Source: Amycolatopsis thermalba (GTDB taxonomy: Bacteria > Actinomycetota > Actinomycetes > Mycobacteriales > Pseudonocardiaceae). Taken from it: DNA of 64,000 nt. The stretch lies in NCBI RefSeq assembly GCF_003385215.1, contig NZ_PQHW01000014.1:1-64000 (forward strand), read 5' to 3'. Made by a program: the position numbers and the translations under genes. Below are positions 1 through 64,000 of the stretch, in pieces (the first letter of the stretch is position 1; each line of letters opens with the position of its first letter). The notes under the pieces are model-generated. The model was not told where the DNA came from and did not search any database. It saw nothing but the letters and a program-made list of their open reading frames with translations.

Positions 1-72
1 TGAAGGGTGGGGCCACCACGGAGATGTACACCGCTCTATTCGTCGGCAGCGTGAGATGTGTGTGAGAGACAG
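1..72 (+). other. Illumina Nextera adapter remnant at contig end (artefact)
   Basis: Positions 40-72 match the 33-nt Nextera Read-1/transposon mosaic-end oligo at 30 of 33 bases. Positions 32-39 (cgctctat) match the i5 index CTCTCTAT at 7 of 8. Positions 3-31 match the P5 flow-cell sequence at 22 of 29. The three blocks are in exactly the order and spacing of the library adapter. Ten of the eleven mismatches are changes to G, as expected of low-signal calls in two-colour sequencing. The adapter sequences are recalled from general knowledge, not searched. Genomic sequence should therefore start near 73, and nothing should be annotated before it. Confidence 0.93.
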
Positions 73-614
73 GGGTGCACCGGGGCGTGGCGGGGGTGGC
101 CGGGAACCAGCTGGTGGCGGCTGTCGGGGGTGCCGTCGACGGGGACGAGGTGCGTGAGTTCGTCCGGACGCTGTTGCCGCCGCACATGGTCCCGGCGCGG
201 GTGGTGGTGCTGGACGCCCTGCCGCTGACGGCGAACGGCAAGGTGGACCGCCGCGCGGTGGCGGCGCACTGGCAGGCGTCGGCGGACAGTTACGTCGCCC
301 CGGAGACGCCGGTGGAGCAGGTGCTGGCCAAGGTGTGGGCCGAGGTGCTGCAGGTGGACCGCGTGGGCCGCGACGACCCGTTCTTCGCGCTCGGGGGTGA
401 TTCGGTCCTGGCGACGATGATCGTCGGCCGGCTGCGGGAGGCGCTGGACACGTCCGAGGTGAGCGTGCGGACGTTGTTCTCGAGCCTGACGGTGGGCGCG
501 ATGGCTGCCCGGTTGGTGGCGGACCAGGCGGTGCCCGGGCGGCTGGAGCAGGTGGCGGAGATCTACCTGGAGGTGGACGCGCTGTCCGAAGAGGATTTGA
601 ACGCGCAGTTGTGA
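73..614 (+). CDS. Non-ribosomal peptide synthetase, C-terminal fragment (A-domain end plus PCP)
   Basis: Only the last ~180 residues are present because the contig begins inside the gene; the GTG at 75 is not a real start. The fragment shows the C-terminal subdomain of an adenylation domain, with LPPHMVP and the A10 motif LPLTANGKVDRRAV whose Lys contacts the acyl-adenylate. It is followed by a peptidyl-carrier domain with DDPFFALGGDSV, where the Ser carries phosphopantetheine. The protein then ends with a short acidic tail and no thioesterase, reductase or epimerase, so release or transfer happens elsewhere. Next to it, convergently, lies an iron-boxed siderophore-binding lipoprotein, which suggests a siderophore assembly line. 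That link is inference; substrate and product cannot be read from this fragment. Confidence 0.93.
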
Positions 615-669
615 GGTCCGCTACGCGGGTTTCTCAATCACCGGCTTCGCTTCGTTACGCCCCGATTTG

Positions 670-789
670 CCCCTCCCGAACCCGATCTCTCAGTGTTCGG
701 TTGCCGAGCAGTCGCGTCAAGGCGGGAAAGCGTGCCTTGACCCGACTGCTCGGCAACCGATGTGGCTGGGGATCGGGTTGCGGGAGGGG
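670..789. repeat. Two-tier long inverted repeat between convergent genes
   Basis: Inner arms 698-723 and 734-759 are complementary over 26 nt with one mismatch around a 10-nt loop. Outer arms 670-687 and 771-789 are complementary over about 18 nt with one extra base. About 10-11 unpaired bases lie on each side between the tiers. It sits between the convergent NRPS and binding-protein genes, so it can fold in either transcript. A structure of the same plan occurs at 22714-22854. It is probably a bidirectional terminator or transcript-end structure; a small mobile element is the alternative. Confidence 0.75.
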
Positions 790-845
790 GGTGCTCGTGG
801 GGGTGGTTGGCTCTCGTTGCCGGGTGGCGGTTGTGTGGCAACGAA

Positions 846-879
846 AAGGGCCCTCCCCGCCGCAGCGGGGAGGGCCCTT
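846..879 (-). terminator. Intrinsic terminator of the siderophore-binding protein gene
   Basis: A perfect 15-bp stem (846-860 with 865-879, loop cgca) lies 11 nt past the stop codon of the minus-strand lipoprotein gene. On that strand it is followed by TTTTCG. It may also stop read-through from the NRPS side. Confidence 0.85.
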
Positions 880-890
880 GGGTCAGAAGA

Positions 891-1907
891 TCAACCCAGC
901 TTCGCGAACCCCGGCTTCAGCTTCTCCAGCACCCACGGGATGTCCAGCACCGTCGGGTAGCGCAGCGCCGAGATGGTCTGCATGTCGGTCACCAGGTAGT
1001 TGCCCGCCTTGATGCCGGACACCAGCTGGTTTCTCTCGAACGCCTGCTGCAGGTCCGGCGAGGTGAAGGCGACGATCACCAGATCAGCGGCGAGCTTGTC
1101 GTACTGCTCCGGCGTCAACGTGCCCGTCGGGCTGCCGGACTCGTTCTTCGACGCGTCGGCCACCGCCGGGCTCAGCTTGAGGCCCGTCGACTGCAGCAGC
1201 TGCACCGCGAAGTCCTTTTCGGACGCCAGGGTGAACATCTTGCCCGCCGTGTTGCCCACCGACGCGGTGAACGTCTTGCCCGCGGCCGCCGGGTGCTGGG
1301 CCTTCACCTGGTCGATCGCGGCCTGGGCCGAGGCCTTCACCGCAGCCGCCTCGCCGGTCTTGCCCAGCGCCTGGGCGACCACGTCCACGTGCTCCTGCCA
1401 CGTCTGCGCGCCCCACTCGGTCGCGTACCCGATCGTCGGCGCGATCTTGGCCAGGTTTTCGTACTCCTGCTCCAGGCCGTAGTCCGCGGTGGCCAGGATC
1501 AGGTCCGGCGTCAGCGCGCCGACCTGCTCGGCGTTGACCCCGCTCGCCGCGTCGATGATCTGCGTCTTGGCCGGGTCGATCTTGCCCTGCAGCCACGGCG
1601 GCACGCTCGCCGAGCCGTCCTTGCTGAAGTACGCGACCGGGGTGACACCGAGAGCCAACGCCGCGTCGAGATCATCACTCGACGTGCCGATCACGACCAC
1701 CCGCTGCGGGGCCTTCTCGATCTTCGTGGTGCCGAACTTGTGCGTGATGCTCACCGGGAAGGCCGACGCGTCGGCACTCGCTGAGGACGCCGTCTGCGTC
1801 GACGAATCCTGCACATTGCCACACGCCACGAGCCCGAGGCCGAGCACGCCCGCGACCGAAGCGGCCACGAGCGAGCGGAGTCCGGGCAGGCGAACCCTGC
1901 GAGACAT
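891..1907 (-). CDS. Iron-siderophore ABC transporter substrate-binding lipoprotein
   Basis: This 338-residue protein should bind a ferric siderophore outside the membrane and deliver it to an ABC importer; no permease or ATPase gene is in view. An Arg-rich N-terminus and hydrophobic stretch end in the lipobox LVAC, with Cys29 as the lipid-anchored residue. The mature part has the FecB/BtuF-type layout: an N-lobe starting KFGTTKIEKAPQRVVVIG, a long linking helix, and a C-lobe. An upstream GTG at 1952 would lengthen the protein, but the ATG at 1907 has an AAAGGG ribosome site and puts the signal peptide at the N-terminus, so it was chosen. An IdeR/DmdR-like box lies just upstream, implying iron repression. 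Family assignment is confident; the ligand is unknown. Confidence 0.93.
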   Translation of the reverse strand: MSRRVRLPGLRSLVAASVAGVLGLGLVACGNVQDSSTQTASSASADASAFPVSITHKFGTTKIEKAPQRVVVIGTSSDDLDAALALGVTPVAYFSKDGSASVPPWLQGKIDPAKTQIIDAASGVNAEQVGALTPDLILATADYGLEQEYENLAKIAPTIGYATEWGAQTWQEHVDVVAQALGKTGEAAAVKASAQAAIDQVKAQHPAAAGKTFTASVGNTAGKMFTLASEKDFAVQLLQSTGLKLSPAVADASKNESGSPTGTLTPEQYDKLAADLVIVAFTSPDLQQAFERNQLVSGIKAGNYLVTDMQTISALRYPTVLDIPWVLEKLKPGFAKLG

Positions 1908-1948
1908 GGCAACACCCTTTCGAAGGAACTGCGACAAAGTGCGCCAAG

Positions 1949-1967
1949 TCAAGCAAGGCTAACCTAA
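1949..1967 (-). promoter_or_regulatory. Iron box (IdeR/DmdR-type operator)
   Basis: On the minus strand this reads TTAGGTTAGCCTTGCTTGA, matching 16 of 19 positions of the mycobacterial/streptomycete consensus TWAGGTTAGSCTWACCTWA. It lies about 42 nt upstream of the chosen ATG, in the promoter zone. The left half-site is perfect and the right one is weaker. The expected effect is repression by the iron-loaded DtxR-family regulator. Confidence 0.85.
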
Positions 1968-2013
1968 GGAATCAACCCCGCAGCTTGCGACGCGGATCAC
2001 CCCGGAACCGCGT

Positions 2014-4134
2014 TCACCCAGCTACGCGCAGGTCCCAGCCCTCCGGCAGCCCCCGAACCTTGGCCACTTCGTGATCTGCCTCGACGTGCACGGTCAGCTC
2101 CCCGAGCCGCAGGTCCGACAACCGCACCCGGCCCCACTGCCCCGGCAGGTGCGGGCGCACCGCCAGCCGCTGCTGCGGAACGTGCGGTTCGAGCCCGAGG
2201 AACGACCGCACCAGCAGCAGCGGCGCCGCGCTCGCCCACGCCTGCGGTGAACACGACGTCGGGTAGGGGATCGGCGGGCTGAACTCCGACCGCGAGAACC
2301 CGCAGAACAGCTCGGGCAGCCGCCCGCCGAACGACGCCGCCGCGTCGAGCAGCCCGGTCGCCAGCCGCTGCGCCAGGTCCACCGCGCCCGGCAGGTGCGC
2401 GTACCGCAGCAGCCCGGCCACCGCGATCGCCGTGTCGTGCGGCCACACCGATCCGTTGTGGTAGCTCATCGGGTTGTAGGCGCCCATCGCCGAGGACAGC
2501 GTCCGCAGCCCGTACCCGCTGTCCATCTCCGGCCGGCTGAGCCGCTCGATCAGCACGGCCGCGTGCTCGTCGGTCGCGATGCCCGACCACAGGCAGTGCG
2601 CGGTGTTGCTGGTCAACGCGTCCAGCGGCTGCTTGCGCCCGTCCAGCGCGACGGCGTACCAGCCCTGGTCCGGCAGCCAGAACGCCTCCGCGAACCGCTC
2701 CCGCAACCGTTCGGCCCGCTCGCGGCAGCGCGCGGAGGTGGCCGGGTCGTTGAACGCGTCGGCCAGCTCGGCGCGCGCCAGCCAGGCCGCGTAGGCGTAG
2801 CCCTGGACCTCGCACAACGCGATCGGCGTGGTCGCCAGCCGCCCGGCCGCGTCGTTGATGCCGTCGAAGCTGTCCTTCCAGCCCTGGTTGAGCAGACCGC
2901 GGTCGGTCGCCCGCCGGTACTCGACGAACCCGTCGCCGTCGCGGTCGCCGTAGCGCTCCAGCCACTCCAGAGCCGCGTCCGCCGCCGGCAGCAGCGCCCG
3001 CACCGCGGTCTCGCCCGCACCCCAGCGCCAGCACTCGGCCAGCAGCATGACGAACAACGGCGACGCGTCCACCGTGCCGTAGTAGTGGCTGCCGCCGAGC
3101 ACCTGGTCGCTGTCCGGGCCGAGCCGCAGCTCGTGCAGGATCCGCCCGGGTTCCTCCTCGGTCAGCGGGTCGACGCGCTTGCCCTGCAGTTCCGCCAGCG
3201 TCTCCAGCGTGCCCAGCGCGAGGCCGACGTCCAGCGGCAGCGCCATCCACGCGGTGAGCAGGCTGTCCCGGCCGAACAGGGTCATGAACCACGGCGCGCC
3301 GGCCGCGACGAACGGGCGGCCGTCCTGGCTGCTGTCGTGGATCTGCAACGCGCCGAGGTCGCTTTCGGTGCGCTGCAACACCTGCGTGAGCACCGGGTCG
3401 TCGGCCGCGATCACCGTGCTCACGTCGCGCCAGGCCCGGATCTTGCGCGCCGGGCCGCTCGCCTCGACCTCCTCGCCGCGGTCGAACTGCGGCCGCACCC
3501 GCCGGTTCCCGACGGTCGGCTGCACCACGATCTCGGTCGACCACTCACCGCGCGCGGGCACGACGACGCGCCAGTTCAGCACACCGGGCGCGGTGAGCGG
3601 GTCCGCGGTGGCGCTCACCGACAGGCCACGCGAGCCGTCGGACCGGTCGCGCAGCAGCAGTTCCGACCCGGCCACGGTGGCGTCCGCCCCGCCGTGCGCG
3701 GGACGGCCCTCCTTGACCGCGAACAGGTCCGAGAAGTCCGCGTCGACGTGCAGGGTCAGCGTCGCGACGGTGTTCTCCCGGCCCAGGTTCCGCAGCGTGA
3801 TCGTCTCCCGCAGGCCGTCGCCGACCAGGCGTTCCCGCACCAGCAGCAGCGTGCTGTCGGCCTGGCCCGGCTTCGGGTTGCGGCGCAGCACGAACTGCGC
3901 CGCGAACGCCTCCGGCGAGAGGACCGACAGCGGGTGCGGGGCCTGCCCGTCCAGCCGCAGCTCCCACCGCGAGATCAGCCGCGCGTCCCGGAAGAACAGG
4001 CCGTGCGAGGTGCCCGGCTGGATGTCGCCGTTCGTGCCGGACAGGCAGAACGTGCTGCCCTCGACGAGCGTGACCGTGCCGCCCGCGCTGGTCACGGGCA
4101 CCGGTTCGCCGGCGTTGAACGCCTCCGGCGTCAT
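2014..4134 (-). CDS. Amylo-alpha-1,6-glucosidase / glycogen-debranching-like glycoside hydrolase
   Basis: This 706-residue cytoplasmic protein has no signal peptide. The first ~250 residues form the beta-rich 'glycogen debranching N-terminal' (GDE_N_bis) domain. From about residue 270 the pattern is an (alpha/alpha)6-barrel hydrolase, with acidic-aromatic motifs such as NQGWKDSFDGI, LCEVQGYAYAAW and YHNGSVWPHDTAI. Members act on alpha-glucans or glucoside compatible solutes; the substrate here is not known. The ATG at 4134 overlaps the stop of the upstream glycosyltransferase as ATGA, so translation is probably coupled. That start also removes an implausible Arg-rich leader from the longer frame. 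Both genes share the CIRCE operator at 5375-5401, suggesting glucan or glucoside remodelling during heat or misfolding stress (inference). Confidence 0.88.
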   Translation of the reverse strand: MTPEAFNAGEPVPVTSAGGTVTLVEGSTFCLSGTNGDIQPGTSHGLFFRDARLISRWELRLDGQAPHPLSVLSPEAFAAQFVLRRNPKPGQADSTLLLVRERLVGDGLRETITLRNLGRENTVATLTLHVDADFSDLFAVKEGRPAHGGADATVAGSELLLRDRSDGSRGLSVSATADPLTAPGVLNWRVVVPARGEWSTEIVVQPTVGNRRVRPQFDRGEEVEASGPARKIRAWRDVSTVIAADDPVLTQVLQRTESDLGALQIHDSSQDGRPFVAAGAPWFMTLFGRDSLLTAWMALPLDVGLALGTLETLAELQGKRVDPLTEEEPGRILHELRLGPDSDQVLGGSHYYGTVDASPLFVMLLAECWRWGAGETAVRALLPAADAALEWLERYGDRDGDGFVEYRRATDRGLLNQGWKDSFDGINDAAGRLATTPIALCEVQGYAYAAWLARAELADAFNDPATSARCRERAERLRERFAEAFWLPDQGWYAVALDGRKQPLDALTSNTAHCLWSGIATDEHAAVLIERLSRPEMDSGYGLRTLSSAMGAYNPMSYHNGSVWPHDTAIAVAGLLRYAHLPGAVDLAQRLATGLLDAAASFGGRLPELFCGFSRSEFSPPIPYPTSCSPQAWASAAPLLLVRSFLGLEPHVPQQRLAVRPHLPGQWGRVRLSDLRLGELTVHVEADHEVAKVRGLPEGWDLRVAG

Positions 4135-5348
4135 GGCCGTCCTCCGGATGGCTGCAGGGCGGGGCCGTCGTTGTCCATCTGGTCGTACGCGCGGTCGAGC
4201 GCCGAGTCCAGTGCCGCGTAGTCCCGCCGCAGGCGGCTGACCTCGACCGCCCGCCGGTACGCGGCCTCGTAACCCGCGCCCAGCCCGCCGACGTCGAAGT
4301 GCTCGGCGACGTGGGCGCGGCACTTCGCCGGGTCGAGGTGGCGGACGTCGCGCAGGGCCTGCGCCAGGTCGGCGGGGTGGTCACGCACCAGTCCGGTGAC
4401 GCCGTCGACGACGACCTCCGGCACCGCGCCGGACCGCAGCGCCACGACCGGGGTGCCGCACGCCATCGCCTCGATCATGACCATCCCGAACGGCTCCTCC
4501 CACTGGATCGGGAAGAGCAGGCAGCGGGCCTTGGCGAGCAGCTCGCGCTTCGCGGTCGCGTCGGCGACGCCGAACACGTGGTCGTTCTCGGTGAGCCGCG
4601 GCCGGACCTCCCGCTCGAAGTACTCCTTCTCGATCGGCTCGGCGCACTTGCCGGCCAGCACCAGCCGCAGCCCGGCGCGGTGCGCGGCCTCCAGCGCCAG
4701 GTGCGGCGCCTTGTCCGGGTGGAACCGGCCGAGGAACAGCGCGTAGTCGTCCTTTTCGGACTGATAAGGCCAGTCGGCGAGCCGCAGTGCGTTGTGGACG
4801 GTGCCGATCCAGTTCAGGCCCGGCGCCAGCTCTCGCTGCCGGTTGCTGATCGCCACCAGGTGCACGTCGTCGCCCAGTTCGGCGTAGTAGCGCGCCATGT
4901 CCTCGCCCACCGGGCCGTGCACGGTCGCCACCGTCGGCACACCGTAAGCGGGGGCGTTGAGCGGCCCGGCCAGCGAGTGGTCGTGCACCACGTCGACACC
5001 CTCGGTCGCGGCGAGGCGCTGCACGGCCCGGCGGGCGGCGATCGCGTGTATCACCTCGGGGTAGGGCTCGCCCAGCAGCTCCGGGACGGTGCGGTCCCAC
5101 ACCGGCACGAACCGCGCCTTGGTGCCGGGGCGGCCGGCCCCGATCAGGGTGACCTGGTGCCCGCGGTCGACGAGGGCGTCCGCGAGGTCGGCGACCACCG
5201 CCTCGACCCCGCCGTACGCCTTGGGCGGAACGTCGAAGTAGGGCGGGACGACCATCGCCACGCGGAGCGGGCGGTCGGGGTCGTCGCGGCGCACGGCGGC
5301 GTGCGAAACAGATCGGGCTTTCCACGCGGGGCGATGCGTGCTGCTCAA
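4131..5348 (-). CDS. GT4-family glycosyltransferase
   Basis: This 405-residue GT-B retaining glycosyltransferase has the N-terminal acceptor-lobe motif KAYGGVE near residue 45. In the C-lobe it has GRFHPDK (208-213), which contacts the donor phosphates, and the E-x7-E pair E285/E293 in EPFGMVMIEAMACGTP. It resembles sucrose/trehalose-type and envelope GT4 enzymes; donor and acceptor are unknown. Translation appears to start at TTG 5348, preceded by GAGGAGG with only 4 nt spacing. An internal GTG at residue 19 lacks a ribosome site. The gene overlaps the downstream glycoside hydrolase by 4 nt. The 99-nt upstream gap holds a perfect CIRCE element ending 26 nt before the start, so HrcA control is expected. 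Confidence 0.93.
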   Translation of the reverse strand: MSSTHRPAWKARSVSHAAVRRDDPDRPLRVAMVVPPYFDVPPKAYGGVEAVVADLADALVDRGHQVTLIGAGRPGTKARFVPVWDRTVPELLGEPYPEVIHAIAARRAVQRLAATEGVDVVHDHSLAGPLNAPAYGVPTVATVHGPVGEDMARYYAELGDDVHLVAISNRQRELAPGLNWIGTVHNALRLADWPYQSEKDDYALFLGRFHPDKAPHLALEAAHRAGLRLVLAGKCAEPIEKEYFEREVRPRLTENDHVFGVADATAKRELLAKARCLLFPIQWEEPFGMVMIEAMACGTPVVALRSGAVPEVVVDGVTGLVRDHPADLAQALRDVRHLDPAKCRAHVAEHFDVGGLGAGYEAAYRRAVEVSRLRRDYAALDSALDRAYDQMDNDGPALQPSGGRP

Positions 5349-5374
5349 GCTGCCTCCTCGGACCGTCTATGCAA

Positions 5375-5401
5375 TTAGCACTCTCCTGTTAAGAGTGCTA
5401 A
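5375..5401 (-). promoter_or_regulatory. CIRCE element (HrcA operator)
   Basis: TTAGCACTC-N9-GAGTGCTAA is a perfect 9+9 inverted repeat with the canonical 9-nt spacer. It lies in the 5' leader of the glycosyltransferase gene, where CIRCE is normally found upstream of groESL. HrcA repression relieved by heat shock follows from the known system. No chaperone gene lies nearby, so the target is the glycosyltransferase/debranching pair. Confidence 0.96.
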
Positions 5402-5447
5402 TACAGCGGTGATCGCCTCGGCAAGCTCCGGGTGGGCGAGATCTGCG

Positions 5448-6779
5448 TCACACGGTGATCCGCCGGGCCGCGAGGACGCCAGCGAGGCCGAGCACCGCGG
5501 TGCCGGCGAAGACCGCCAGGAACGCCGGTGCCGCCGCACCCTGGGCGGCGATGAGCGCGCCGCCGAGTCCACTCGCGACCGCCGTCGCCAGGGTCTGTGC
5601 CAGCTGGAGCGCCGCGCTGACCGATCCCTGCTGCCCGTCCGCGGCACGGCCGAGCGTTTCGGTGGTGGCGGCGTTGAACGCGACACCCATGCCGAACCCG
5701 CCGATCACCCAGCCGAGCACCGCGAGCAGCCCGGGGCCGACGAGCACGCCGTAGGCCAGCACGGCCACCCCGGCCACCAGGACCGCGAAGCCCAGCCCCA
5801 CCGCCGCCCGCCGGTTGCGGTCCCACTTCGCCTGCACCGCGGAGCCGGCCACCCAGCTCAGCGCCCCGGCCGACAGCCCCAGCCCGGCCTCGAACGCGCT
5901 CACGTGCCGCAGCTCGGTCAGCCCCAGCGGCAGGAACGCCTCCGTGCCGAAGTACACCGCACACAGCAGGAACCGCACGACCACCCCGGCCGGCACCCCG
6001 CGCCGGACGGTGAGGGTCCCGGCCGGGGTGACGTGCCGCAGCGCGACCACGGCGAGAACCAGCCCGGCCGCGGCGAGCGGGACCAGCACCGCGGCGGTGT
6101 GGAGTTCCAGCGCGGCCAGGACGACGGCGGTGCCCGCGGCGAGTGCGACGCTGGCGACCAGCGGACGCCAGCGGGAGCCGTCCGGCGCCGGGGTGGCCGG
6201 CGTGGTCAGGCCGGGGAGCGTGCACCAGGCCGCGATCGCGGCGAGCGGGATCATGGCCAGGAACACCCACCGCCAGCCGACCGTGCTCGCCACCGCCGCC
6301 GCGACGACCGGGCCGACCAGGGACGGAATCGTCCAGGCCGAGGACAGCAGCGCGAACATGCGGGCACGCAGGCGTTCCGGGTAGACCAGCCCGATCAAGG
6401 TGTAGGCCATCGCCATCACCGCGCCGACGCCGAGGCCCTGCGTGAACCGGCCGAGCAGGAACAGCGTCCACGACGGGGCGAGACCGGCCAGCGCGCTGCC
6501 GAGCGCGCTCGCGATCACCCCGGCGGCCAGTGGGCGGGCCGGCCCGCCGCGGTCGGCGGCGTGACCGGCGAGGACGGTGCCGACGATGTTCGCCAGCATC
6601 AGCGCGGCCAGCGCCCAGCCGTAGGAGCCGAGGCCGCCGAGCAGGCGGGAGATGTCCGGGAGGATGGTCGCCACGCCGAGGGACTCGAGCGCGACCAGTC
6701 CGACGGTGAGCACGATGCCGACGGTGCGAGCCCGGTAGCGGGGCGAGAGCACACCCTCGGAAGTCGAGGAGACAGTCAT
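5448..6779 (-). CDS. MFS transporter (drug/metabolite efflux type)
   Basis: This 443-residue integral membrane protein has roughly 12-14 hydrophobic helices. It carries the MFS loop 2-3 signature in variant form (GHAADRGG, residues 72-79), a GRFTQGLGVGAVMAM segment in helix 4, and a PSLVGPVVAAAVA segment typical of drug:H+ antiporters. It is divergent from a TetR-family regulator with a 44-nt gap that contains a dyad, the usual arrangement for a repressor controlling an exporter. The substrate is not predictable. The ATG at 6779 is the first start and leaves a short soluble N-terminus. Confidence 0.93.
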   Translation of the reverse strand: MTVSSTSEGVLSPRYRARTVGIVLTVGLVALESLGVATILPDISRLLGGLGSYGWALAALMLANIVGTVLAGHAADRGGPARPLAAGVIASALGSALAGLAPSWTLFLLGRFTQGLGVGAVMAMAYTLIGLVYPERLRARMFALLSSAWTIPSLVGPVVAAAVASTVGWRWVFLAMIPLAAIAAWCTLPGLTTPATPAPDGSRWRPLVASVALAAGTAVVLAALELHTAAVLVPLAAAGLVLAVVALRHVTPAGTLTVRRGVPAGVVVRFLLCAVYFGTEAFLPLGLTELRHVSAFEAGLGLSAGALSWVAGSAVQAKWDRNRRAAVGLGFAVLVAGVAVLAYGVLVGPGLLAVLGWVIGGFGMGVAFNAATTETLGRAADGQQGSVSAALQLAQTLATAVASGLGGALIAAQGAAAPAFLAVFAGTAVLGLAGVLAARRITV

Positions 6780-6791
6780 GGCGGCAATTAT

Positions 6792-6806
6792 GTTACGTAT
6801 CGGAAC
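6792..6806. promoter_or_regulatory. Putative TetR operator between MFS and tetR genes
   Basis: gttacgtatcggaac is an imperfect palindrome of the form GTTNCG-N3-CGNAAC centred in the 44-nt divergent gap. Its position would block both promoters. No protein-binding evidence is available; the call rests on symmetry and context. Confidence 0.55.
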
Positions 6807-6823
6807 GGAATGGAAGTGCTAGG

Positions 6824-7435
6824 ATGGGCCCTGTGACGAGCACCCGGGCGGGACGGCCACGCGACGAGCGCATCGACGGGGCTGTCCGCGAGGCGACGGT
6901 GGACCTGCTGAACGAGGTGGGCTACGCGGGCCTCACGCTGGAAGCCGTGGCGAGCCGGGCGGGCACGAGCAAGCCCGCGTTGCGCCGCCGGTGGCGCGGG
7001 CGCCAGCACCTGGTCGTCGACGCACTGGTGGCCACCGTCGGCGCGGTGCCCACGCCGGACACCGGGTGCACGCGCTGCGATCTCATCGCCGGGATCCGGA
7101 CGCTCAGCGAGGCCTTCACCACCAGGATCGGACGGCGCGTGCTGCCCGCCCTGGTCGCCGACCTCGCCGACGATCCGGAACTTTCGGCGGTGTTCCTGCG
7201 CGACTACTTCCACACGCGACGGGCGTCCACCGCGCAGGCCCTGCGCCGGGGCATCGAGCGCGGCGACCTCGACCCGGACCTCGACCTGGGTCTCGTGCTC
7301 GACATGCTGGCATCCACCACCTACTACCGCGTCCTCTTCGGACACCTACCGGTCACCGGGAACCTGGCGGAGCAGGTGGTGGACGTGGTGCTGGCCGGGG
7401 TGGTCACGCCGCGGTGGCGCGGCTGCGGTCACTGA
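6824..7435 (+). CDS. TetR/AcrR-family transcriptional regulator
   Basis: This 203-residue protein has an N-terminal TetR helix-turn-helix (LTLEAVASRAGTSKPALRRRW, about residues 37-57) after a basic arm AGRPRDERI. An all-helical C-terminal ligand domain follows. It is divergent from the MFS transporter and should repress that gene and itself. The ATG at 6824 could be replaced by the GTG at 6833, which is three codons later and would give the cleaner start VTSTRAGRPRD. Its 3' end overlaps the stop of the convergent response regulator by 7 nt, with no terminator between them. Confidence 0.92.
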   Translation: MGPVTSTRAGRPRDERIDGAVREATVDLLNEVGYAGLTLEAVASRAGTSKPALRRRWRGRQHLVVDALVATVGAVPTPDTGCTRCDLIAGIRTLSEAFTTRIGRRVLPALVADLADDPELSAVFLRDYFHTRRASTAQALRRGIERGDLDPDLDLGLVLDMLASTTYYRVLFGHLPVTGNLAEQVVDVVLAGVVTPRWRGCGH

Positions 7436-8091
7436 CCGGCGTCGCCGGGACGGACCAGACCGGTCTCGTAGGCGATGTGCACCAGCTGCGCGCGATCCCG
7501 GGCGTCCAGTTTGGACAGCAGGCGGCTCACGTAGGTGCGGGTGGTGGCCGGGCTCAGGAACAGCCGCCCGGCGATCTCGTCGTTGGACCGGCCCGCGGCG
7601 ACCTCGGCGAGCAGCTCCCGTTCCCGCCCGGTCAGGTGCGCCAGCCGCGCCGGGTCGGTCCGGTGCCCCCGCGCGACCGCCGCCATCACGCGCCGGGTCA
7701 CCGACGGCGACAGCAACGCCTCCCCGCCGGCCACCGTGCGCACGGCCGCCCGCAGGTCGCCGGGCTCGGTGTTCTTGAGCAGGAAACCCGAGGCCCCGGC
7801 GCGGATCGCGTCGAGGATGTGCTCGTCGGTGTCGAAGGTGGTCAACACGACGACCCGCACGGCGCGCAACCGCGGGTCGGCGACGATGCGCCGCGTGGCC
7901 TCGATGCCGTCCACGCCGGGCATGCGGATGTCCATCAGCACGACGTCCGGCCGCGCGGTCAGCGCGAGCGTCACCGCCTCCGCGCCATCGGCGGCCTCGC
8001 CCACGACGGTGATGTCGTCGGCGCGGGCGAGCAGCGCGGACAGACCGGCCCGCATCAGGTGCTGGTCGTCGGCGAGCGCCACCCGGATCAT
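7429..8091 (-). CDS. NarL/LuxR-type response regulator
   Basis: This 220-residue protein has a receiver domain with the acidic pocket D8/D9, phospho-acceptor D54 in VLMDIRMPG and conserved K106. A C-terminal LuxR helix-turn-helix (LTGRERELLAEVAAGRSNDEIAGRL) follows. Its ATG overlaps the stop of the upstream sensor kinase as ATGA, so the pair is co-translated. The operon diverges from the small-membrane-protein/multicopper-oxidase pair, which is a plausible target (inference). A much longer open frame runs through this start on the same strand, but its upstream part is a GC-rich shadow of the kinase. Confidence 0.94.
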   Translation of the reverse strand: MIRVALADDQHLMRAGLSALLARADDITVVGEAADGAEAVTLALTARPDVVLMDIRMPGVDGIEATRRIVADPRLRAVRVVVLTTFDTDEHILDAIRAGASGFLLKNTEPGDLRAAVRTVAGGEALLSPSVTRRVMAAVARGHRTDPARLAHLTGRERELLAEVAAGRSNDEIAGRLFLSPATTRTYVSRLLSKLDARDRAQLVHIAYETGLVRPGDAGQ

Positions 8092-9200
8092 CGCGGCTCC
8101 ACCGGCAGGCTCGCGTCGATCCGGAAACCCGCGCCCGGGCGGGAATCCAGCGCCACCGACCCGCCCAGCAGTTCGGCCCGGTCCCGCATCCCGTCCAGCC
8201 CGCGGCCGGTGCGGACCGGCAGTTCGGCGCCGGCGCCGTCGTCGCGGACCTGGATCCGCAGCCGGTCCGGTTCGTACCGCACCCGCACCTCCGCCTTGCT
8301 CGCCCGGGCGTGGCGGAGACAGTTGGTCAGGGCCTCCTGCACGATCCGGTACGCCGTCGTGTCCACCGCGGCGGGCAACGCGACCGGTTCGCCCTCGGTG
8401 GACACGGTCACCGCCAGACCACTTCGGACGGTCGCGGTGACCAGGGCGTCCAGGTGCCGCAGGCTGCCCACCGGGGCGCGGCCGGAGTCGTCGGTCAGCA
8501 GGCCGAGCGTGATGCGCAGGTCGTGGGCGGCTTCGTCGGCGGCCAGCCGCAGGGTCGTCAGCGCGGAGCGGGCCGCGTCCGGATCGTCGTCCAGCGCCTC
8601 GGCGGCAACGCTGGCCTGCACCGACACCACGGCCAGCGTGTGCCCGACGGCGTCGTGCAGGTCCCGCGCGATCCGCAGCCGTTCCTCCTCGACCCGGCGC
8701 CGGGCCTCCCACTCCCGTTCCGCGGCCGCCTGCCGCGCGGTGCGGCGCTGTTCGGCGCGCAACGCCCCCAGCGCGATCGCGCTCAGCATCAGCCCGACCG
8801 TCGACGCCAGCTCGAAGCCCAGCAGGTAGTCCGGGTTCTCGCCCTGCCGCAACCGGAAGACCGTGCTGACCAGCACCAACGCCGCCGCCACCACCGCCGC
8901 GACGCGCGCCTTCCCGGCTTCGGCCGCGGAGAACAGGGCCGCCGCGACGGGCAGCGCCAGCCCGACCGGCGGGTACCCGGCCGCGTAGTAGGCGAGCAGC
9001 CCGGCCGCCGTCGCGGCCAGCGCCAGCACCGGGAACCGGCGGCGCACGAGCATCAGCGCGCCGAGGCACAGCGCGAACAGGTACGCCACCGGATCGGGTG
9101 CCCGCGCGCCGCCGAGGTCCATCGCGATGGCGACGGCCACCACGGTGGAGGTCGCGACCCCGAGAGCGGCGTCGGCGAGCACCCGCTTTCGCTCGCTCAC
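8088..9200 (-). CDS. Membrane sensor histidine kinase (HisKA_3 type)
   Basis: This ~370-residue protein has about five N-terminal membrane helices (residues ~10-145), a short coiled linker, and the dimerization/phospho-acceptor helix RIARDLHDAVGH with His182. A HATPase_c domain follows, with the N box NCLRHARA and the G box VRDDGAGAELPVRTGRGLDGM. There is no sizeable extracellular sensor, so it probably senses within the membrane. The GTG at 9200 (VSERKR) is preferred to the GTG at 9233, which adds an Arg-rich stub. Neither has a good ribosome site, and a TATTCT six nt before GTG 9200 suggests a leaderless transcript. It overlaps the regulator gene by 4 nt. Confidence 0.9.
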   Translation of the reverse strand: MSERKRVLADAALGVATSTVVAVAIAMDLGGARAPDPVAYLFALCLGALMLVRRRFPVLALAATAAGLLAYYAAGYPPVGLALPVAAALFSAAEAGKARVAAVVAAALVLVSTVFRLRQGENPDYLLGFELASTVGLMLSAIALGALRAEQRRTARQAAAEREWEARRRVEEERLRIARDLHDAVGHTLAVVSVQASVAAEALDDDPDAARSALTTLRLAADEAAHDLRITLGLLTDDSGRAPVGSLRHLDALVTATVRSGLAVTVSTEGEPVALPAAVDTTAYRIVQEALTNCLRHARASKAEVRVRYEPDRLRIQVRDDGAGAELPVRTGRGLDGMRDRAELLGGSVALDSRPGAGFRIDASLPVEPR

Positions 9201-9307
9201 CTGGTGAGAATAGCCAGGCCGGCGCCGTCGCACAGTCGTCGGATGTTGACTGTTCCGTCGCTTGCGGACGGACGACGGGCGGCGCGGATCCGCCTACGTT
9301 GGGCGCC

Positions 9308-9517
9308 ATGAGAACCCTGGGTGTCGCCATCCTCGGCCTGTTCGTCGGCCTCGCGGTGGGATTTCTGGTCTTCAGCGAACTCGTCGGGCGGCTCGCCGCG
9401 CGGGACGGCCAGGTCGACGCGCCCTGGACGTTCGTGATCGGCTTCGGGCCACAACTGCTCGCCGTCGCGGGCGCTGTCGTCGCCGTGCTGATCGACCAGC
9501 GGAGGCGGAACCGATGA
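9308..9517 (+). CDS. Small two-helix membrane protein
   Basis: This 69-residue protein has two hydrophobic segments (about 4-24 and 42-61) separated by a polar loop, and a basic C-terminus (DQRRRNR). It has no recognised family. Its stop overlaps the start of the multicopper oxidase gene (ATGA), so both are made from one message. The gene diverges from the two-component operon over a 107-nt gap. It could be a membrane partner of the oxidase or of the sensor kinase; that is only a guess from position. Confidence 0.75.
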   Translation: MRTLGVAILGLFVGLAVGFLVFSELVGRLAARDGQVDAPWTFVIGFGPQLLAVAGAVVAVLIDQRRRNR

Positions 9518-10974
9518 ACCTGTCCCGGCGCGGCCTGTTCCGGGTCACCGCGGCCGGCCTGCTGGTGGCGGGCTGCGCGAGCGGCGGCTCGAACACCGAG
9601 ACCGAGTCCAGCGCGGGCACGCTGTTGCGCAGCGCGGCGAAGCTGCCCGAGCCGTTCACCGTGCCGCTGCCGGCCGCGCCGGTGCTGCGACCGGTCCGGC
9701 CCGGCCACTACGAGATCACCCAGCGGGCCGCCGACGTGGAGATCCTGCCCGGCCTGCGCACGACGGTCTGGGGTTACGACGGCATCTTCCCCGGCCCCAC
9801 GATCGAAACCCGCCGCGGGCAGACCACCGTCGTGCGGCACCGCAACGAGCTGGGCGTGCCCGTGGTGGTGCACCTGCACGGCGGCCGGACCCCGCCCGAG
9901 CACGACGGCTACCCGCTGGACCTGGTCGCACCCGGCGCGGCGCGCGAGTACGTCTATCCGCTGGACCAGCCGGCGGCCACGCTCTGGTACCACGACCACC
10001 GGGCCGACTTCACCGGCCCGCAGGTCTACCGCGGTCTCGCCGGGTTCCACCTGATCCGCGACGACGAGGAGGACGCGCTGCCCCTGCCGCGTGGCGAGCG
10101 GGAGGTGCCGCTGATGATCACCGACCGGTCGTTCGCCGCCGACGGTTCCTTCGCCTACCCCTCGGTCGATCCGTCACTGCTCGGCGAGCCCGGGGTGACC
10201 GACGATTTCGTCAGCGGCGTGCTCGGCGACTGCATCCTGGTCAACGGCGCGCCCTGGCCGGTGATGGAGGTGGACGCGGCCCGCTACCGGTTCCGGATCC
10301 TGAACGCCTCCAACGCCCGCCGCTACCGGCTCGCGCTGGACCCGCCGGGGCCGGGGTTCGTGCAGATCGGCGGCGACCAGGGGCTGCTCGCCGCGCCGGT
10401 CCGGCACGACCAGCTGCAGATCGCGCAGGCCGAACGGTACGACGTGGTGATCGACTTCTCGGCGTACCAGCCGGGCCAGGAGGTCACGCTGCTGAACCGG
10501 CTGGGCGAGGACGGCACGGCGCGCGTGATGCGGTTCGTGGTCACCCGGCGGGCGGCCGATGACAGCGCCATCCCGGACCGGCTGGCCGATGTCCGGCCGC
10601 TGTCCCGCGCGGACGCGGTGGTGGAGCGCGAGTTCACGTTCCGCCGCGGCGGGGCCGAACACCACGGGATGACACTGTGGACGGTCAACGGGATGCCGTT
10701 CAGCGCCGACGGGGTCGTGGCCGAGCCGGCGCTGGGCACGGTCGAGCTGTGGCGGTTGCGGGCGCAGAACGTGCCGCACCCGATCCACATCCACCTCGCG
10801 CCGTTCCAGATCCCGGGCACGGCGCACGGCTGGAAGGACACGGTCGACCTGGGCAACGGTGACCAGGCCGAGGTGCTCGTCCGGTTCGAGGGCTACCGCG
10901 GGAAGTACGTGATGCACTGCCACAACCTCGAACACGAGGACATGATGATGATGGCGAACTTCGTGGTGCGGTGA
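9514..10974 (+). CDS. Multicopper oxidase, Tat-exported lipoprotein (CotA/bilirubin-oxidase-like)
   Basis: This 486-residue protein begins with a Tat-like SRRGLFR and the lipobox LVAGC (Cys21), so it should be exported folded and anchored outside. Copper ligands are visible in all four expected motifs: HLHGG (120-124), WYHDH (158-162), HPIHIH from 422, and MHCHNLEHEDMM near 467-478, whose Cys469 is the type-1 copper ligand. Such enzymes oxidise phenols, bilirubin, Cu(I) or Mn/Fe while reducing O2 to water; the substrate is unknown. The tail HEDMMMM is Met-rich. It ends exactly where the convergent SpoOM-like gene ends, the two stops forming TGATCA. Confidence 0.94.
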   Translation: MNLSRRGLFRVTAAGLLVAGCASGGSNTETESSAGTLLRSAAKLPEPFTVPLPAAPVLRPVRPGHYEITQRAADVEILPGLRTTVWGYDGIFPGPTIETRRGQTTVVRHRNELGVPVVVHLHGGRTPPEHDGYPLDLVAPGAAREYVYPLDQPAATLWYHDHRADFTGPQVYRGLAGFHLIRDDEEDALPLPRGEREVPLMITDRSFAADGSFAYPSVDPSLLGEPGVTDDFVSGVLGDCILVNGAPWPVMEVDAARYRFRILNASNARRYRLALDPPGPGFVQIGGDQGLLAAPVRHDQLQIAQAERYDVVIDFSAYQPGQEVTLLNRLGEDGTARVMRFVVTRRAADDSAIPDRLADVRPLSRADAVVEREFTFRRGGAEHHGMTLWTVNGMPFSADGVVAEPALGTVELWRLRAQNVPHPIHIHLAPFQIPGTAHGWKDTVDLGNGDQAEVLVRFEGYRGKYVMHCHNLEHEDMMMMANFVVR

Positions 10975-11913
10975 TCACTCCTCGCCGTCGAACTCGAAGG
11001 CCTCTTCCAGCATCTCGCCCATGACCATGCCGCCCACGACACCCGCGGCCGCGCCGGCGACCACGCCGCCCATGCCCATCCCGCGGCCGTGGTGCCCGTG
11101 GTGGTGGCCGCCGAAGGCCGGGTTGCCGAACGCGGAGTGCCCGCCGCGCTGGGCGGCCTCGGCCAGCCACTGGCCGATCAGCGCGGCCCAGTCGGCGGTC
11201 TCCGCGTCCTGGTGCGGCATCTGGAAGCGGCCGAACGAGTCGCCGCCGGCCTGCATGAAGCGGCCCCGGCGGTCGGCCTCGAGGACGACGGCCAGATCGT
11301 GCGGTCCGGCGACGAACGTCAGCTCGACCTCGTTGATCCGCCCGGCGAACTCGGCGGGCGGGAAGAACTCGATCTCCTGGTAGAAACCCAGCTCCTGGCG
11401 CACGCCGTAGAGGCGGCCGGCCTCCACGTCGGCGTTGCGGAACCGGAAGCCGAGCTGGCCGAAGGCGTCCAGCACCCGGTCCTGCGACGGCAGGGGGTGC
11501 ACGTGGACCGGGTCGAGGTCACCCTTGTCCGGCGCGCCCGCGATCACCAGCTCGGTCCGCACGCCGACGGCCATGCCGTGCAGCAGCGTGTCCCCGACCG
11601 CGGTGATGGGCGTCTCCCACGGCAGCCGCAGCTCGAACGGCACGGTGACCAGCTGACCGGCCGGCACCCGCACCCCCTGCTGCACCAGCTGGCGGTGGAA
11701 CTCCCCGGTGGCCGCGGACTCGTGCCCGCCGCGCTCGATCTCGACCCGCGTGACCAGCGACAGGACGACCTGGTCGATGGCCGCGTCGGCGCTCCCGCCC
11801 TGGATCCGGACCTGCCCCGTGACCACCTGACCGGGCACCGCATGGGGCGAGTCGAGCACGGTGTCGACCGACGGCCCACCGACGCCGAAGGCGCTGAGCA
11901 TCCGCTTGAACAT
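10975..11913 (-). CDS. SpoOM-family (sporulation control) protein
   Basis: This 312-residue soluble protein has an arrestin-like beta-sandwich fold: MFKRMLSAFGVGGPSVDTVL, the linker PGQVVTGQVRIQGG, and an RVEIERGG..VQQGVRVPAGQ region. These are characteristic of SpoOM/Spo0M proteins, which modulate sporulation or stress responses. The C-terminal 60 residues are unusual: a His/Gly stretch (GGHHHGHHGRGMGMGG) leads into a hydrophobic Gly/Ala/Val segment and an acidic end, which could bind metal or membrane. The ATG at 11913 has an AGGAGG site, so the longer frame was trimmed. Upstream lies the 21-bp minisatellite. Confidence 0.88.
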   Translation of the reverse strand: MFKRMLSAFGVGGPSVDTVLDSPHAVPGQVVTGQVRIQGGSADAAIDQVVLSLVTRVEIERGGHESAATGEFHRQLVQQGVRVPAGQLVTVPFELRLPWETPITAVGDTLLHGMAVGVRTELVIAGAPDKGDLDPVHVHPLPSQDRVLDAFGQLGFRFRNADVEAGRLYGVRQELGFYQEIEFFPPAEFAGRINEVELTFVAGPHDLAVVLEADRRGRFMQAGGDSFGRFQMPHQDAETADWAALIGQWLAEAAQRGGHSAFGNPAFGGHHHGHHGRGMGMGGVVAGAAAGVVGGMVMGEMLEEAFEFDGEE

Positions 11914-11976
11914 GGACGGGTTCCTCCTGGGATCCAGACAAATCAGGCTCAAGATCGAGACTACCGGCAACCGCCC

Positions 11977-12205
11977 GCGAGTCCCACGCTCCCGCGCGCG
12001 AGTCCCACGCTCCGGCGCGCGAGTCCCACGCTCCGGCGCGCGAGTTCCACGTTCCGGCGCGCGAGTCCCACGTTCCCGCGCGCGAGTCCCACGCTCCCGG
12101 CCCCGAGTTCCACGCTCGCGCGCGCGAGTTCCACAGGGGGCCGACGGCGAGCGTGGGACTCGCGGTACTGAATGTGGGACTCGCGGTACTGAATGTGGGA
12201 CTCGC
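11977..12205. repeat. 21-bp minisatellite with inverted copies
   Basis: Eight degenerate units with core gcgagtcccacgctc start at 11977, 11998, 12019, 12040, 12061, 12082, 12103 and 12122; the period is 21 bp except the last step. After a short spacer, three units in the opposite orientation (gtgggactcgcgg, often followed by tactgaat) start at 12151, 12172 and 12193, also 21 bp apart. The two sets can pair into large alternative hairpins. The block lies between a response regulator stop (12212) and the SpoOM start, both minus-strand. There are no spacers, so it is not CRISPR. Confidence 0.9.
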
Positions 12206-12211
12206 GGTGGG

Positions 12212-12856
12212 TCAGGAGCCCAGGTATCGCAGCACGGCCAGCACCCGCCGGCTGTACCCGGTCGTATGGCTCAGCCCCAGCTTGTCGAAGATCGCGTTCA
12301 CGTGCTTCTCCACCGCGGACTGCGACACGTACAGCTCGGCCGCGATGCCGGCGTTCGTGTGCCCCTCGGCCATCTTCGCCAGCACCTCGCGCTCCCGGGC
12401 GGTCAGCGTCGCGAGCGGGTCGGCGTGCGTGGTGCGCGCCAGCAGCCGCCGGACGACCTCCGGGTCGAACGCCGCCCCGCCGGACCCCACCCGCTCCAGC
12501 GCGTCGAGGAACTCGCCGACCTGCATCACCCGGTCCTTGAGCAGGTACCCGACCCGCCCGCCGTCGTCGGTGATCAGTTCGGTCGCGTAGCGCTTCTCGA
12601 CGTACTGGGACAGCACCAGCACCCCGACCTCCGGCCACTGCCGCCGGATCTCCAGCGCCGCCCGCAATCCCTCGTCGGTGTGGTCGGGCGGCATCCGGAT
12701 GTCGGTCACCACCACGTCCGGCCGCACCCGGGACACCTCGTCGAGCAGCTCCGTCGCGTTGCCGACCGCGGCGAGCACCTCGTGGCCCTCCTCGGCGAGC
12801 AGCCGGATCAGGCCCTCGCGCAGCAGGGTCGAGTCCTCGGCCAGGATCACGCGCAC
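12212..12856 (-). CDS. NarL/LuxR-type response regulator
   Basis: This 214-residue protein has a receiver domain (E7/D8 pocket, phospho-acceptor D52 in VVVTDIRMP, YLLKD with the conserved Lys) and a C-terminal LuxR-type helix-turn-helix (LTAREREVLAKMAEGHTNAGIAAEL). The start taken is GTG 12856, giving the usual MRVILAEDS. A GTG two codons later would give a GTGA overlap with the kinase stop. Either way the two genes overlap and are co-translated. No target is obvious; neighbours are the minisatellite and the DedA gene. Confidence 0.94.
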   Translation of the reverse strand: MRVILAEDSTLLREGLIRLLAEEGHEVLAAVGNATELLDEVSRVRPDVVVTDIRMPPDHTDEGLRAALEIRRQWPEVGVLVLSQYVEKRYATELITDDGGRVGYLLKDRVMQVGEFLDALERVGSGGAAFDPEVVRRLLARTTHADPLATLTAREREVLAKMAEGHTNAGIAAELYVSQSAVEKHVNAIFDKLGLSHTTGYSRRVLAVLRYLGS

Positions 12857-13995
12857 GGCAGCTCCGCCCGCACGACCGTCGGCCCGCCGGCCGGACTGTC
12901 CACAGTGAACACCCCGTCCGCCGCGCCGACCCGCCGGGCCAGCCCGGACAAGCCGTTGCCGTCCGGCCGCGCGCCGCCCACGCCGTCATCGCTGATGGTC
13001 ACGGTCAGCATCCTGCCGGTCCGCCCCACGGCGATGTCGATCCGGCTCGCCGCCGCGTGCTTGATCGCGTTCGTGACCGCCTCCGACGCGACGAAGTAGG
13101 CGACGGTCTCGGTCGCCGGATCCACCCGCTCGTCCAGCGCGTACGACAGCCCGACCGGCAGGCTCGACCGCTCCGCCAGCGCCTCCAGCGCCGTGCCCAG
13201 ACCGCCTTCGTCCAGCGCGATCGGGTACACCCGCCACGCGACGTCCCGCAGTTCCTGCAGCGCCAGCTGGGTCTCCTCGTGCGCCTGCCGCAACAGCGCC
13301 TCCGCCCGTTCCGGGTCCTTCGCGCGGCGGGCGCGGCCGAGCAGCATGCCCAGCGACACGATCCGCTGCTGCACCCCGTCGTGCAGGTCGCGCTCGATGC
13401 GCCGCCGCTCGTCGTTCACCGCCTCGACCACCTCGGCCCGGCTGTGGGTCAGCGCGTCGACGCGGCGCTGCAGCCGTTCCTGTTTCGTGGGCCCGAAGAA
13501 GTGGTGCGCGAGCCGGCGTTCCAGCGCGACGACCCCGATGAGCCCCTGCACCGCCAGGAAGACCAGCAACACGCCGATCAACAGCAGTCCGGGCGCGTCG
13601 TACCAGTCCTGATCCTCGCCGATCGGGTCGCCGCCGCCCAGCGGGTGCCCGCTGATCAGCTGCCACACCATGATCCCGGCCGCCGCCACCCCCAGCGCGA
13701 TCAGCACGAAGATGCCCGCCCCGAGCCCGCCCACCACACTGCGCGTGCCGAGGTAGCGCAGGGCACGCGAGTCCCGGTAGTCGTCCGAGGTGGGGTAGTC
13801 CAGGTACCGCCGCAGCCGCGACCGGTCCCGCTCGGCGAACCAGCGCGTGGCCCCGAACACGGCGGGGCGCGCGGCCGGCACGGCGAGGGCGAGCGTCGCC
13901 ACGATCACGAAGACCGCCTCGGCGAACGCGCTCAGCCCACCGAGCGCCAGCCCCGCCGTCACCCGCATCGCGCGGCGCACGTCCACTGTGGGCAT
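12847..13995 (-). CDS. Membrane sensor histidine kinase (HisKA_3 type)
   Basis: This 382-residue protein has N-terminal membrane helices near 18-45, 85-115 and 135-160. A cytoplasmic signalling core follows, with RRRIERDLHDGVQQRI (His205) and a HATPase_c domain (N box NAIKHAAAS, G box ISDDGVGGARPDGNGLSGLARRV). The layout is that of the DesK/LiaS-like kinases that sense envelope or membrane state. It is paired with the overlapping response regulator downstream. The ATG at 13995 is the first good start; its ribosome site is weak. Confidence 0.93.
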   Translation of the reverse strand: MPTVDVRRAMRVTAGLALGGLSAFAEAVFVIVATLALAVPAARPAVFGATRWFAERDRSRLRRYLDYPTSDDYRDSRALRYLGTRSVVGGLGAGIFVLIALGVAAAGIMVWQLISGHPLGGGDPIGEDQDWYDAPGLLLIGVLLVFLAVQGLIGVVALERRLAHHFFGPTKQERLQRRVDALTHSRAEVVEAVNDERRRIERDLHDGVQQRIVSLGMLLGRARRAKDPERAEALLRQAHEETQLALQELRDVAWRVYPIALDEGGLGTALEALAERSSLPVGLSYALDERVDPATETVAYFVASEAVTNAIKHAAASRIDIAVGRTGRMLTVTISDDGVGGARPDGNGLSGLARRVGAADGVFTVDSPAGGPTVVRAELPCA

Positions 13996-14103
13996 ATCCC
14001 GAGGTTAGCGGGGTTCCACGCGCCCGGTACTGAGGTTTTCCGCAGGATGATCGGGTGCTGCACCCCATGGTCGCGGCCGTCCCGGATTCCTAGCGTCGAA
14101 AGC

Positions 14104-14742
14104 ATGGATCTTCACCTCGCACAGGCCGAACCGCTCGGGGGACTCGCCGGTTGGGCCGTCGGCCTCATGGACTCCCTCGGCGGGCTCGGCGCCGCCGTCA
14201 TCGTCGGCCTGGACAACCTGTTCCCGCCCATCCCGAGCGAGCTGGTGCTGCCGCTCGCCGGGTTCTCCGCCAGCCAGGGCACGTTCAGCCTGCTCGAAGC
14301 GCTGGCCTGGACCACGTTCGGCTCGGTCGCCGGCGCGGTGATCGTCTACTGGCTGGGCGCGCTGCTCGGCCGCGACCGGACCCGTGCGCTGCTGCTGCGG
14401 ATCCCGCTGGTCAAGGCGTCCGACTTCGACCGCACCGAGGCGTGGTTCGCCAAGCACGGCACCAAGGCGGTGTTCTTCGGCCGGATGGTGCCGATCTTCC
14501 GCAGCCTGATCTCACTGCCCGCGGGGATCGAACGGATGCCGTTCGGCCGGTTCCTGGTGCTCACCACGCTGGGCAGCCTGATCTGGAACACGCTGTTCGT
14601 CTTCGCCGGCTACCTGCTCGGCGCGAACTGGCACGTGATGAACGACTACGCGGGGATCTTCCAGTACGCGGTGATCGGCGCCGTCGCGATCGCGCTGGTG
14701 GTGTTCGTCGTCACGCGACTGCGCGACCGCGTGCGGGCGTGA
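14104..14742 (+). CDS. DedA-family membrane protein
   Basis: This 212-residue protein shows the DedA/SNARE-associated (VTT) signature: FPPIPSELVLPLAGF in a re-entrant loop, a long hydrophobic segment, and FFGRMVPIFRSLISLPAG with the conserved Arg and Pro. Family members are lipid-carrier or phospholipid scramblase-type transporters needed for envelope homeostasis; the lipid is not known here. It is convergent with lon and shares its terminator. A -10-like TAGCGT lies close to the ATG, so a leaderless message is possible. Confidence 0.93.
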   Translation: MDLHLAQAEPLGGLAGWAVGLMDSLGGLGAAVIVGLDNLFPPIPSELVLPLAGFSASQGTFSLLEALAWTTFGSVAGAVIVYWLGALLGRDRTRALLLRIPLVKASDFDRTEAWFAKHGTKAVFFGRMVPIFRSLISLPAGIERMPFGRFLVLTTLGSLIWNTLFVFAGYLLGANWHVMNDYAGIFQYAVIGAVAIALVVFVVTRLRDRVRA

Positions 14743-14746
14743 ACAC

Positions 14747-14783
14747 GAAGCCGCCCTCCCCGGGGGCAGGGGAGGGCGGCTTC
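14747..14783. terminator. Bidirectional terminator between dedA and lon
   Basis: A perfect 15-bp GC stem (14747-14761 with 14769-14783, 7-nt loop) lies between convergent genes, directly after the dedA stop and 12 nt past the lon stop. Confidence 0.85.
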
Positions 14784-14794
14784 GCTCGCGGGCG

Positions 14795-17188
<2,394 letters not shown>

Positions 17189-17206
17189 CTGTTTGCTCCC
17201 TACCTG

Positions 17207-17227
17207 GTTGAGTCTGCCTAGCTCAAC
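17207..17227 (-). promoter_or_regulatory. HAIR-like HspR operator upstream of lon
   Basis: GTTGAGT-N7-GCTCAAC keeps the 7-7-7 geometry of the HAIR element (CTTGAGT-N7-ACTCAAG), differing at one position in the left half and two in the right. It ends 18 nt before the lon start codon. Control of lon by HspR is established in Streptomyces; here it is inferred from the site. Confidence 0.75.
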
Positions 17228-17378
17228 TTTCCGGCGAGCCGGTTTGTTTCCGCAGGTAGTTCGCTCGCAGCGGACGGCGTCCGGGAATAAAACCGGGGCT
17301 GGCCCGGCAGCGGTCCCGGCTGGCGAGACTGAGACGCTCGTCGCATCGCGGGCGGGCCACGCACAGTCATCGGCGCTG

Positions 17379-17411
17379 TTCAATCACGATCGCGATTGAA
17401 TCGCGATCAAT
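17379..17411. promoter_or_regulatory. Cluster of overlapping palindromes (operator-like)
   Basis: 17379-17400 has TTCAATC and GATTGAA arms around acgatcgc. It runs directly into a second dyad, attgaatcgcgatcaat (17395-17411), which reuses the gattgaa arm. The AT-rich, symmetric composition stands out from the surrounding GC-rich DNA. It lies about midway between lon and the divergent GGDEF-EAL gene. A repressor site is likely, but the protein is unknown. Confidence 0.5.
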
Positions 17412-17568
17412 GCGCGGGAGCGCAGCACGGCGGCTCGCGGGGAACGCGTTGTAGCCGGGCGACGCGCTTAACGTCGATTACCGGGAGCGATCGCCGAAAA
17501 GATCCATCTCACCCGTAAGTCTCCGCTGGTCACCGTAGTTGGCACGTTGTTAACTATGAGGTGATGTC

Positions 17569-17655
17569 ATGGCGGCCGGAAAGAGGCTGAAGTACGCCCT
17601 CCGGGGTACAGTGATCCCCTCATTCGCACCGAGATCACCGTCTCGTGCGCGGTGA
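17569..17655 (+). CDS. Possible 28-aa leader peptide
   Basis: An ATG with a GAGGTG ribosome site 5 nt upstream opens a 28-codon Lys/Arg-rich frame that ends 43 nt before the GGDEF-EAL start. It has no family. It could be a leader peptide or chance; the good ribosome site is the only support. Confidence 0.3.
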   Translation: MAAGKRLKYALRGTVIPSFAPRSPSRAR

Positions 17656-17698
17656 GTACCGGCGGGCGCACTGGGGCGTATGGGTGGAAGGAGGTTGC

Positions 17699-20314
17699 AT
17701 GCCGGACTTTGATGGCAGGCCGGACGGCCCCATCCCGGCGGCAGCCGCCAATGCTGGTGGTGCCGAGGCGCGGGCGGACGAGCGCCGCTTCCGGGTCTAC
17801 ACGCTGACCGTCTTCTCGGTCGGCGTGCTCACCGCCGTCGCCGTGTCGCTGTGGCTGCCGTTCCACGGTTCGGCGGAGCTGTGGTGGATCGGCCCGGTGC
17901 TGGCCCTGTCCTTCTTGCTCGCCGAGCAGCTCGGCATCAACGTCGACGTCCGGTCCGGCATCTCCTGGACCATCTCCTTCACCGAGATCCCCCTGGTCAT
18001 CGGCTTCTTCGTGGCGCCGTTCGAGGTCGTCCTCGCGGCCCACCTGGTCGCCGGGATCAGCACGCTCCTGGTCCGCCGCGTCTCCGGGCGCGTGCTCTAC
18101 AACGCCGGCGCGTTCCTGCTGGAGATCACCAGCGCGTTCGCCGTGGCCGGCCTGGTCGAGCGGATCATGGGCACCACCGAGATGACCTGGCCCGCCGCGC
18201 TCGCCGGCACCCTGACCGCGCCGCTGACCAGCACGCTGCTGGCGCTGGCCGCCGTCCGGGTGCTGCGCCGCCGCATGCGCATCGGCACCGCGCTCCGGCT
18301 CACCGGCCGCATCCTGGTCGTCGGGTTCGTCAACGCCTCGGTCGGCCTGAGCGGCTACCTGGTGATCGCCGGCACGGCCAACGCGTGGCCGCTGGTGCTC
18401 GCCGTCTTCGCCGGCCTGTCCGCGCTGTACTGGGCCTACTCCGATCTGCTGCGTGAGCAGCGGGACATGGAGGCGCTCTCCGACGTCAGCCTGATGGTCG
18501 CCCGCTCCGGTCAGCAGGCCGCCGCGCGCCCGGCCAGCGGCGCCGACGACCTCGCGGCCGGGGTGAACGTCAGCGAGTGGCAGACGATCGCCGAGCGCAT
18601 CAAGGACCAGCTCTCCGCCGGCCGCGTGGTGCTGCGGCTGCGCCTGGAACCGACCGCGGACATGCGCGCCGTCGTCGCGGGGGAGCCGATGCCGACGGCG
18701 GACCTGCCCGCCGACGACCCGATGCTGCGCCTGCCCGGCTCGCACGTGCGGCACTTCCGCATCACCGAGGCCAACAGCGACATCGCCGCCGGACTGCTCA
18801 GCCGCGGCGCGCAGGAGGCGCTGGTGGTGCCGCTGCGCAGCGCGAATCAGCTGCTCGGCGTGGTCGAGGCGCACGACCGCCTGTCCCGGTGGCGGGGCTT
18901 CGGCAAGTACGACGTGCAGCTGCTCGGCACCATGGCCAGCCACCTGGCGACCGCGCTGGACAACCGCCGCCTGGTCGCCACCCTGCGCCACGACGCCTAC
19001 CACGACCCGCTGACCGGCCTGCTCAACCGGCCCGGCTTCCGGCAGGTCGCGCGCGAGCCGCTCGCCGAGCACCCCGACTCCGCCGTGCTGCGCATCGACC
19101 TGGACGTGTTCTCCGCGGTCAGCGACGCGCTGGGCTACGCGTGGGCGGACCGGATGGTGGTCGCCGCCGGACGCCGCCTGCGCGACGCCCTCGGCCCCGA
19201 CGTCCCCCTGGCCCGCCTGGAGGGCGCGTCCTTCGCCGCCCTGCTCACCGGGGTGCGCGGCCAGGACGTGCACGACGTGGCCGATCGGCTGCGCGCGCAG
19301 CTGTCCGTGCCCTACCCGGTCGACCGGCTCACGGTCGAGGCCAACGCGATGGTCGGCTACGCCTCGGCGGCCGACGACGACACCCTCGACCACGGCGACG
19401 TGGACGGCCTGCTCCAGCGGGCCGACGTCGCCGTGCGGGCCACCCGCGGCGGCGAAGAGGTCCGTGGGTACGTGCCCAGCATGGGCCAGATCTTCCTGCG
19501 CCGGTTCCAGATGGTCACCCAGTTCCGGCAGGCCATCGAGGAGGGCCAGGTCAGCGTCCACTACCAGCCGAAGGTGTCGCTGCCGAGCAAGCAGGTCCTC
19601 GGCGTGGAGGCGCTGGTGCGCTGGCAGCACCCCGAGTTCGGCCGGCTCGACCCGGACGAGTTCGTGCCCGCGGTCGAGGCCGCCGGCCTGGTCCTGCTGC
19701 TGACCGGGTTCGTGCTGGAGCAGTCGCTGATCCGGGTGCGCAAGTGGATGGACGAGGGGCTGCGGATCTCCGTCGCGGTCAACCTGTCCGTGCGGAACCT
19801 GGCCGACGAGGACTTCCCGGCCAAGGTCGTCGAGGCGCTGCGGAAGTTCGGCGTGCCGCCCGAGCTGCTCACCTTCGAGCTGACCGAGTCCGGGGTGATG
19901 GCCGATCCGCAGAAGGCGCTGCCGATCCTGCGCGAGCTGCACGGGCTGGGCATCGTGCTGGCGGTCGACGACTTCGGCACCGGCTACTCGTCGCTGGCCT
20001 ACCTGCGGCAGCTGCCGGTGGACGAGGTCAAGATCGACAAGAGCTTCGTCCTCGGCATGGGCACCGACCTCGGGGATCTGGCGGTGGTCCGGTCGATCGT
20101 CGAGCTGGGGCATTCGCTGGGGCTGGCGGTCGTCGCCGAGGGCGTCGAGGAGGACGTGGCGCGGGACCAGCTGGAGGCGATGGGCTGCGACGTCGCCCAG
20201 GGGTACCTGATCTCCCGCCCGCTGGCCGAGGACCGCCTGGAGGCCTGGTTGCAGGCCCGCACGGCCCGGTCGACGGGGCGCAAGATGGAGACGGTGCTGA
20301 CGCTCCTGACGTAA
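17699..20314 (+). CDS. Membrane GGDEF-EAL protein with degenerate GGDEF domain (c-di-GMP phosphodiesterase candidate)
   Basis: This 871-residue protein has about eight N-terminal membrane helices (residues ~30-255), a GAF-like linker, a GGDEF domain and an EAL domain. The diguanylate-cyclase signature GGDEF is replaced by EGASF (508-512), so that domain should not make c-di-GMP. The EAL domain keeps its catalytic motifs: EALVRW (E637), NLSVRNL, ELTESG, DDFGTGYSS, KIDKSF and AEGVE. The net activity should be c-di-GMP hydrolysis, perhaps regulated by GTP binding to the inactive GGDEF domain. The ATG at 17699 has a GGAGGT site. No partner gene is adjacent. Confidence 0.93.
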   Translation: MPDFDGRPDGPIPAAAANAGGAEARADERRFRVYTLTVFSVGVLTAVAVSLWLPFHGSAELWWIGPVLALSFLLAEQLGINVDVRSGISWTISFTEIPLVIGFFVAPFEVVLAAHLVAGISTLLVRRVSGRVLYNAGAFLLEITSAFAVAGLVERIMGTTEMTWPAALAGTLTAPLTSTLLALAAVRVLRRRMRIGTALRLTGRILVVGFVNASVGLSGYLVIAGTANAWPLVLAVFAGLSALYWAYSDLLREQRDMEALSDVSLMVARSGQQAAARPASGADDLAAGVNVSEWQTIAERIKDQLSAGRVVLRLRLEPTADMRAVVAGEPMPTADLPADDPMLRLPGSHVRHFRITEANSDIAAGLLSRGAQEALVVPLRSANQLLGVVEAHDRLSRWRGFGKYDVQLLGTMASHLATALDNRRLVATLRHDAYHDPLTGLLNRPGFRQVAREPLAEHPDSAVLRIDLDVFSAVSDALGYAWADRMVVAAGRRLRDALGPDVPLARLEGASFAALLTGVRGQDVHDVADRLRAQLSVPYPVDRLTVEANAMVGYASAADDDTLDHGDVDGLLQRADVAVRATRGGEEVRGYVPSMGQIFLRRFQMVTQFRQAIEEGQVSVHYQPKVSLPSKQVLGVEALVRWQHPEFGRLDPDEFVPAVEAAGLVLLLTGFVLEQSLIRVRKWMDEGLRISVAVNLSVRNLADEDFPAKVVEALRKFGVPPELLTFELTESGVMADPQKALPILRELHGLGIVLAVDDFGTGYSSLAYLRQLPVDEVKIDKSFVLGMGTDLGDLAVVRSIVELGHSLGLAVVAEGVEEDVARDQLEAMGCDVAQGYLISRPLAEDRLEAWLQARTARSTGRKMETVLTLLT

Positions 20315-20390
20315 AAGGGACCCCCCTGCACGGGCCCTCCGGCCGGGGATGTAATCTCTTCGAGGCTTCAACGTTCAGACGTTGGAACTC

Positions 20391-20463
20391 GCCCCAATAG
20401 CTCAGTCGGCAGAGCGTCTCCATGGTAAGGAGAAGGTCTACGGTTCGATTCCGTATTGGGGCT
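20391..20463 (+). tRNA. tRNA-Thr (anticodon GGT)
   Basis: A full cloverleaf folds: acceptor gccccaa/ttggggc, D stem gctc/gagc, anticodon stem tctcc/ggaga with loop atggtaa (GGT, reads ACC/ACT), and T arm tacgg/ccgta. No CCA is encoded. It is followed by tRNA-Met and rpmG, the order known from mycobacteria. Confidence 0.97.
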
Positions 20464-20516
20464 CGGTGGTCAGCAGGACGCCCTCGCTTCGGCGGGGGAG
20501 CCTGACGGCCGGTCAA

Positions 20517-20589
20517 GGCGGTGTAGCTCAGTCGGTAGAGCAAGCGGCTCATAATCGCTGTGTCGCCGGTTCAAGTCCGGCCACCGCTA
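20517..20589 (+). tRNA. tRNA-Met (anticodon CAT, elongator type)
   Basis: The cloverleaf has acceptor ggcggtg/caccgct (first pair G-U), D stem gctc/gagc, anticodon stem agcgg/tcgct with loop ctcataa, and T arm gccgg/ccggc. It lacks the three G-C pairs of an initiator anticodon stem, so it is the elongator. A tRNA-Ile(k2C) with a CAT anticodon cannot be fully excluded. Confidence 0.93.
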
Positions 20590-20648
20590 CGCGGATGGGC
20601 GAGCTATGCTCACAGACTGCGTGAGCCGAGTCCGCTTCGCCATTGCAT

Positions 20649-20699
20649 CGGGGGTCGGACCCCCGGACCCCCGCCAGGGGGCAAGCCCCCTGGACCCCC
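20649..20699. repeat. GC-only hairpin cluster upstream of rpmG
   Basis: ccaggggg/ccccctgg (20674-20681 with 20686-20693, loop caag) is preceded by a ggggtcggacccc palindrome and flanked by ggaccccc copies. Such G/C blocks are frequent in actinomycete intergenic DNA. It lies between tRNA-Met and rpmG and may act as a terminator of the tRNA transcript. Confidence 0.5.
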
Positions 20700-20765
20700 A
20701 CGTCGGGTGACCTGGCAGGTTGAGGTCGCCGGTGGGGGGTTCGTTGTGTAGAGAAAGGCTTTGCT

Positions 20766-20930
20766 GTGGCTGCCACCGACGTGCGACCGAAGATCACGCT
20801 GGCGTGCGAGGTCTGCAAGCACCGCAACTACATCACCAAGAAGAACCGGCGCAACGACCCGGATCGCCTGGAGATGAAGAAGTTCTGCCCGAACTGCGGT
20901 ACGCACCGGGTTCACAAGGAAACCCGCTGA
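20766..20930 (+). CDS. rpmG: 50S ribosomal protein L33, zinc-binding form
   Basis: This 54-residue protein ([20 protein letters not shown]...) starts at GTG 20766 with GAGAAAGG upstream. The two CxxC pairs (C14/C17 and C42/C45) form the zinc ribbon of the 'C+' L33 paralogue. The sequence ends HKETR, typical of the family. The position after tRNA-Thr and tRNA-Met and before hadA matches the mycobacterial rpmG2 locus. A hairpin terminator follows. Confidence 0.96.
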
Positions 20931-20950
20931 CGCCAGCACCCAGGTTTCGA

Positions 20951-20985
20951 CGAAGGCCGCCCCGGTCCCCCCGGAGCGGCCTTCG
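20951..20985 (+). terminator. rpmG terminator
   Basis: A perfect 10-bp outer stem (20951-20960 with 20976-20985) encloses a further G/C-rich inner pairing. It is followed by tgctttcc and lies 20 nt after the L33 stop. Confidence 0.7.
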
Positions 20986-21271
20986 TGCTTTCCGGGCCCC
21001 TCGCCAGGATCGTGATCCCGGCCACCACGTCGACCCCGACCGCGGCCCGGGCTGCCCACGCCGGGATCACGGGCCGTTCCGCGAGGTAGCCGAGCGCCGC
21101 CCCGCCGGCATGTCATCCCGGCTGGTCAACCTGCGCCTACGCCGTCCCGGACGGCGCGGCAGCGGCCGAGCCAGTCACCGGCGGACGTCACGCCGTCCGA
21201 GCTGTGCCACCCGCTCGGCGAGGCCGCCAGACGGGCTCTGTGCGCGCTCGCCCGGTAGGTAGGCTGCGCGG
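20986..21271. other. Gap between rpmG terminator and hadA
   Basis: About 290 nt with no supported gene on either strand; open frames here lack ribosome sites and family features. A TAGGCT six nt before the hadA GTG could be a -10 for a leaderless message. Confidence 0.5.
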
Positions 21272-21721
21272 GTGCCTTTGGACCCCTCGTTCGTCGGGCG
21301 GACGTATCCGCCGGACTCCACGTACGAAGTCGGCCGCGAGAAGATCCGCGAGTTCGCCGCCGCGATCGGCGACGCCAACCCGCTCTACACCGACGCGGAG
21401 GCGGCCCGCGCGGCCGGCTACCCGGACGTCATCGCGCCGCCCACCTTCCTCACGGTGATCAACCTCGACGCGATCAACGCGATCGCCGAGGACCCCGAAC
21501 TCGGGCTGGACTACAGCCGGATGGTGCACGGCGACCAGGCGTTCAGCTACACGCGCCCGGTGCACGCGGGCGACCGGCTCCGCATCACCACGACGGTCGA
21601 GGACATCATGGCCCGCGCCGGCAACGACTTCCTCACCGTGCGCGGCGAGGTCGTCGACGCCGACGGTCAGCTGGTGTGCACGACGCGGGCGCAGCTCGTC
21701 GTGCGGGGAGAGGGGGCCTGA
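21272..21721 (+). CDS. hadA: HadA-like (3R)-hydroxyacyl-ACP dehydratase subunit (MaoC/FAS1-type dehydratase N domain)
   Basis: This 149-residue single-hot-dog protein starts GTG (MPLDPSFVGRTYPP). It has the YEVGREKIREFAAAIGD opening and the APPTFLTV segment of the UPF0336/HadA family. HadA subunits are the substrate-channel partners of HadB in type II fatty acid elongation. Its stop and the hadB start share one base (TGATG), so the subunits are made together. In mycobacteria the complex dehydrates mycolate precursors. The presumed host family lacks mycolic acids, so the natural substrate is probably another long acyl chain. Confidence 0.88.
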   Translation: MPLDPSFVGRTYPPDSTYEVGREKIREFAAAIGDANPLYTDAEAARAAGYPDVIAPPTFLTVINLDAINAIAEDPELGLDYSRMVHGDQAFSYTRPVHAGDRLRITTTVEDIMARAGNDFLTVRGEVVDADGQLVCTTRAQLVVRGEGA

Positions 21722-22116
21722 TGGCGTACGAGAAGGGCACCGAGCTGCCGCCGCTGCAGGTGCACGTCACACGCGACCAGCTGGTCCGGTACGCGGGCGC
21801 GTCACTGGACTTCAACCCGATCCACTGGAACGAGCGGTTCGCCAAGGAGGTCGGGCTCCCGGACGTGATCGCGCACGGGATGCTGACCATGGCCCTGGGC
21901 GGCCGGCTCGTGACGGACTGGCTCGGCGACCCGGGGAAGCTGGTCGAGTACAGCGTGCGCTTCACTCGGCCGGTCGTGGTCTCGCCGGAGGGTGCGGACG
22001 TCGAGTTCACCGGCAAGGTCGCCGAGGTCCGCGAGGACGGCTCGGCGCGCGTGGACATCACGGCGAAGTTCGACGGCAAGACGGTGCTCGGGAAGGCCCA
22101 GGCCGTCGTCCACTGA
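21721..22116 (+). CDS. hadB: HadB-like (3R)-hydroxyacyl-ACP dehydratase subunit (MaoC family)
   Basis: This 131-residue hot-dog protein has the catalytic hydratase-2 motif: YAGASLDFNPIHWNERFAKEVGLPDVIAHGM contains the Asp and His that activate water. It is the catalytic partner of the upstream HadA-like subunit. The ATG at 21721 overlaps the hadA stop. No hadC follows; a toxin-antitoxin pair does, so only the HadAB complex is encoded here. Confidence 0.88.
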   Translation: MAYEKGTELPPLQVHVTRDQLVRYAGASLDFNPIHWNERFAKEVGLPDVIAHGMLTMALGGRLVTDWLGDPGKLVEYSVRFTRPVVVSPEGADVEFTGKVAEVREDGSARVDITAKFDGKTVLGKAQAVVH

Positions 22117-22139
22117 CGACAGGTTGCATCCCAAACTGG

Positions 22140-22152
22140 TACCGTAGTGGTA
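22140..22152 (+). promoter_or_regulatory. Putative autoregulatory operator / leaderless promoter of the TA pair
   Basis: TACC-gtagt-GGTA is an inverted repeat touching the antitoxin ATG. TACCGT within it fits a TANNNT -10 box spaced six nt from the start codon, as in leaderless actinobacterial genes. Antitoxin binding here would block its own promoter (inference). Confidence 0.5.
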
Positions 22153-22379
22153 TGACGAAGCAGATCGCCGTTCGTCTCCCGGACGACCTGGTGTCCTTCA
22201 TCGACCACGTGGTGGAGGAGGGCGGCGCCGCGAGCCGCGCCGAGCTGGTGTTCCGCGCCCTGGAGCGGGAACGCCGCCGGCTGATCGCGGAACGCGACAT
22301 CGCCCTGCTGACGGGCGGCGTGCCGGACGATCTCGCCGGGATCGAGGAGCACGCCGCCCCGTTGGACGACCTGGACTGA
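22152..22379 (+). CDS. Ribbon-helix-helix antitoxin (MazE/CopG-like)
   Basis: This 75-residue protein has the N-terminal ribbon-helix-helix pattern IAVRLPDDLVSFIDHVVEEGGAASRAELVFRALERE, a DNA-binding dimer fold. The acidic C-terminal tail (GGVPDDLAGIEEHAAPLDDLD) is of the kind that covers the toxin site. Its stop shares a base with the toxin ATG (TGATG). There is no upstream ribosome site, and the message is probably leaderless. Confidence 0.9.
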   Translation: MTKQIAVRLPDDLVSFIDHVVEEGGAASRAELVFRALERERRRLIAERDIALLTGGVPDDLAGIEEHAAPLDDLD

Positions 22380-22678
22380 TGCGCCCGATCCACACGGCCC
22401 GGCTCGACAAGGTGCGGCCGGTGCTGGTGCTGACGCGGGAGCTGATCCGCCCGCACCTGACGCGCGTCACGATCGCGCCGATCACGAGCACGATCCGCGG
22501 CCTGTCCACCGAGGTGCGGGTGGGCAGCCGCAACGGCCTGTCCCACGACAGCGTCGTGAGCTGCGACAACATCCAGACCATCCGGAAGTCCGCGCTGGGC
22601 AAGCAGATCGGCTACCTGATGCCGGACCAGGAGCACGAGCTGACGGAAGCGATCCGCCTGGCCTTCGACCTGGAGTAG
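22379..22678 (+). CDS. MazF/PemK-family mRNA interferase toxin
   Basis: This 99-residue protein has the compact PemK barrel signatures RPVLVLTRE, VTIAPITSTIRGLSTEV, NGLSHDSVVSCDNIQTI and the terminal AIRLAFDLE. Family members cut RNA at short specific sequences and halt translation. It starts at the first residues of the fold (MRPIHTARLDKVRPVL) and lacks the usual R-G-E/D-V-W beginning. That could lower activity or only reflect a divergent subfamily. It is paired with the antitoxin and inserted between hadB and the SGNH hydrolase. Confidence 0.9.
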   Translation: MRPIHTARLDKVRPVLVLTRELIRPHLTRVTIAPITSTIRGLSTEVRVGSRNGLSHDSVVSCDNIQTIRKSALGKQIGYLMPDQEHELTEAIRLAFDLE

Positions 22679-22713
22679 CGCGCACAGCGCGGCTTTGAAC
22701 CAACCCGAGCTGG

Positions 22714-22854
22714 GTGGTCATCCCGTCGCCTGACACGCAACGATCACTTTGAGCCAGGCCCGCAACCCAGGCCGCCAACCGCCGCCCGACAACGCAACCT
22801 TGCGGGCCTGGCTCAAAGTGATATGCACAAACCGGAAGGCGACGGGATGACCAC
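22714..22854. repeat. Two-tier perfect inverted repeat after the toxin gene
   Basis: Outer arms 22714-22730 and 22838-22854 are perfectly complementary over 17 nt (gtggtcatcccgtcgcc). Inner arms 22743-22765 and 22800-22822 are perfectly complementary over 23 nt. They are separated by unpaired segments of 12 and 15 nt, with a 34-nt loop. The element lies between the convergent toxin and SGNH-hydrolase genes. No open frame is supported inside it. It has the same architecture as the element at 670-789 but a different sequence. Confidence 0.85.
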
Positions 22855-22975
22855 ACAGCGACCACCTCGCCAAGGTGAGACGAGGCACCCCTTGGTCATC
22901 CCGGAGCCTGCCCGTCCGGCGAGGACATCCCTTGATCCCTGGAGCCGCACGAACCCCGGCGACGTGCCCACCGCG

Positions 22976-23881
22976 TCAATCCACCAGCTCCAGCACCACG
23001 TCGGCCATCCCGCGCTCCCCGACCGCGTTGGGGTGCAGCTCCATCGCCGGTGAGGACGGCACCACGTCCTCGACCCACTTCACCCGCGCCTTGGCGCACA
23101 TGTCCTTCCCCTTGGACGGCGTCGCCGTGTCCGCGTACCCCGCCTGGTTCGCCTTGGCTTCGGTGGCCAGCATCGTGTTCAGCCGCGCCAGCGACGTCCG
23201 CAGGTAGGCCACGTCCTCCGGCCCGATGGGCAGGAACGGCCAGCACCCGTTCCCGTCCGGCAGCGCCGTCGGGTACCCGACCACGATCACCCGCGCCCGC
23301 GGCGCCCGCTGGTGGATCTCGGTCAGCGCGGCGCGGATCTTCGGCGCCGTCGCGGCGATCCGCTCCGCCAGCTGGTCCCGTCCGCCCGCGGTCAGCCGCG
23401 GCTTGCACAGCGACACCGTCCGGTTGGTCGTCAGGCAGTCCCGCGCGAGGCTCACCAGCCCGACGTCGTTGCCGCCCATCCCGAGCGTGACCAGCGTCGT
23501 GTCGGGGGTGACCGCGTCCAGCTGCGGCGGGTTGACCCCGTCCGGCGTGGTCTGCGGCTCGGTCAGGTGCTGGGTGGTCGCCCCGCCGCAGCTCACGTCG
23601 GCGAACGACACCGGCCGCAGCTCGGCGGCGACGAGGTGCGGGTAGTTGTTGTTCGAGCGCGCGCAGCCCGGCGACGTGCCCGCGGGCGCCCCGATGCGCG
23701 GCGCCGACGTGTAGGAGTCGCCCAGCGCGACGTACCGGCCGGTGCCCGGGCCGATCACCGAGCCCGGCGGTTTCGGCGGCTCGGCCGATTCGCCCCGGTC
23801 GCCGCGCCAGTACACGACACCGGCCGTCACCGCGCCCACGAGCGCGGCCACCACCACCCCGATCAGTACCTTCTTCCCCAC
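22976..23881 (-). CDS. Secreted or membrane-anchored SGNH/GDSL hydrolase
   Basis: This 301-residue protein starts with a short Lys-rich end and one hydrophobic helix (residues 5-24), an anchor or signal. The SGNH esterase/lipase fold follows, with the catalytic Ser56 in ALGDSYTS, the oxyanion residues Gly (SCGG) and Asn (MGGND), and the Asp/His region with His283 in HPNAVGE. Several Cys suggest disulfides outside the cell. Such enzymes deacylate lipids or polysaccharides. The gene is minus-strand, downstream of the aspartate aminotransferase but separated from it by a terminator. Confidence 0.92.
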   Translation of the reverse strand: MGKKVLIGVVVAALVGAVTAGVVYWRGDRGESAEPPKPPGSVIGPGTGRYVALGDSYTSAPRIGAPAGTSPGCARSNNNYPHLVAAELRPVSFADVSCGGATTQHLTEPQTTPDGVNPPQLDAVTPDTTLVTLGMGGNDVGLVSLARDCLTTNRTVSLCKPRLTAGGRDQLAERIAATAPKIRAALTEIHQRAPRARVIVVGYPTALPDGNGCWPFLPIGPEDVAYLRTSLARLNTMLATEAKANQAGYADTATPSKGKDMCAKARVKWVEDVVPSSPAMELHPNAVGERGMADVVLELVD

Positions 23882-23904
23882 CCGCTCCGGCTACCCCGAA
23901 AACG

Positions 23905-23943
23905 CCGAAGCGCCACTTCCGGCATGCGGAAGTGGCGCTTCGG
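23905..23943 (-). terminator. Terminator of the aminotransferase gene
   Basis: A perfect 17-bp stem (23905-23921 with 23927-23943, loop of 5) lies 14 nt after the aminotransferase stop; on the minus strand it is followed by ttttc. Confidence 0.85.
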
Positions 23944-23957
23944 GTAACCGGATCGGG

Positions 23958-25184
23958 TTACTTCGCCTCGGACAGCAGGGCGGCGATCCGCTGCACGCCC
24001 TCCACCAGATCGGACTCGGCCAGCGCGTAGGAGAACCGGAAGTAGCCCGGCGTCCCGAACGCCTCACCCGGCACCGCGGCCACGTCGGCCTCGCGCAGCA
24101 TCAGGTCGGCCAGCTCCAGCGTGTCGGACGGCTTCTCGCCGCGGATCTCCTTGCCCAGGAGCTCCTTGAACGACGGGTACGCGTAGAACGCGCCCTCCGG
24201 CGTCGGGCAGGTCACGCCCGGGATCTCCGACAGCAGCGAGACGATCTTCTTCCGGCGCGCGTCGAACGCGGCGCGCATCTCGGCGACCACGTCCAGCGGC
24301 CCCGCGATGGCGGCCAGCGCGGCCCGCTGCGCGATGTTCGACACGTTGCCGCACAGGTGCGACTGGTAGCCGGTCGCGGCCTTGATCACGTCCTTGGGGC
24401 CGGCGATCCAGCCGACCCGCCAGCCGGTCATCGAGTAGGTCTTCGCGACGCCGTTGAGGATCAGCGTCTGGTCGGCCAGCTCGGGCACCACGACCGGCAT
24501 CGAGTGGTTCTCGGCGCCGTCGTAGGTCAGGTGCTCGTAGATCTCGTCGGTGATCACCCAGATGCCGTGCTCGTAGGCCCACTTGCCGATGGCCTCGATC
24601 TGCTCCCGGGTGTAGACCGCGCCGGTCGGGTTGGACGGCGAGTTGAACAGCAGCACCTTCGTGCGGTCGGTGCGCGCGGCCTCCAGCTGCTCGACGGTGA
24701 CCCGGTACCCGGTCGACTCGTCGGCGGTGACCTGCACCGGCACGCCGCCGGCCAGCTTGATCGACTCGGGGTAGGTGGTCCAGTACGGCGCCAGCAGCAG
24801 GACCTCGTCGCCCGGGTCGCACAGCGTGGCGAACGCGGAGTAGACGGCCTGCTTGCCGCCGTTGGTGACCAGCACCTGGCTGGGCTCGATGGTGAAGCCG
24901 GAGTCCCGCAGCGTCTTCGCCGCGATGGCCTCCTTCAGCTCGGGCAGGCCGCCGGCCGCGGTGTACCCGTGGTTGGCCCGGTCGTGGACGGCCTTCGCGG
25001 CCGCCTCGACGACGTAGTCGGGGGTGGGGAAGTCCGGCTGCCCCGCACCGAAGCCGATCACCGGGCGGCCCTGCGCCTTCAGCTCCTTCGCCTTCGCGTC
25101 GACGGCGAGGGTGGCCGACGGCGTGATGCCGGCGATGCGGGCCGAGATGCGGGAGCCAGTGGTGACGGTTGCGGGTGCGCTCAT
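23958..25184 (-). CDS. aspC: Aspartate/aromatic-type class I aminotransferase
   Basis: This 408-residue PLP enzyme transfers an amino group between aspartate (or a related amino acid) and 2-oxoglutarate. Hallmarks are the [12 protein letters not shown]-terminal substrate segment, [11 protein letters not shown], the PLP-phosphate region and the Schiff-base Lys248 in [15 protein letters not shown], and the C-terminal RFSYA with the carboxylate-binding Arg. The same gene is a conserved neighbour of tRNA-Trp-secE in streptomycetes. The ATG at 25184 was chosen; an ATG three codons earlier is possible and neither has a clear ribosome site. The gene diverges from tRNA-Trp. Confidence 0.92.
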
Positions 25185-25229
25185 GACCCACATCGTCGCA
25201 CGTCCGGTGTGTCCAGAAGCACGCGGGAG

Positions 25230-25279
25230 GCCCTTCGCGGCCCCTCGGTTGCGGGCCCGCGAAGGGCTTGCCGTAGACT
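25230..25279 (+). promoter_or_regulatory. Inverted repeat and probable promoter for tRNA-Trp-secE-nusG
   Basis: An 11-bp inverted repeat (25230-25240 with 25257-25267) overlaps a candidate promoter TTGCGG (25249-25254), 19-nt spacer, TAGACT (25274-25279). TAGACT also appears as a -10 upstream of rpoB. The start of transcription would lie ~80 nt before the tRNA. Confidence 0.45.
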
Positions 25280-25363
25280 TCCGAACTTGGAACGTCCGGC
25301 GCTTGACCCCGCAGGGCATGCGGGGAGGGTCAAGGGCGTCCAGCGAGCGGCTCGATTGCTCGA

Positions 25364-25436
<73 letters not shown>

Positions 25437-25469
25437 CGTCGATGTAGGTGCCTTAGCGGAGGAGTGGTC

Positions 25470-26808
<1,339 letters not shown>

Positions 26809-26885
26809 CGACCCAGTACACTGGATCGTTGGCCCTCGCGCGCAGGCAGGCGCGCGGGGTACTCGGTACTGAATAGGAACTAGGA

Positions 26886-27317
26886 ATGCCACCCAAGAAG
26901 AAGAAGCTTGCAGCGATCATCAAGCTGCAGATTCAGGCGGGTGCCGCGAACCCGGCTCCGCCGGTCGGCCCCGCGCTGGGTCAGCACGGCGTCAACATCA
27001 TGGAGTTCTGCAAGGCCTACAACGCCGCGACCGAGTCGCAGCGCGGCAACGTGGTGCCGGTCGAGATCTCCGTGTACGAAGACCGGTCGTTCGACTTCAA
27101 GCTGAAGACGCCGCCGGCCGCGAAGCTGCTGCTGAAGGCCGCGGGCATCGACAAGGGCTCGGCCGAGCCGCACAAGACCAAGGTCGCCAAGGTGACCTGG
27201 GACCAGGTGCGCGAGATCGCCGAGACCAAGAAGTCGGACCTGAACGCCAACGACGTCGAGCAGGCGGCGAAGATCATCGCCGGTACCGCCCGGTCGATGG
27301 GCATCACGGTCGAGTAA
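26886..27317 (+). CDS. rplK: 50S ribosomal protein L11
   Basis: This 143-residue protein has the N-terminal domain motif [28 protein letters not shown], the thiostrepton-site prolines, and the rRNA-binding C-terminal domain ending [14 protein letters not shown]. It forms the GTPase-associated stalk base with 23S rRNA. An upstream hairpin (cgcgcgc/gcgcgcg around 26837-26857) lies in the leader. Its last 25 codons are repeated, damaged, just downstream. Confidence 0.98.
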
Positions 27318-27329
27318 TTCCCGCACCGC

Positions 27330-27419
27330 GAACGCCAACGACATCGAGCAGGCCGCACAGTGTCGATCAAAAGCATGATCGCCGGTACCGCTCGGTCGAT
27401 GGGCATCACGGTCGAGTAA
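27330..27419 (+). pseudogene. Decayed tandem copy of the rplK 3' end
   Basis: 27330-27419 repeats the final 76 nt of rplK (27242-27317), including the TAA. The last 45 nt match at 43 positions and the first ~28 nt closely. About 14 extra bases (within cagtgtcgatcaaaagc) interrupt the middle and shift the frame. It has no start codon or ribosome site, so it is a partial duplication. It now forms most of the rplK-rplA spacer. Confidence 0.92.
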
Positions 27420-27497
27420 GAGCCCTCGGGCTCGTCGTGGGAGAGCCAGGCGCTGGCTCGTCACCACAACTGATCCACTTTCTAGCTAAGGACAGAC

Positions 27498-28217
27498 ATG
27501 GCAAAGCGCAGCAAGGCTTTCCGCCAGACCGCTGAGCAGGTCGACCGCACGCGGCTGTACGCGCCGCTGGAGGCCGTGAAGCTGGCGAAGGAGCTCTCCA
27601 AGTCCAAGATGGACGAGACGGTCGAGGTCGCGATGCGCCTCGGCGTCGACCCCCGCAAGGCCGACCAGATGGTCCGCGGCACCGTGAACCTGCCGCACGG
27701 TACCGGTAAGACCGTCCGCGTCATCGCGTTCGCCGTCGGCGACAAGGCCGCGCAGGCCGAGGCCGCCGGTGCGGACGCCGTCGGCAGCGACGACCTGATC
27801 GAGCGAATCCAGGGTGGCTGGCTCGACTTCGACGCCGCTGTCGCGACGCCGGACCAGATGGCGAAGGTCGGGCGCATCGCCCGCATCCTGGGCCCGCGTG
27901 GCCTGATGCCGAACCCGAAGAGCGGCACCGTGACGCCCGACGTGGCGAAGGCGGTCACCGAGATCAAGGGCGGCAAGATCGACTTCCGCGTCGACAAGCA
28001 GGCCAACCTGCACCTGGTGATCGGCAAGTCGTCGTTCGACGCCGAGAAGCTGGTGGAGAACTACGCGGCCGCCCTGGACGAGATCCTCCGGGCGAAGCCG
28101 TCCGCCGCGAAGGGCCGCTACATCAAGAAGGTGGTCGTCTCGACCACCATGGGACGCGGCATCCCGGTCGACCCGGCCCGGACGCGCAACCTCCTCGCGG
28201 AGGAAGCGACCGCCTGA
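27498..28217 (+). CDS. rplA: 50S ribosomal protein L1
   Basis: This 239-residue protein has two-domain L1 features: [28 protein letters not shown] at the N-terminus and the signature [23 protein letters not shown]. It forms the L1 stalk at the ribosomal E site and in other bacteria represses its own operon by binding the message. It lies downstream of rplK with the 180-nt spacer enlarged by the rplK fragment. Confidence 0.98.
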
Positions 28218-28231
28218 CGGTCAGTGACGTG

Positions 28232-28265
28232 AACGGGCCCCGGCGCTGCTGCGCTGGGGCCCGTT
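28232..28265. terminator. Bidirectional terminator after rplA
   Basis: A 15-bp stem (28232-28246 with 28251-28265, one G-U pair, loop tgct) is followed by ttcgcg. It separates rplA from the convergent membrane-protein gene. Confidence 0.85.
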
Positions 28266-28270
28266 TCGCG

Positions 28271-29158
28271 TTATCGGCTGGTGGGAGTGGCCGCGGTGCT
28301 CGGCACCGGACAGGTCACGGGCCCCGGCTCGTGGCCGGTGATGAGCCATTGCCCCTTCTCCACGCGCTGCACGGTGAACGTCCCGAGGGCGGGTCCGCCC
28401 TGGATGGGGAACCGGCACGAGTCGATCGTCAGGGTATCGCCGGGTGGAGGCTCGGAGACCGAGCTGGGGATCGACTCGGCGTAGTTGTTGACATTGGTGA
28501 CCTGGGCTTTCAGTGCGAACACCGCCTGCTGGCAGTCGGCGTACCCGAGGTCTTCCGCGAACTTCTGCTGGATCGGGATGTCGAACGAGCCGCACGCGAG
28601 ATCGGGCCGGTTCTGCGCGATCTGGGCGTAGACCGTGCGGACCGCCTCGTACGGCTGGGTGGAGAAGATCTTGTTCGTGCGCCACTGCCCGCCACCGGTT
28701 TCCGAGGCCGGCTTGTCTTCGTCGTCGGTGGGGAAGAAGTGGTTGTACGCCAGCTTGCCGGCCACCAGCAGGACGATCAGGAACAGCAGGGCGGACAGCA
28801 GCTTCCCCGCCAGGCGCTTCGCCCACTTCGGCGCCCTGATCTTCGGGCCGGGCTGGAGCTGGCCGTACGGCGGAGGCGGCCGCACCGGCGGGCCGCCGGG
28901 GCCGGGCTGCGTCGGTGGGCCGTAGCCGGGCGCGCTTTGCACCGGGGCGTTCTGCGTGGGCACCAGCTGGCCGTTGCCCTGCCGCTGGGCCTCCGTGTAG
29001 CGGAGGAAGTCCTGGAACTGCTGGAACTGCTGGAACTGCCGCAGCTGCTCCGGATCCAGCCGCGGCTGCGCGGGTTCGACCGCGGAACCGCTGGGCTCCG
29101 GGTCCCGGGACGGCTCGTCGGGCTGCTGGCCTGGTCGCTGCTCCACCACGCGCCCCAT
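28271..29158 (-). CDS. Single-pass membrane protein of unknown function with Gln/Pro-rich cytoplasmic arm
   Basis: This 295-residue protein was not recognised. The first ~105 residues are low-complexity: QFQQFQQFQDF repeats, then a Pro/Gly-rich stretch. A basic KWAKR and one membrane helix (about 117-137) follow. The outer domain (about 140-295) has Cys in LACGSFD, YADCQQAV, DSCRFP and PVTCPVP, two likely disulfides. It ends QWLITGHEPGPVTCPVPS. The outer domain has the look of DUF4878/lumazine-like 'immunity/transport-associated' folds, but that is a weak impression. It is convergent with rplA and divergent from rplJ. Confidence 0.85.
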   Translation of the reverse strand: MGRVVEQRPGQQPDEPSRDPEPSGSAVEPAQPRLDPEQLRQFQQFQQFQDFLRYTEAQRQGNGQLVPTQNAPVQSAPGYGPPTQPGPGGPPVRPPPPYGQLQPGPKIRAPKWAKRLAGKLLSALLFLIVLLVAGKLAYNHFFPTDDEDKPASETGGGQWRTNKIFSTQPYEAVRTVYAQIAQNRPDLACGSFDIPIQQKFAEDLGYADCQQAVFALKAQVTNVNNYAESIPSSVSEPPPGDTLTIDSCRFPIQGGPALGTFTVQRVEKGQWLITGHEPGPVTCPVPSTAATPTSR

Positions 29159-29233
29159 GATGCCTGCCGTGTGGTGGCCGAGTCATCACGCACCGCGCAA
29201 ACCGGCCCCCGCGCCGGGCACGAAAACCACCAG

Positions 29234-29451
29234 GTACGATGGACGACGGTTCTACCGAAGACCGCTGGTTCTTCACGCCGTCAGGCGTGAAGCGAAGTGC
29301 CCCGAGCAGAAGGGGCGGCCCGCGCAGGAAGAACGAGGCCGGTGCACCCGTGTGCGCCGATGACGCCCCGTGCTTGCTGCGCGTGGGCGTTTTCTTCTTC
29401 CCGGGACTCCTCGCACAAGGCGGTCACACCAGCCAAGAGAGGAGGCGACCC
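29234..29451 (+). promoter_or_regulatory. Ribosomal protein L10 leader with possible promoter
   Basis: A TACGAT (29234-29239) may be the -10; no good -35 is seen. The ~200-nt untranslated leader before rplJ contains several hairpins, as in the L10 leader that binds the L10-L12 complex. One, 29362-29368 with 29385-29391, is followed by a T-rich run (ttttcttctt) and looks like an intrinsic terminator. This suggests feedback by premature termination. Folding was done by eye. Confidence 0.6.
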
Positions 29452-29988
29452 ATGGCGAAGCCGGACAAGGTGGCGGCCGTCGCCGAGATCGCGGACCACT
29501 TCCGCAACAGCTCGGCCACCGTCGTCACGCAGTACAACGGCCTCTCCGTGTCCCAGCTGTCCCAGCTGCGCCGCGCTCTCGGCACCAGTGCCAAGTACCG
29601 GGTTGCGAAGAACACCCTCGTGCAGCGGGCCGCGGAAGAGGCCGGCATCGAGGGTCTCCAGGACCTCTTCGTCGGCCCGACCGCGATCGCCTTCGTGCAG
29701 GGTGAGCCGGTCGACGCCGCGAAGGCCCTGAAGAACTTCGCCAAGGACAACGCCGCCCTGGTCATCAAGGGCGGCTACATGGACGGCCGCCCGCTGTCCG
29801 TCGACGAGGTCAACCAGATCGCCGACCTCGACAGCCGCGAGGTTCTCCTCGCCAAGGCGGCAGGCGCGTTCAAGGCCAAGCTGTCCCAGGCCGCGGCACT
29901 GTTCCAGGCCCCGGCGTCCCAGGTCGCCCGCCTCGCGCAGGCCCTGGCCGACAAGCAGCAGGGCGACGAGGCACCCGCCGAGAGCTGA
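29452..29988 (+). CDS. rplJ: 50S ribosomal protein L10
   Basis: This 178-residue protein starts [40 protein letters not shown], the L10 rRNA-binding domain. It ends in a helical tail that binds L7/L12 dimers. The ATG at 29452 has GAGAGGAGG upstream; longer frames run through the leader and are not genuine. It is followed 44 nt later by rplL. Confidence 0.98.
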
Positions 29989-30032
29989 CGTACCACCCAC
30001 CCCGTACCACCCGTTAGGAAAGGAACGCCATC

Positions 30033-30425
30033 ATGGCGAAGCTGAGCACCGACGAACTGCTCGACGCGTTCAAGGAGCTGACCCTGCTGGAGCTCTCGGA
30101 CTTCGTGAAGAAGTTCGAGGAGACCTTCGACGTCACCGCCGCCGCCCCGGTCGCCGCCGGCGCGGCCGCCCCGGGTGCCGCCGCCGCGGGCGCCCCGGCC
30201 GAGGAGGAGAAGGACGAGTTCGACGTCATCCTCGAGGGTGCCGGCGACAAGAAGATCCAGGTCATCAAGGTCGTCCGCGAGGTCGTCTCCGGTCTGGGCC
30301 TGAAGGAGGCCAAGGAGCTCGTCGAGGGCGCCCCGAAGCCGCTCCTGGAGAAGGTCGACAAGGACGCCGCCAACGCGGCCAAGGAGAAGCTCGAGGCTGC
30401 CGGCGCCAAGGTCAGCGTCAAGTAG
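30033..30425 (+). CDS. rplL: 50S ribosomal protein L7/L12
   Basis: This 130-residue protein has an N-terminal dimerisation domain, an Ala/Gly hinge ([20 protein letters not shown]) and the C-terminal factor-binding domain ([28 protein letters not shown]). It is the multi-copy stalk protein that recruits EF-Tu and EF-G. It is downstream of rplJ, with a strong terminator after it. Confidence 0.98.
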
Positions 30426-30444
30426 TCGCGAATTTCGCATCTCG

Positions 30445-30481
30445 AAAAAGGCGGGTCACCTCCACGGTGGCCCGCCTTTTT
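30445..30481. terminator. rplL terminator
   Basis: A near-perfect 16-bp stem (30445-30460 with 30466-30481) has an A-tract on one side and TTTTT on the other, a classic intrinsic terminator usable on both strands. It isolates rplJL from the mce operon. Confidence 0.93.
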
Positions 30482-30612
30482 CGGATCACCTGGATTGTGG
30501 CTTGCAAAACTCATGAGTAACCTGCCCGGGACTTGACTCGTTGCACCCTGTTGACGCCGGGCAGGCGTGTGCCAGGGTGTTGATCCACGGCGTCGGAGCT
30601 GCGGGAGGTTCG

Positions 30613-31785
30613 ATGGGTGCCGAGGTGGTCATCGAGGGTCTGACCAAGTCCTTCGGGCGGCAGAGCATTTGGCGGGACGTGACCTTGACACTGCCTCCGG
30701 GCGAGGTGTCGGTCATGCTGGGCCCGTCGGGCACCGGTAAGTCGGTGTTCCTGAAGTCCATGATCGGGCTGCTCAAGCCCGACCGGGGCAAGTGCGTCAT
30801 CAACGGCGTGGACATCGTGCGGTGCAGCGAGCACAAGCTGTACGAAACGCGAAAATTGTTCGGTGTCCTGTTCCAGGACGGCGCGCTGTTCGGGTCGATG
30901 AACCTCTACGACAACGTCGCCTTCCCGCTGCGCGAGCACACCAAGAAATCCGAGACCGAGATCCGCCGGATCGTCCTGGAAAAGCTCGAGATGACCGGTC
31001 TGGCCGGTGCCGAAAAGAAGCTGCCCGGCGAGATTTCGGGCGGGATGCGCAAGCGCGCCGGCCTGGCCCGGGCGCTGGTGCTGGACCCGGAGATCATCCT
31101 GGTCGACGAGCCGGACTCCGGTCTGGACCCGGTCCGCACCACCTACATCTCGCAGCTGTTCATCGACGTGAACGCGCAGATCGACGCCACGTTCCTGATC
31201 GTCACGCACAACATCAACCTGGCCCGCACGGTGCCGGACAACCTGGGCATGCTGTTCCGCAAGGAGCTGGTCATGTTCGGCCCCCGCGAGGTGCTGCTGA
31301 CCAGCGAGGAGCCGGTCGTCAAGCAGTTCCTGAACGGCCGCATGGACGGCCCGATCGGTATGTCCGAGGAGAAGGACACCGCCCAGATGGCCGCCGAGCG
31401 CGCCATGTTCGAGGCCGGCCACCACGCCGGCGGTGTCGAGGACGTCACCGGCATCCCGGCCCAGATGCAGCCGACCCCGGGCGTGCCGACCCGGCAGGGC
31501 GCGATCCGCCGCAAGGACCGGGTCATGAAGATCCTGCACACGCTCCCGCCCGCGGCGCAGGAGGGGATCATCGAGTCCCTGTCGCCGGAGGAGCAGCGCC
31601 ACTACGGCGTCACGCCGCGCCGCGCGGTGCACACCGGCAGCAGGCACGCCGCCCCGACCCAGCCGCTGCCGACGCAGCACCAGGGGCAGCTGCCGCAGGA
31701 GGAAATCGCCCACATGCCGCAGTCGGGCTGGTCCAGAACCGAGACCACCGACCGGCTGCGTGGCCCGGGGGCCGGTGAGGCATGA
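30613..31785 (+). CDS. mkl: Mce ABC transporter ATP-binding protein (Mkl/MlaF-like)
   Basis: This 390-residue protein has an ABC ATPase domain: Walker A GPSGTGKS at 37-44, signature EISGGMRKRAGLARAL, and Walker B IILVDEPDSGLDP. It carries a C-terminal extension of ~130 residues like mycobacterial Mkl, with a Gln/Pro-rich end. It powers the Mce lipid importer with the two YrbE permeases. The ATG at 30613 has GGGAGG upstream. Its stop overlaps the yrbEA start (ATGA). It is the first gene of a 10-gene operon. Confidence 0.95.
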   Translation: MGAEVVIEGLTKSFGRQSIWRDVTLTLPPGEVSVMLGPSGTGKSVFLKSMIGLLKPDRGKCVINGVDIVRCSEHKLYETRKLFGVLFQDGALFGSMNLYDNVAFPLREHTKKSETEIRRIVLEKLEMTGLAGAEKKLPGEISGGMRKRAGLARALVLDPEIILVDEPDSGLDPVRTTYISQLFIDVNAQIDATFLIVTHNINLARTVPDNLGMLFRKELVMFGPREVLLTSEEPVVKQFLNGRMDGPIGMSEEKDTAQMAAERAMFEAGHHAGGVEDVTGIPAQMQPTPGVPTRQGAIRRKDRVMKILHTLPPAAQEGIIESLSPEEQRHYGVTPRRAVHTGSRHAAPTQPLPTQHQGQLPQEEIAHMPQSGWSRTETTDRLRGPGAGEA

Positions 31786-32576
31786 GCTCGACGGCCTCCC
31801 CGGCCAAGGTTCCCGGACTCGGAATGCTGCGTGAGACCGGGAAGTTGTTCGCCCTCGGGCTGGACATCATCCGCGGGTTCTTCCAGCGGCCGTTCCAGTT
31901 GCGGGAGTTCATCCAGCAGTCGTGGTTCATCGCGAGCGTCACGATCCTGCCCACGGCCCTCGTCGCGATCCCGTTCGGCGCGGTCATCTCGCTGCAGTTC
32001 GGGTCGCTCGCGCGTCAGCTCGGCGCGCAGTCCTACACCGGTGCCGGCAGCGTGCTCGCGACCGTGCAGCAGGCCGCTCCGCTGGTGACCGCGCTGCTCG
32101 TCGCGGGCGCCGGCGGCAGCGCGATCTGCGCGGACATCGGCGCGCGCACCATCCGCGAGGAGATCGACGCGATGGAGGTGCTCGGCGTCTCCGCGGTGCA
32201 GCGGCTGATCGTGCCGCGCGTGCTGGCGTCGATGCTCGTCGCGTTGCTGCTCAACGGCATGGTCAGCGTCATCGGCGTGCTCGGCGGCTACTTCTTCAAC
32301 GTCGTGCTGCAGGGCGGCACGCCGGGCGCGTACCTGGCGAGCTTCTCGGCGCTGGCGCAGCTGCCCGACCTGTGGGTCGGCGAGATCAAGGCGCTCATCT
32401 TCGGCTTCATCGCGGCCGTGGTCGCCGCCTACCGCGGGCTGAACCCCGCCGGCGGCCCGAAGGGCGTGGGTGACGCGGTGAACCAGTCCGTCGTCATCAC
32501 GTTCCTGCTGCTGTTCGTCGTGAACTTCGTGATCACGCTCATCTACCTGCAGATCGTCCCCGGAAAGCTGAGCTGA
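31782..32576 (+). CDS. yrbEA: YrbE/MlaE-type permease, subunit A
   Basis: This 264-residue MlaE-family membrane protein has an N-terminal amphipathic helix, about five membrane helices and the family motif GGSAICADIGARTIREEIDAMEVLGVSAVQRLIVPRVLA. It forms the inner-membrane pore with the second YrbE subunit. Its ATG lies in the stop of the ATPase gene, and only 2 nt separate it from the next gene. Confidence 0.95.
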   Translation: MSSTASPAKVPGLGMLRETGKLFALGLDIIRGFFQRPFQLREFIQQSWFIASVTILPTALVAIPFGAVISLQFGSLARQLGAQSYTGAGSVLATVQQAAPLVTALLVAGAGGSAICADIGARTIREEIDAMEVLGVSAVQRLIVPRVLASMLVALLLNGMVSVIGVLGGYFFNVVLQGGTPGAYLASFSALAQLPDLWVGEIKALIFGFIAAVVAAYRGLNPAGGPKGVGDAVNQSVVITFLLLFVVNFVITLIYLQIVPGKLS

Positions 32577-32578
32577 TC

Positions 32579-33418
32579 ATGGCGAGCATCGGTCAGACGG
32601 CGAAGCGGATCGCCACCCGTCCACTGGAGATCCTGGACAACTTCGGCGACCAGATGTCGTTCTACGCCCGTGCGCTGGCGTGGACGCCGCGCACGCTGCG
32701 CCGCTACACCAAGGAGGTCCTGCGGCTGCTGGCGGAGGTGAGCTTCGGCTCCGGTTCGCTGGCGGTCATCGGCGGCACGGTCGGCGTGATGATCGGCCTG
32801 ACCCTGTTCACCGGTGTGCTGGTCGGCCTGCAGGGCTACTCGGCCCTGAACTCGATCGGCACGTCGGCGTTCACCGGGTTCCTGACGGCGTTCTTCAACA
32901 CCCGCGAGATCGCGCCGCTGGTCGCCGGGCTGGCGTTGTCGGCGACCGTCGGCGCCGGGTTCACCGCCCAGCTGGGCGCGATGCGGATCTCCGAGGAGAT
33001 CGACGCGCTCGAGGTGATGGGCGTGCCGAGCCTGCCGTACCTGGTGACCACCCGGATCATCGCCGGGTTCGTCGCGGTCATCCCGCTGTACGTGATCGGC
33101 CTGCTGTCGTCCTACCTGGCGTCGCGGCTGGTGGTCATCTACATCTACGGGCAGTCGGCGGGCACGTACGACCACTACTTCAACCTGTTCCTACCTCCCG
33201 AAGACGTCTTCTACTCGTTCATCAAGGTGCTGATATTCAGCGTCGTGATCATCCTGACCCACTGCTACTTCGGGTACCGCGCCTCCGGCGGCCCGGCCGG
33301 CGTGGGTGTGGCGGTGGGCCGCGCGGTGCGGCTGAGCATCGTCACGGTCGCCATCATCAACTTCTTCATCGGGTTCGCCATCTGGGGAACCTCGGTGACG
33401 GTCCGGATCGCGGGGTGA
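32579..33418 (+). CDS. yrbEB: YrbE/MlaE-type permease, subunit B
   Basis: This 279-residue MlaE-family permease has the motif GAGFTAQLGAMRISEEIDALEVMGVPSLPYLVTTRIIAGF. Its RYTKEVLRLLAEVSFGSGSLAVIGGTVG start is typical of the B paralogue. It pairs with YrbEA in one transporter. It is followed 7 nt later by mceA. Confidence 0.95.
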   Translation: MASIGQTAKRIATRPLEILDNFGDQMSFYARALAWTPRTLRRYTKEVLRLLAEVSFGSGSLAVIGGTVGVMIGLTLFTGVLVGLQGYSALNSIGTSAFTGFLTAFFNTREIAPLVAGLALSATVGAGFTAQLGAMRISEEIDALEVMGVPSLPYLVTTRIIAGFVAVIPLYVIGLLSSYLASRLVVIYIYGQSAGTYDHYFNLFLPPEDVFYSFIKVLIFSVVIILTHCYFGYRASGGPAGVGVAVGRAVRLSIVTVAIINFFIGFAIWGTSVTVRIAG

Positions 33419-33425
33419 GGACACC

Positions 33426-34763
33426 GTGGTGACCTTGCGTCGCAGGCTGCTGGGCCTGCTCCTGATCGTGGTGCTCGCGGCGGGCGTCACGCTGTCGATC
33501 GCCATGTACAACAAGGCGTTCACGCCGACGGTCGAGGTGAAGCTGCAGGCCGGCGAGGTCGGCAACCAGCTGCTGCCGCAGTCCGACGTCAAGGTGCGCG
33601 GGCTGATCGTCGGCTCGGTGAAGTCGATCGACGCGAGCGCCGACGGCGCCACGCTGACGCTCGCGCTGGACCCGGAGTCGGCGAAGCTGATCCCGGAGAA
33701 CGTCAGCGCCCGGTTCCTGCCGAAGACGCTGTTCGGCGAGCGGTACGTGTCGCTGGAGATCCCGGAGCGGCCGTCGGCGAAGACGATCGCCGCCGGTGAC
33801 GTGATCCCGGAGGACCGCACGCAGGACGCCGTCCAGCTGTCGCAGGCGCTGGACAACCTGCTGCCGGTGCTGCAGGCCGTGCAGCCGGAGAAGCTGTCCA
33901 CCACGCTGACCGCGATCTCGACCGCGCTGCAGGGCCGCGGCGAGACGCTCGGGCAGACCCTGTCCGAGCTGGGCACCTACTTCGGCGACCTGAACCCGCA
34001 CCTGCCGCAGCTGCGGGAAAACCTGCAGGAGCTGGCGAAGTTCTCCGACAACCTGTCCGACGCGGCGCCGGATCTGGTGCAGACGCTGGACAACCTGTCG
34101 ACCACGACGAAGACGGTGTTCGACGAGCAGCAGAACCTGCAGGCCCTCTACGCCAACGTGACCGCCGCTTCGCAGACCCTGGAATCGTTCGTGAGCGCGA
34201 ACGCGAGCAACCTGATCAGCCTGGCCGAGAACTCGCGCCCGACGGCCGAGCTGCTGGCGAAGTACGCGCCGGAGTACCCGTGCCTGTTCGGGTCGATGGC
34301 CGAGCTGGTGCCCTTCGTGGACCAGGCGCTGGGCAAGGGCACGAACCAGCCCGGCCTGCACGCGACGATCGAGATCGTCACCACCCGCGGGCCGTACGTG
34401 GCCGGCCGCGACGAGCCGCGCTTCGAGGACAAGCGGGGCCCGCGCTGCTACAACGTCAAGGAGTTCCCGCAGCCGTTCCCGCAGTACCCGCCGGAGGGCC
34501 CGATCAAGGACGGCGCCCAGCCGACCCCGGCGTCGAAGTCGGCCAGTGACGGCCTGCAGCCCGCCAACACGATCGCCGACGCCGGCGGCTACAACGGCGG
34601 CGGTGGCGCGGCGGGCGGCAACCCGGCCAACAGCCGGGCCGAGCTCGATTTCCTGTCCCAGCTCGTCGGCCCGCAGGTCGGCCTCGACCCGGCGGCCATG
34701 CCGGGCTGGTCCGGCCTGCTCGTGGGCCCGCTCTACCGCGGTGCGGAGGTGACGGTCAAGTGA
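33426..34763 (+). CDS. mceA: Mce family protein MceA
   Basis: This 445-residue protein has an N-terminal membrane anchor (residues ~5-28) and the MCE/MlaD beta-barrel domain (KAFTPTVEVKLQAGEVGNQLLPQSDVKVRGLIVGSVKSI). A long helical needle domain and an Asn/Gly-rich Cys-containing tail follow. The six Mce proteins assemble a periplasm-spanning lipid tunnel. It starts at GTG 33426 (a second GTG follows directly). Its stop overlaps the mceB start (GTGA). Confidence 0.94.
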   Translation: MVTLRRRLLGLLLIVVLAAGVTLSIAMYNKAFTPTVEVKLQAGEVGNQLLPQSDVKVRGLIVGSVKSIDASADGATLTLALDPESAKLIPENVSARFLPKTLFGERYVSLEIPERPSAKTIAAGDVIPEDRTQDAVQLSQALDNLLPVLQAVQPEKLSTTLTAISTALQGRGETLGQTLSELGTYFGDLNPHLPQLRENLQELAKFSDNLSDAAPDLVQTLDNLSTTTKTVFDEQQNLQALYANVTAASQTLESFVSANASNLISLAENSRPTAELLAKYAPEYPCLFGSMAELVPFVDQALGKGTNQPGLHATIEIVTTRGPYVAGRDEPRFEDKRGPRCYNVKEFPQPFPQYPPEGPIKDGAQPTPASKSASDGLQPANTIADAGGYNGGGGAAGGNPANSRAELDFLSQLVGPQVGLDPAAMPGWSGLLVGPLYRGAEVTVK

Positions 34764-35785
34764 GGGGACTGGTCGCGCCGCTGATCAAGCTGACGATCTT
34801 CATCGTGATCACCGTGTTGTTCACGGCGATCCTCGGCATCAGCATCGCCAACATCAACACCCAGGACACCACCGGGTACAGCGCCCGCTTCACCGACGCG
34901 ACGCTCGTGCTGCCCGGTGACGACGTCCGCATCGCGGGCGTGAAGGTCGGCCAGGTCACGAACGTCAAGATCGTGGACCGGCGCCAGGCCCAGATCGACT
35001 TCGAGGTCGACCAGGGCCGCACCCTGCCGGCCGGGGTCACGGTGCAGATCAAGTACCGCAACCTGGTCGGCCAGCGGTACCTCTCGCTCGGCCAGGGCAC
35101 CGGCAAGGGCACGCTCGAGCCGGGCAGCACGATCCCGCTGGAGCGCACCACCCCGGCGCTGGACCTGGACGAGCTGTTCAACGGGTTCAAGCCGCTGTTC
35201 CGCGCGCTCAACCCGGAGGACGTCGACAAGCTGTCCTACGAGCTGATCCAGGTCCTGCAGGGCGAGGGCGGCACGATCGACAGCCTGCTCGCCCACACCG
35301 CGTCGCTGACCACCACGATCGCGCAGAAGGACCAGGTGATCGGCCAGGTGGTGACCAACCTGAACACAGTGCTGGACGCGGTCAACGCGCACACCCCGCA
35401 GCTGACCGACCTGATCGACAAGCTGCAGCGGCTGACCACCGGACTGGCGCAGGACCGCGACTCGATCGGTGACGCGATCGACGCGCTGGGCGGGCTGGCC
35501 ACCACCACCGCGGGCTTCCTGGACGAGGCACGCGAACCGCTGAAGAACGACATCTCGGCGCTGGGCGGGCTCGCCCAGAACCTCAACGACAGCGAGCCGG
35601 TGGTGGAGCACTTCATCCAGTTCCTGCCGCAGAAGGTCACGACGCTCGCGCGCACGGCCGACTACGGTTCCTGGTTCAACTTCTACCTCTGCTCGGCGAC
35701 CGGGAGCGTGTCCCTGCCGCCGCTGATCAACCAGGAGATCAACCTGCCGATCATGCCGCAGACCCGGGACCGGTGTGGATCATGA
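34760..35785 (+). CDS. mceB: Mce family protein MceB
   Basis: This 341-residue protein has an N-terminal membrane helix (about 8-30) and the MCE domain with DATLVLPGDDVRIAGVKVGQVTNVKI. An extended helical region follows (TTTIAQKDQVIGQVVTNLNTVLDAVNAHTP..), and the C-terminus carries paired Cys (YLCSATG..RDRCGS). Start GTG 34760 overlaps the mceA stop. Its own stop overlaps the ATG of mceC. Confidence 0.94.
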   Translation: MRGLVAPLIKLTIFIVITVLFTAILGISIANINTQDTTGYSARFTDATLVLPGDDVRIAGVKVGQVTNVKIVDRRQAQIDFEVDQGRTLPAGVTVQIKYRNLVGQRYLSLGQGTGKGTLEPGSTIPLERTTPALDLDELFNGFKPLFRALNPEDVDKLSYELIQVLQGEGGTIDSLLAHTASLTTTIAQKDQVIGQVVTNLNTVLDAVNAHTPQLTDLIDKLQRLTTGLAQDRDSIGDAIDALGGLATTTAGFLDEAREPLKNDISALGGLAQNLNDSEPVVEHFIQFLPQKVTTLARTADYGSWFNFYLCSATGSVSLPPLINQEINLPIMPQTRDRCGS

Positions 35786-36768
35786 GGAGCTTCCAGTCCC
35801 GCAACCCGGTGCCCATCGCGGTCGTCGGCCTCGTGCTGATGCTGCTGGGCTTCGTCGCCGCGCTCAACGCCGACGACCTGCCGATCATCGGCGCCGGGAC
35901 GAGCTACGAGGCGGAGTTCACCGAGGCGGCCGGCCTGAAGGCCGACGACGAGGTGCGCGTCGCCGGGGTGAAGGTCGGCAAGGTCACCGACGTGACGCTG
36001 GACGGCGCGTCGGTGAAGGTGACGTTCAAGGTCAAGGACACCTGGCTCGGCGACAAGACCGCGGCGGCGATCAAGATCAAGACGCTGCTCGGCCAGAAGT
36101 ACCTGGCGCTCGACCCGGTCGGGGAGAAGGCGCTGGACCCGGGCACGCCGATCCCGACGGAACGGACGCTGGCGCCCTACGACGTGCTGGACGCGTTCCG
36201 GGACCTGTCGACCACGGTGAACGACATCGACACGGACCAGCTGGCCCAATCCTTCGACGTGCTGTCCCAGACGCTGTCCGGCACCTCCGACAACGTGCGT
36301 GGCGCGCTCAACGGCCTGTCGCAGCTGTCCGACACGATCGCCAAGCGGGACACCGAGCTGGCGCAGCTGCTGCAGAACACCAACCAGATCTCGCAGACGC
36401 TGGCCGACCGCGACCAGCAGCTCACCCGGTTGCTGCAGGACGGCAACCTGGTGCTGCAGGAGGTCGCCGCCCGTGAGCAGGCGATCTCGACGCTGCTGAC
36501 CGGCGCGCAGGAGCTGTCCCGGCAGCTGCAGGGACTGGTGAGCGACAACGACGCGCAGCTGACGCCGGTGCTGACCTCGCTGGACCAGCTCACCGCGATG
36601 CTGCAGCGCAACCAGGACAACCTGGCCCAGGGCATCGCCCGCTTCGCGCCCTACATCCGCGTGTTCACCAACACCGTCGGCAACGGGCACTGGTTCGACA
36701 ACTACATCTGCGGTCTGATCCTGCCCTCGATCGGCCCCCTGAACGAAGAGGGGTGCAACCAGAAATGA
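35782..36768 (+). CDS. mceC: Mce family protein MceC
   Basis: This 328-residue protein has an N-terminal anchor (NPVPIAVVGLVLMLLGFVAAL), an MCE domain with EAAGLKADDEVRVAGVKVGKVTDV, a coiled helical stalk and a C-terminal NYICG..EEGCNQK. The ATG at 35782 forms ATGA with the mceB stop and is preferred to the GTG three codons earlier. It overlaps mceD by ATGA. Confidence 0.93.
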   Translation: MRSFQSRNPVPIAVVGLVLMLLGFVAALNADDLPIIGAGTSYEAEFTEAAGLKADDEVRVAGVKVGKVTDVTLDGASVKVTFKVKDTWLGDKTAAAIKIKTLLGQKYLALDPVGEKALDPGTPIPTERTLAPYDVLDAFRDLSTTVNDIDTDQLAQSFDVLSQTLSGTSDNVRGALNGLSQLSDTIAKRDTELAQLLQNTNQISQTLADRDQQLTRLLQDGNLVLQEVAAREQAISTLLTGAQELSRQLQGLVSDNDAQLTPVLTSLDQLTAMLQRNQDNLAQGIARFAPYIRVFTNTVGNGHWFDNYICGLILPSIGPLNEEGCNQK

Positions 36769-37949
36769 CGGAGACCCGCTTCGGCCGATCCCTCGCGCGT
36801 GGCATCGCGGCGGCGTGCGTGCTCGGTCTCGTCGTGGCCGGCGTGCTCTGGTGGACCCTCAAGGACGCCGACAAGAAGCACGTCACCGCCTACTTCACCA
36901 GCGCGACCGGCCTCTACGTGGGCAACAGCGTGCGCGTGCTGGGCGTCGACATGGGCAAGGTGACCTCGGTCGAGCCGATGGGCGACCGGGTCAAGGTCGT
37001 CATGGAGTACGACCGCGCGGTGCAGGTGCCCGCCGACGCGCAGGCCGCGATCGTCGCGCCGTCGCTGGTCAGCGACCGGTACGTGCAGCTCGCCCCGGCC
37101 TACACCGGCGGCCCGGTGATCAGCGAGGGCGCCACCATCCCGCTGGAGAAGACCGCGGTGCCGATCGAGGTCGACCAGCTCTACGAGAGCCTGGACAAGA
37201 TCAGCCGGTCGCTCGGCCCGAACGGGGTGAACTCCAACGGCTCGCTGTCGGACCTGCTCACCACGCTGGCGCAGAACATGGACGGCAACGGCCAGGCCCT
37301 GCACGACACCATCACGAAGCTGAGCCAGGCGTCGCGGACGCTGTCGGGCAACAAGGACGACCTGTTCGGCACGGTCGCCAACCTGGCCGACTTCACCACC
37401 ACCCTGGCCAACAGCGACAACCAGGTGCGGCAGTTCGAGCAGCGGCTGGCCGACGTCTCCGGCTACCTGGCGGGGGAGAAGGACAACCTCGCCGCCACGG
37501 TGCAGCAGCTGGGCACCACGCTCGCCACGGTGCAGCAGTTCATCAACAACCACTCCGACCGGCTGAAGTCCAACGTGGACAAGCTGGCCAGCGTGACCCA
37601 GGTGCTGGTGGACCAGCGCAGCGCGCTCGCCGAGATCCTCGACGTCGCGCCGGTCGGCCTGAACAACGTCATCAACGCCTACAACGGCTCGTCGGGCACG
37701 CTCGACGCGCGGGCCAACCTCAACGAGCTGACCCAGCCGCCGATCGTGATGATCTGCAACCTGCTCAAGCAGACGCCGGAGGCGCTGGACGCGATCGGCA
37801 ACCTGTGCAGCTCGGTGGCGCCGCTGCTGGATGGCGCGGTGCCGCTGCCGTCGGTCGCGCAGACCGTGCACGCGCTGCAGAACGGCCAGCTGCCGCCGCT
37901 GCCGCTCCCGCTGGCGCAGACCGTCTACGGAACGGGGGCGTCGCAGTGA
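36765..37949 (+). CDS. mceD: Mce family protein MceD
   Basis: This 394-residue protein has an N-terminal hydrophobic anchor (IAAACVLGLVVAGVLWW), an MCE domain (TSATGLYVGNSVRVLGVDMGKVTSVEPMGDRVKVVM) and a long helical stalk. The end is Leu/Pro-rich. Start ATG 36765 overlaps the mceC stop, replacing the upstream ATG by four codons. It is coupled to mceE by GTGA. Confidence 0.93.
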   Translation: MTETRFGRSLARGIAAACVLGLVVAGVLWWTLKDADKKHVTAYFTSATGLYVGNSVRVLGVDMGKVTSVEPMGDRVKVVMEYDRAVQVPADAQAAIVAPSLVSDRYVQLAPAYTGGPVISEGATIPLEKTAVPIEVDQLYESLDKISRSLGPNGVNSNGSLSDLLTTLAQNMDGNGQALHDTITKLSQASRTLSGNKDDLFGTVANLADFTTTLANSDNQVRQFEQRLADVSGYLAGEKDNLAATVQQLGTTLATVQQFINNHSDRLKSNVDKLASVTQVLVDQRSALAEILDVAPVGLNNVINAYNGSSGTLDARANLNELTQPPIVMICNLLKQTPEALDAIGNLCSSVAPLLDGAVPLPSVAQTVHALQNGQLPPLPLPLAQTVYGTGASQ

Positions 37950-39166
37950 GGAAGCCACTCGCCCTCGCCGCCGCCGGCTTGGCGGCGGCGCTGACCCTGA
38001 CCAGCTGCTCGTTCGGCGGCATCTACGACGTGCCGCTGCCCGGCGGCGCCGACCTGGGCGACCACCCGTACACGGTCAAGGTCCAGTTCGCCGACGTGCT
38101 CGACCTCGTGCCGCAGGCCGGGGTCAAGGTCAACGAGGTCCCGGTGGGCCGGGTCGAGTCGATCGGGCTGACCGAGGACGGCTGGCACGCCGAGGTGACG
38201 GTCAAGCTCAACGGCGACGTCAAGCTGCCCGCCAACGCGCTGGCCAACATCCGCCAGTCCAGCCTGCTCGGGGAGAAGTACGTCGAGCTGGCCTCGCCGG
38301 GCGAGGACCTCGCGCAGGGCACCCTCGCCGACGGCGCGGAGATCCCGCTGGCCCGCACCAACCGCAGCGTCGAGGTGGAGGAGGTGCTCGGCGCGCTGTC
38401 CATGCTGCTCAACGGCGGCGGGGTCGAGCAGCTCAACACCATCACCAAGGAGCTCAACGCCGCCACCGAGGGCCGCGAGCCGGACATCCGGCGCCTGCTG
38501 GACAACGCCAACCAGCTGGTGTCCACACTGGACGCCCAGTCCGGCGACATCACGCGGGCGCTGGACGGCCTGAACCGGCTCTCCAGCACGCTGGCCGGGC
38601 AGAAGGACCAGATCGTCAACGCGATCGACGACCTCGGCCCCGGCATCGGGATCCTGGAGCAGCAGCGCACCCAGCTGGTCACCATGCTCCAGGCGCTGCA
38701 GAACCTCTCCGGCGTCACCGTGGACACGCTGAACAAGAGCCAGGAGAACCTGGTCGCCGACCTGCGCGCGTTGCTGCCGACGCTGCAGAAGCTCGGCGAG
38801 GCCGGCGCCGACCTGCCCAAGTCACTGGAGATCCTGCTGACCTACCCGTTCACCGACGCGGCGATCGACGGCGTCAAGGGCGACTACTTCAACCTCTACG
38901 CCAAGATCGACCTGAACCTGCAGAACGTGCTGCAGAACCTCAGCCGCAGCAGGCAGAACCCGCTGGCCGGGGTGCTGCCGGACAGCCTGGCCGGCCTCAC
39001 CGGCGGGGTCGAGGGCGAGCAGGCCAACCAGCCGCCGCCGCTGCCGTTGCCGCTCCAGGTCGCACCGCAGAGCACAGCGGCCACCGGCGCCACCGGGGCC
39101 ACCGGGGCGCAGCCGCAACAGACCGGGGTCGCGGGCATCTTCGGCCTGCTGGCGGGAGGTGCGTGA
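37946..39166 (+). CDS. mceE: Mce family lipoprotein MceE (LprK-like)
   Basis: This 406-residue protein is the one Mce subunit with a lipobox: MRKPLALAAAGLAAALTLTSC, Cys21 lipidated. The MCE domain (VQFADVLDLVPQAGVKVNEVPVGRVESI) and a helical stalk follow, and the C-terminal tail is Pro/Thr/Gly-rich with ATGATGATGA. In mycobacterial Mce complexes this position is also the lipoprotein. GTG 37946 overlaps the mceD stop and TGATG links it to mceF. Confidence 0.94.
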   Translation: MRKPLALAAAGLAAALTLTSCSFGGIYDVPLPGGADLGDHPYTVKVQFADVLDLVPQAGVKVNEVPVGRVESIGLTEDGWHAEVTVKLNGDVKLPANALANIRQSSLLGEKYVELASPGEDLAQGTLADGAEIPLARTNRSVEVEEVLGALSMLLNGGGVEQLNTITKELNAATEGREPDIRRLLDNANQLVSTLDAQSGDITRALDGLNRLSSTLAGQKDQIVNAIDDLGPGIGILEQQRTQLVTMLQALQNLSGVTVDTLNKSQENLVADLRALLPTLQKLGEAGADLPKSLEILLTYPFTDAAIDGVKGDYFNLYAKIDLNLQNVLQNLSRSRQNPLAGVLPDSLAGLTGGVEGEQANQPPPLPLPLQVAPQSTAATGATGATGAQPQQTGVAGIFGLLAGGA

Positions 39167-40425
39167 TGCTGGTCCGCAAGACGAAGATCCAACTGGTCGC
39201 GTTCCTGGTCATCTCCGTGGTGGCCGTGGTGTACGCGCTGATCCGGTTCGCCGGGCTCGGGCAGGTGTTCGGCCAGACCGGGTACACGGTTAAGCTGGAG
39301 CTGACCCAGTCCGGCGGCATCTTCACCGGGGCCGAGGTCACCTACCGCGGCTACAACATCGGCAAGGTCGGCCAGCTGCGGCTCACCGCCGAGGGCCTGG
39401 AGGCCGACCTGGAGATCGACCCGGACACCCCGCGGGTGCCGGCGAACCTGCAGGCGGTCGTCGCCAACCGGTCGGCGGTCGGGGAGCAGTTCGTCGACCT
39501 GCGGCCGGTCGCCGACGGCGGGCCGTACCTGGCGGGCGGGTCGGTCATCCCCGCCGCGAAGACGCAGGTGCCGATCGGCACCGACCAGATCATCACCGGC
39601 CTGGACAGCCTGGCCTCCTCGGTGCCGAAGGACGCGCTGCGGACCGTCGTCGACGAGTCCTACAACGCGTTCAACGGCACCGGCCCGGGCCTGCAGCAGC
39701 TGCTGGACACCGCGCGGGACTTCACCGCCACCGCGCAGCAGTACCTGCCGCAGACCGTGCAGCTGCTCGACTCCGGTGAGCGGGTGCTCCAGACGCAGAA
39801 CCAGCAAGCGGGCAACCTGAAGGAGTTCAGCCGCAACCTCAACGAGCTGTCGGCGACGCTGAAGGGCTCCGACGCCGACATCCGGCGGCTGATCGAGGTC
39901 GCCCCGGGCGCGGCGCAGACGCTCAACCAGTTCGTGACCGACCTCGGGCCCGGGCTCGGCGAGCTGACCGCGAACCTGCTGACCACGTCGAACCTGCTGC
40001 TGACCCGGCAGGACGGCATCCAGCAGGTGCTGGTCAGCTACCCGGTGCTGGCGGTGGGCGCCCGCAGCGTGGCGCCCGGCGACGGCACCGCGCACCTGGG
40101 GCTGGCGCTCAACCTGTTCGACCCGCCGGTGTGCACCAAGGGCTACATGAGCCCGGAGCAGTACCGCACGGGTGCCGAGACCACGCCGCGGGAGCCGAAC
40201 CTGAACTCCTACTGCGCGGAGCCCGCGGGCAGCCCGATTGGCGTGCGCGGTGCGCAGAACGCGCCGTACAACGGGGTGCCGGTGGATCCCTCGCCGCAGG
40301 AGGTCGCGCAGAATTCGAACCGCGACGAGGAGCAGCTGGCGTACATGCGGGGCACCCCCGGCGTCGTCGGCTCGCCGGGCGTCTCGATCACCAGCCTGTC
40401 CGCCCTGCTGGGACTGCCCGGCTGA
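39166..40425 (+). CDS. mceF: Mce family protein MceF
   Basis: This 419-residue protein has an N-terminal membrane helix (IQLVAFLVISVVAVVYALI), an MCE domain (LTQSGGIFTGAEVTYRGYNIGKVGQLRL) and a helical stalk. The end is Ser/Pro/Gly-rich with Cys in PPVCTKGYM and NSYCAEP. It is the last of the six Mce proteins and should lie at the tunnel end. ATG 39166 shares a base with the mceE stop. Confidence 0.94.
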   Translation: MLVRKTKIQLVAFLVISVVAVVYALIRFAGLGQVFGQTGYTVKLELTQSGGIFTGAEVTYRGYNIGKVGQLRLTAEGLEADLEIDPDTPRVPANLQAVVANRSAVGEQFVDLRPVADGGPYLAGGSVIPAAKTQVPIGTDQIITGLDSLASSVPKDALRTVVDESYNAFNGTGPGLQQLLDTARDFTATAQQYLPQTVQLLDSGERVLQTQNQQAGNLKEFSRNLNELSATLKGSDADIRRLIEVAPGAAQTLNQFVTDLGPGLGELTANLLTTSNLLLTRQDGIQQVLVSYPVLAVGARSVAPGDGTAHLGLALNLFDPPVCTKGYMSPEQYRTGAETTPREPNLNSYCAEPAGSPIGVRGAQNAPYNGVPVDPSPQEVAQNSNRDEEQLAYMRGTPGVVGSPGVSITSLSALLGLPG

Positions 40426-40461
40426 CGCCGCCCACACCCGACCTACCTACTCTGGAGAGCT

Positions 40462-41049
40462 ATGAGTTCGGACGAGGCACGGACCGAGGAAGCCGGCTTC
40501 CCGGATCCGCCGGCCGAGGACCCGGCCACCGGGGACAAGCTGGGCCGGTACCTGGTGCTGGGCACGGCCGCGCTGGCCGCGGCGGCGCTGATCGTCGCCG
40601 GGATCTTCGGGGTCCAGTGGTGGGTCGCCTCCACCGACGACAACCTGGCGCTGGCCCAGGCCCGCGACGACGTGGTCAAGGCGGGCACCACGGCGGTCAA
40701 GGCGTACACGGAGCTGGACTACACCAACCCGGACGGCTACTTCGCCCAGCAGAAGGCCGTGTCGACCCAGGAGCTGGCCGACCAGATCACCGCGACCGAG
40801 CAGAACTACCGCCAGGCCATGACCGAGGCCAAGACCAAGGTGACCACCACGGTGCAGGACATCGGGGTGGAGGAGCTGGACCTGCACGGCGGGAAGGCGA
40901 GCTTCCTGGCCGCGATCAGCACGCTGGTCGCCAAGGAGGGCGCGCAGCCGGTCGCCAAGCCGCTGCGGCTGGAGGTGCAGATGACCCGGGTCGGGGACGA
41001 GTGGAAGGTGTCCGGGATCGGGTCGGTGCCGCTCGTGAGCGGGCAGTAA
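40462..41049 (+). CDS. Mce-associated membrane protein 1
   Basis: This 195-residue protein has an acidic cytoplasmic start, one membrane helix (about 29-51) and a SnoaL/NTF2-like outer domain (DDVVKAGTTAVKAYTELDYTNPDGYFAQQKAVST... DEWKVSGIGSVPL). Such Mas proteins accompany Mce operons and stabilise the complex in mycobacteria. The ribosome site GGAGAG lies before ATG 40462, 36 nt after mceF. Confidence 0.9.
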   Translation: MSSDEARTEEAGFPDPPAEDPATGDKLGRYLVLGTAALAAAALIVAGIFGVQWWVASTDDNLALAQARDDVVKAGTTAVKAYTELDYTNPDGYFAQQKAVSTQELADQITATEQNYRQAMTEAKTKVTTTVQDIGVEELDLHGGKASFLAAISTLVAKEGAQPVAKPLRLEVQMTRVGDEWKVSGIGSVPLVSGQ

Positions 41050-41083
41050 CGGTCGCCGCAGGCGTACGAGGAGAGGACCAGTC

Positions 41084-41977
41084 ATGCCACCGTCTCGCCG
41101 GCAGACACCGCCGGTGCGCCGCCGTCCCAAGGTCGCCGGCGCCGGGATCCGGCGTCCCTCGCCGAGGCCCCGCGACGAGGAGTACGCCGAGACCGAGGAG
41201 GTCACGGGCCGGGCCGCGGCGCCCGAACCGGAGGTCGATGAGGTCGAGGTCGCCGAGCCCGAGGCCGCTGCCGAGGCCCCGGCCGAGCCGCGACGGCCCA
41301 GCCCGCGGCCCAAGGCCCGCGACGAGGGCGAGCCGAAGCCGGAGAGCTACGCCGAGGCCGAAGCAGCCACGTCGGACGAGGAGCCGACGGCTGCGGGGGA
41401 GCGGCGGAAGACGAGCCCGTACGTGCTGGCCGGCGTGCTGTTCGGTCTGGCGCTGGTGCTGGCCGGGTTAGCGGTGTGGTTCAAGATCGAGGGCAACCGG
41501 GTCGACGAGATGATGTCGAACACGGCGCTGCTGGACACCGCCCGCACGGCGGAGGTCAGCAAGGCCGCCACGGGTGCCGCCGAGTCGCTGTTCTCCTACG
41601 ACTTCAACAACATCGCGAAGACCCAGGACGCGGCGAAGAACCTGCTGCTCAACGACGAGGTGAAGGCCAAGTACAACGCCATCTTCGGCGAGGTCGAGCG
41701 GCTGGCCCCGCAGCAGAAGATCGTGGTCACGGTGAAGGCGACGCGCAGCGCGGTGATCATGCTCGACGGCGACCGCGCGAAGGTGATGGTGTTCGTCGAC
41801 CAGACCTCGACGCGCACGGACCAGAACCAGACGGCGAGCGGCAGCGCGCAGCTGTGGCTGAACATGCAGTACGTCGACGGCGAGTGGAAGGTCTCGGCGC
41901 TGGACACGTACACAGCCACCCAGCCGACGCCAGCGCCGTCCAGCGCGCCGCCCGCGTCCCCGGCACCGTCCCGCTGA
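41084..41977 (+). CDS. Mce-associated membrane protein 2
   Basis: This 297-residue protein has a ~110-residue disordered cytoplasmic arm rich in Arg/Pro then Glu/Ala, and one membrane helix (about 111-131). An NTF2-like outer domain (NTALLDTARTAEVSKAATGAAESLFSYDFNNI ... VDGEWKVSALDTY) and a Pro/Ala/Ser tail follow. It is the last gene of the mce operon. The GGAGAGG site precedes ATG 41084, and a terminator follows the stop. Confidence 0.9.
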   Translation: MPPSRRQTPPVRRRPKVAGAGIRRPSPRPRDEEYAETEEVTGRAAAPEPEVDEVEVAEPEAAAEAPAEPRRPSPRPKARDEGEPKPESYAEAEAATSDEEPTAAGERRKTSPYVLAGVLFGLALVLAGLAVWFKIEGNRVDEMMSNTALLDTARTAEVSKAATGAAESLFSYDFNNIAKTQDAAKNLLLNDEVKAKYNAIFGEVERLAPQQKIVVTVKATRSAVIMLDGDRAKVMVFVDQTSTRTDQNQTASGSAQLWLNMQYVDGEWKVSALDTYTATQPTPAPSSAPPASPAPSR

Positions 41978-41987
41978 TCCATTCCGG

Positions 41988-42022
41988 ACGCCCCCGCCGA
42001 GCCGCCGGCCGGTGGGGGCGTT
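41988..42022 (+). terminator. mce operon terminator
   Basis: An 11-bp G/C stem (41988-41998 with 42011-42021, one G-U pair) is followed by TTCTGG, 11 nt past the last stop of the operon. Confidence 0.7.
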
Positions 42023-42190
42023 CTGGTGTTCGTGCGCACCCTGCCGCGGTGGGGCGCGCTGGCTCGGATACCGCCGCGCCCCGGGCGGTGGGACTTCTGC
42101 TGTTCGTGGGAACCCTGCCGCAACAGGGCGCGCTCGACCGGACGCCGCCGCGCCCCGGTGGGGCATCTGCTGTTCCTGGGCGGCCGCGTG
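42022..42190. repeat. Degenerate ~70-74 bp tandem repeats
   Basis: Units start at 42022, 42096 and 42166 (the last partial). Each opens tctg(g/c)tgttc(g/c)tg and the first two share accctgccgc, gggcgcgct and ccgccgcgcccc in the same order. No coding function is evident; several out-of-phase open frames result from the repeats. Confidence 0.65.
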
Positions 42191-42714
42191 CTGCGGCCGC
42201 GCCTGGCTAGGCTGGCCGCCCATCATTCCGGGGCGTGCCTACCCAGCGGCCGCGCCGCGAGCACCGCCGCGCCGAGTCGTGCGCACCCTGCCGCTGCAAC
42301 CCGGGCACCAGCCACCGCCGTCCCGGCCCCTCGACAGCCCCCACGGCCGTGAAGCGCGCCACTCCAAACCGCCGCGAGTGCCTCTCCGCGACGGCCGCAC
42401 CGGGGCCCCGCGCCGCTTTCGCGGGGCCCCGCAACAACACCCGGGGACGATCTTGGACCGGCGTGACCCAGCCCGCAACCCCTGGTGACCGCATCCGTCC
42501 CCGGGCGCCGCCACAAACACGAATCCCCAGGTCGAGGCCGTGTACGGACCGCGATCGCGTTGCGCCAACCGGCGGGTTCGCCGCGTGGCATCTTGACTCT
42601 TCGGCGCCGGGGGTTCACGCTTATCGCCAACGGCAGCGCCCTGCGGGAGGGCCTGTCGGGAGGCGATGCCTGAGCACGTCGTGATCGAGGTGCGGGCCCC
42701 ATCGAGCGGCCCCC
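42191..42714. other. Gap upstream of rpoB without a supported gene
   Basis: Overlapping Arg/Pro/Ala-rich open frames on both strands have neither ribosome sites nor conserved features. The stretch holds a strong 12-bp hairpin with a GGGGCCCC core (42401-42412 with 42420-42431). Further upstream there is a gcggccgc/gcggccgc hairpin around 42181-42201. It is probably a regulatory and transcript-end spacer between the mce and rpoBC operons. Confidence 0.5.
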
Positions 42715-42743
42715 TCGACAGAACGCGTCGTTCAGGCTAGACT
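42715..42743 (+). promoter_or_regulatory. Candidate rpoBC promoter P1
   Basis: TCGACA (42715-42720), a 17-nt spacer and TAGACT (42738-42743) fit the housekeeping sigma consensus of actinomycetes. It lies ~135 nt upstream of the rpoB start. Confidence 0.6.
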
Positions 42744-42811
42744 GCTTCTTTGCGCTGCCCTCTTTCAGGCTGCCCGAAGACGGAAGCTAGGATAGTGGGC
42801 ACACGGCACCC

Positions 42812-42840
42812 TTGACAGTCGCTTTAGCTGTTGCTAACGC
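42812..42840 (+). promoter_or_regulatory. Candidate rpoBC promoter P2
   Basis: A perfect -35 TTGACA (42812-42817) is spaced 17 nt from TAACGC (42835-42840). The -10 is weak at its last base. A TAGGAT at 42788-42793 could be a further -10. P2 would give a ~30-nt leader. Confidence 0.5.
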
Positions 42841-42877
42841 GGCTGCGCACCGCTCATTGTCCCCGGAAGGACGCATC

Positions 42878-46393
<3,516 letters not shown>

Positions 46394-46400
46394 CGTAGCG

Positions 46401-46439
46401 ACCGGGGGCGGGGCCACCTCCCGCGGCCCCGCCCCCGGT
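46401..46439 (+). terminator. rpoB-rpoC intergenic hairpin
   Basis: A perfect 15-bp G/C stem (46401-46415 with 46425-46439, 9-nt loop) lacks a T-tract. In the rpoBC message it may cause partial termination or mark an RNase cut, tuning rpoC relative to rpoB. Confidence 0.6.
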
Positions 46440-46484
46440 AGCCGACTCCTCTAGCCGAATCAACCCCAAAGGGGATGCAACGAC

Positions 46485-50396
<3,912 letters not shown>

Positions 50397-50409
50397 TCGG
50401 TAGTTGTGT

Positions 50410-50445
50410 GAAGCCCCCGGCTCCGGTTTCGGAGCCGGGGGCTTC
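50410..50445 (+). terminator. rpoC terminator
   Basis: A perfect 15-bp stem (50410-50424 with 50431-50445, loop ggtttc) starts 13 nt after the rpoC stop. Confidence 0.88.
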
Positions 50446-50515
50446 GTCGTGTCCGGGCAGGGGCGCGGAGGTAGCGTGAGGCCCGAGTTCACACGAGCGA
50501 CACGAGGAGGGCGTT

Positions 50516-50662
50516 GTGAACGCAGAGCAGGCCCCGGAGGAGGCGCCGTCGAGGGGACGGCACGCCGCGCCCGAGGGCGCACCCACCCACCCGGCGATCG
50601 ACCTGTCGAGGGACCCCAACCCGGGCAGGCCGGACCACGCGAAGCCCGACGAGGACGAGTAG
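50516..50662 (+). CDS. Small acidic, probably disordered protein (48 aa)
   Basis: The start is GTG 50516 with a strong GAGGAGGG site four nt upstream. The product is a Pro/Glu/Asp/Ala-rich, fully polar 48-residue protein (start MNAEQAPEEAPSRG, end PDHAKPDEDE) with no Cys, Trp or Tyr and no recognised family. It lies alone between the rpoC terminator and a second strong terminator, so it has its own transcript. The ribosome site and isolated position argue for a real gene; function unknown. Confidence 0.6.
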   Translation: MNAEQAPEEAPSRGRHAAPEGAPTHPAIDLSRDPNPGRPDHAKPDEDE

Positions 50663-50676
50663 CCGTCCCGACGTGG

Positions 50677-50710
50677 AACGGGGCCCCAGGCGCGCGCCTG
50701 GGGCCCCGTT
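50677..50710. terminator. Bidirectional terminator
   Basis: A perfect 16-bp stem (50677-50692 with 50695-50710) with a 2-nt tip lies between the small acidic ORF and the convergent large helical protein gene. Confidence 0.85.
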
Positions 50711-50719
50711 TCGTGGGGG

Positions 50720-52033
50720 TCAGAAGTCGAGCTTGCCGGTGATCTCGGCGTCGGACATGCCGGTGTCGCCGTGGTCCTCGGCCTGCCCGGCCTTCTCGGT
50801 GAAGTCGTCGAACGTCTGCTGGGCCTTGTCGATCGTGCCGGGGACGTCCGGGATCTTGCGCTCGCTGCCCGGCACCTCCTCGCTGCCGGGGCGTTCCTGC
50901 ATCGAGATGACCTGGTCCTTCACGGCCTCGCCGGCGAACTCCTTGAGCTTCCCGCCGGCCTGCTCGCCGATCGTGTCGCTGATCGCCCCGCGCAGGTCCC
51001 GCGTCAGGTTGGGTGTCTCGCCGTTCTCGATCGCGTCCCTGCCTGCCTGCTTGGCCCGGTCGAGGATGCCGTCCGCGGCCTCCTTGCCGAGGTTCTCCTT
51101 CAGCACGCCATCGGTGAGCTGCTGCGCGACCTTGTCGGTGACCTTCTCCGGGCTGAGGCTGTCCCCGGCATTGCCGACGGCGTCCGCGAGCTTCTTGAAC
51201 CCCGGGATCTTCTCCAGGAACGCCTTGATCTTGTCGATCAGGCTCTTGATCTTGTCGATGACGGTGGTCAGCTTCTGCATCCAGCGGCTGACCTTGGACG
51301 TCTCGGTCGCGGCCCGGACCCCGGTGGCGGCCGCCGCCGCGGCCTCCGAGCCGCCCAGCGTGACCACCGTGGCGGCGAGCGCGGCCAGCCAGGTGACGAT
51401 CAGCCACTCGACGAAGTCGCTGATGATGCTCAGCACGAGGTCCTTCGCGATGCTCATCACCGCGGAGCTGACCGCGAGCAGCGTCGCCAGCTCGGTCGTC
51501 GCGCCGGCGGTGCCGGAGAGCCCGTCGCGGAACTCGCTGAGCCGCTTCGCCGCGGCTTCGGCGCCGTCGCCCTGCCAGTTGGCGAGCCCGCTCGCCAGGA
51601 GTTCCTCGGTCTCCTGCTTCAGCGCCTCGATCTGCTCCCCGAGCTGGTTGAACGCCTTCGCGCCGTCCTCCAGGGCGTCCGGGTCGCCGGTGACGAGTTC
51701 GAGCGCGTCCTCCAGCGGTTTGATCCAGCTGACCAGGAAACCGACCCCGTTCGAGATCAGCCAGCCGAGCGGGTCCGACACGATGTCGCCGATGGTGCTC
51801 GCGGCTTCGTTGACGAACGAGCTGGCCGTCGAGAAGGCCTCCGTGCCGTCCGCGACGAGGGCTTCGAGGTCACCCTTCGCCAGGTCCTCGCCGAGCTGGA
51901 AGCCCACGTCGAGGGTGTCATTGGCGCCGGAGTAGAGCTTGACCGGAGCGGTGTCGTCGAGCTTCTCCTGGACCTCCTCGGCGTCGTAGCCCGAGCCGAA
52001 GTTCTCGGCCAGCGCCTCCGCATCCGTGGGCAC
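50720..52033 (-). CDS. Large helical protein of a type-VII-like cluster (WXG100/PPE-like N-domain)
   Basis: This 437-residue protein has no signal peptide. Residues ~1-190 are helical with a SGLANWQGDGAEAAAKRLSEFRDGL segment that resembles the W-x-G turn and second helix of WXG100/LXG proteins. A hydrophobic helical block follows (AKDLVLSIISDFVEWLIVTWLAALAATVVTLGG). The C-terminal half is charged and helical (KIKSLIDKIKAFLEKIPGFKKL...) and ends DAEITGKLDF. No nuclease, ADP-ribosyltransferase or other toxin motif is seen. Start GTG 52033 has GGAGG upstream, and 1 nt separates it from the EspC-like gene. It is a likely secreted substrate or partner (inference). Confidence 0.8.
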   Translation of the reverse strand: MPTDAEALAENFGSGYDAEEVQEKLDDTAPVKLYSGANDTLDVGFQLGEDLAKGDLEALVADGTEAFSTASSFVNEAASTIGDIVSDPLGWLISNGVGFLVSWIKPLEDALELVTGDPDALEDGAKAFNQLGEQIEALKQETEELLASGLANWQGDGAEAAAKRLSEFRDGLSGTAGATTELATLLAVSSAVMSIAKDLVLSIISDFVEWLIVTWLAALAATVVTLGGSEAAAAAATGVRAATETSKVSRWMQKLTTVIDKIKSLIDKIKAFLEKIPGFKKLADAVGNAGDSLSPEKVTDKVAQQLTDGVLKENLGKEAADGILDRAKQAGRDAIENGETPNLTRDLRGAISDTIGEQAGGKLKEFAGEAVKDQVISMQERPGSEEVPGSERKIPDVPGTIDKAQQTFDDFTEKAGQAEDHGDTGMSDAEITGKLDF

Positions 52034-52034
52034 G

Positions 52035-52382
52035 TCAGATCGCCTCCGTTCCCGCGTCGGTCTCGTCGAGCAGCTCGGCGACATCGCCGAACGCGCGGAC
52101 CACCTCGTCGTCCATCGAGCTGTACGCGTCGGCGGCGCTGGTCAGCTTCACGCCGATCGACTGGTAGCCCGCGGACATCTCGTTCAGGTGGTCCTTCAGC
52201 TTGCCGAGCATTTCGCGGTACACCGGGAACGCGGTGCCGGCTCCGAGCAGTCCCCACGAGACCACGGGCACGTCCGCCTCGTAGGTCGCCTGCTGCAGCT
52301 CCGAGACCTTCCCCGTCAGGTCGCTCGCCCGCGCCGCGGTGGTGCGCAGGGCTTCGACGTCGACCTGGAACCCGCCGGCCAT
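52035..52382 (-). CDS. EspC/WXG100-like small secreted-type protein
   Basis: This 115-residue all-helical protein (MAGGFQVDVEALRTTAARASDLTGKVSELQQATYEADVPVVSWGLLGAG...) has the ESX-associated EspC family pattern. The second half ends SMDDEVVRAFGDVAELLDE. Such proteins form helical-hairpin dimers exported by type VII secretion, usually together with a larger neighbour. It overlaps the YbaB-like gene by one base (TGATG) and abuts the large helical gene. Confidence 0.85.
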   Translation of the reverse strand: MAGGFQVDVEALRTTAARASDLTGKVSELQQATYEADVPVVSWGLLGAGTAFPVYREMLGKLKDHLNEMSAGYQSIGVKLTSAADAYSSMDDEVVRAFGDVAELLDETDAGTEAI

Positions 52383-52963
52383 CAGGCGTTCCCGAACGGG
52401 TCGATGTAGTCGTCGTCGGCCGGTTCGCGCCGGGGCGGCGGAGCGGGACGAGCCGGGCGTTCCGCCGGCCGCTCCTCGAGGAAGTCCTCCTCGGCGAAGT
52501 CCGCGCCCTGGTCGATCGGCCGCGGCGCGGCGGCCGGCCGTTCGTCGGCCAGCTTCGCCTTGAGGTCCGCCACGCTCATGCCGAACGCCTCGGCCTGGGT
52601 CTCCAGCACCGACTCCAGCACGTTGCTCTGCTCGCCGAGGGCGTCCTGGACGATCGCGGCCTGCTGCCGCGCCGCCGCGGCGACCGCCTCGCGGATCGTG
52701 CTGGTGATCGTCGAGGACAGCTGGATCGCGCTTCCCCCGAGCGCGTCCTCGCTGACCCGGACCGACTGCACCCCGCCACCGGGCCCCGCCACGACCGTCA
52801 CGGTCCGGTCGGGGGAGGAGACGGTGACCGACAGCTCACCAATCTGTTCCTTCATCCGGGTGAGCGCGGCCATCCGCTGCTCCCCGTTCCGCTTGTGCTG
52901 CTCGACCTGGTCCAGCTTCTGCTGCAGCTGCTCGACCAGATCGCCATGGCCGCCGTACGCCAT
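52382..52963 (-). CDS. YbaB/EbfC-family protein with acidic C-terminal tail
   Basis: This 193-residue protein has an N-terminal YbaB/EbfC alpha-beta domain (LVEQLQQKLDQVEQHKRNGEQRMAALTRMKEQIGELSVTVSSPDRTVTVVAGPGGGVQSVRVSEDALGG) and a Pro/Glu/Arg-rich disordered tail (~65 residues). YbaB proteins bind DNA. In actinomycetes this long form recurs in front of EspC/WXG100 genes, so it may be a chaperone or regulator of the secreted pair. ATG 52963 has GGGAGGGA upstream. It is the first gene of the three-gene operon. Confidence 0.85.
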   Translation of the reverse strand: MAYGGHGDLVEQLQQKLDQVEQHKRNGEQRMAALTRMKEQIGELSVTVSSPDRTVTVVAGPGGGVQSVRVSEDALGGSAIQLSSTITSTIREAVAAAARQQAAIVQDALGEQSNVLESVLETQAEAFGMSVADLKAKLADERPAAAPRPIDQGADFAEEDFLEERPAERPARPAPPPRREPADDDYIDPFGNA

Positions 52964-53513
52964 GCGGTCCCTCCCCGTGGTGAATTACGCACCTTCGGTA
53001 TCGGATCATGCACCACACGTGTGTGCCGCGGGCACGCTTCCGGGCAACTCACCGATTCGATTGATCACTTTTCGCCACGCGGGAATTCCGCCGCCATTTC
53101 CGGCGTTGAAACGATCGCCGAAGATGCCCGCCGACCTGCTCGAACGCGTCGGCCGACGGGGTCCCGGGAGTTGGCCGAACGCCTCCTGCGCGGCCGTCTT
53201 TCCGCTAGACTCGCCACACCACCTTCTCGCCGGAGCCGGGGTGTGAGCCCGTTAGGGACCCCCGATGCCACCGCCTGCCGCAAGGGCGGGTATCTTTGAC
53301 GACTGTGCCCGGCATGCGTCGGGCCGCTCTGCGTGCTTTTCGGCCAAGCGGGGATGCTCCGGCATCGTGGCGACGGCCGCGGCGAAGCGGAGCTCCACGG
53401 AAATCCGAGGGAACGTTAGCGGTCGACAGACCCAGACGCGGGCCGACACGCCCGACCTCGGGGGCCGGGGAGACCAAGACGGAACAAGCAAGACGCGACA
53501 GAAGGCTGGTCCA
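52964..53513. other. Divergent promoter gap between the YbaB-like gene and rpsL
   Basis: About 550 nt. A TAGACT at 53206-53211 resembles the rpoB -10 but has no good -35. The long plus-strand frame through this gap into rpsL lacks S12 homology before TTG 53514 and is not a gene extension. The leader of rpsL is therefore probably 200-300 nt long and may be regulated. Confidence 0.5.
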
Positions 53514-53888
53514 TTGCCCACGATCCAGCAGCTGGTCCGCAAGGGCCGCCAGGACAAGGCTGCCAAGCAGAAGACCGCGGCCCTCAAGGGGAGTCCGCAG
53601 CGGCGTGGCGTGTGCACTCGCGTGTACACCACGACGCCCAAGAAGCCGAACTCGGCGCTGCGCAAGGTCGCGCGTGTCAAGCTGACCAGCGGCATCGAGG
53701 TCACCGCCTACATCCCGGGCGAGGGCCACAACCTGCAGGAGCACTCGATGGTGCTCGTGCGCGGTGGTCGTGTGAAGGACCTGCCCGGCGTTCGCTACAA
53801 GATCATCCGCGGTTCGCTCGACACCCAGGGTGTGAAGAACCGCAAGCAGGCGCGCAGCCGGTACGGCGCGAAGAAGGAGAAGAGCTAA
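53514..53888 (+). CDS. rpsL: 30S ribosomal protein S12
   Basis: This 124-residue protein starts [15 protein letters not shown] at TTG 53514, with GAAGG upstream. The decoding-centre segments [19 protein letters not shown] and [16 protein letters not shown] keep the Lys residues (E. coli Lys42 and Lys87 positions) whose mutation gives streptomycin resistance, so a wild-type phenotype is expected. Its stop shares a base with rpsG (TAATG). Confidence 0.97.
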
Positions 53889-54358
53889 TGCCCCGCAAGG
53901 GTCCGGCCCCGAAGCGGCCGCTGATCTCCGACCCGGTTTACGGCTCCCCGCTGGTCACCCAGCTGATCAACAAGGTGCTGACCGACGGCAAGCGCTCGCT
54001 GGCCGAGCGCATCGTCTACGGCGCCCTGGAAGGTGCCCGGGAGAAGACCGGCACGGATCCCGTCGTCACGCTCAAGCGTGCGCTGGACAACGTGAAGCCG
54101 AGCATCGAGGTGAAGAGCCGCCGGGTCGGTGGTGCCACCTACCAGGTGCCGATCGAGGTCAAGCCGGGCCGCTCGACGACCCTTGCGCTGCGGTGGATCG
54201 TCAGCTTCTCCCGCGCCCGCCGCGAGAAGACCATGATCGAGCGTCTGCAGAACGAGCTGCTCGATGCGAGCAACGGCCTCGGGGCCAGCGTGAAGCGCCG
54301 CGAGGACACCCACAAGATGGCCGAGTCCAACAAGGCGTTCGCCCACTACCGGTGGTGA
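53888..54358 (+). CDS. rpsG: 30S ribosomal protein S7
   Basis: This 156-residue protein ([31 protein letters not shown]...) has the S7 signature [17 protein letters not shown] and ends AHYRW. It nucleates the 30S head and, in other bacteria, regulates the str operon. ATG 53888 overlaps the rpsL stop. fusA follows after 64 nt. Confidence 0.98.
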
Positions 54359-54422
54359 ACGTAGCCCGGCTGCCGAGACAAGCCAGGCCGGGCCCCACGC
54401 TTCGAGACAGGGGAACAGTGCA

Positions 54423-56522
54423 GTGGCACGCGACGTGCTGACCGACCTGAACAAGGTCCGCAACATCGGCATCATGGCTCACATCGACGCCGGTAAGACC
54501 ACCACCACCGAGCGGATCCTGTTCTACACCGGGATCAACTACAAGATCGGCGAGGTGCACGACGGCGCCGCGACGATGGACTGGATGGAGGAGGAGCAGA
54601 AGCGGGGTATCACCATCACCTCGGCTGCCACCACCACCTTCTGGGCCGACCACCAGATCAACATCATCGACACCCCCGGCCACGTCGACTTCACCGTCGA
54701 GGTGGAGCGTTCGCTGCGGGTGCTCGACGGTGCCGTTGCCGTGTTCGACGGCAAGGAGGGTGTCGAGCCCCAGTCCGAGCAGGTCTGGCGCCAGGCCGAC
54801 AAGTACGAGGTCCCGCGCATCTGCTTCGTCAACAAGATGGACAAGCTGGGCGCGGACTTCTACTTCACCGTGCGCACCATCGAGGAGCGCCTCGGCGCGC
54901 GCCCGCTGGTCATCCAGCTGCCGATCGGTGCCGAGAGCGACTTCCAGGGCGTCATCGACCTGGTCCGCATGAAGGCGCTGACCTGGCGGGGCGAGGTCAA
55001 GAAGGGCGAGGACTACGAGGTCGAGGACATCCCGGCCGACCTCGCCGACAAGGCCGCCGAGTACCGCGACAAGCTGATCGAGGCCGTCGCGGAGACCGAC
55101 GACGCCCTGATGGAGAAGTACTTCGGCGGCGAGGAGCTGTCCGAGGCCGACATCAAGGCCGGCATCCGCAAGCTGACGGTCGCCCGCGAGGCGTACCCGG
55201 TGCTGTGCGGCTCCGCGTTCAAGAACAAGGGCGTGCAGCCCATGCTGGACGCGGTGATCGACTACCTGCCGTCGCCGCTGGACGTCCCCGCCGTCGAGGG
55301 CACCCTCACCGACGGTGAGACGGCGGCGTCCCGGAAGCCGTCGGTTGACGAGCCGTTCGCGGCACTGGCGTTCAAGATCGCCGCGCACCCGTTCTTCGGC
55401 AAGCTGACCTACGTCCGGGTGTACTCGGGCAAGGTCGCCGCCGGCGCCCAGGTCATCAACTCGACCAAGGAGCGCAAGGAGCGCATCGGGAAGCTCTTCC
55501 AGATGCACTCCAACAAGGAGAACCCGGTCGACGAGGCCCAGGCCGGCCACATCTACGCGGTCATCGGCCTGAAGGACACCACGACCGGTGACACCCTGTG
55601 CGACCCGCAGAACCCGATCGTTCTGGAGTCGATGACCTTCCCCGAGCCGGTCATCAAGGTGGCCATCGAGCCCAAGACGAAGGCCGACCAGGAGAAGCTG
55701 TCGACCGCGATCCAGAAGCTGGCCGAGGAGGACCCCACCTTCCAGGTCCAGCTGGACGAGGAGACCGGTCAGACGATCATCGCGGGCATGGGCGAGCTGC
55801 ACCTCGAGGTGCTGGTCAACCGCATGAAGTCCGACTACAAGGTCGAGGCGAACATCGGTAAGCCGCAGGTCGCCTACCGCGAGACGATCCGCCGCACGGT
55901 CGAGAAGTACGAGTACACGCACAAGAAGCAGACCGGTGGTTCCGGCCAGTTCGCGCGCGTGATCATCAAGCTGGAGCCGCTGTCCACCGGTGACGGCGCC
56001 CTCTACGAGTTCGACAACAAGGTCACCGGTGGCCGCGTGCCGCGCGAGTACATCCCGTCGGTGGACGCCGGTGCCCAGGACGCCATGCAGTACGGTGTCC
56101 TCGCCGGTTACCCGCTGGTCGGGCTGAAGGTGACCCTGTTGGACGGCGCTTACCACGAGGTCGACTCGTCGGAAATGGCCTTCAAGATCGCCGGTTCGAT
56201 GGCGCTCAAGGAGGCCGCGCGCCAGGCCAGCCCGGTTCTGCTGGAGCCGGTCATGGCCGTCGAGGTGACCACCCCCGAGGACTACATGGGTGACGTCATC
56301 GGCGACCTCAACTCTCGCCGTGGTCAGATCCAGGCCATGGACGAGCGGGCAGGCACCCGAGTCGTGAAGGCACTGGTTCCGCTGTCCGAGATGTTCGGGT
56401 ACGTCGGCGACCTGCGGTCTCGTACCCAGGGTCGGGCGAACTACTCGATGACGTTCGACTCCTACGCCGAGGTTCCCTCGAACGTCGCGAAGGAGATCAT
56501 CGCGAAGGCGACGGGGGAGTAA
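54423..56522 (+). CDS. fusA: Elongation factor G
   Basis: This 699-residue translocase GTPase has G1 [14 protein letters not shown]3 DTPGHVDF and G4 NKMD. The EF-G-specific domain IV/V sequences ([32 protein letters not shown]) are present. The start is GTG 54423. It is a standard single str-operon copy; fusidic-acid-site changes were not evaluated. Confidence 0.98.
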
Positions 56523-56649
56523 ACCCCTCAGCACCCAACGCGGGCGCGCACAGGGGCCTCCCCTAGGGTCCGCACAACCGACCAGATCGATCGCCGTTCG
56601 GCTGCCACGCCGGCGGTGAAGCAAAGCAAGAGTCCAGGAGGACATTCCA

Positions 56650-57843
56650 GTGGCGAAGGCGAAGTTCGAGCGGAGCAAGCCGCACGTCAACATCGGGACC
56701 ATCGGTCACGTCGACCACGGCAAGACCACGCTGACCGCGGCGATCACCAAGGTTCTGCACGACAAGTACCCGGAGCTCAACGAGTCCCGGGCGTTCGACC
56801 AGATCGACAACGCGCCGGAAGAGAAGCAGCGCGGTATCACGATCAACATCTCGCACGTCGAGTACCAGACCGAGAAGCGTCACTACGCCCACGTGGACGC
56901 CCCCGGTCACGCGGACTACATCAAGAACATGATCACCGGTGCCGCCCAGATGGACGGCGCGATCCTGGTGGTCGCCGCGACCGACGGCCCGATGCCGCAG
57001 ACGCGTGAGCACGTGCTGCTCGCCCGCCAGGTCGGTGTGCCCTACATCGTCGTGGCGCTGAACAAGGCCGACATGGTCGACGACGAGGAGATCCTCGAGC
57101 TCGTCGAGCTGGAGGTCCGCGAGCTGCTGTCCTCGCAGGAGTTCCCCGGCGACGACGCCCCCGTGGTCAAGGTCTCCGGCCTCAAGGCCCTCGAGGGTGA
57201 CCCGAAGTGGTCGGAGTCGGTCCTGGAGCTCATGCAGGCCGTCGACGACAACGTGCCGGACCCGGTGCGTGACCTCGACAAGCCGTTCCTGATGCCGATC
57301 GAGGACGTCTTCACCATCACCGGCCGCGGCACCGTCGTGACCGGTCGCGTGGAGCGCGGCCAGATCAACGTCAACGAAGAGGTCGAGATCGTGGGTATCC
57401 GCGAGAAGTCGACCAAGACCACCGTCACCGGTGTCGAGATGTTCCGCAAGCTGCTCGACTCGGGCCAGGCCGGTGACAACGTCGGTCTGCTGCTGCGTGG
57501 TATCAAGCGCGAGGACGTCGAGCGTGGCCAGGTCGTCGTGAAGCCCGGCACCACGACTCCGCACACGGAGTTCGAGGGCTCGGTCTACATCCTGTCCAAG
57601 GACGAGGGTGGCCGTCACACGCCGTTCTTCAACAACTACCGCCCGCAGTTCTACTTCCGTACGACCGACGTGACCGGCGTGGTGACCCTCCCCGAGGGCA
57701 CCGAGATGGTCATGCCGGGTGACAACACCGAGATCAAGGTGCAGCTCATCCAGCCGGTCGCCATGGACGAGGGTCTGCGGTTCGCCATCCGCGAGGGTGG
57801 CCGGACCGTCGGCGCGGGCCAGGTCACCAAGATCATCAAGTGA
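56650..57843 (+). CDS. tuf: Elongation factor Tu
   Basis: This 397-residue GTPase delivers aminoacyl-tRNA. It has G1 [14 protein letters not shown]3 DAPGHADY, G4 NKAD and domain II/III sequences such as [15 protein letters not shown]. The start is GTG 56650 with an AGGAGG site in its 127-nt spacer from fusA. A terminator follows, ending the str operon. Confidence 0.98.
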
Positions 57844-57849
57844 TTCCAT

Positions 57850-57884
57850 CCGGCCCCGGAGTGCCTATAGCACCCCGGGGCCGG
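57850..57884 (+). terminator. tuf terminator
   Basis: A 15-nt stem (57850-57864 with 57870-57884, one internal mismatch, loop ctata) lies 6 nt after the stop, followed by gttgtgg. Confidence 0.8.
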
Positions 57885-58206
57885 GTTGTGGAACCACGTG
57901 TGCGACACTAGTTGAGTTGCTCGTTGCGGGGCGGCCGATATCTGTTCAGAAATCGGCCGCCCCGGCACGAGTGGCCTTGGTCCGTGGGTATCCCAGGGGG
58001 AGACCGCGGGCGCGACAGATGGCCGGCACGGCCGTCTCGCGGTGAAGACCAACCGGCACGACGACGATCCTCTTGCGGGATCAGTCTGCGCAGCGGGCGC
58101 GACACGCCCGACCGCGTGGATCGGACGCGAGGGCGTTGACGTGCGGAAACCGGCGCGAAAGTGCCGGTAGAGATAGCGGCACAAGACGAAGGAACGAGCT
58201 GCGACC
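57885..58206 (+). promoter_or_regulatory. S10-operon leader region
   Basis: No gene is supported. A perfect 13-bp hairpin (57927-57939 with 57952-57964) and a ccggc/gccgg hairpin near 58150-58166 lie upstream of rpsJ. TTGACG at 58136-58141 could be a -35, but no well-spaced -10 follows, so the promoter is unassigned. Confidence 0.45.
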
Positions 58207-58512
58207 ATGGCGGGACAGAAGATCCGCATCAGGCTCAAGGCCTACGACCACGAGGCGATCGATGCCAGCGCGCGCAAGATCGTCGAGACGGTGACGCGCA
58301 CCGGCGCCTCGGTCGTCGGACCTGTGCCGCTGCCCACCGAGAAGAACGTTTACTGCGTCATCCGCTCGCCGCACAAGTACAAGGACTCGCGCGAGCACTT
58401 CGAGATGCGCACGCACAAGCGGCTGATCGACATCCTCGACCCGACGCCGAAGACGGTCGACGCGCTCATGCGCATCGACCTCCCGGCGAGCGTCGACGTC
58501 AACATCCAGTAA
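58207..58512 (+). CDS. rpsJ: 30S ribosomal protein S10
   Basis: This 101-residue protein ([29 protein letters not shown]...) has the S10 signature [23 protein letters not shown]. It is also the NusB/NusG partner in antitermination. It is the first gene of the S10 operon, with a strong AAGGA ribosome site. Confidence 0.98.
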
Positions 58513-58543
58513 GCGTTGGGCGAGCGGCGGAGATAAGAGACTC

Positions 58544-59196
<653 letters not shown>

Positions 59197-59200
<4 letters not shown>

Positions 59201-59883
59201 CCAGCGTCGAGCTGAAGACCCCGGCCGGCAGCGCCGAGGGCACCGTCGAGCTCCCCGCCGAGATCTTCGACGTGCAGGCCAACGTGCCGCTGATGCACCA
59301 GGTCGTGGTGGCCCAGCAGGCCGCCGCGCGCCAGGGCACGCACGACACGAAGACCCGCGGCGAGGTCTCCGGTGGCGGCAAGAAGCCGTACCGCCAGAAG
59401 GGCACCGGCCGCGCCCGCCAGGGTTCGACCCGCGCCCCGCAGTTCGCCGGCGGTGGCACCGTCCACGGCCCCACGCCGCGCGACTACAGCCAGCGCACCC
59501 CGAAGAAGATGAAGGCCGCCGCCCTGCGCGGTGCCCTCTCCGACCGGGCGCGCGCCGGCCAGGTGCACGTCATCACCGAGCTGGTGTCGGGCGAGAAGCC
59601 CAACACCAAGGAGGCGAAGAAGGCCCTCGCCGCCGTGACCCAGGCCAAGCGCCTGCTGGTCGTGCTGCACCGCGAGGACGAGCAGGGCTGGCTGTCCGCC
59701 CGCAACCTGCCGAACGTGCACCTGATCAACCCGGACCAGCTCAACACCTACGACGTGCTGGTCAACGACGACGTGGTGTTCACCAAGGCCGCGTACGACG
59801 CCTTCATCGCCGGCCCGGTCAAGGGCAAGGCGGCCAAGGCTTCCGCGCGGGCCAGCGAGGTTGAAGGGAGTGAAGCGCAGTGA
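59197..59883 (+). CDS. rplD: 50S ribosomal protein L4
   Basis: This 228-residue protein has the exit-tunnel loop [19 protein letters not shown], where macrolide-resistance mutations occur in other species; the loop looks normal. The C-terminus has an extra Lys/Ala tail. It overlaps rplC and rplW at both ends. Confidence 0.98.
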
Positions 59884-60191
59884 GCAGCGTTGCCATCCCG
59901 GACCCTCGTGACATCGTGCTCGCGCCGGTGATCTCCGAGAAGTCCTACGGGCTTCTCGAGGACCACAAGTACACGTTCGAGGTCCGGCCGGACGCCAACA
60001 AGACGCAGATCAAGATCGCCGTCGAGCAGATCTTCGGCGTCAAGGTGGTCAGCGTGAACACGCTGAACCGGCAGGGCAAGCGCAAGCGGACCCGCTACGG
60101 CTTCGGTAAGCGCAAGAACGTCAAGCGCGCCGTCGTGACGCTGTCCGCCGAGAGCAAGCCGATCGAGATCTTCGGCGGACCCGCCGCGTAA
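59880..60191 (+). CDS. rplW: 50S ribosomal protein L23
   Basis: This 103-residue protein starts at GTG 59880, which forms GTGA with the rplD stop. It has [46 protein letters not shown], the docking site for trigger factor and SRP at the tunnel exit. Confidence 0.98.
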
Positions 60192-60206
60192 GGGACGGAA
60201 GCTGTC

Positions 60207-61040
60207 ATGGGTATTCGTAAGTACAAGCCGACGACTCCGGGCCGCCGTGGCTCGAGCGTGTCGGACTTCGCCGAGATCACCCGGTCGGAGCCGGAGAAGT
60301 CGCTGCTGCGCCCGCTGAGCAAGTCGGGCGGCCGCAACTCCTCGGGCAAGATCACCACCCGGCACAAGGGTGGCGGCCACAAGCGGGCCTACCGGGTCAT
60401 CGACTTCCGGCGCAACGACAAGGACGGCATCCCGGCCAAGGTCGCGCACATCGAGTACGACCCCAACCGGTCCGCCCGCATCGCGCTGCTGCACTACGCC
60501 GACGGCGAGAAGCGCTACATCATCGCGCCGGACAAGCTCAAGCAGGGTGACACCGTCGAGGCCGGCCCGCGGGCCGACATCAAGCCGGGCAACAACCTGC
60601 CGCTGCGCAACATCCCGGTCGGCACCGTGGTGCACGCGATCGAGCTCCGCCCCGGTGGCGGCGCGAAGATCGCCCGCTCGGCCGGCGCCCGCGTGCAGCT
60701 GGTCGCCAAGGACGGCCCGTACGCCCAGCTGCGGATGCCCTCGGGCGAAATCCGCAACGTGGACGTGCGCAACCGCGCCACCGTCGGCGAGGTCGGCAAC
60801 TCCGAGCACCAGAACATCAACTGGGGCAAGGCGGGCCGCAACCGCTGGCGCGGCAAGCGCCCGACCGTCCGTGGTGTCGTCATGAACCCGGTCGACCACC
60901 CGCACGGTGGTGGTGAGGGCAAGACCTCGGGTGGTCGCCACCCGGTCAACCCGAACGGCAAGCCGGAGGGCCGCACCCGCCGCCGCAAGCCGTCCGACGC
61001 ACTGATCGTCCGCCGCCGGCGTACCGGCAAGAAGCGCTGA
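60207..61040 (+). CDS. rplB: 50S ribosomal protein L2
   Basis: This 277-residue protein has the C-terminal signature [22 protein letters not shown], whose His is near the peptidyl-transferase centre. It ends in a basic tail RRRRTGKKR. Confidence 0.98.
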
Positions 61041-61058
61041 GCAGGGAGGTAAGACAAC

Positions 61059-61340
61059 ATGCCGCGCAGCCTGAAGAAGGGCCCGTTCGTGGACGACCAC
61101 CTGCTCAAGAAGGTGGACGCGCTCAACGAGTCGGGCAAGAAGACCGTGATCAAGACCTGGTCCCGCCGGTCCACGATCATCCCGGACATGCTGGGTCACA
61201 CCATCGCGGTGCACGACGGCCGCAAGCACGTGCCGGTGTTCGTCAGCGAGGCCATGGTCGGCCACAAGCTTGGCGAGTTCGCTCCGACGCGGACCTTCAA
61301 GGGTCACGTCAAGGATGACCGGAAGTCGCGCCGCCGCTGA
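61059..61340 (+). CDS. rpsS: 30S ribosomal protein S19
   Basis: This 93-residue protein [28 protein letters not shown] has the family signature [27 protein letters not shown]. It sits in the 30S head next to S13. Confidence 0.98.
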
Positions 61341-61371
61341 GCGGGCACACGAGAGTTAGGGAAAGCAAGCG

Positions 61372-61773
61372 ATGACAGCCCCAGAAACCGCTCCGGCCCA
61401 GGTGGCCGTGGCGCGGGCTCGCTTCGTCCGGGACTCGCCGACGAAGGTGCGCCGGGTGATCGAGCTGATCAAGGGTCTTAGCGCCGCCGAAGCCCTCGCC
61501 GTGCTCCGGTTCTCGCCGTACGCGGCGAGCCAGCCGGTGGCGAAGGTGCTCGCGAGCGCCGTGGCCAACGCCGAGAACAACCTCAACCTGGACCCGGACA
61601 CGCTGTTCGTGAAGAACGCGTACGCCGACGAGGGGCCGACCCTCAAGCGCATCCAGCCGCGTGCCCAGGGCCGTGCGTACCGGATCCGGAAGCGGACCAG
61701 CCACATCACGGTCGAGGTGGAGTCGCGTCCGGAAGCGAAGAAGAGCGGTAAGAAGAAGGCAGGTGGCCGCTAG
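61372..61773 (+). CDS. rplV: 50S ribosomal protein L22
   Basis: This 133-residue protein has the tunnel-lining hairpin region [29 protein letters not shown]. The C-terminus has the Lys-rich tail [11 protein letters not shown]. Its TAG shares a base with the rpsC GTG. Confidence 0.98.
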
Positions 61774-62618
61774 TGGGCCAGAAGATCAACCCGCACGGCT
61801 TCCGGCTGGGAATCACCACCGACTGGAAGTCGCGCTGGTACGCCGACAAGCAGTACGCGGAGTACGTGGCGGAGGACGTCAAGATCCGCAAGCTGCTCTC
61901 CACCGGCATGGAGCGCGCCGGCATCTCCAAGGTCGAGATCGAGCGCACCCGTGACCGCGTGCGCGTGGACATCCACACCGCGCGTCCGGGCATCGTGATC
62001 GGCCGCCGCGGCGCGGAGGCCGACCGGATCCGCGGCTCGCTGGAGAAGCTGACCGGCAAGCAGGTCCAGCTGAACATCCTCGAGGTCAAGAACCCCGAGG
62101 CCGACGCGCAGCTGGTCGCCCAGAGCGTCGCCGAGCAGCTGTCCAACCGCGTGGCGTTCCGCCGCGCGATGCGCAAGGCGATCCAGACGACCATGCGCTC
62201 GTCGCAGGTCAAGGGCATCCGCGTGCAGTGCAGCGGCCGTCTCGGCGGTGCCGAGATGTCGCGGTCGGAGCACTACCGCGACGGCCGGGTCCCGCTGCAC
62301 ACGCTGCGCGCGGACATCGACTACGGCTTCTTCGAGGCCCGCACCACCTTCGGCCGCATCGGCGTGAAGGTGTGGATCTACAAGGGCGACCTGGTCGGCG
62401 GCCTGAAGGCCAAGGCCGAGCGGGACGCCGCGGCCGCCAACGAGCGTCCGCGCCGGGAGCGTCCGTCGCGCCCGCGCCGGTCTGGCGCGCAGGGCACGAC
62501 GCCGACCTCGACCGAAGCCGGCCGCGCCGCTGCCGCCGCGAAGGCCGACACGGATGTCGCGACCAGCGAGGCGCCCGCGCAGGGCTCGCCGGACGCGGCC
62601 GAGAAGACGGAGGGCTGA
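61773..62618 (+). CDS. rpsC: 30S ribosomal protein S3
   Basis: This 281-residue protein has the KH domain with [20 protein letters not shown] and the C-terminal S3 domain ([31 protein letters not shown]). A ~60-residue Arg/Ala/Thr-rich tail is common in actinobacteria. It starts at GTG 61773. Confidence 0.98.
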
Positions 62619-62621
62619 GGC

Positions 62622-63040
<419 letters not shown>

Positions 63041-63041
<1 letters not shown>

Positions 63042-63289
63042 TGGCGCAGGCAGGTGTCGCCGCCGCAGAGCTGCGTGAGCTCACCAACGAGGAGCTCGTG
63101 CTGCGCCTGAAGGAGGCCAAGGAGGAGCTGTTCAACCTCCGCTTCCAGATGGCCACCGGGCAGCTGGACAACAACCGCCGCCTCCGCACCGTCCGTGCCG
63201 ACATCGCTCGGATCTACACGGTCATGCGGGAGCGCGAGCTCGGTCTGTCCGTTTCCCCCGACGCCGAGAATGAAGAAGGTGCTGCCTGA
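63041..63289 (+). CDS. rpmC: 50S ribosomal protein L29
   Basis: This 82-residue helical-hairpin protein has [50 protein letters not shown] short acidic C-terminal extension (DAENEEGAA) follows. It is coupled to rpsQ by TGATG. Confidence 0.97.
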
Positions 63290-63594
63290 TGAGTGAGCAG
63301 ACCCCAGAGCTCGCCGCGCAGCCGGTCCAGAGTGCCGAAAGCGGTCGCAACTACCGGAAGGTCCGCGAGGGCTACGTCGTCTCGGACAAGATGGACAAGA
63401 CGATCGTGGTCGAGCTCGAGGACCGCAAGAAGCACCGCCGCTACGGCAAGGTTCTCCGCTCCACCAGCAAGGTGAAGGCGCACGACGAGGAGAACACCGC
63501 CGGCATCGGTGACCGCGTGATCCTCATGGAGACCCGCCCGACCTCGGCCACCAAGCGGTGGCGGCTCGTGCGGATCGTGGAGAAGGCCAAGTAA
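63289..63594 (+). CDS. rpsQ: 30S ribosomal protein S17
   Basis: This 101-residue OB-fold protein has [51 protein letters not shown] ~20-residue N-terminal extension is usual for actinobacteria. It is the last gene of the S10 operon. Confidence 0.98.
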
Positions 63595-63596
63595 TC

Positions 63597-63616
63597 GGAG
63601 GCCCACTCGGGCCTCC
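63597..63616 (+). terminator. Hairpin between S10 and spc operons
   Basis: ggaggccc/gggcctcc (63597-63604 with 63609-63616, loop actc) is directly after the rpsQ stop. The S10/spc boundary falls here in E. coli too. With no T-tract it may be only partial. Confidence 0.6.
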
Positions 63617-63672
63617 TCCGTTCCGCCAGGCTCACCGCCGCGTGAGAACCGGCGCGACATACAGGAGTTGAC

Positions 63673-64000
63673 GTGATCCAGCAGGAGTCGCGGCTGCGAG
63701 TCGCCGACAACACGGGTGCCAAGGAGATCCTCTGCATCCGCGTGCTCGGTGGCTCGGGACGGCGCTACGCGGGTATCGGCGACATCATCGTCGCCACCGT
63801 CAAGGACGCCATCCCGGCTGCCGGGGTGAAGAAGGGTGACGTGGTCAAGGCCGTCGTCGTCCGCACGACGAAGGAGCGGCGTCGCCCGGACGGCTCCTAC
63901 ATCAAGTTCGACGAGAACGCCGCCGTGCTCATCAAGAACGACAACGAGCCGCGCGGCACCCGCATCTTCGGCCCGGTCGGCCGTGAGCTGCGTGACCGCA
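63673..64000 (+). CDS. rplN: 50S ribosomal protein L14 (partial, runs off the window)
   Basis: The first 109 codons start at GTG 63673: [46 protein letters not shown]..., with the L14 signature region [33 protein letters not shown]. The usual length is 122 residues, so about 13 are missing at the window edge. It begins the spc operon. Confidence 0.97.

Follow-up and report, generated by a model that had tools for sequence, protein, structure and literature searches.

A CIRCE operator ahead of a putative glucosyltransferase-hydrolase operon suggests HrcA control of sugar metabolism in Amycolatopsis thermalba and related actinobacteria

In the window, the 64,000 nucleotides of Amycolatopsis thermalba contig NZ_PQHW01000014.1 that were analysed, two genes for carbohydrate-active enzymes lie behind an operator of the CIRCE type, with a transporter gene upstream.

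2014..4134, minus strand: debranching-enzyme-like glycoside hydrolase (GDE_N_bis plus MGH1-like/GDE_C), ATG start; from Pfam and homology
4131..5348, minus strand: GT4-family glucosyltransferase, TTG start, 405 aa; from Pfam, nearest solved relative the glucosylsucrose synthase tll1591 (TeGSS)
5353..5359, minus strand: ribosome binding site GAGGAGG; from sequence, with a similar stretch in relatives
5375..5401, minus strand: palindromic CIRCE operator of the GT4-hydrolase operon, in its 5' leader/promoter; exact match, found in relatives
5419..5424, minus strand: -35-like TTGCCG of a putative promoter, 17 bp before CIRCE; predicted from sequence
5448-6779, minus strand: MFS transporter gene, upstream and on the same strand as GT4; from Pfam

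The two enzyme genes overlap by the ATGA at 4131-4134, and the Pfam domains (Glycos_transf_1/Glyco_transf_4 in GT4; GDE_N_bis, MGH1-like_GH and GDE_C in the hydrolase) agree, as do the coordinates, with the pairing of a GT4 enzyme and a debranching-like hydrolase proposed in an earlier note on this DNA. The same note had described a perfect CIRCE properly placed in the leader, and this is borne out by a motif scan of the window, which returned the exact element, TTAGCACTC-N9-GAGTGCTAA, at 5375-5401 as the only match with up to three mismatches, against a chance mean of 0.01 at that tolerance. The operator ends 26 nt before the GT4 start codon on the minus strand, with the GAGGAGG in between.

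The architecture of this leader recurs in close orthologs from the family. A TTG is found 16-17 bp before CIRCE in all 21 family sequences of the leader alignment, a spacing that would place the first CIRCE arm at the -10 position of the inferred promoter. In all 21 CIRCE-bearing close orthologs of the family, a purine-rich stretch resembling a ribosome binding site precedes GT4, which starts with TTG in 20 of them and with GTG in one (L025). Conservation, calculated from 21 family orthologs picked for having CIRCE, was 1.93 bits per column in the CIRCE arms, compared to 0.82 in the spacer, 0.54 upstream and 0.40 downstream.

The earlier note would have been refuted by the absence of CIRCE from orthologous loci in close relatives, but the element was found to be kept there: it is present at 21 of 23 close GT4 orthologs in the family (at most two mismatches) and in 21 of the 23 genomes of the Mycobacterium-type genus that have GT4. 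In the family GT4 match list, loci were scanned for 30 of 62 rows (30 of the 31 best-scoring), and another locus set, drawn from 40 rows, covered 29 loci in addition to that of the window. The named and unnamed Mycobacterium sets overlap, since L079 and L247 share an identical CIRCE and probably belong to a single species, and their counts are not summed. Of the two family exceptions, L028 has a damaged right CIRCE arm, and L035 lacks CIRCE altogether, with no hydrolase in its flank either. Among the 21 CIRCE-bearing close orthologs of the family, 20 are followed by the hydrolase in the same orientation, and in the Mycobacterium-type genus it follows every CIRCE-bearing GT4 copy (21/21), compared to two of the seven copies without CIRCE. 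GT4 preceded by CIRCE with no hydrolase in the flank was seen at L030 and L059 (1.5-kb flank) and at L084 (5-kb flank). The distribution is patchy: 23 of 249 genomes of the family have a close GT4 ortholog, and 21 of 198 Mycobacterium-type genomes have a CIRCE-bearing GT4. Two Hsp20 genes were seen beside a GT4 relative in Paraburkholderia.

None of 22 Nocardia loci has CIRCE, though both genes are present in 18 of them, which indicates repeated gain or loss of CIRCE and a pair that works without HrcA elsewhere. Across 21 loci with CIRCE-less pairs (18 of them the Nocardia loci that have the hydrolase), there was no match with up to three mismatches to the consensus of the HspR operator HAIR in the approximately 1,000 bases before the GT4 match, and no CIRCE of other spacing (7, 8, 10 or 11 nt) with up to four mismatches. 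Stretches resembling a GAGTGC half-site were noted upstream of Nocardia L077 and L082. The tree of the GT4 loci covers 113 of the 139 loci L013-L151 (at least 50% identity; 106 different sequences) and was made by a quick method with SH-aLRT support only; L028 was labelled as CIRCE by hand, and the rows of some genomes were entered twice, among CIRCE rows L025/L072 and L024/L073.

The repressor itself is encoded in the same genome (hrcA, TIGR00331, 316.5 bits with a cut-off of 197.2), and the GT4 site is the best of seven CIRCE-like sites there. A census of 19 congeneric genomes gave 67 CIRCE-like sites (at most one mismatch), every one of them at groES, at groEL2, at an FmdB/Ruc-type gene or at the GT4 gene, and the GT4 site is present in 10 of the 10 congeneric genomes with a close GT4 ortholog. 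A target set this small and clean, with four gene classes, makes a conserved metabolic fourth class strong evidence for a sugar pathway in the heat shock response. The picture of CIRCE and HrcA as established for groESL and dnaK-type genes stands as far as groES and groEL2 are concerned, but it needs widening because the FmdB/Ruc-type zinc-ribbon gene is already a non-Hsp60 target in the host group. The known actinobacterial regulon (groES-groEL1, groEL2 and ruc in M. tuberculosis) has the same operator and the same repressor family, and the other CIRCE classes of the host genus resemble it. In contrast to the four-gene M. tuberculosis list, the host adds a two-gene carbohydrate operon. Our search of open-licence PMC papers, in which absence is weak evidence, found no report in which a GT4 or a debranching-like gene is connected with HrcA or CIRCE. 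From the operator, its conservation, the target set and the hrcA gene we infer HrcA binding and heat induction, and we consider it very likely that the GT4-hydrolase operon is under HrcA control.

By sequence and fold, the nearest solved relative of GT4 is TeGSS/tll1591 (and alr1000 of Nostoc PCC 7120), with 37-38% identity and, for the structural model, a TM score of 0.70-0.72 normalised by model length; the comparison places GT4 in the GT-B fold. TeGSS residues Tyr18, Arg179 and Lys184 correspond to Y45, R208 and K213 of GT4, which are present in 19 of 19 aligned rows, and Trp254 is conserved as well, whereas the sucrose-contacting Trp10 is a Tyr in 17 of the 19 rows. TeGSS is a cyanobacterial alpha-1,2-glucosyltransferase. 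According to the TeGSS paper (PMC9909042), the enzyme uses UDP-glucose, its gene lies beside its sucrose-phosphate synthase gene, in contrast to the hydrolase neighbor of the host GT4, and its solute is tied to heat and salt stress, for which rises of 4-20-fold in sucrose and glucosylsucroses are cited there. The host GT4 is probably also a UDP-glucose-dependent alpha-glucosyltransferase, judging from its relatives and active-site residues.

It is doubtful that the acceptor is the same. No sucrose-phosphate synthase scored over the curated cut-off in the host genome (best 93 bits, cut-off 576; genome 98.5% complete), which means that sucrose is probably unavailable and an unlikely acceptor. 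There is one OtsA-like (trehalose-phosphate-synthase-like) gene, at 533.8 bits under its cut-off of 564.85 and with PF00982 well over cut-off, and trehalose is a possible acceptor on this gene content.

The hydrolase shows 31% identity and near whole-length homology to the amylo-alpha-1,6-glucosidase of Thermococcus gammatolerans (PDB 7vma). After 7vma, the best fold matches of its predicted model are to the GH63 alpha-glucosidase YgjK (12-14% identity), one of them crystallised with a 2-O-alpha-glucoside, and the fold is common to all three over most of the host chain. The acidic residues D421, E442, D567 and E608 do not vary across the 29 aligned rows.

Taken as a whole, we lean towards an HrcA-repressed operon for the synthesis and turnover of a heat-protectant alpha-glucoside made with UDP-glucose. 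HrcA bound to CIRCE would block the operon promoter, and heat or misfolded protein would take away active HrcA and derepress the operon at the same time as groES-groEL1, groEL2 and the FmdB/Ruc-type gene. GT4 would then join UDP-glucose to a small sugar acceptor, in the host more likely trehalose or another solute than sucrose, to give an alpha-linked, probably alpha-1,2, glucoside, which the partner hydrolase may trim or recycle after the stress. The product and its protective role are what we infer from the enzyme families and conserved active-site residues, and we put the prospect of a small protective glucoside at about even. The earlier suggestion of glucan or glucoside (compatible-solute) metabolism under HrcA is supported in general, and the kinship of GT4 with an alpha-1,2-glucosyltransferase, its closest relative, favors a small alpha-glucoside over glycogen.

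HrcA control could also be real with the enzymes remodelling glycogen or another alpha-glucan, GT4 elongating or priming it and the hydrolase debranching it so that carbon is mobilised in the heat. This is unlikely, though several points favor it. The nearest solved relative of the hydrolase is an amylo-alpha-1,6-glucosidase, and such an activity would suit alpha-1,6 better than alpha-1,2 links. GT4 is weakly similar to glycogen-synthase models and to GlgM, and in one locus, L118 of Sphaerisporangium, the pair comes after an alpha-glucan phosphorylase-like gene. However, TeGSS is far nearer to GT4 than GlgM is (E-values of 5.8e-61 and 1.6e-11). ADP-glucose is usually the donor in bacterial glycogen synthesis, whereas in Actinacidiphila (L111, the only locus where it adjoins the pair) a gene for the UDP-glucose maker GalU (TIGR01099 over cut-off) lies between the hydrolase and GT4 genes. 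Less probable still is that GT4, under HrcA control, glucosylates another small molecule, either a pterin cofactor, as cyanobacterial BGluT does, or a secondary metabolite. UDP-glucose:tetrahydrobiopterin glucosyltransferases are its second-best structural relatives and a nearby ORF (75-614) was read as part of a putative NRPS, but TeGSS is clearly closer and a glycoside hydrolase is the usual partner, at 41 of 55 named loci (at least 50% identity). That the palindrome is a terminator of the MFS gene or an RNA hairpin and not an HrcA site is highly improbable: the inverted repeat does lie 46 bp past this same-strand gene, but the CIRCE arms are exact and 9 nt apart, the upstream gene predicted for M. 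shimoidei (L079) faces away and leaves nothing there to terminate, and arm variation matches that of chaperone sites (TTRG/CYAA), sometimes at the loss of a base pair (TTAG with CCAA in L024).

In conclusion, the favored HrcA-repressed glucoside operon leads to a broader proposal, which we hold tentatively and at somewhat less than even: in Pseudonocardiaceae and in bacteria of the Mycobacterium type, HrcA may switch on protein chaperones jointly with the synthesis and turnover of a chemical chaperone, an alpha-(1,2)-glucoside not described before, with CIRCE recruited or kept in separate lineages and the GT4 family tied to heat shock by other means elsewhere. About a tenth of the sampled Mycobacterium-type genomes have a carbohydrate operon in their predicted HrcA regulon, and for the GT4-hydrolase pair, which is present across several actinobacterial families, the operator offers a hint from regulation as to the substrate. 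Whether misfolding sensed by HrcA switches on a compatible solute can now be tested directly. Heat damage may summon both protein and chemical protection, the latter through a small protective sugar that is made and degraded.

The earlier note described a CIRCE, the 9-9-9 operator of the repressor HrcA, in front of a GT4-family glycosyltransferase gene and a debranching-enzyme-like hydrolase gene, and this arrangement was borne out. The exact operator is the sole match in the window at up to three mismatches (chance mean, 0.01), and the two genes share an ATGA overlap.

2014-4134, minus strand: hydrolase, 706 aa, with GDE_N_bis, MGH1-like and GDE_C domains
4131-5348, minus strand: GT4 glycosyltransferase, 405 aa, TTG start 26 nt past the CIRCE
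5353-5359, minus strand: GAGGAGG, between the CIRCE and the GT4 start
5375-5401: exact CIRCE
5448-6779, minus strand: MFS transporter, upstream of the CIRCE and on the same strand as GT4
6824-7435, plus strand: divergent gene beyond the MFS transporter, which from its sequence reads as a putative TetR-type regulator

GT4 relatives (E <= 1e-60) were present in 55 of 249 Pseudonocardiaceae genomes, and 30 family loci were scanned for CIRCE, comprising 23 close orthologs (at least 74% identity) and 7 more distant relatives. In the comparison that the earlier note proposed, the operator is kept at orthologous loci in other Pseudonocardiaceae, with a CIRCE at up to two mismatches in 21 of the 23 close orthologs and in none of the 7 distant relatives. 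In one close ortholog (L028) the right arm is partly lost, and another (L035) has no CIRCE. Downstream of GT4, 21 of the 23 carry the hydrolase gene in the same orientation; L030, which has a CIRCE, and L035 have none within 1.5 kb. Averaged per column over the 21 sequences with a CIRCE, information reached 1.93 bits in the arms and 0.82 in the spacer, and the flanking 60 bases on either side gave 0.54 upstream and 0.40 downstream; the value for the arms is favored by the choice of sequences with a CIRCE, yet just 2 of 23 were excluded. A TTG is found 16-17 bp before the CIRCE in these sequences (TTGC in 19 of 21), so that the left arm would overlap the predicted -10.

Within the genus, a degenerate pattern (TTRGCACTC-N9-GAGTGCYAA, at most one mismatch) matched 67 sites in 19 congeneric genomes, and the reversed control pattern matched none. 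Four sites are in the window's genome and nine precede GT4 orthologs; the other 54, i.e., all those outside the window's genome that do not adjoin a GT4 match from the family protein search, were classified as groES (18), groEL2 (18; two in genome G198 and none in G234) and Ruc-type zinc-ribbon genes (18), with no other class. The GT4 site was present in all 10 congeneric genomes with a close GT4 ortholog and in none of the remaining 9, of which 6 had no close ortholog in the protein search and 3 (G640-G642) were outside that search. One of these 6, genome G218, has GT4 relatives of 55-58% identity only.

The window's genome (G000) contains an hrcA gene, and a whole-genome scan gave seven CIRCE-like sites at up to three mismatches, the GT4 site being the only perfect one. 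The others are as follows.

Before groES-groEL1: one mismatch
Start of an FmdB-family zinc-ribbon gene, Ruc type: one mismatch
Before groEL2 (L009 313-373, G000:C192): tandem pair, 7 nt apart, two mismatches each
ABM-domain gene: two mismatches, core altered to GAACTC
TetR-type gene: three mismatches

The HrcA/CIRCE regulon of M. tuberculosis comprises groES-groEL1, groEL2 and ruc, and the FmdB-family gene here is probably the ruc ortholog, judged by its family and operator. One predicted gene separates it from a galU-like gene (L008 2959-4886, minus strand) that scores below the cut-off of the GalU model. The ABM-domain (monooxygenase-like) gene has at its start a perfect palindrome, TTAGAACTC-N9-GAGTTCTAA (L010 4778-4804, G000:C196:29777-29803), with a CIRCE-like shape and a core that differs from CIRCE; it is perhaps the operator of another repressor.

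Beyond the family, a class sample of 394 genomes gave a CIRCE at 5 of 29 further loci: three of Mycobacterium type (L043-L045), L060, where the hydrolase gene is downstream of GT4, and L059, with no hydrolase gene within the locus flank. Among the named loci, 7 of 80 carry a CIRCE (Prauserella, Saccharothrix, four Mycobacterium loci and Allorhizocola, the last with two mismatches and no hydrolase gene in the 5-kb flanks). In the Mycobacterium-type genus, GT4 (E <= 1e-120) was found in 23 of 198 genomes as 28 copies, of which 21, one each in 21 genomes, have a CIRCE; the hydrolase gene followed 21 of 21 copies with a CIRCE versus 2 of 7 without, within the available flank. In the Mycobacteriaceae alignment, CATAA ends at the CIRCE start in 6 of 7 sequences. 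Five Mycobacterium-type genomes have a second GT4 copy without a CIRCE (L234 and L248-L251), and three of these loci lack the hydrolase gene in the available flank. In Nocardia, 0 of 22 loci had a CIRCE at up to four mismatches; both genes are present in 18 (among L074-L104), and no HAIR site, the operator of HspR, was seen in those 18. GAGTGC half-sites occur in two Nocardia loci, L077 and L082. On a GT4 tree of 113 rows (near-copies included; L028 labeled CIRCE by hand), the CIRCE label required 6 changes, 4 of them forced by starred branches, versus about 29 when shuffled, and there were two large CIRCE clades, Pseudonocardiaceae (24 of 25 rows) and Mycobacterium (7 of 7). Because CIRCE-less Nocardia rows separate these clades, either repeated gain or a single gain with losses would account for the distribution.

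The nearest solved GT4 relative is tll1591, the glucosylsucrose synthase of Thermosynechococcus (E 5.8e-61), which the GT4 model (mean pLDDT, 80.8) matched in Foldseek with 37-38% identity and a TM score of 0.70-0.72. The tll1591 enzyme uses UDP-glucose. Mapped by hand from the alignment, its Tyr18, Arg179, Lys184 and Trp254 correspond to Y45, R208, K213 and W283, all invariant in 19 GT4 rows. The position of the sucrose-contact residue Trp10 of tll1591 is occupied by Tyr in 17 of these rows and by Trp in the other 2. A profile search found no sucrose-phosphate synthase over the cut-off in the window's genome; a trehalose-phosphate-synthase-like gene is present. Reports cited by the tll1591 authors (PMC9909042) describe 4-20-fold increases of sucrose and glucosylsucroses under salt and heat. 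In Paraburkholderia (L142 6136-7007, also L143 and L149), two adjacent Hsp20 genes are convergent to a GT4 relative of 39-41% identity, which, judged from this neighborhood, is a separate heat-shock link of the GT4 family.

The hydrolase model (pLDDT, 85.0) was nearest to 7vma, the amylo-alpha-1,6-glucosidase of Thermococcus gammatolerans (31%), followed by the Escherichia coli GH63 enzyme YgjK, one entry of which contains a 2-O-alpha-glucosyl sugar; all 29 aligned hydrolase rows share D421, E442, D567 and E608. Both genes occur in 41 of 55 named loci (at least 50% identity; some of the other 14 end at a contig edge), with GT4 first in 28, the hydrolase first in 11 and another arrangement in 2. 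The hydrolase gene, galU and GT4 lie in a row on one strand in Actinacidiphila (L111 1836-6089), and no second locus with galU between the pair was found in L001-L151. Since galU lies between the two genes there, UDP-glucose is suggested as the donor, with a dedicated supply.

In conclusion, the reading of the earlier note, HrcA control of a sugar operon, is well supported at the sequence level by the operator, its position and conservation, the target set and the hrcA gene, all of which, like the enzyme families, are established by these comparisons. The operator belongs to an established type; none of the papers searched describes such a site in the service of a conserved sugar operon. HrcA would occlude the promoter of the GT4-hydrolase operon, and the loss of HrcA activity upon heat would derepress it. 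Such a loss may come about by titration of GroEL, as in Bacillus, or by degradation of HrcA by the Pup-proteasome, as has been proposed for Mycobacterium tuberculosis. GT4 would form an alpha-glucoside using UDP-glucose, and the hydrolase would trim or remove it; we speculate that a maker and a breaker in one operon may provide a quickly adjustable pool.
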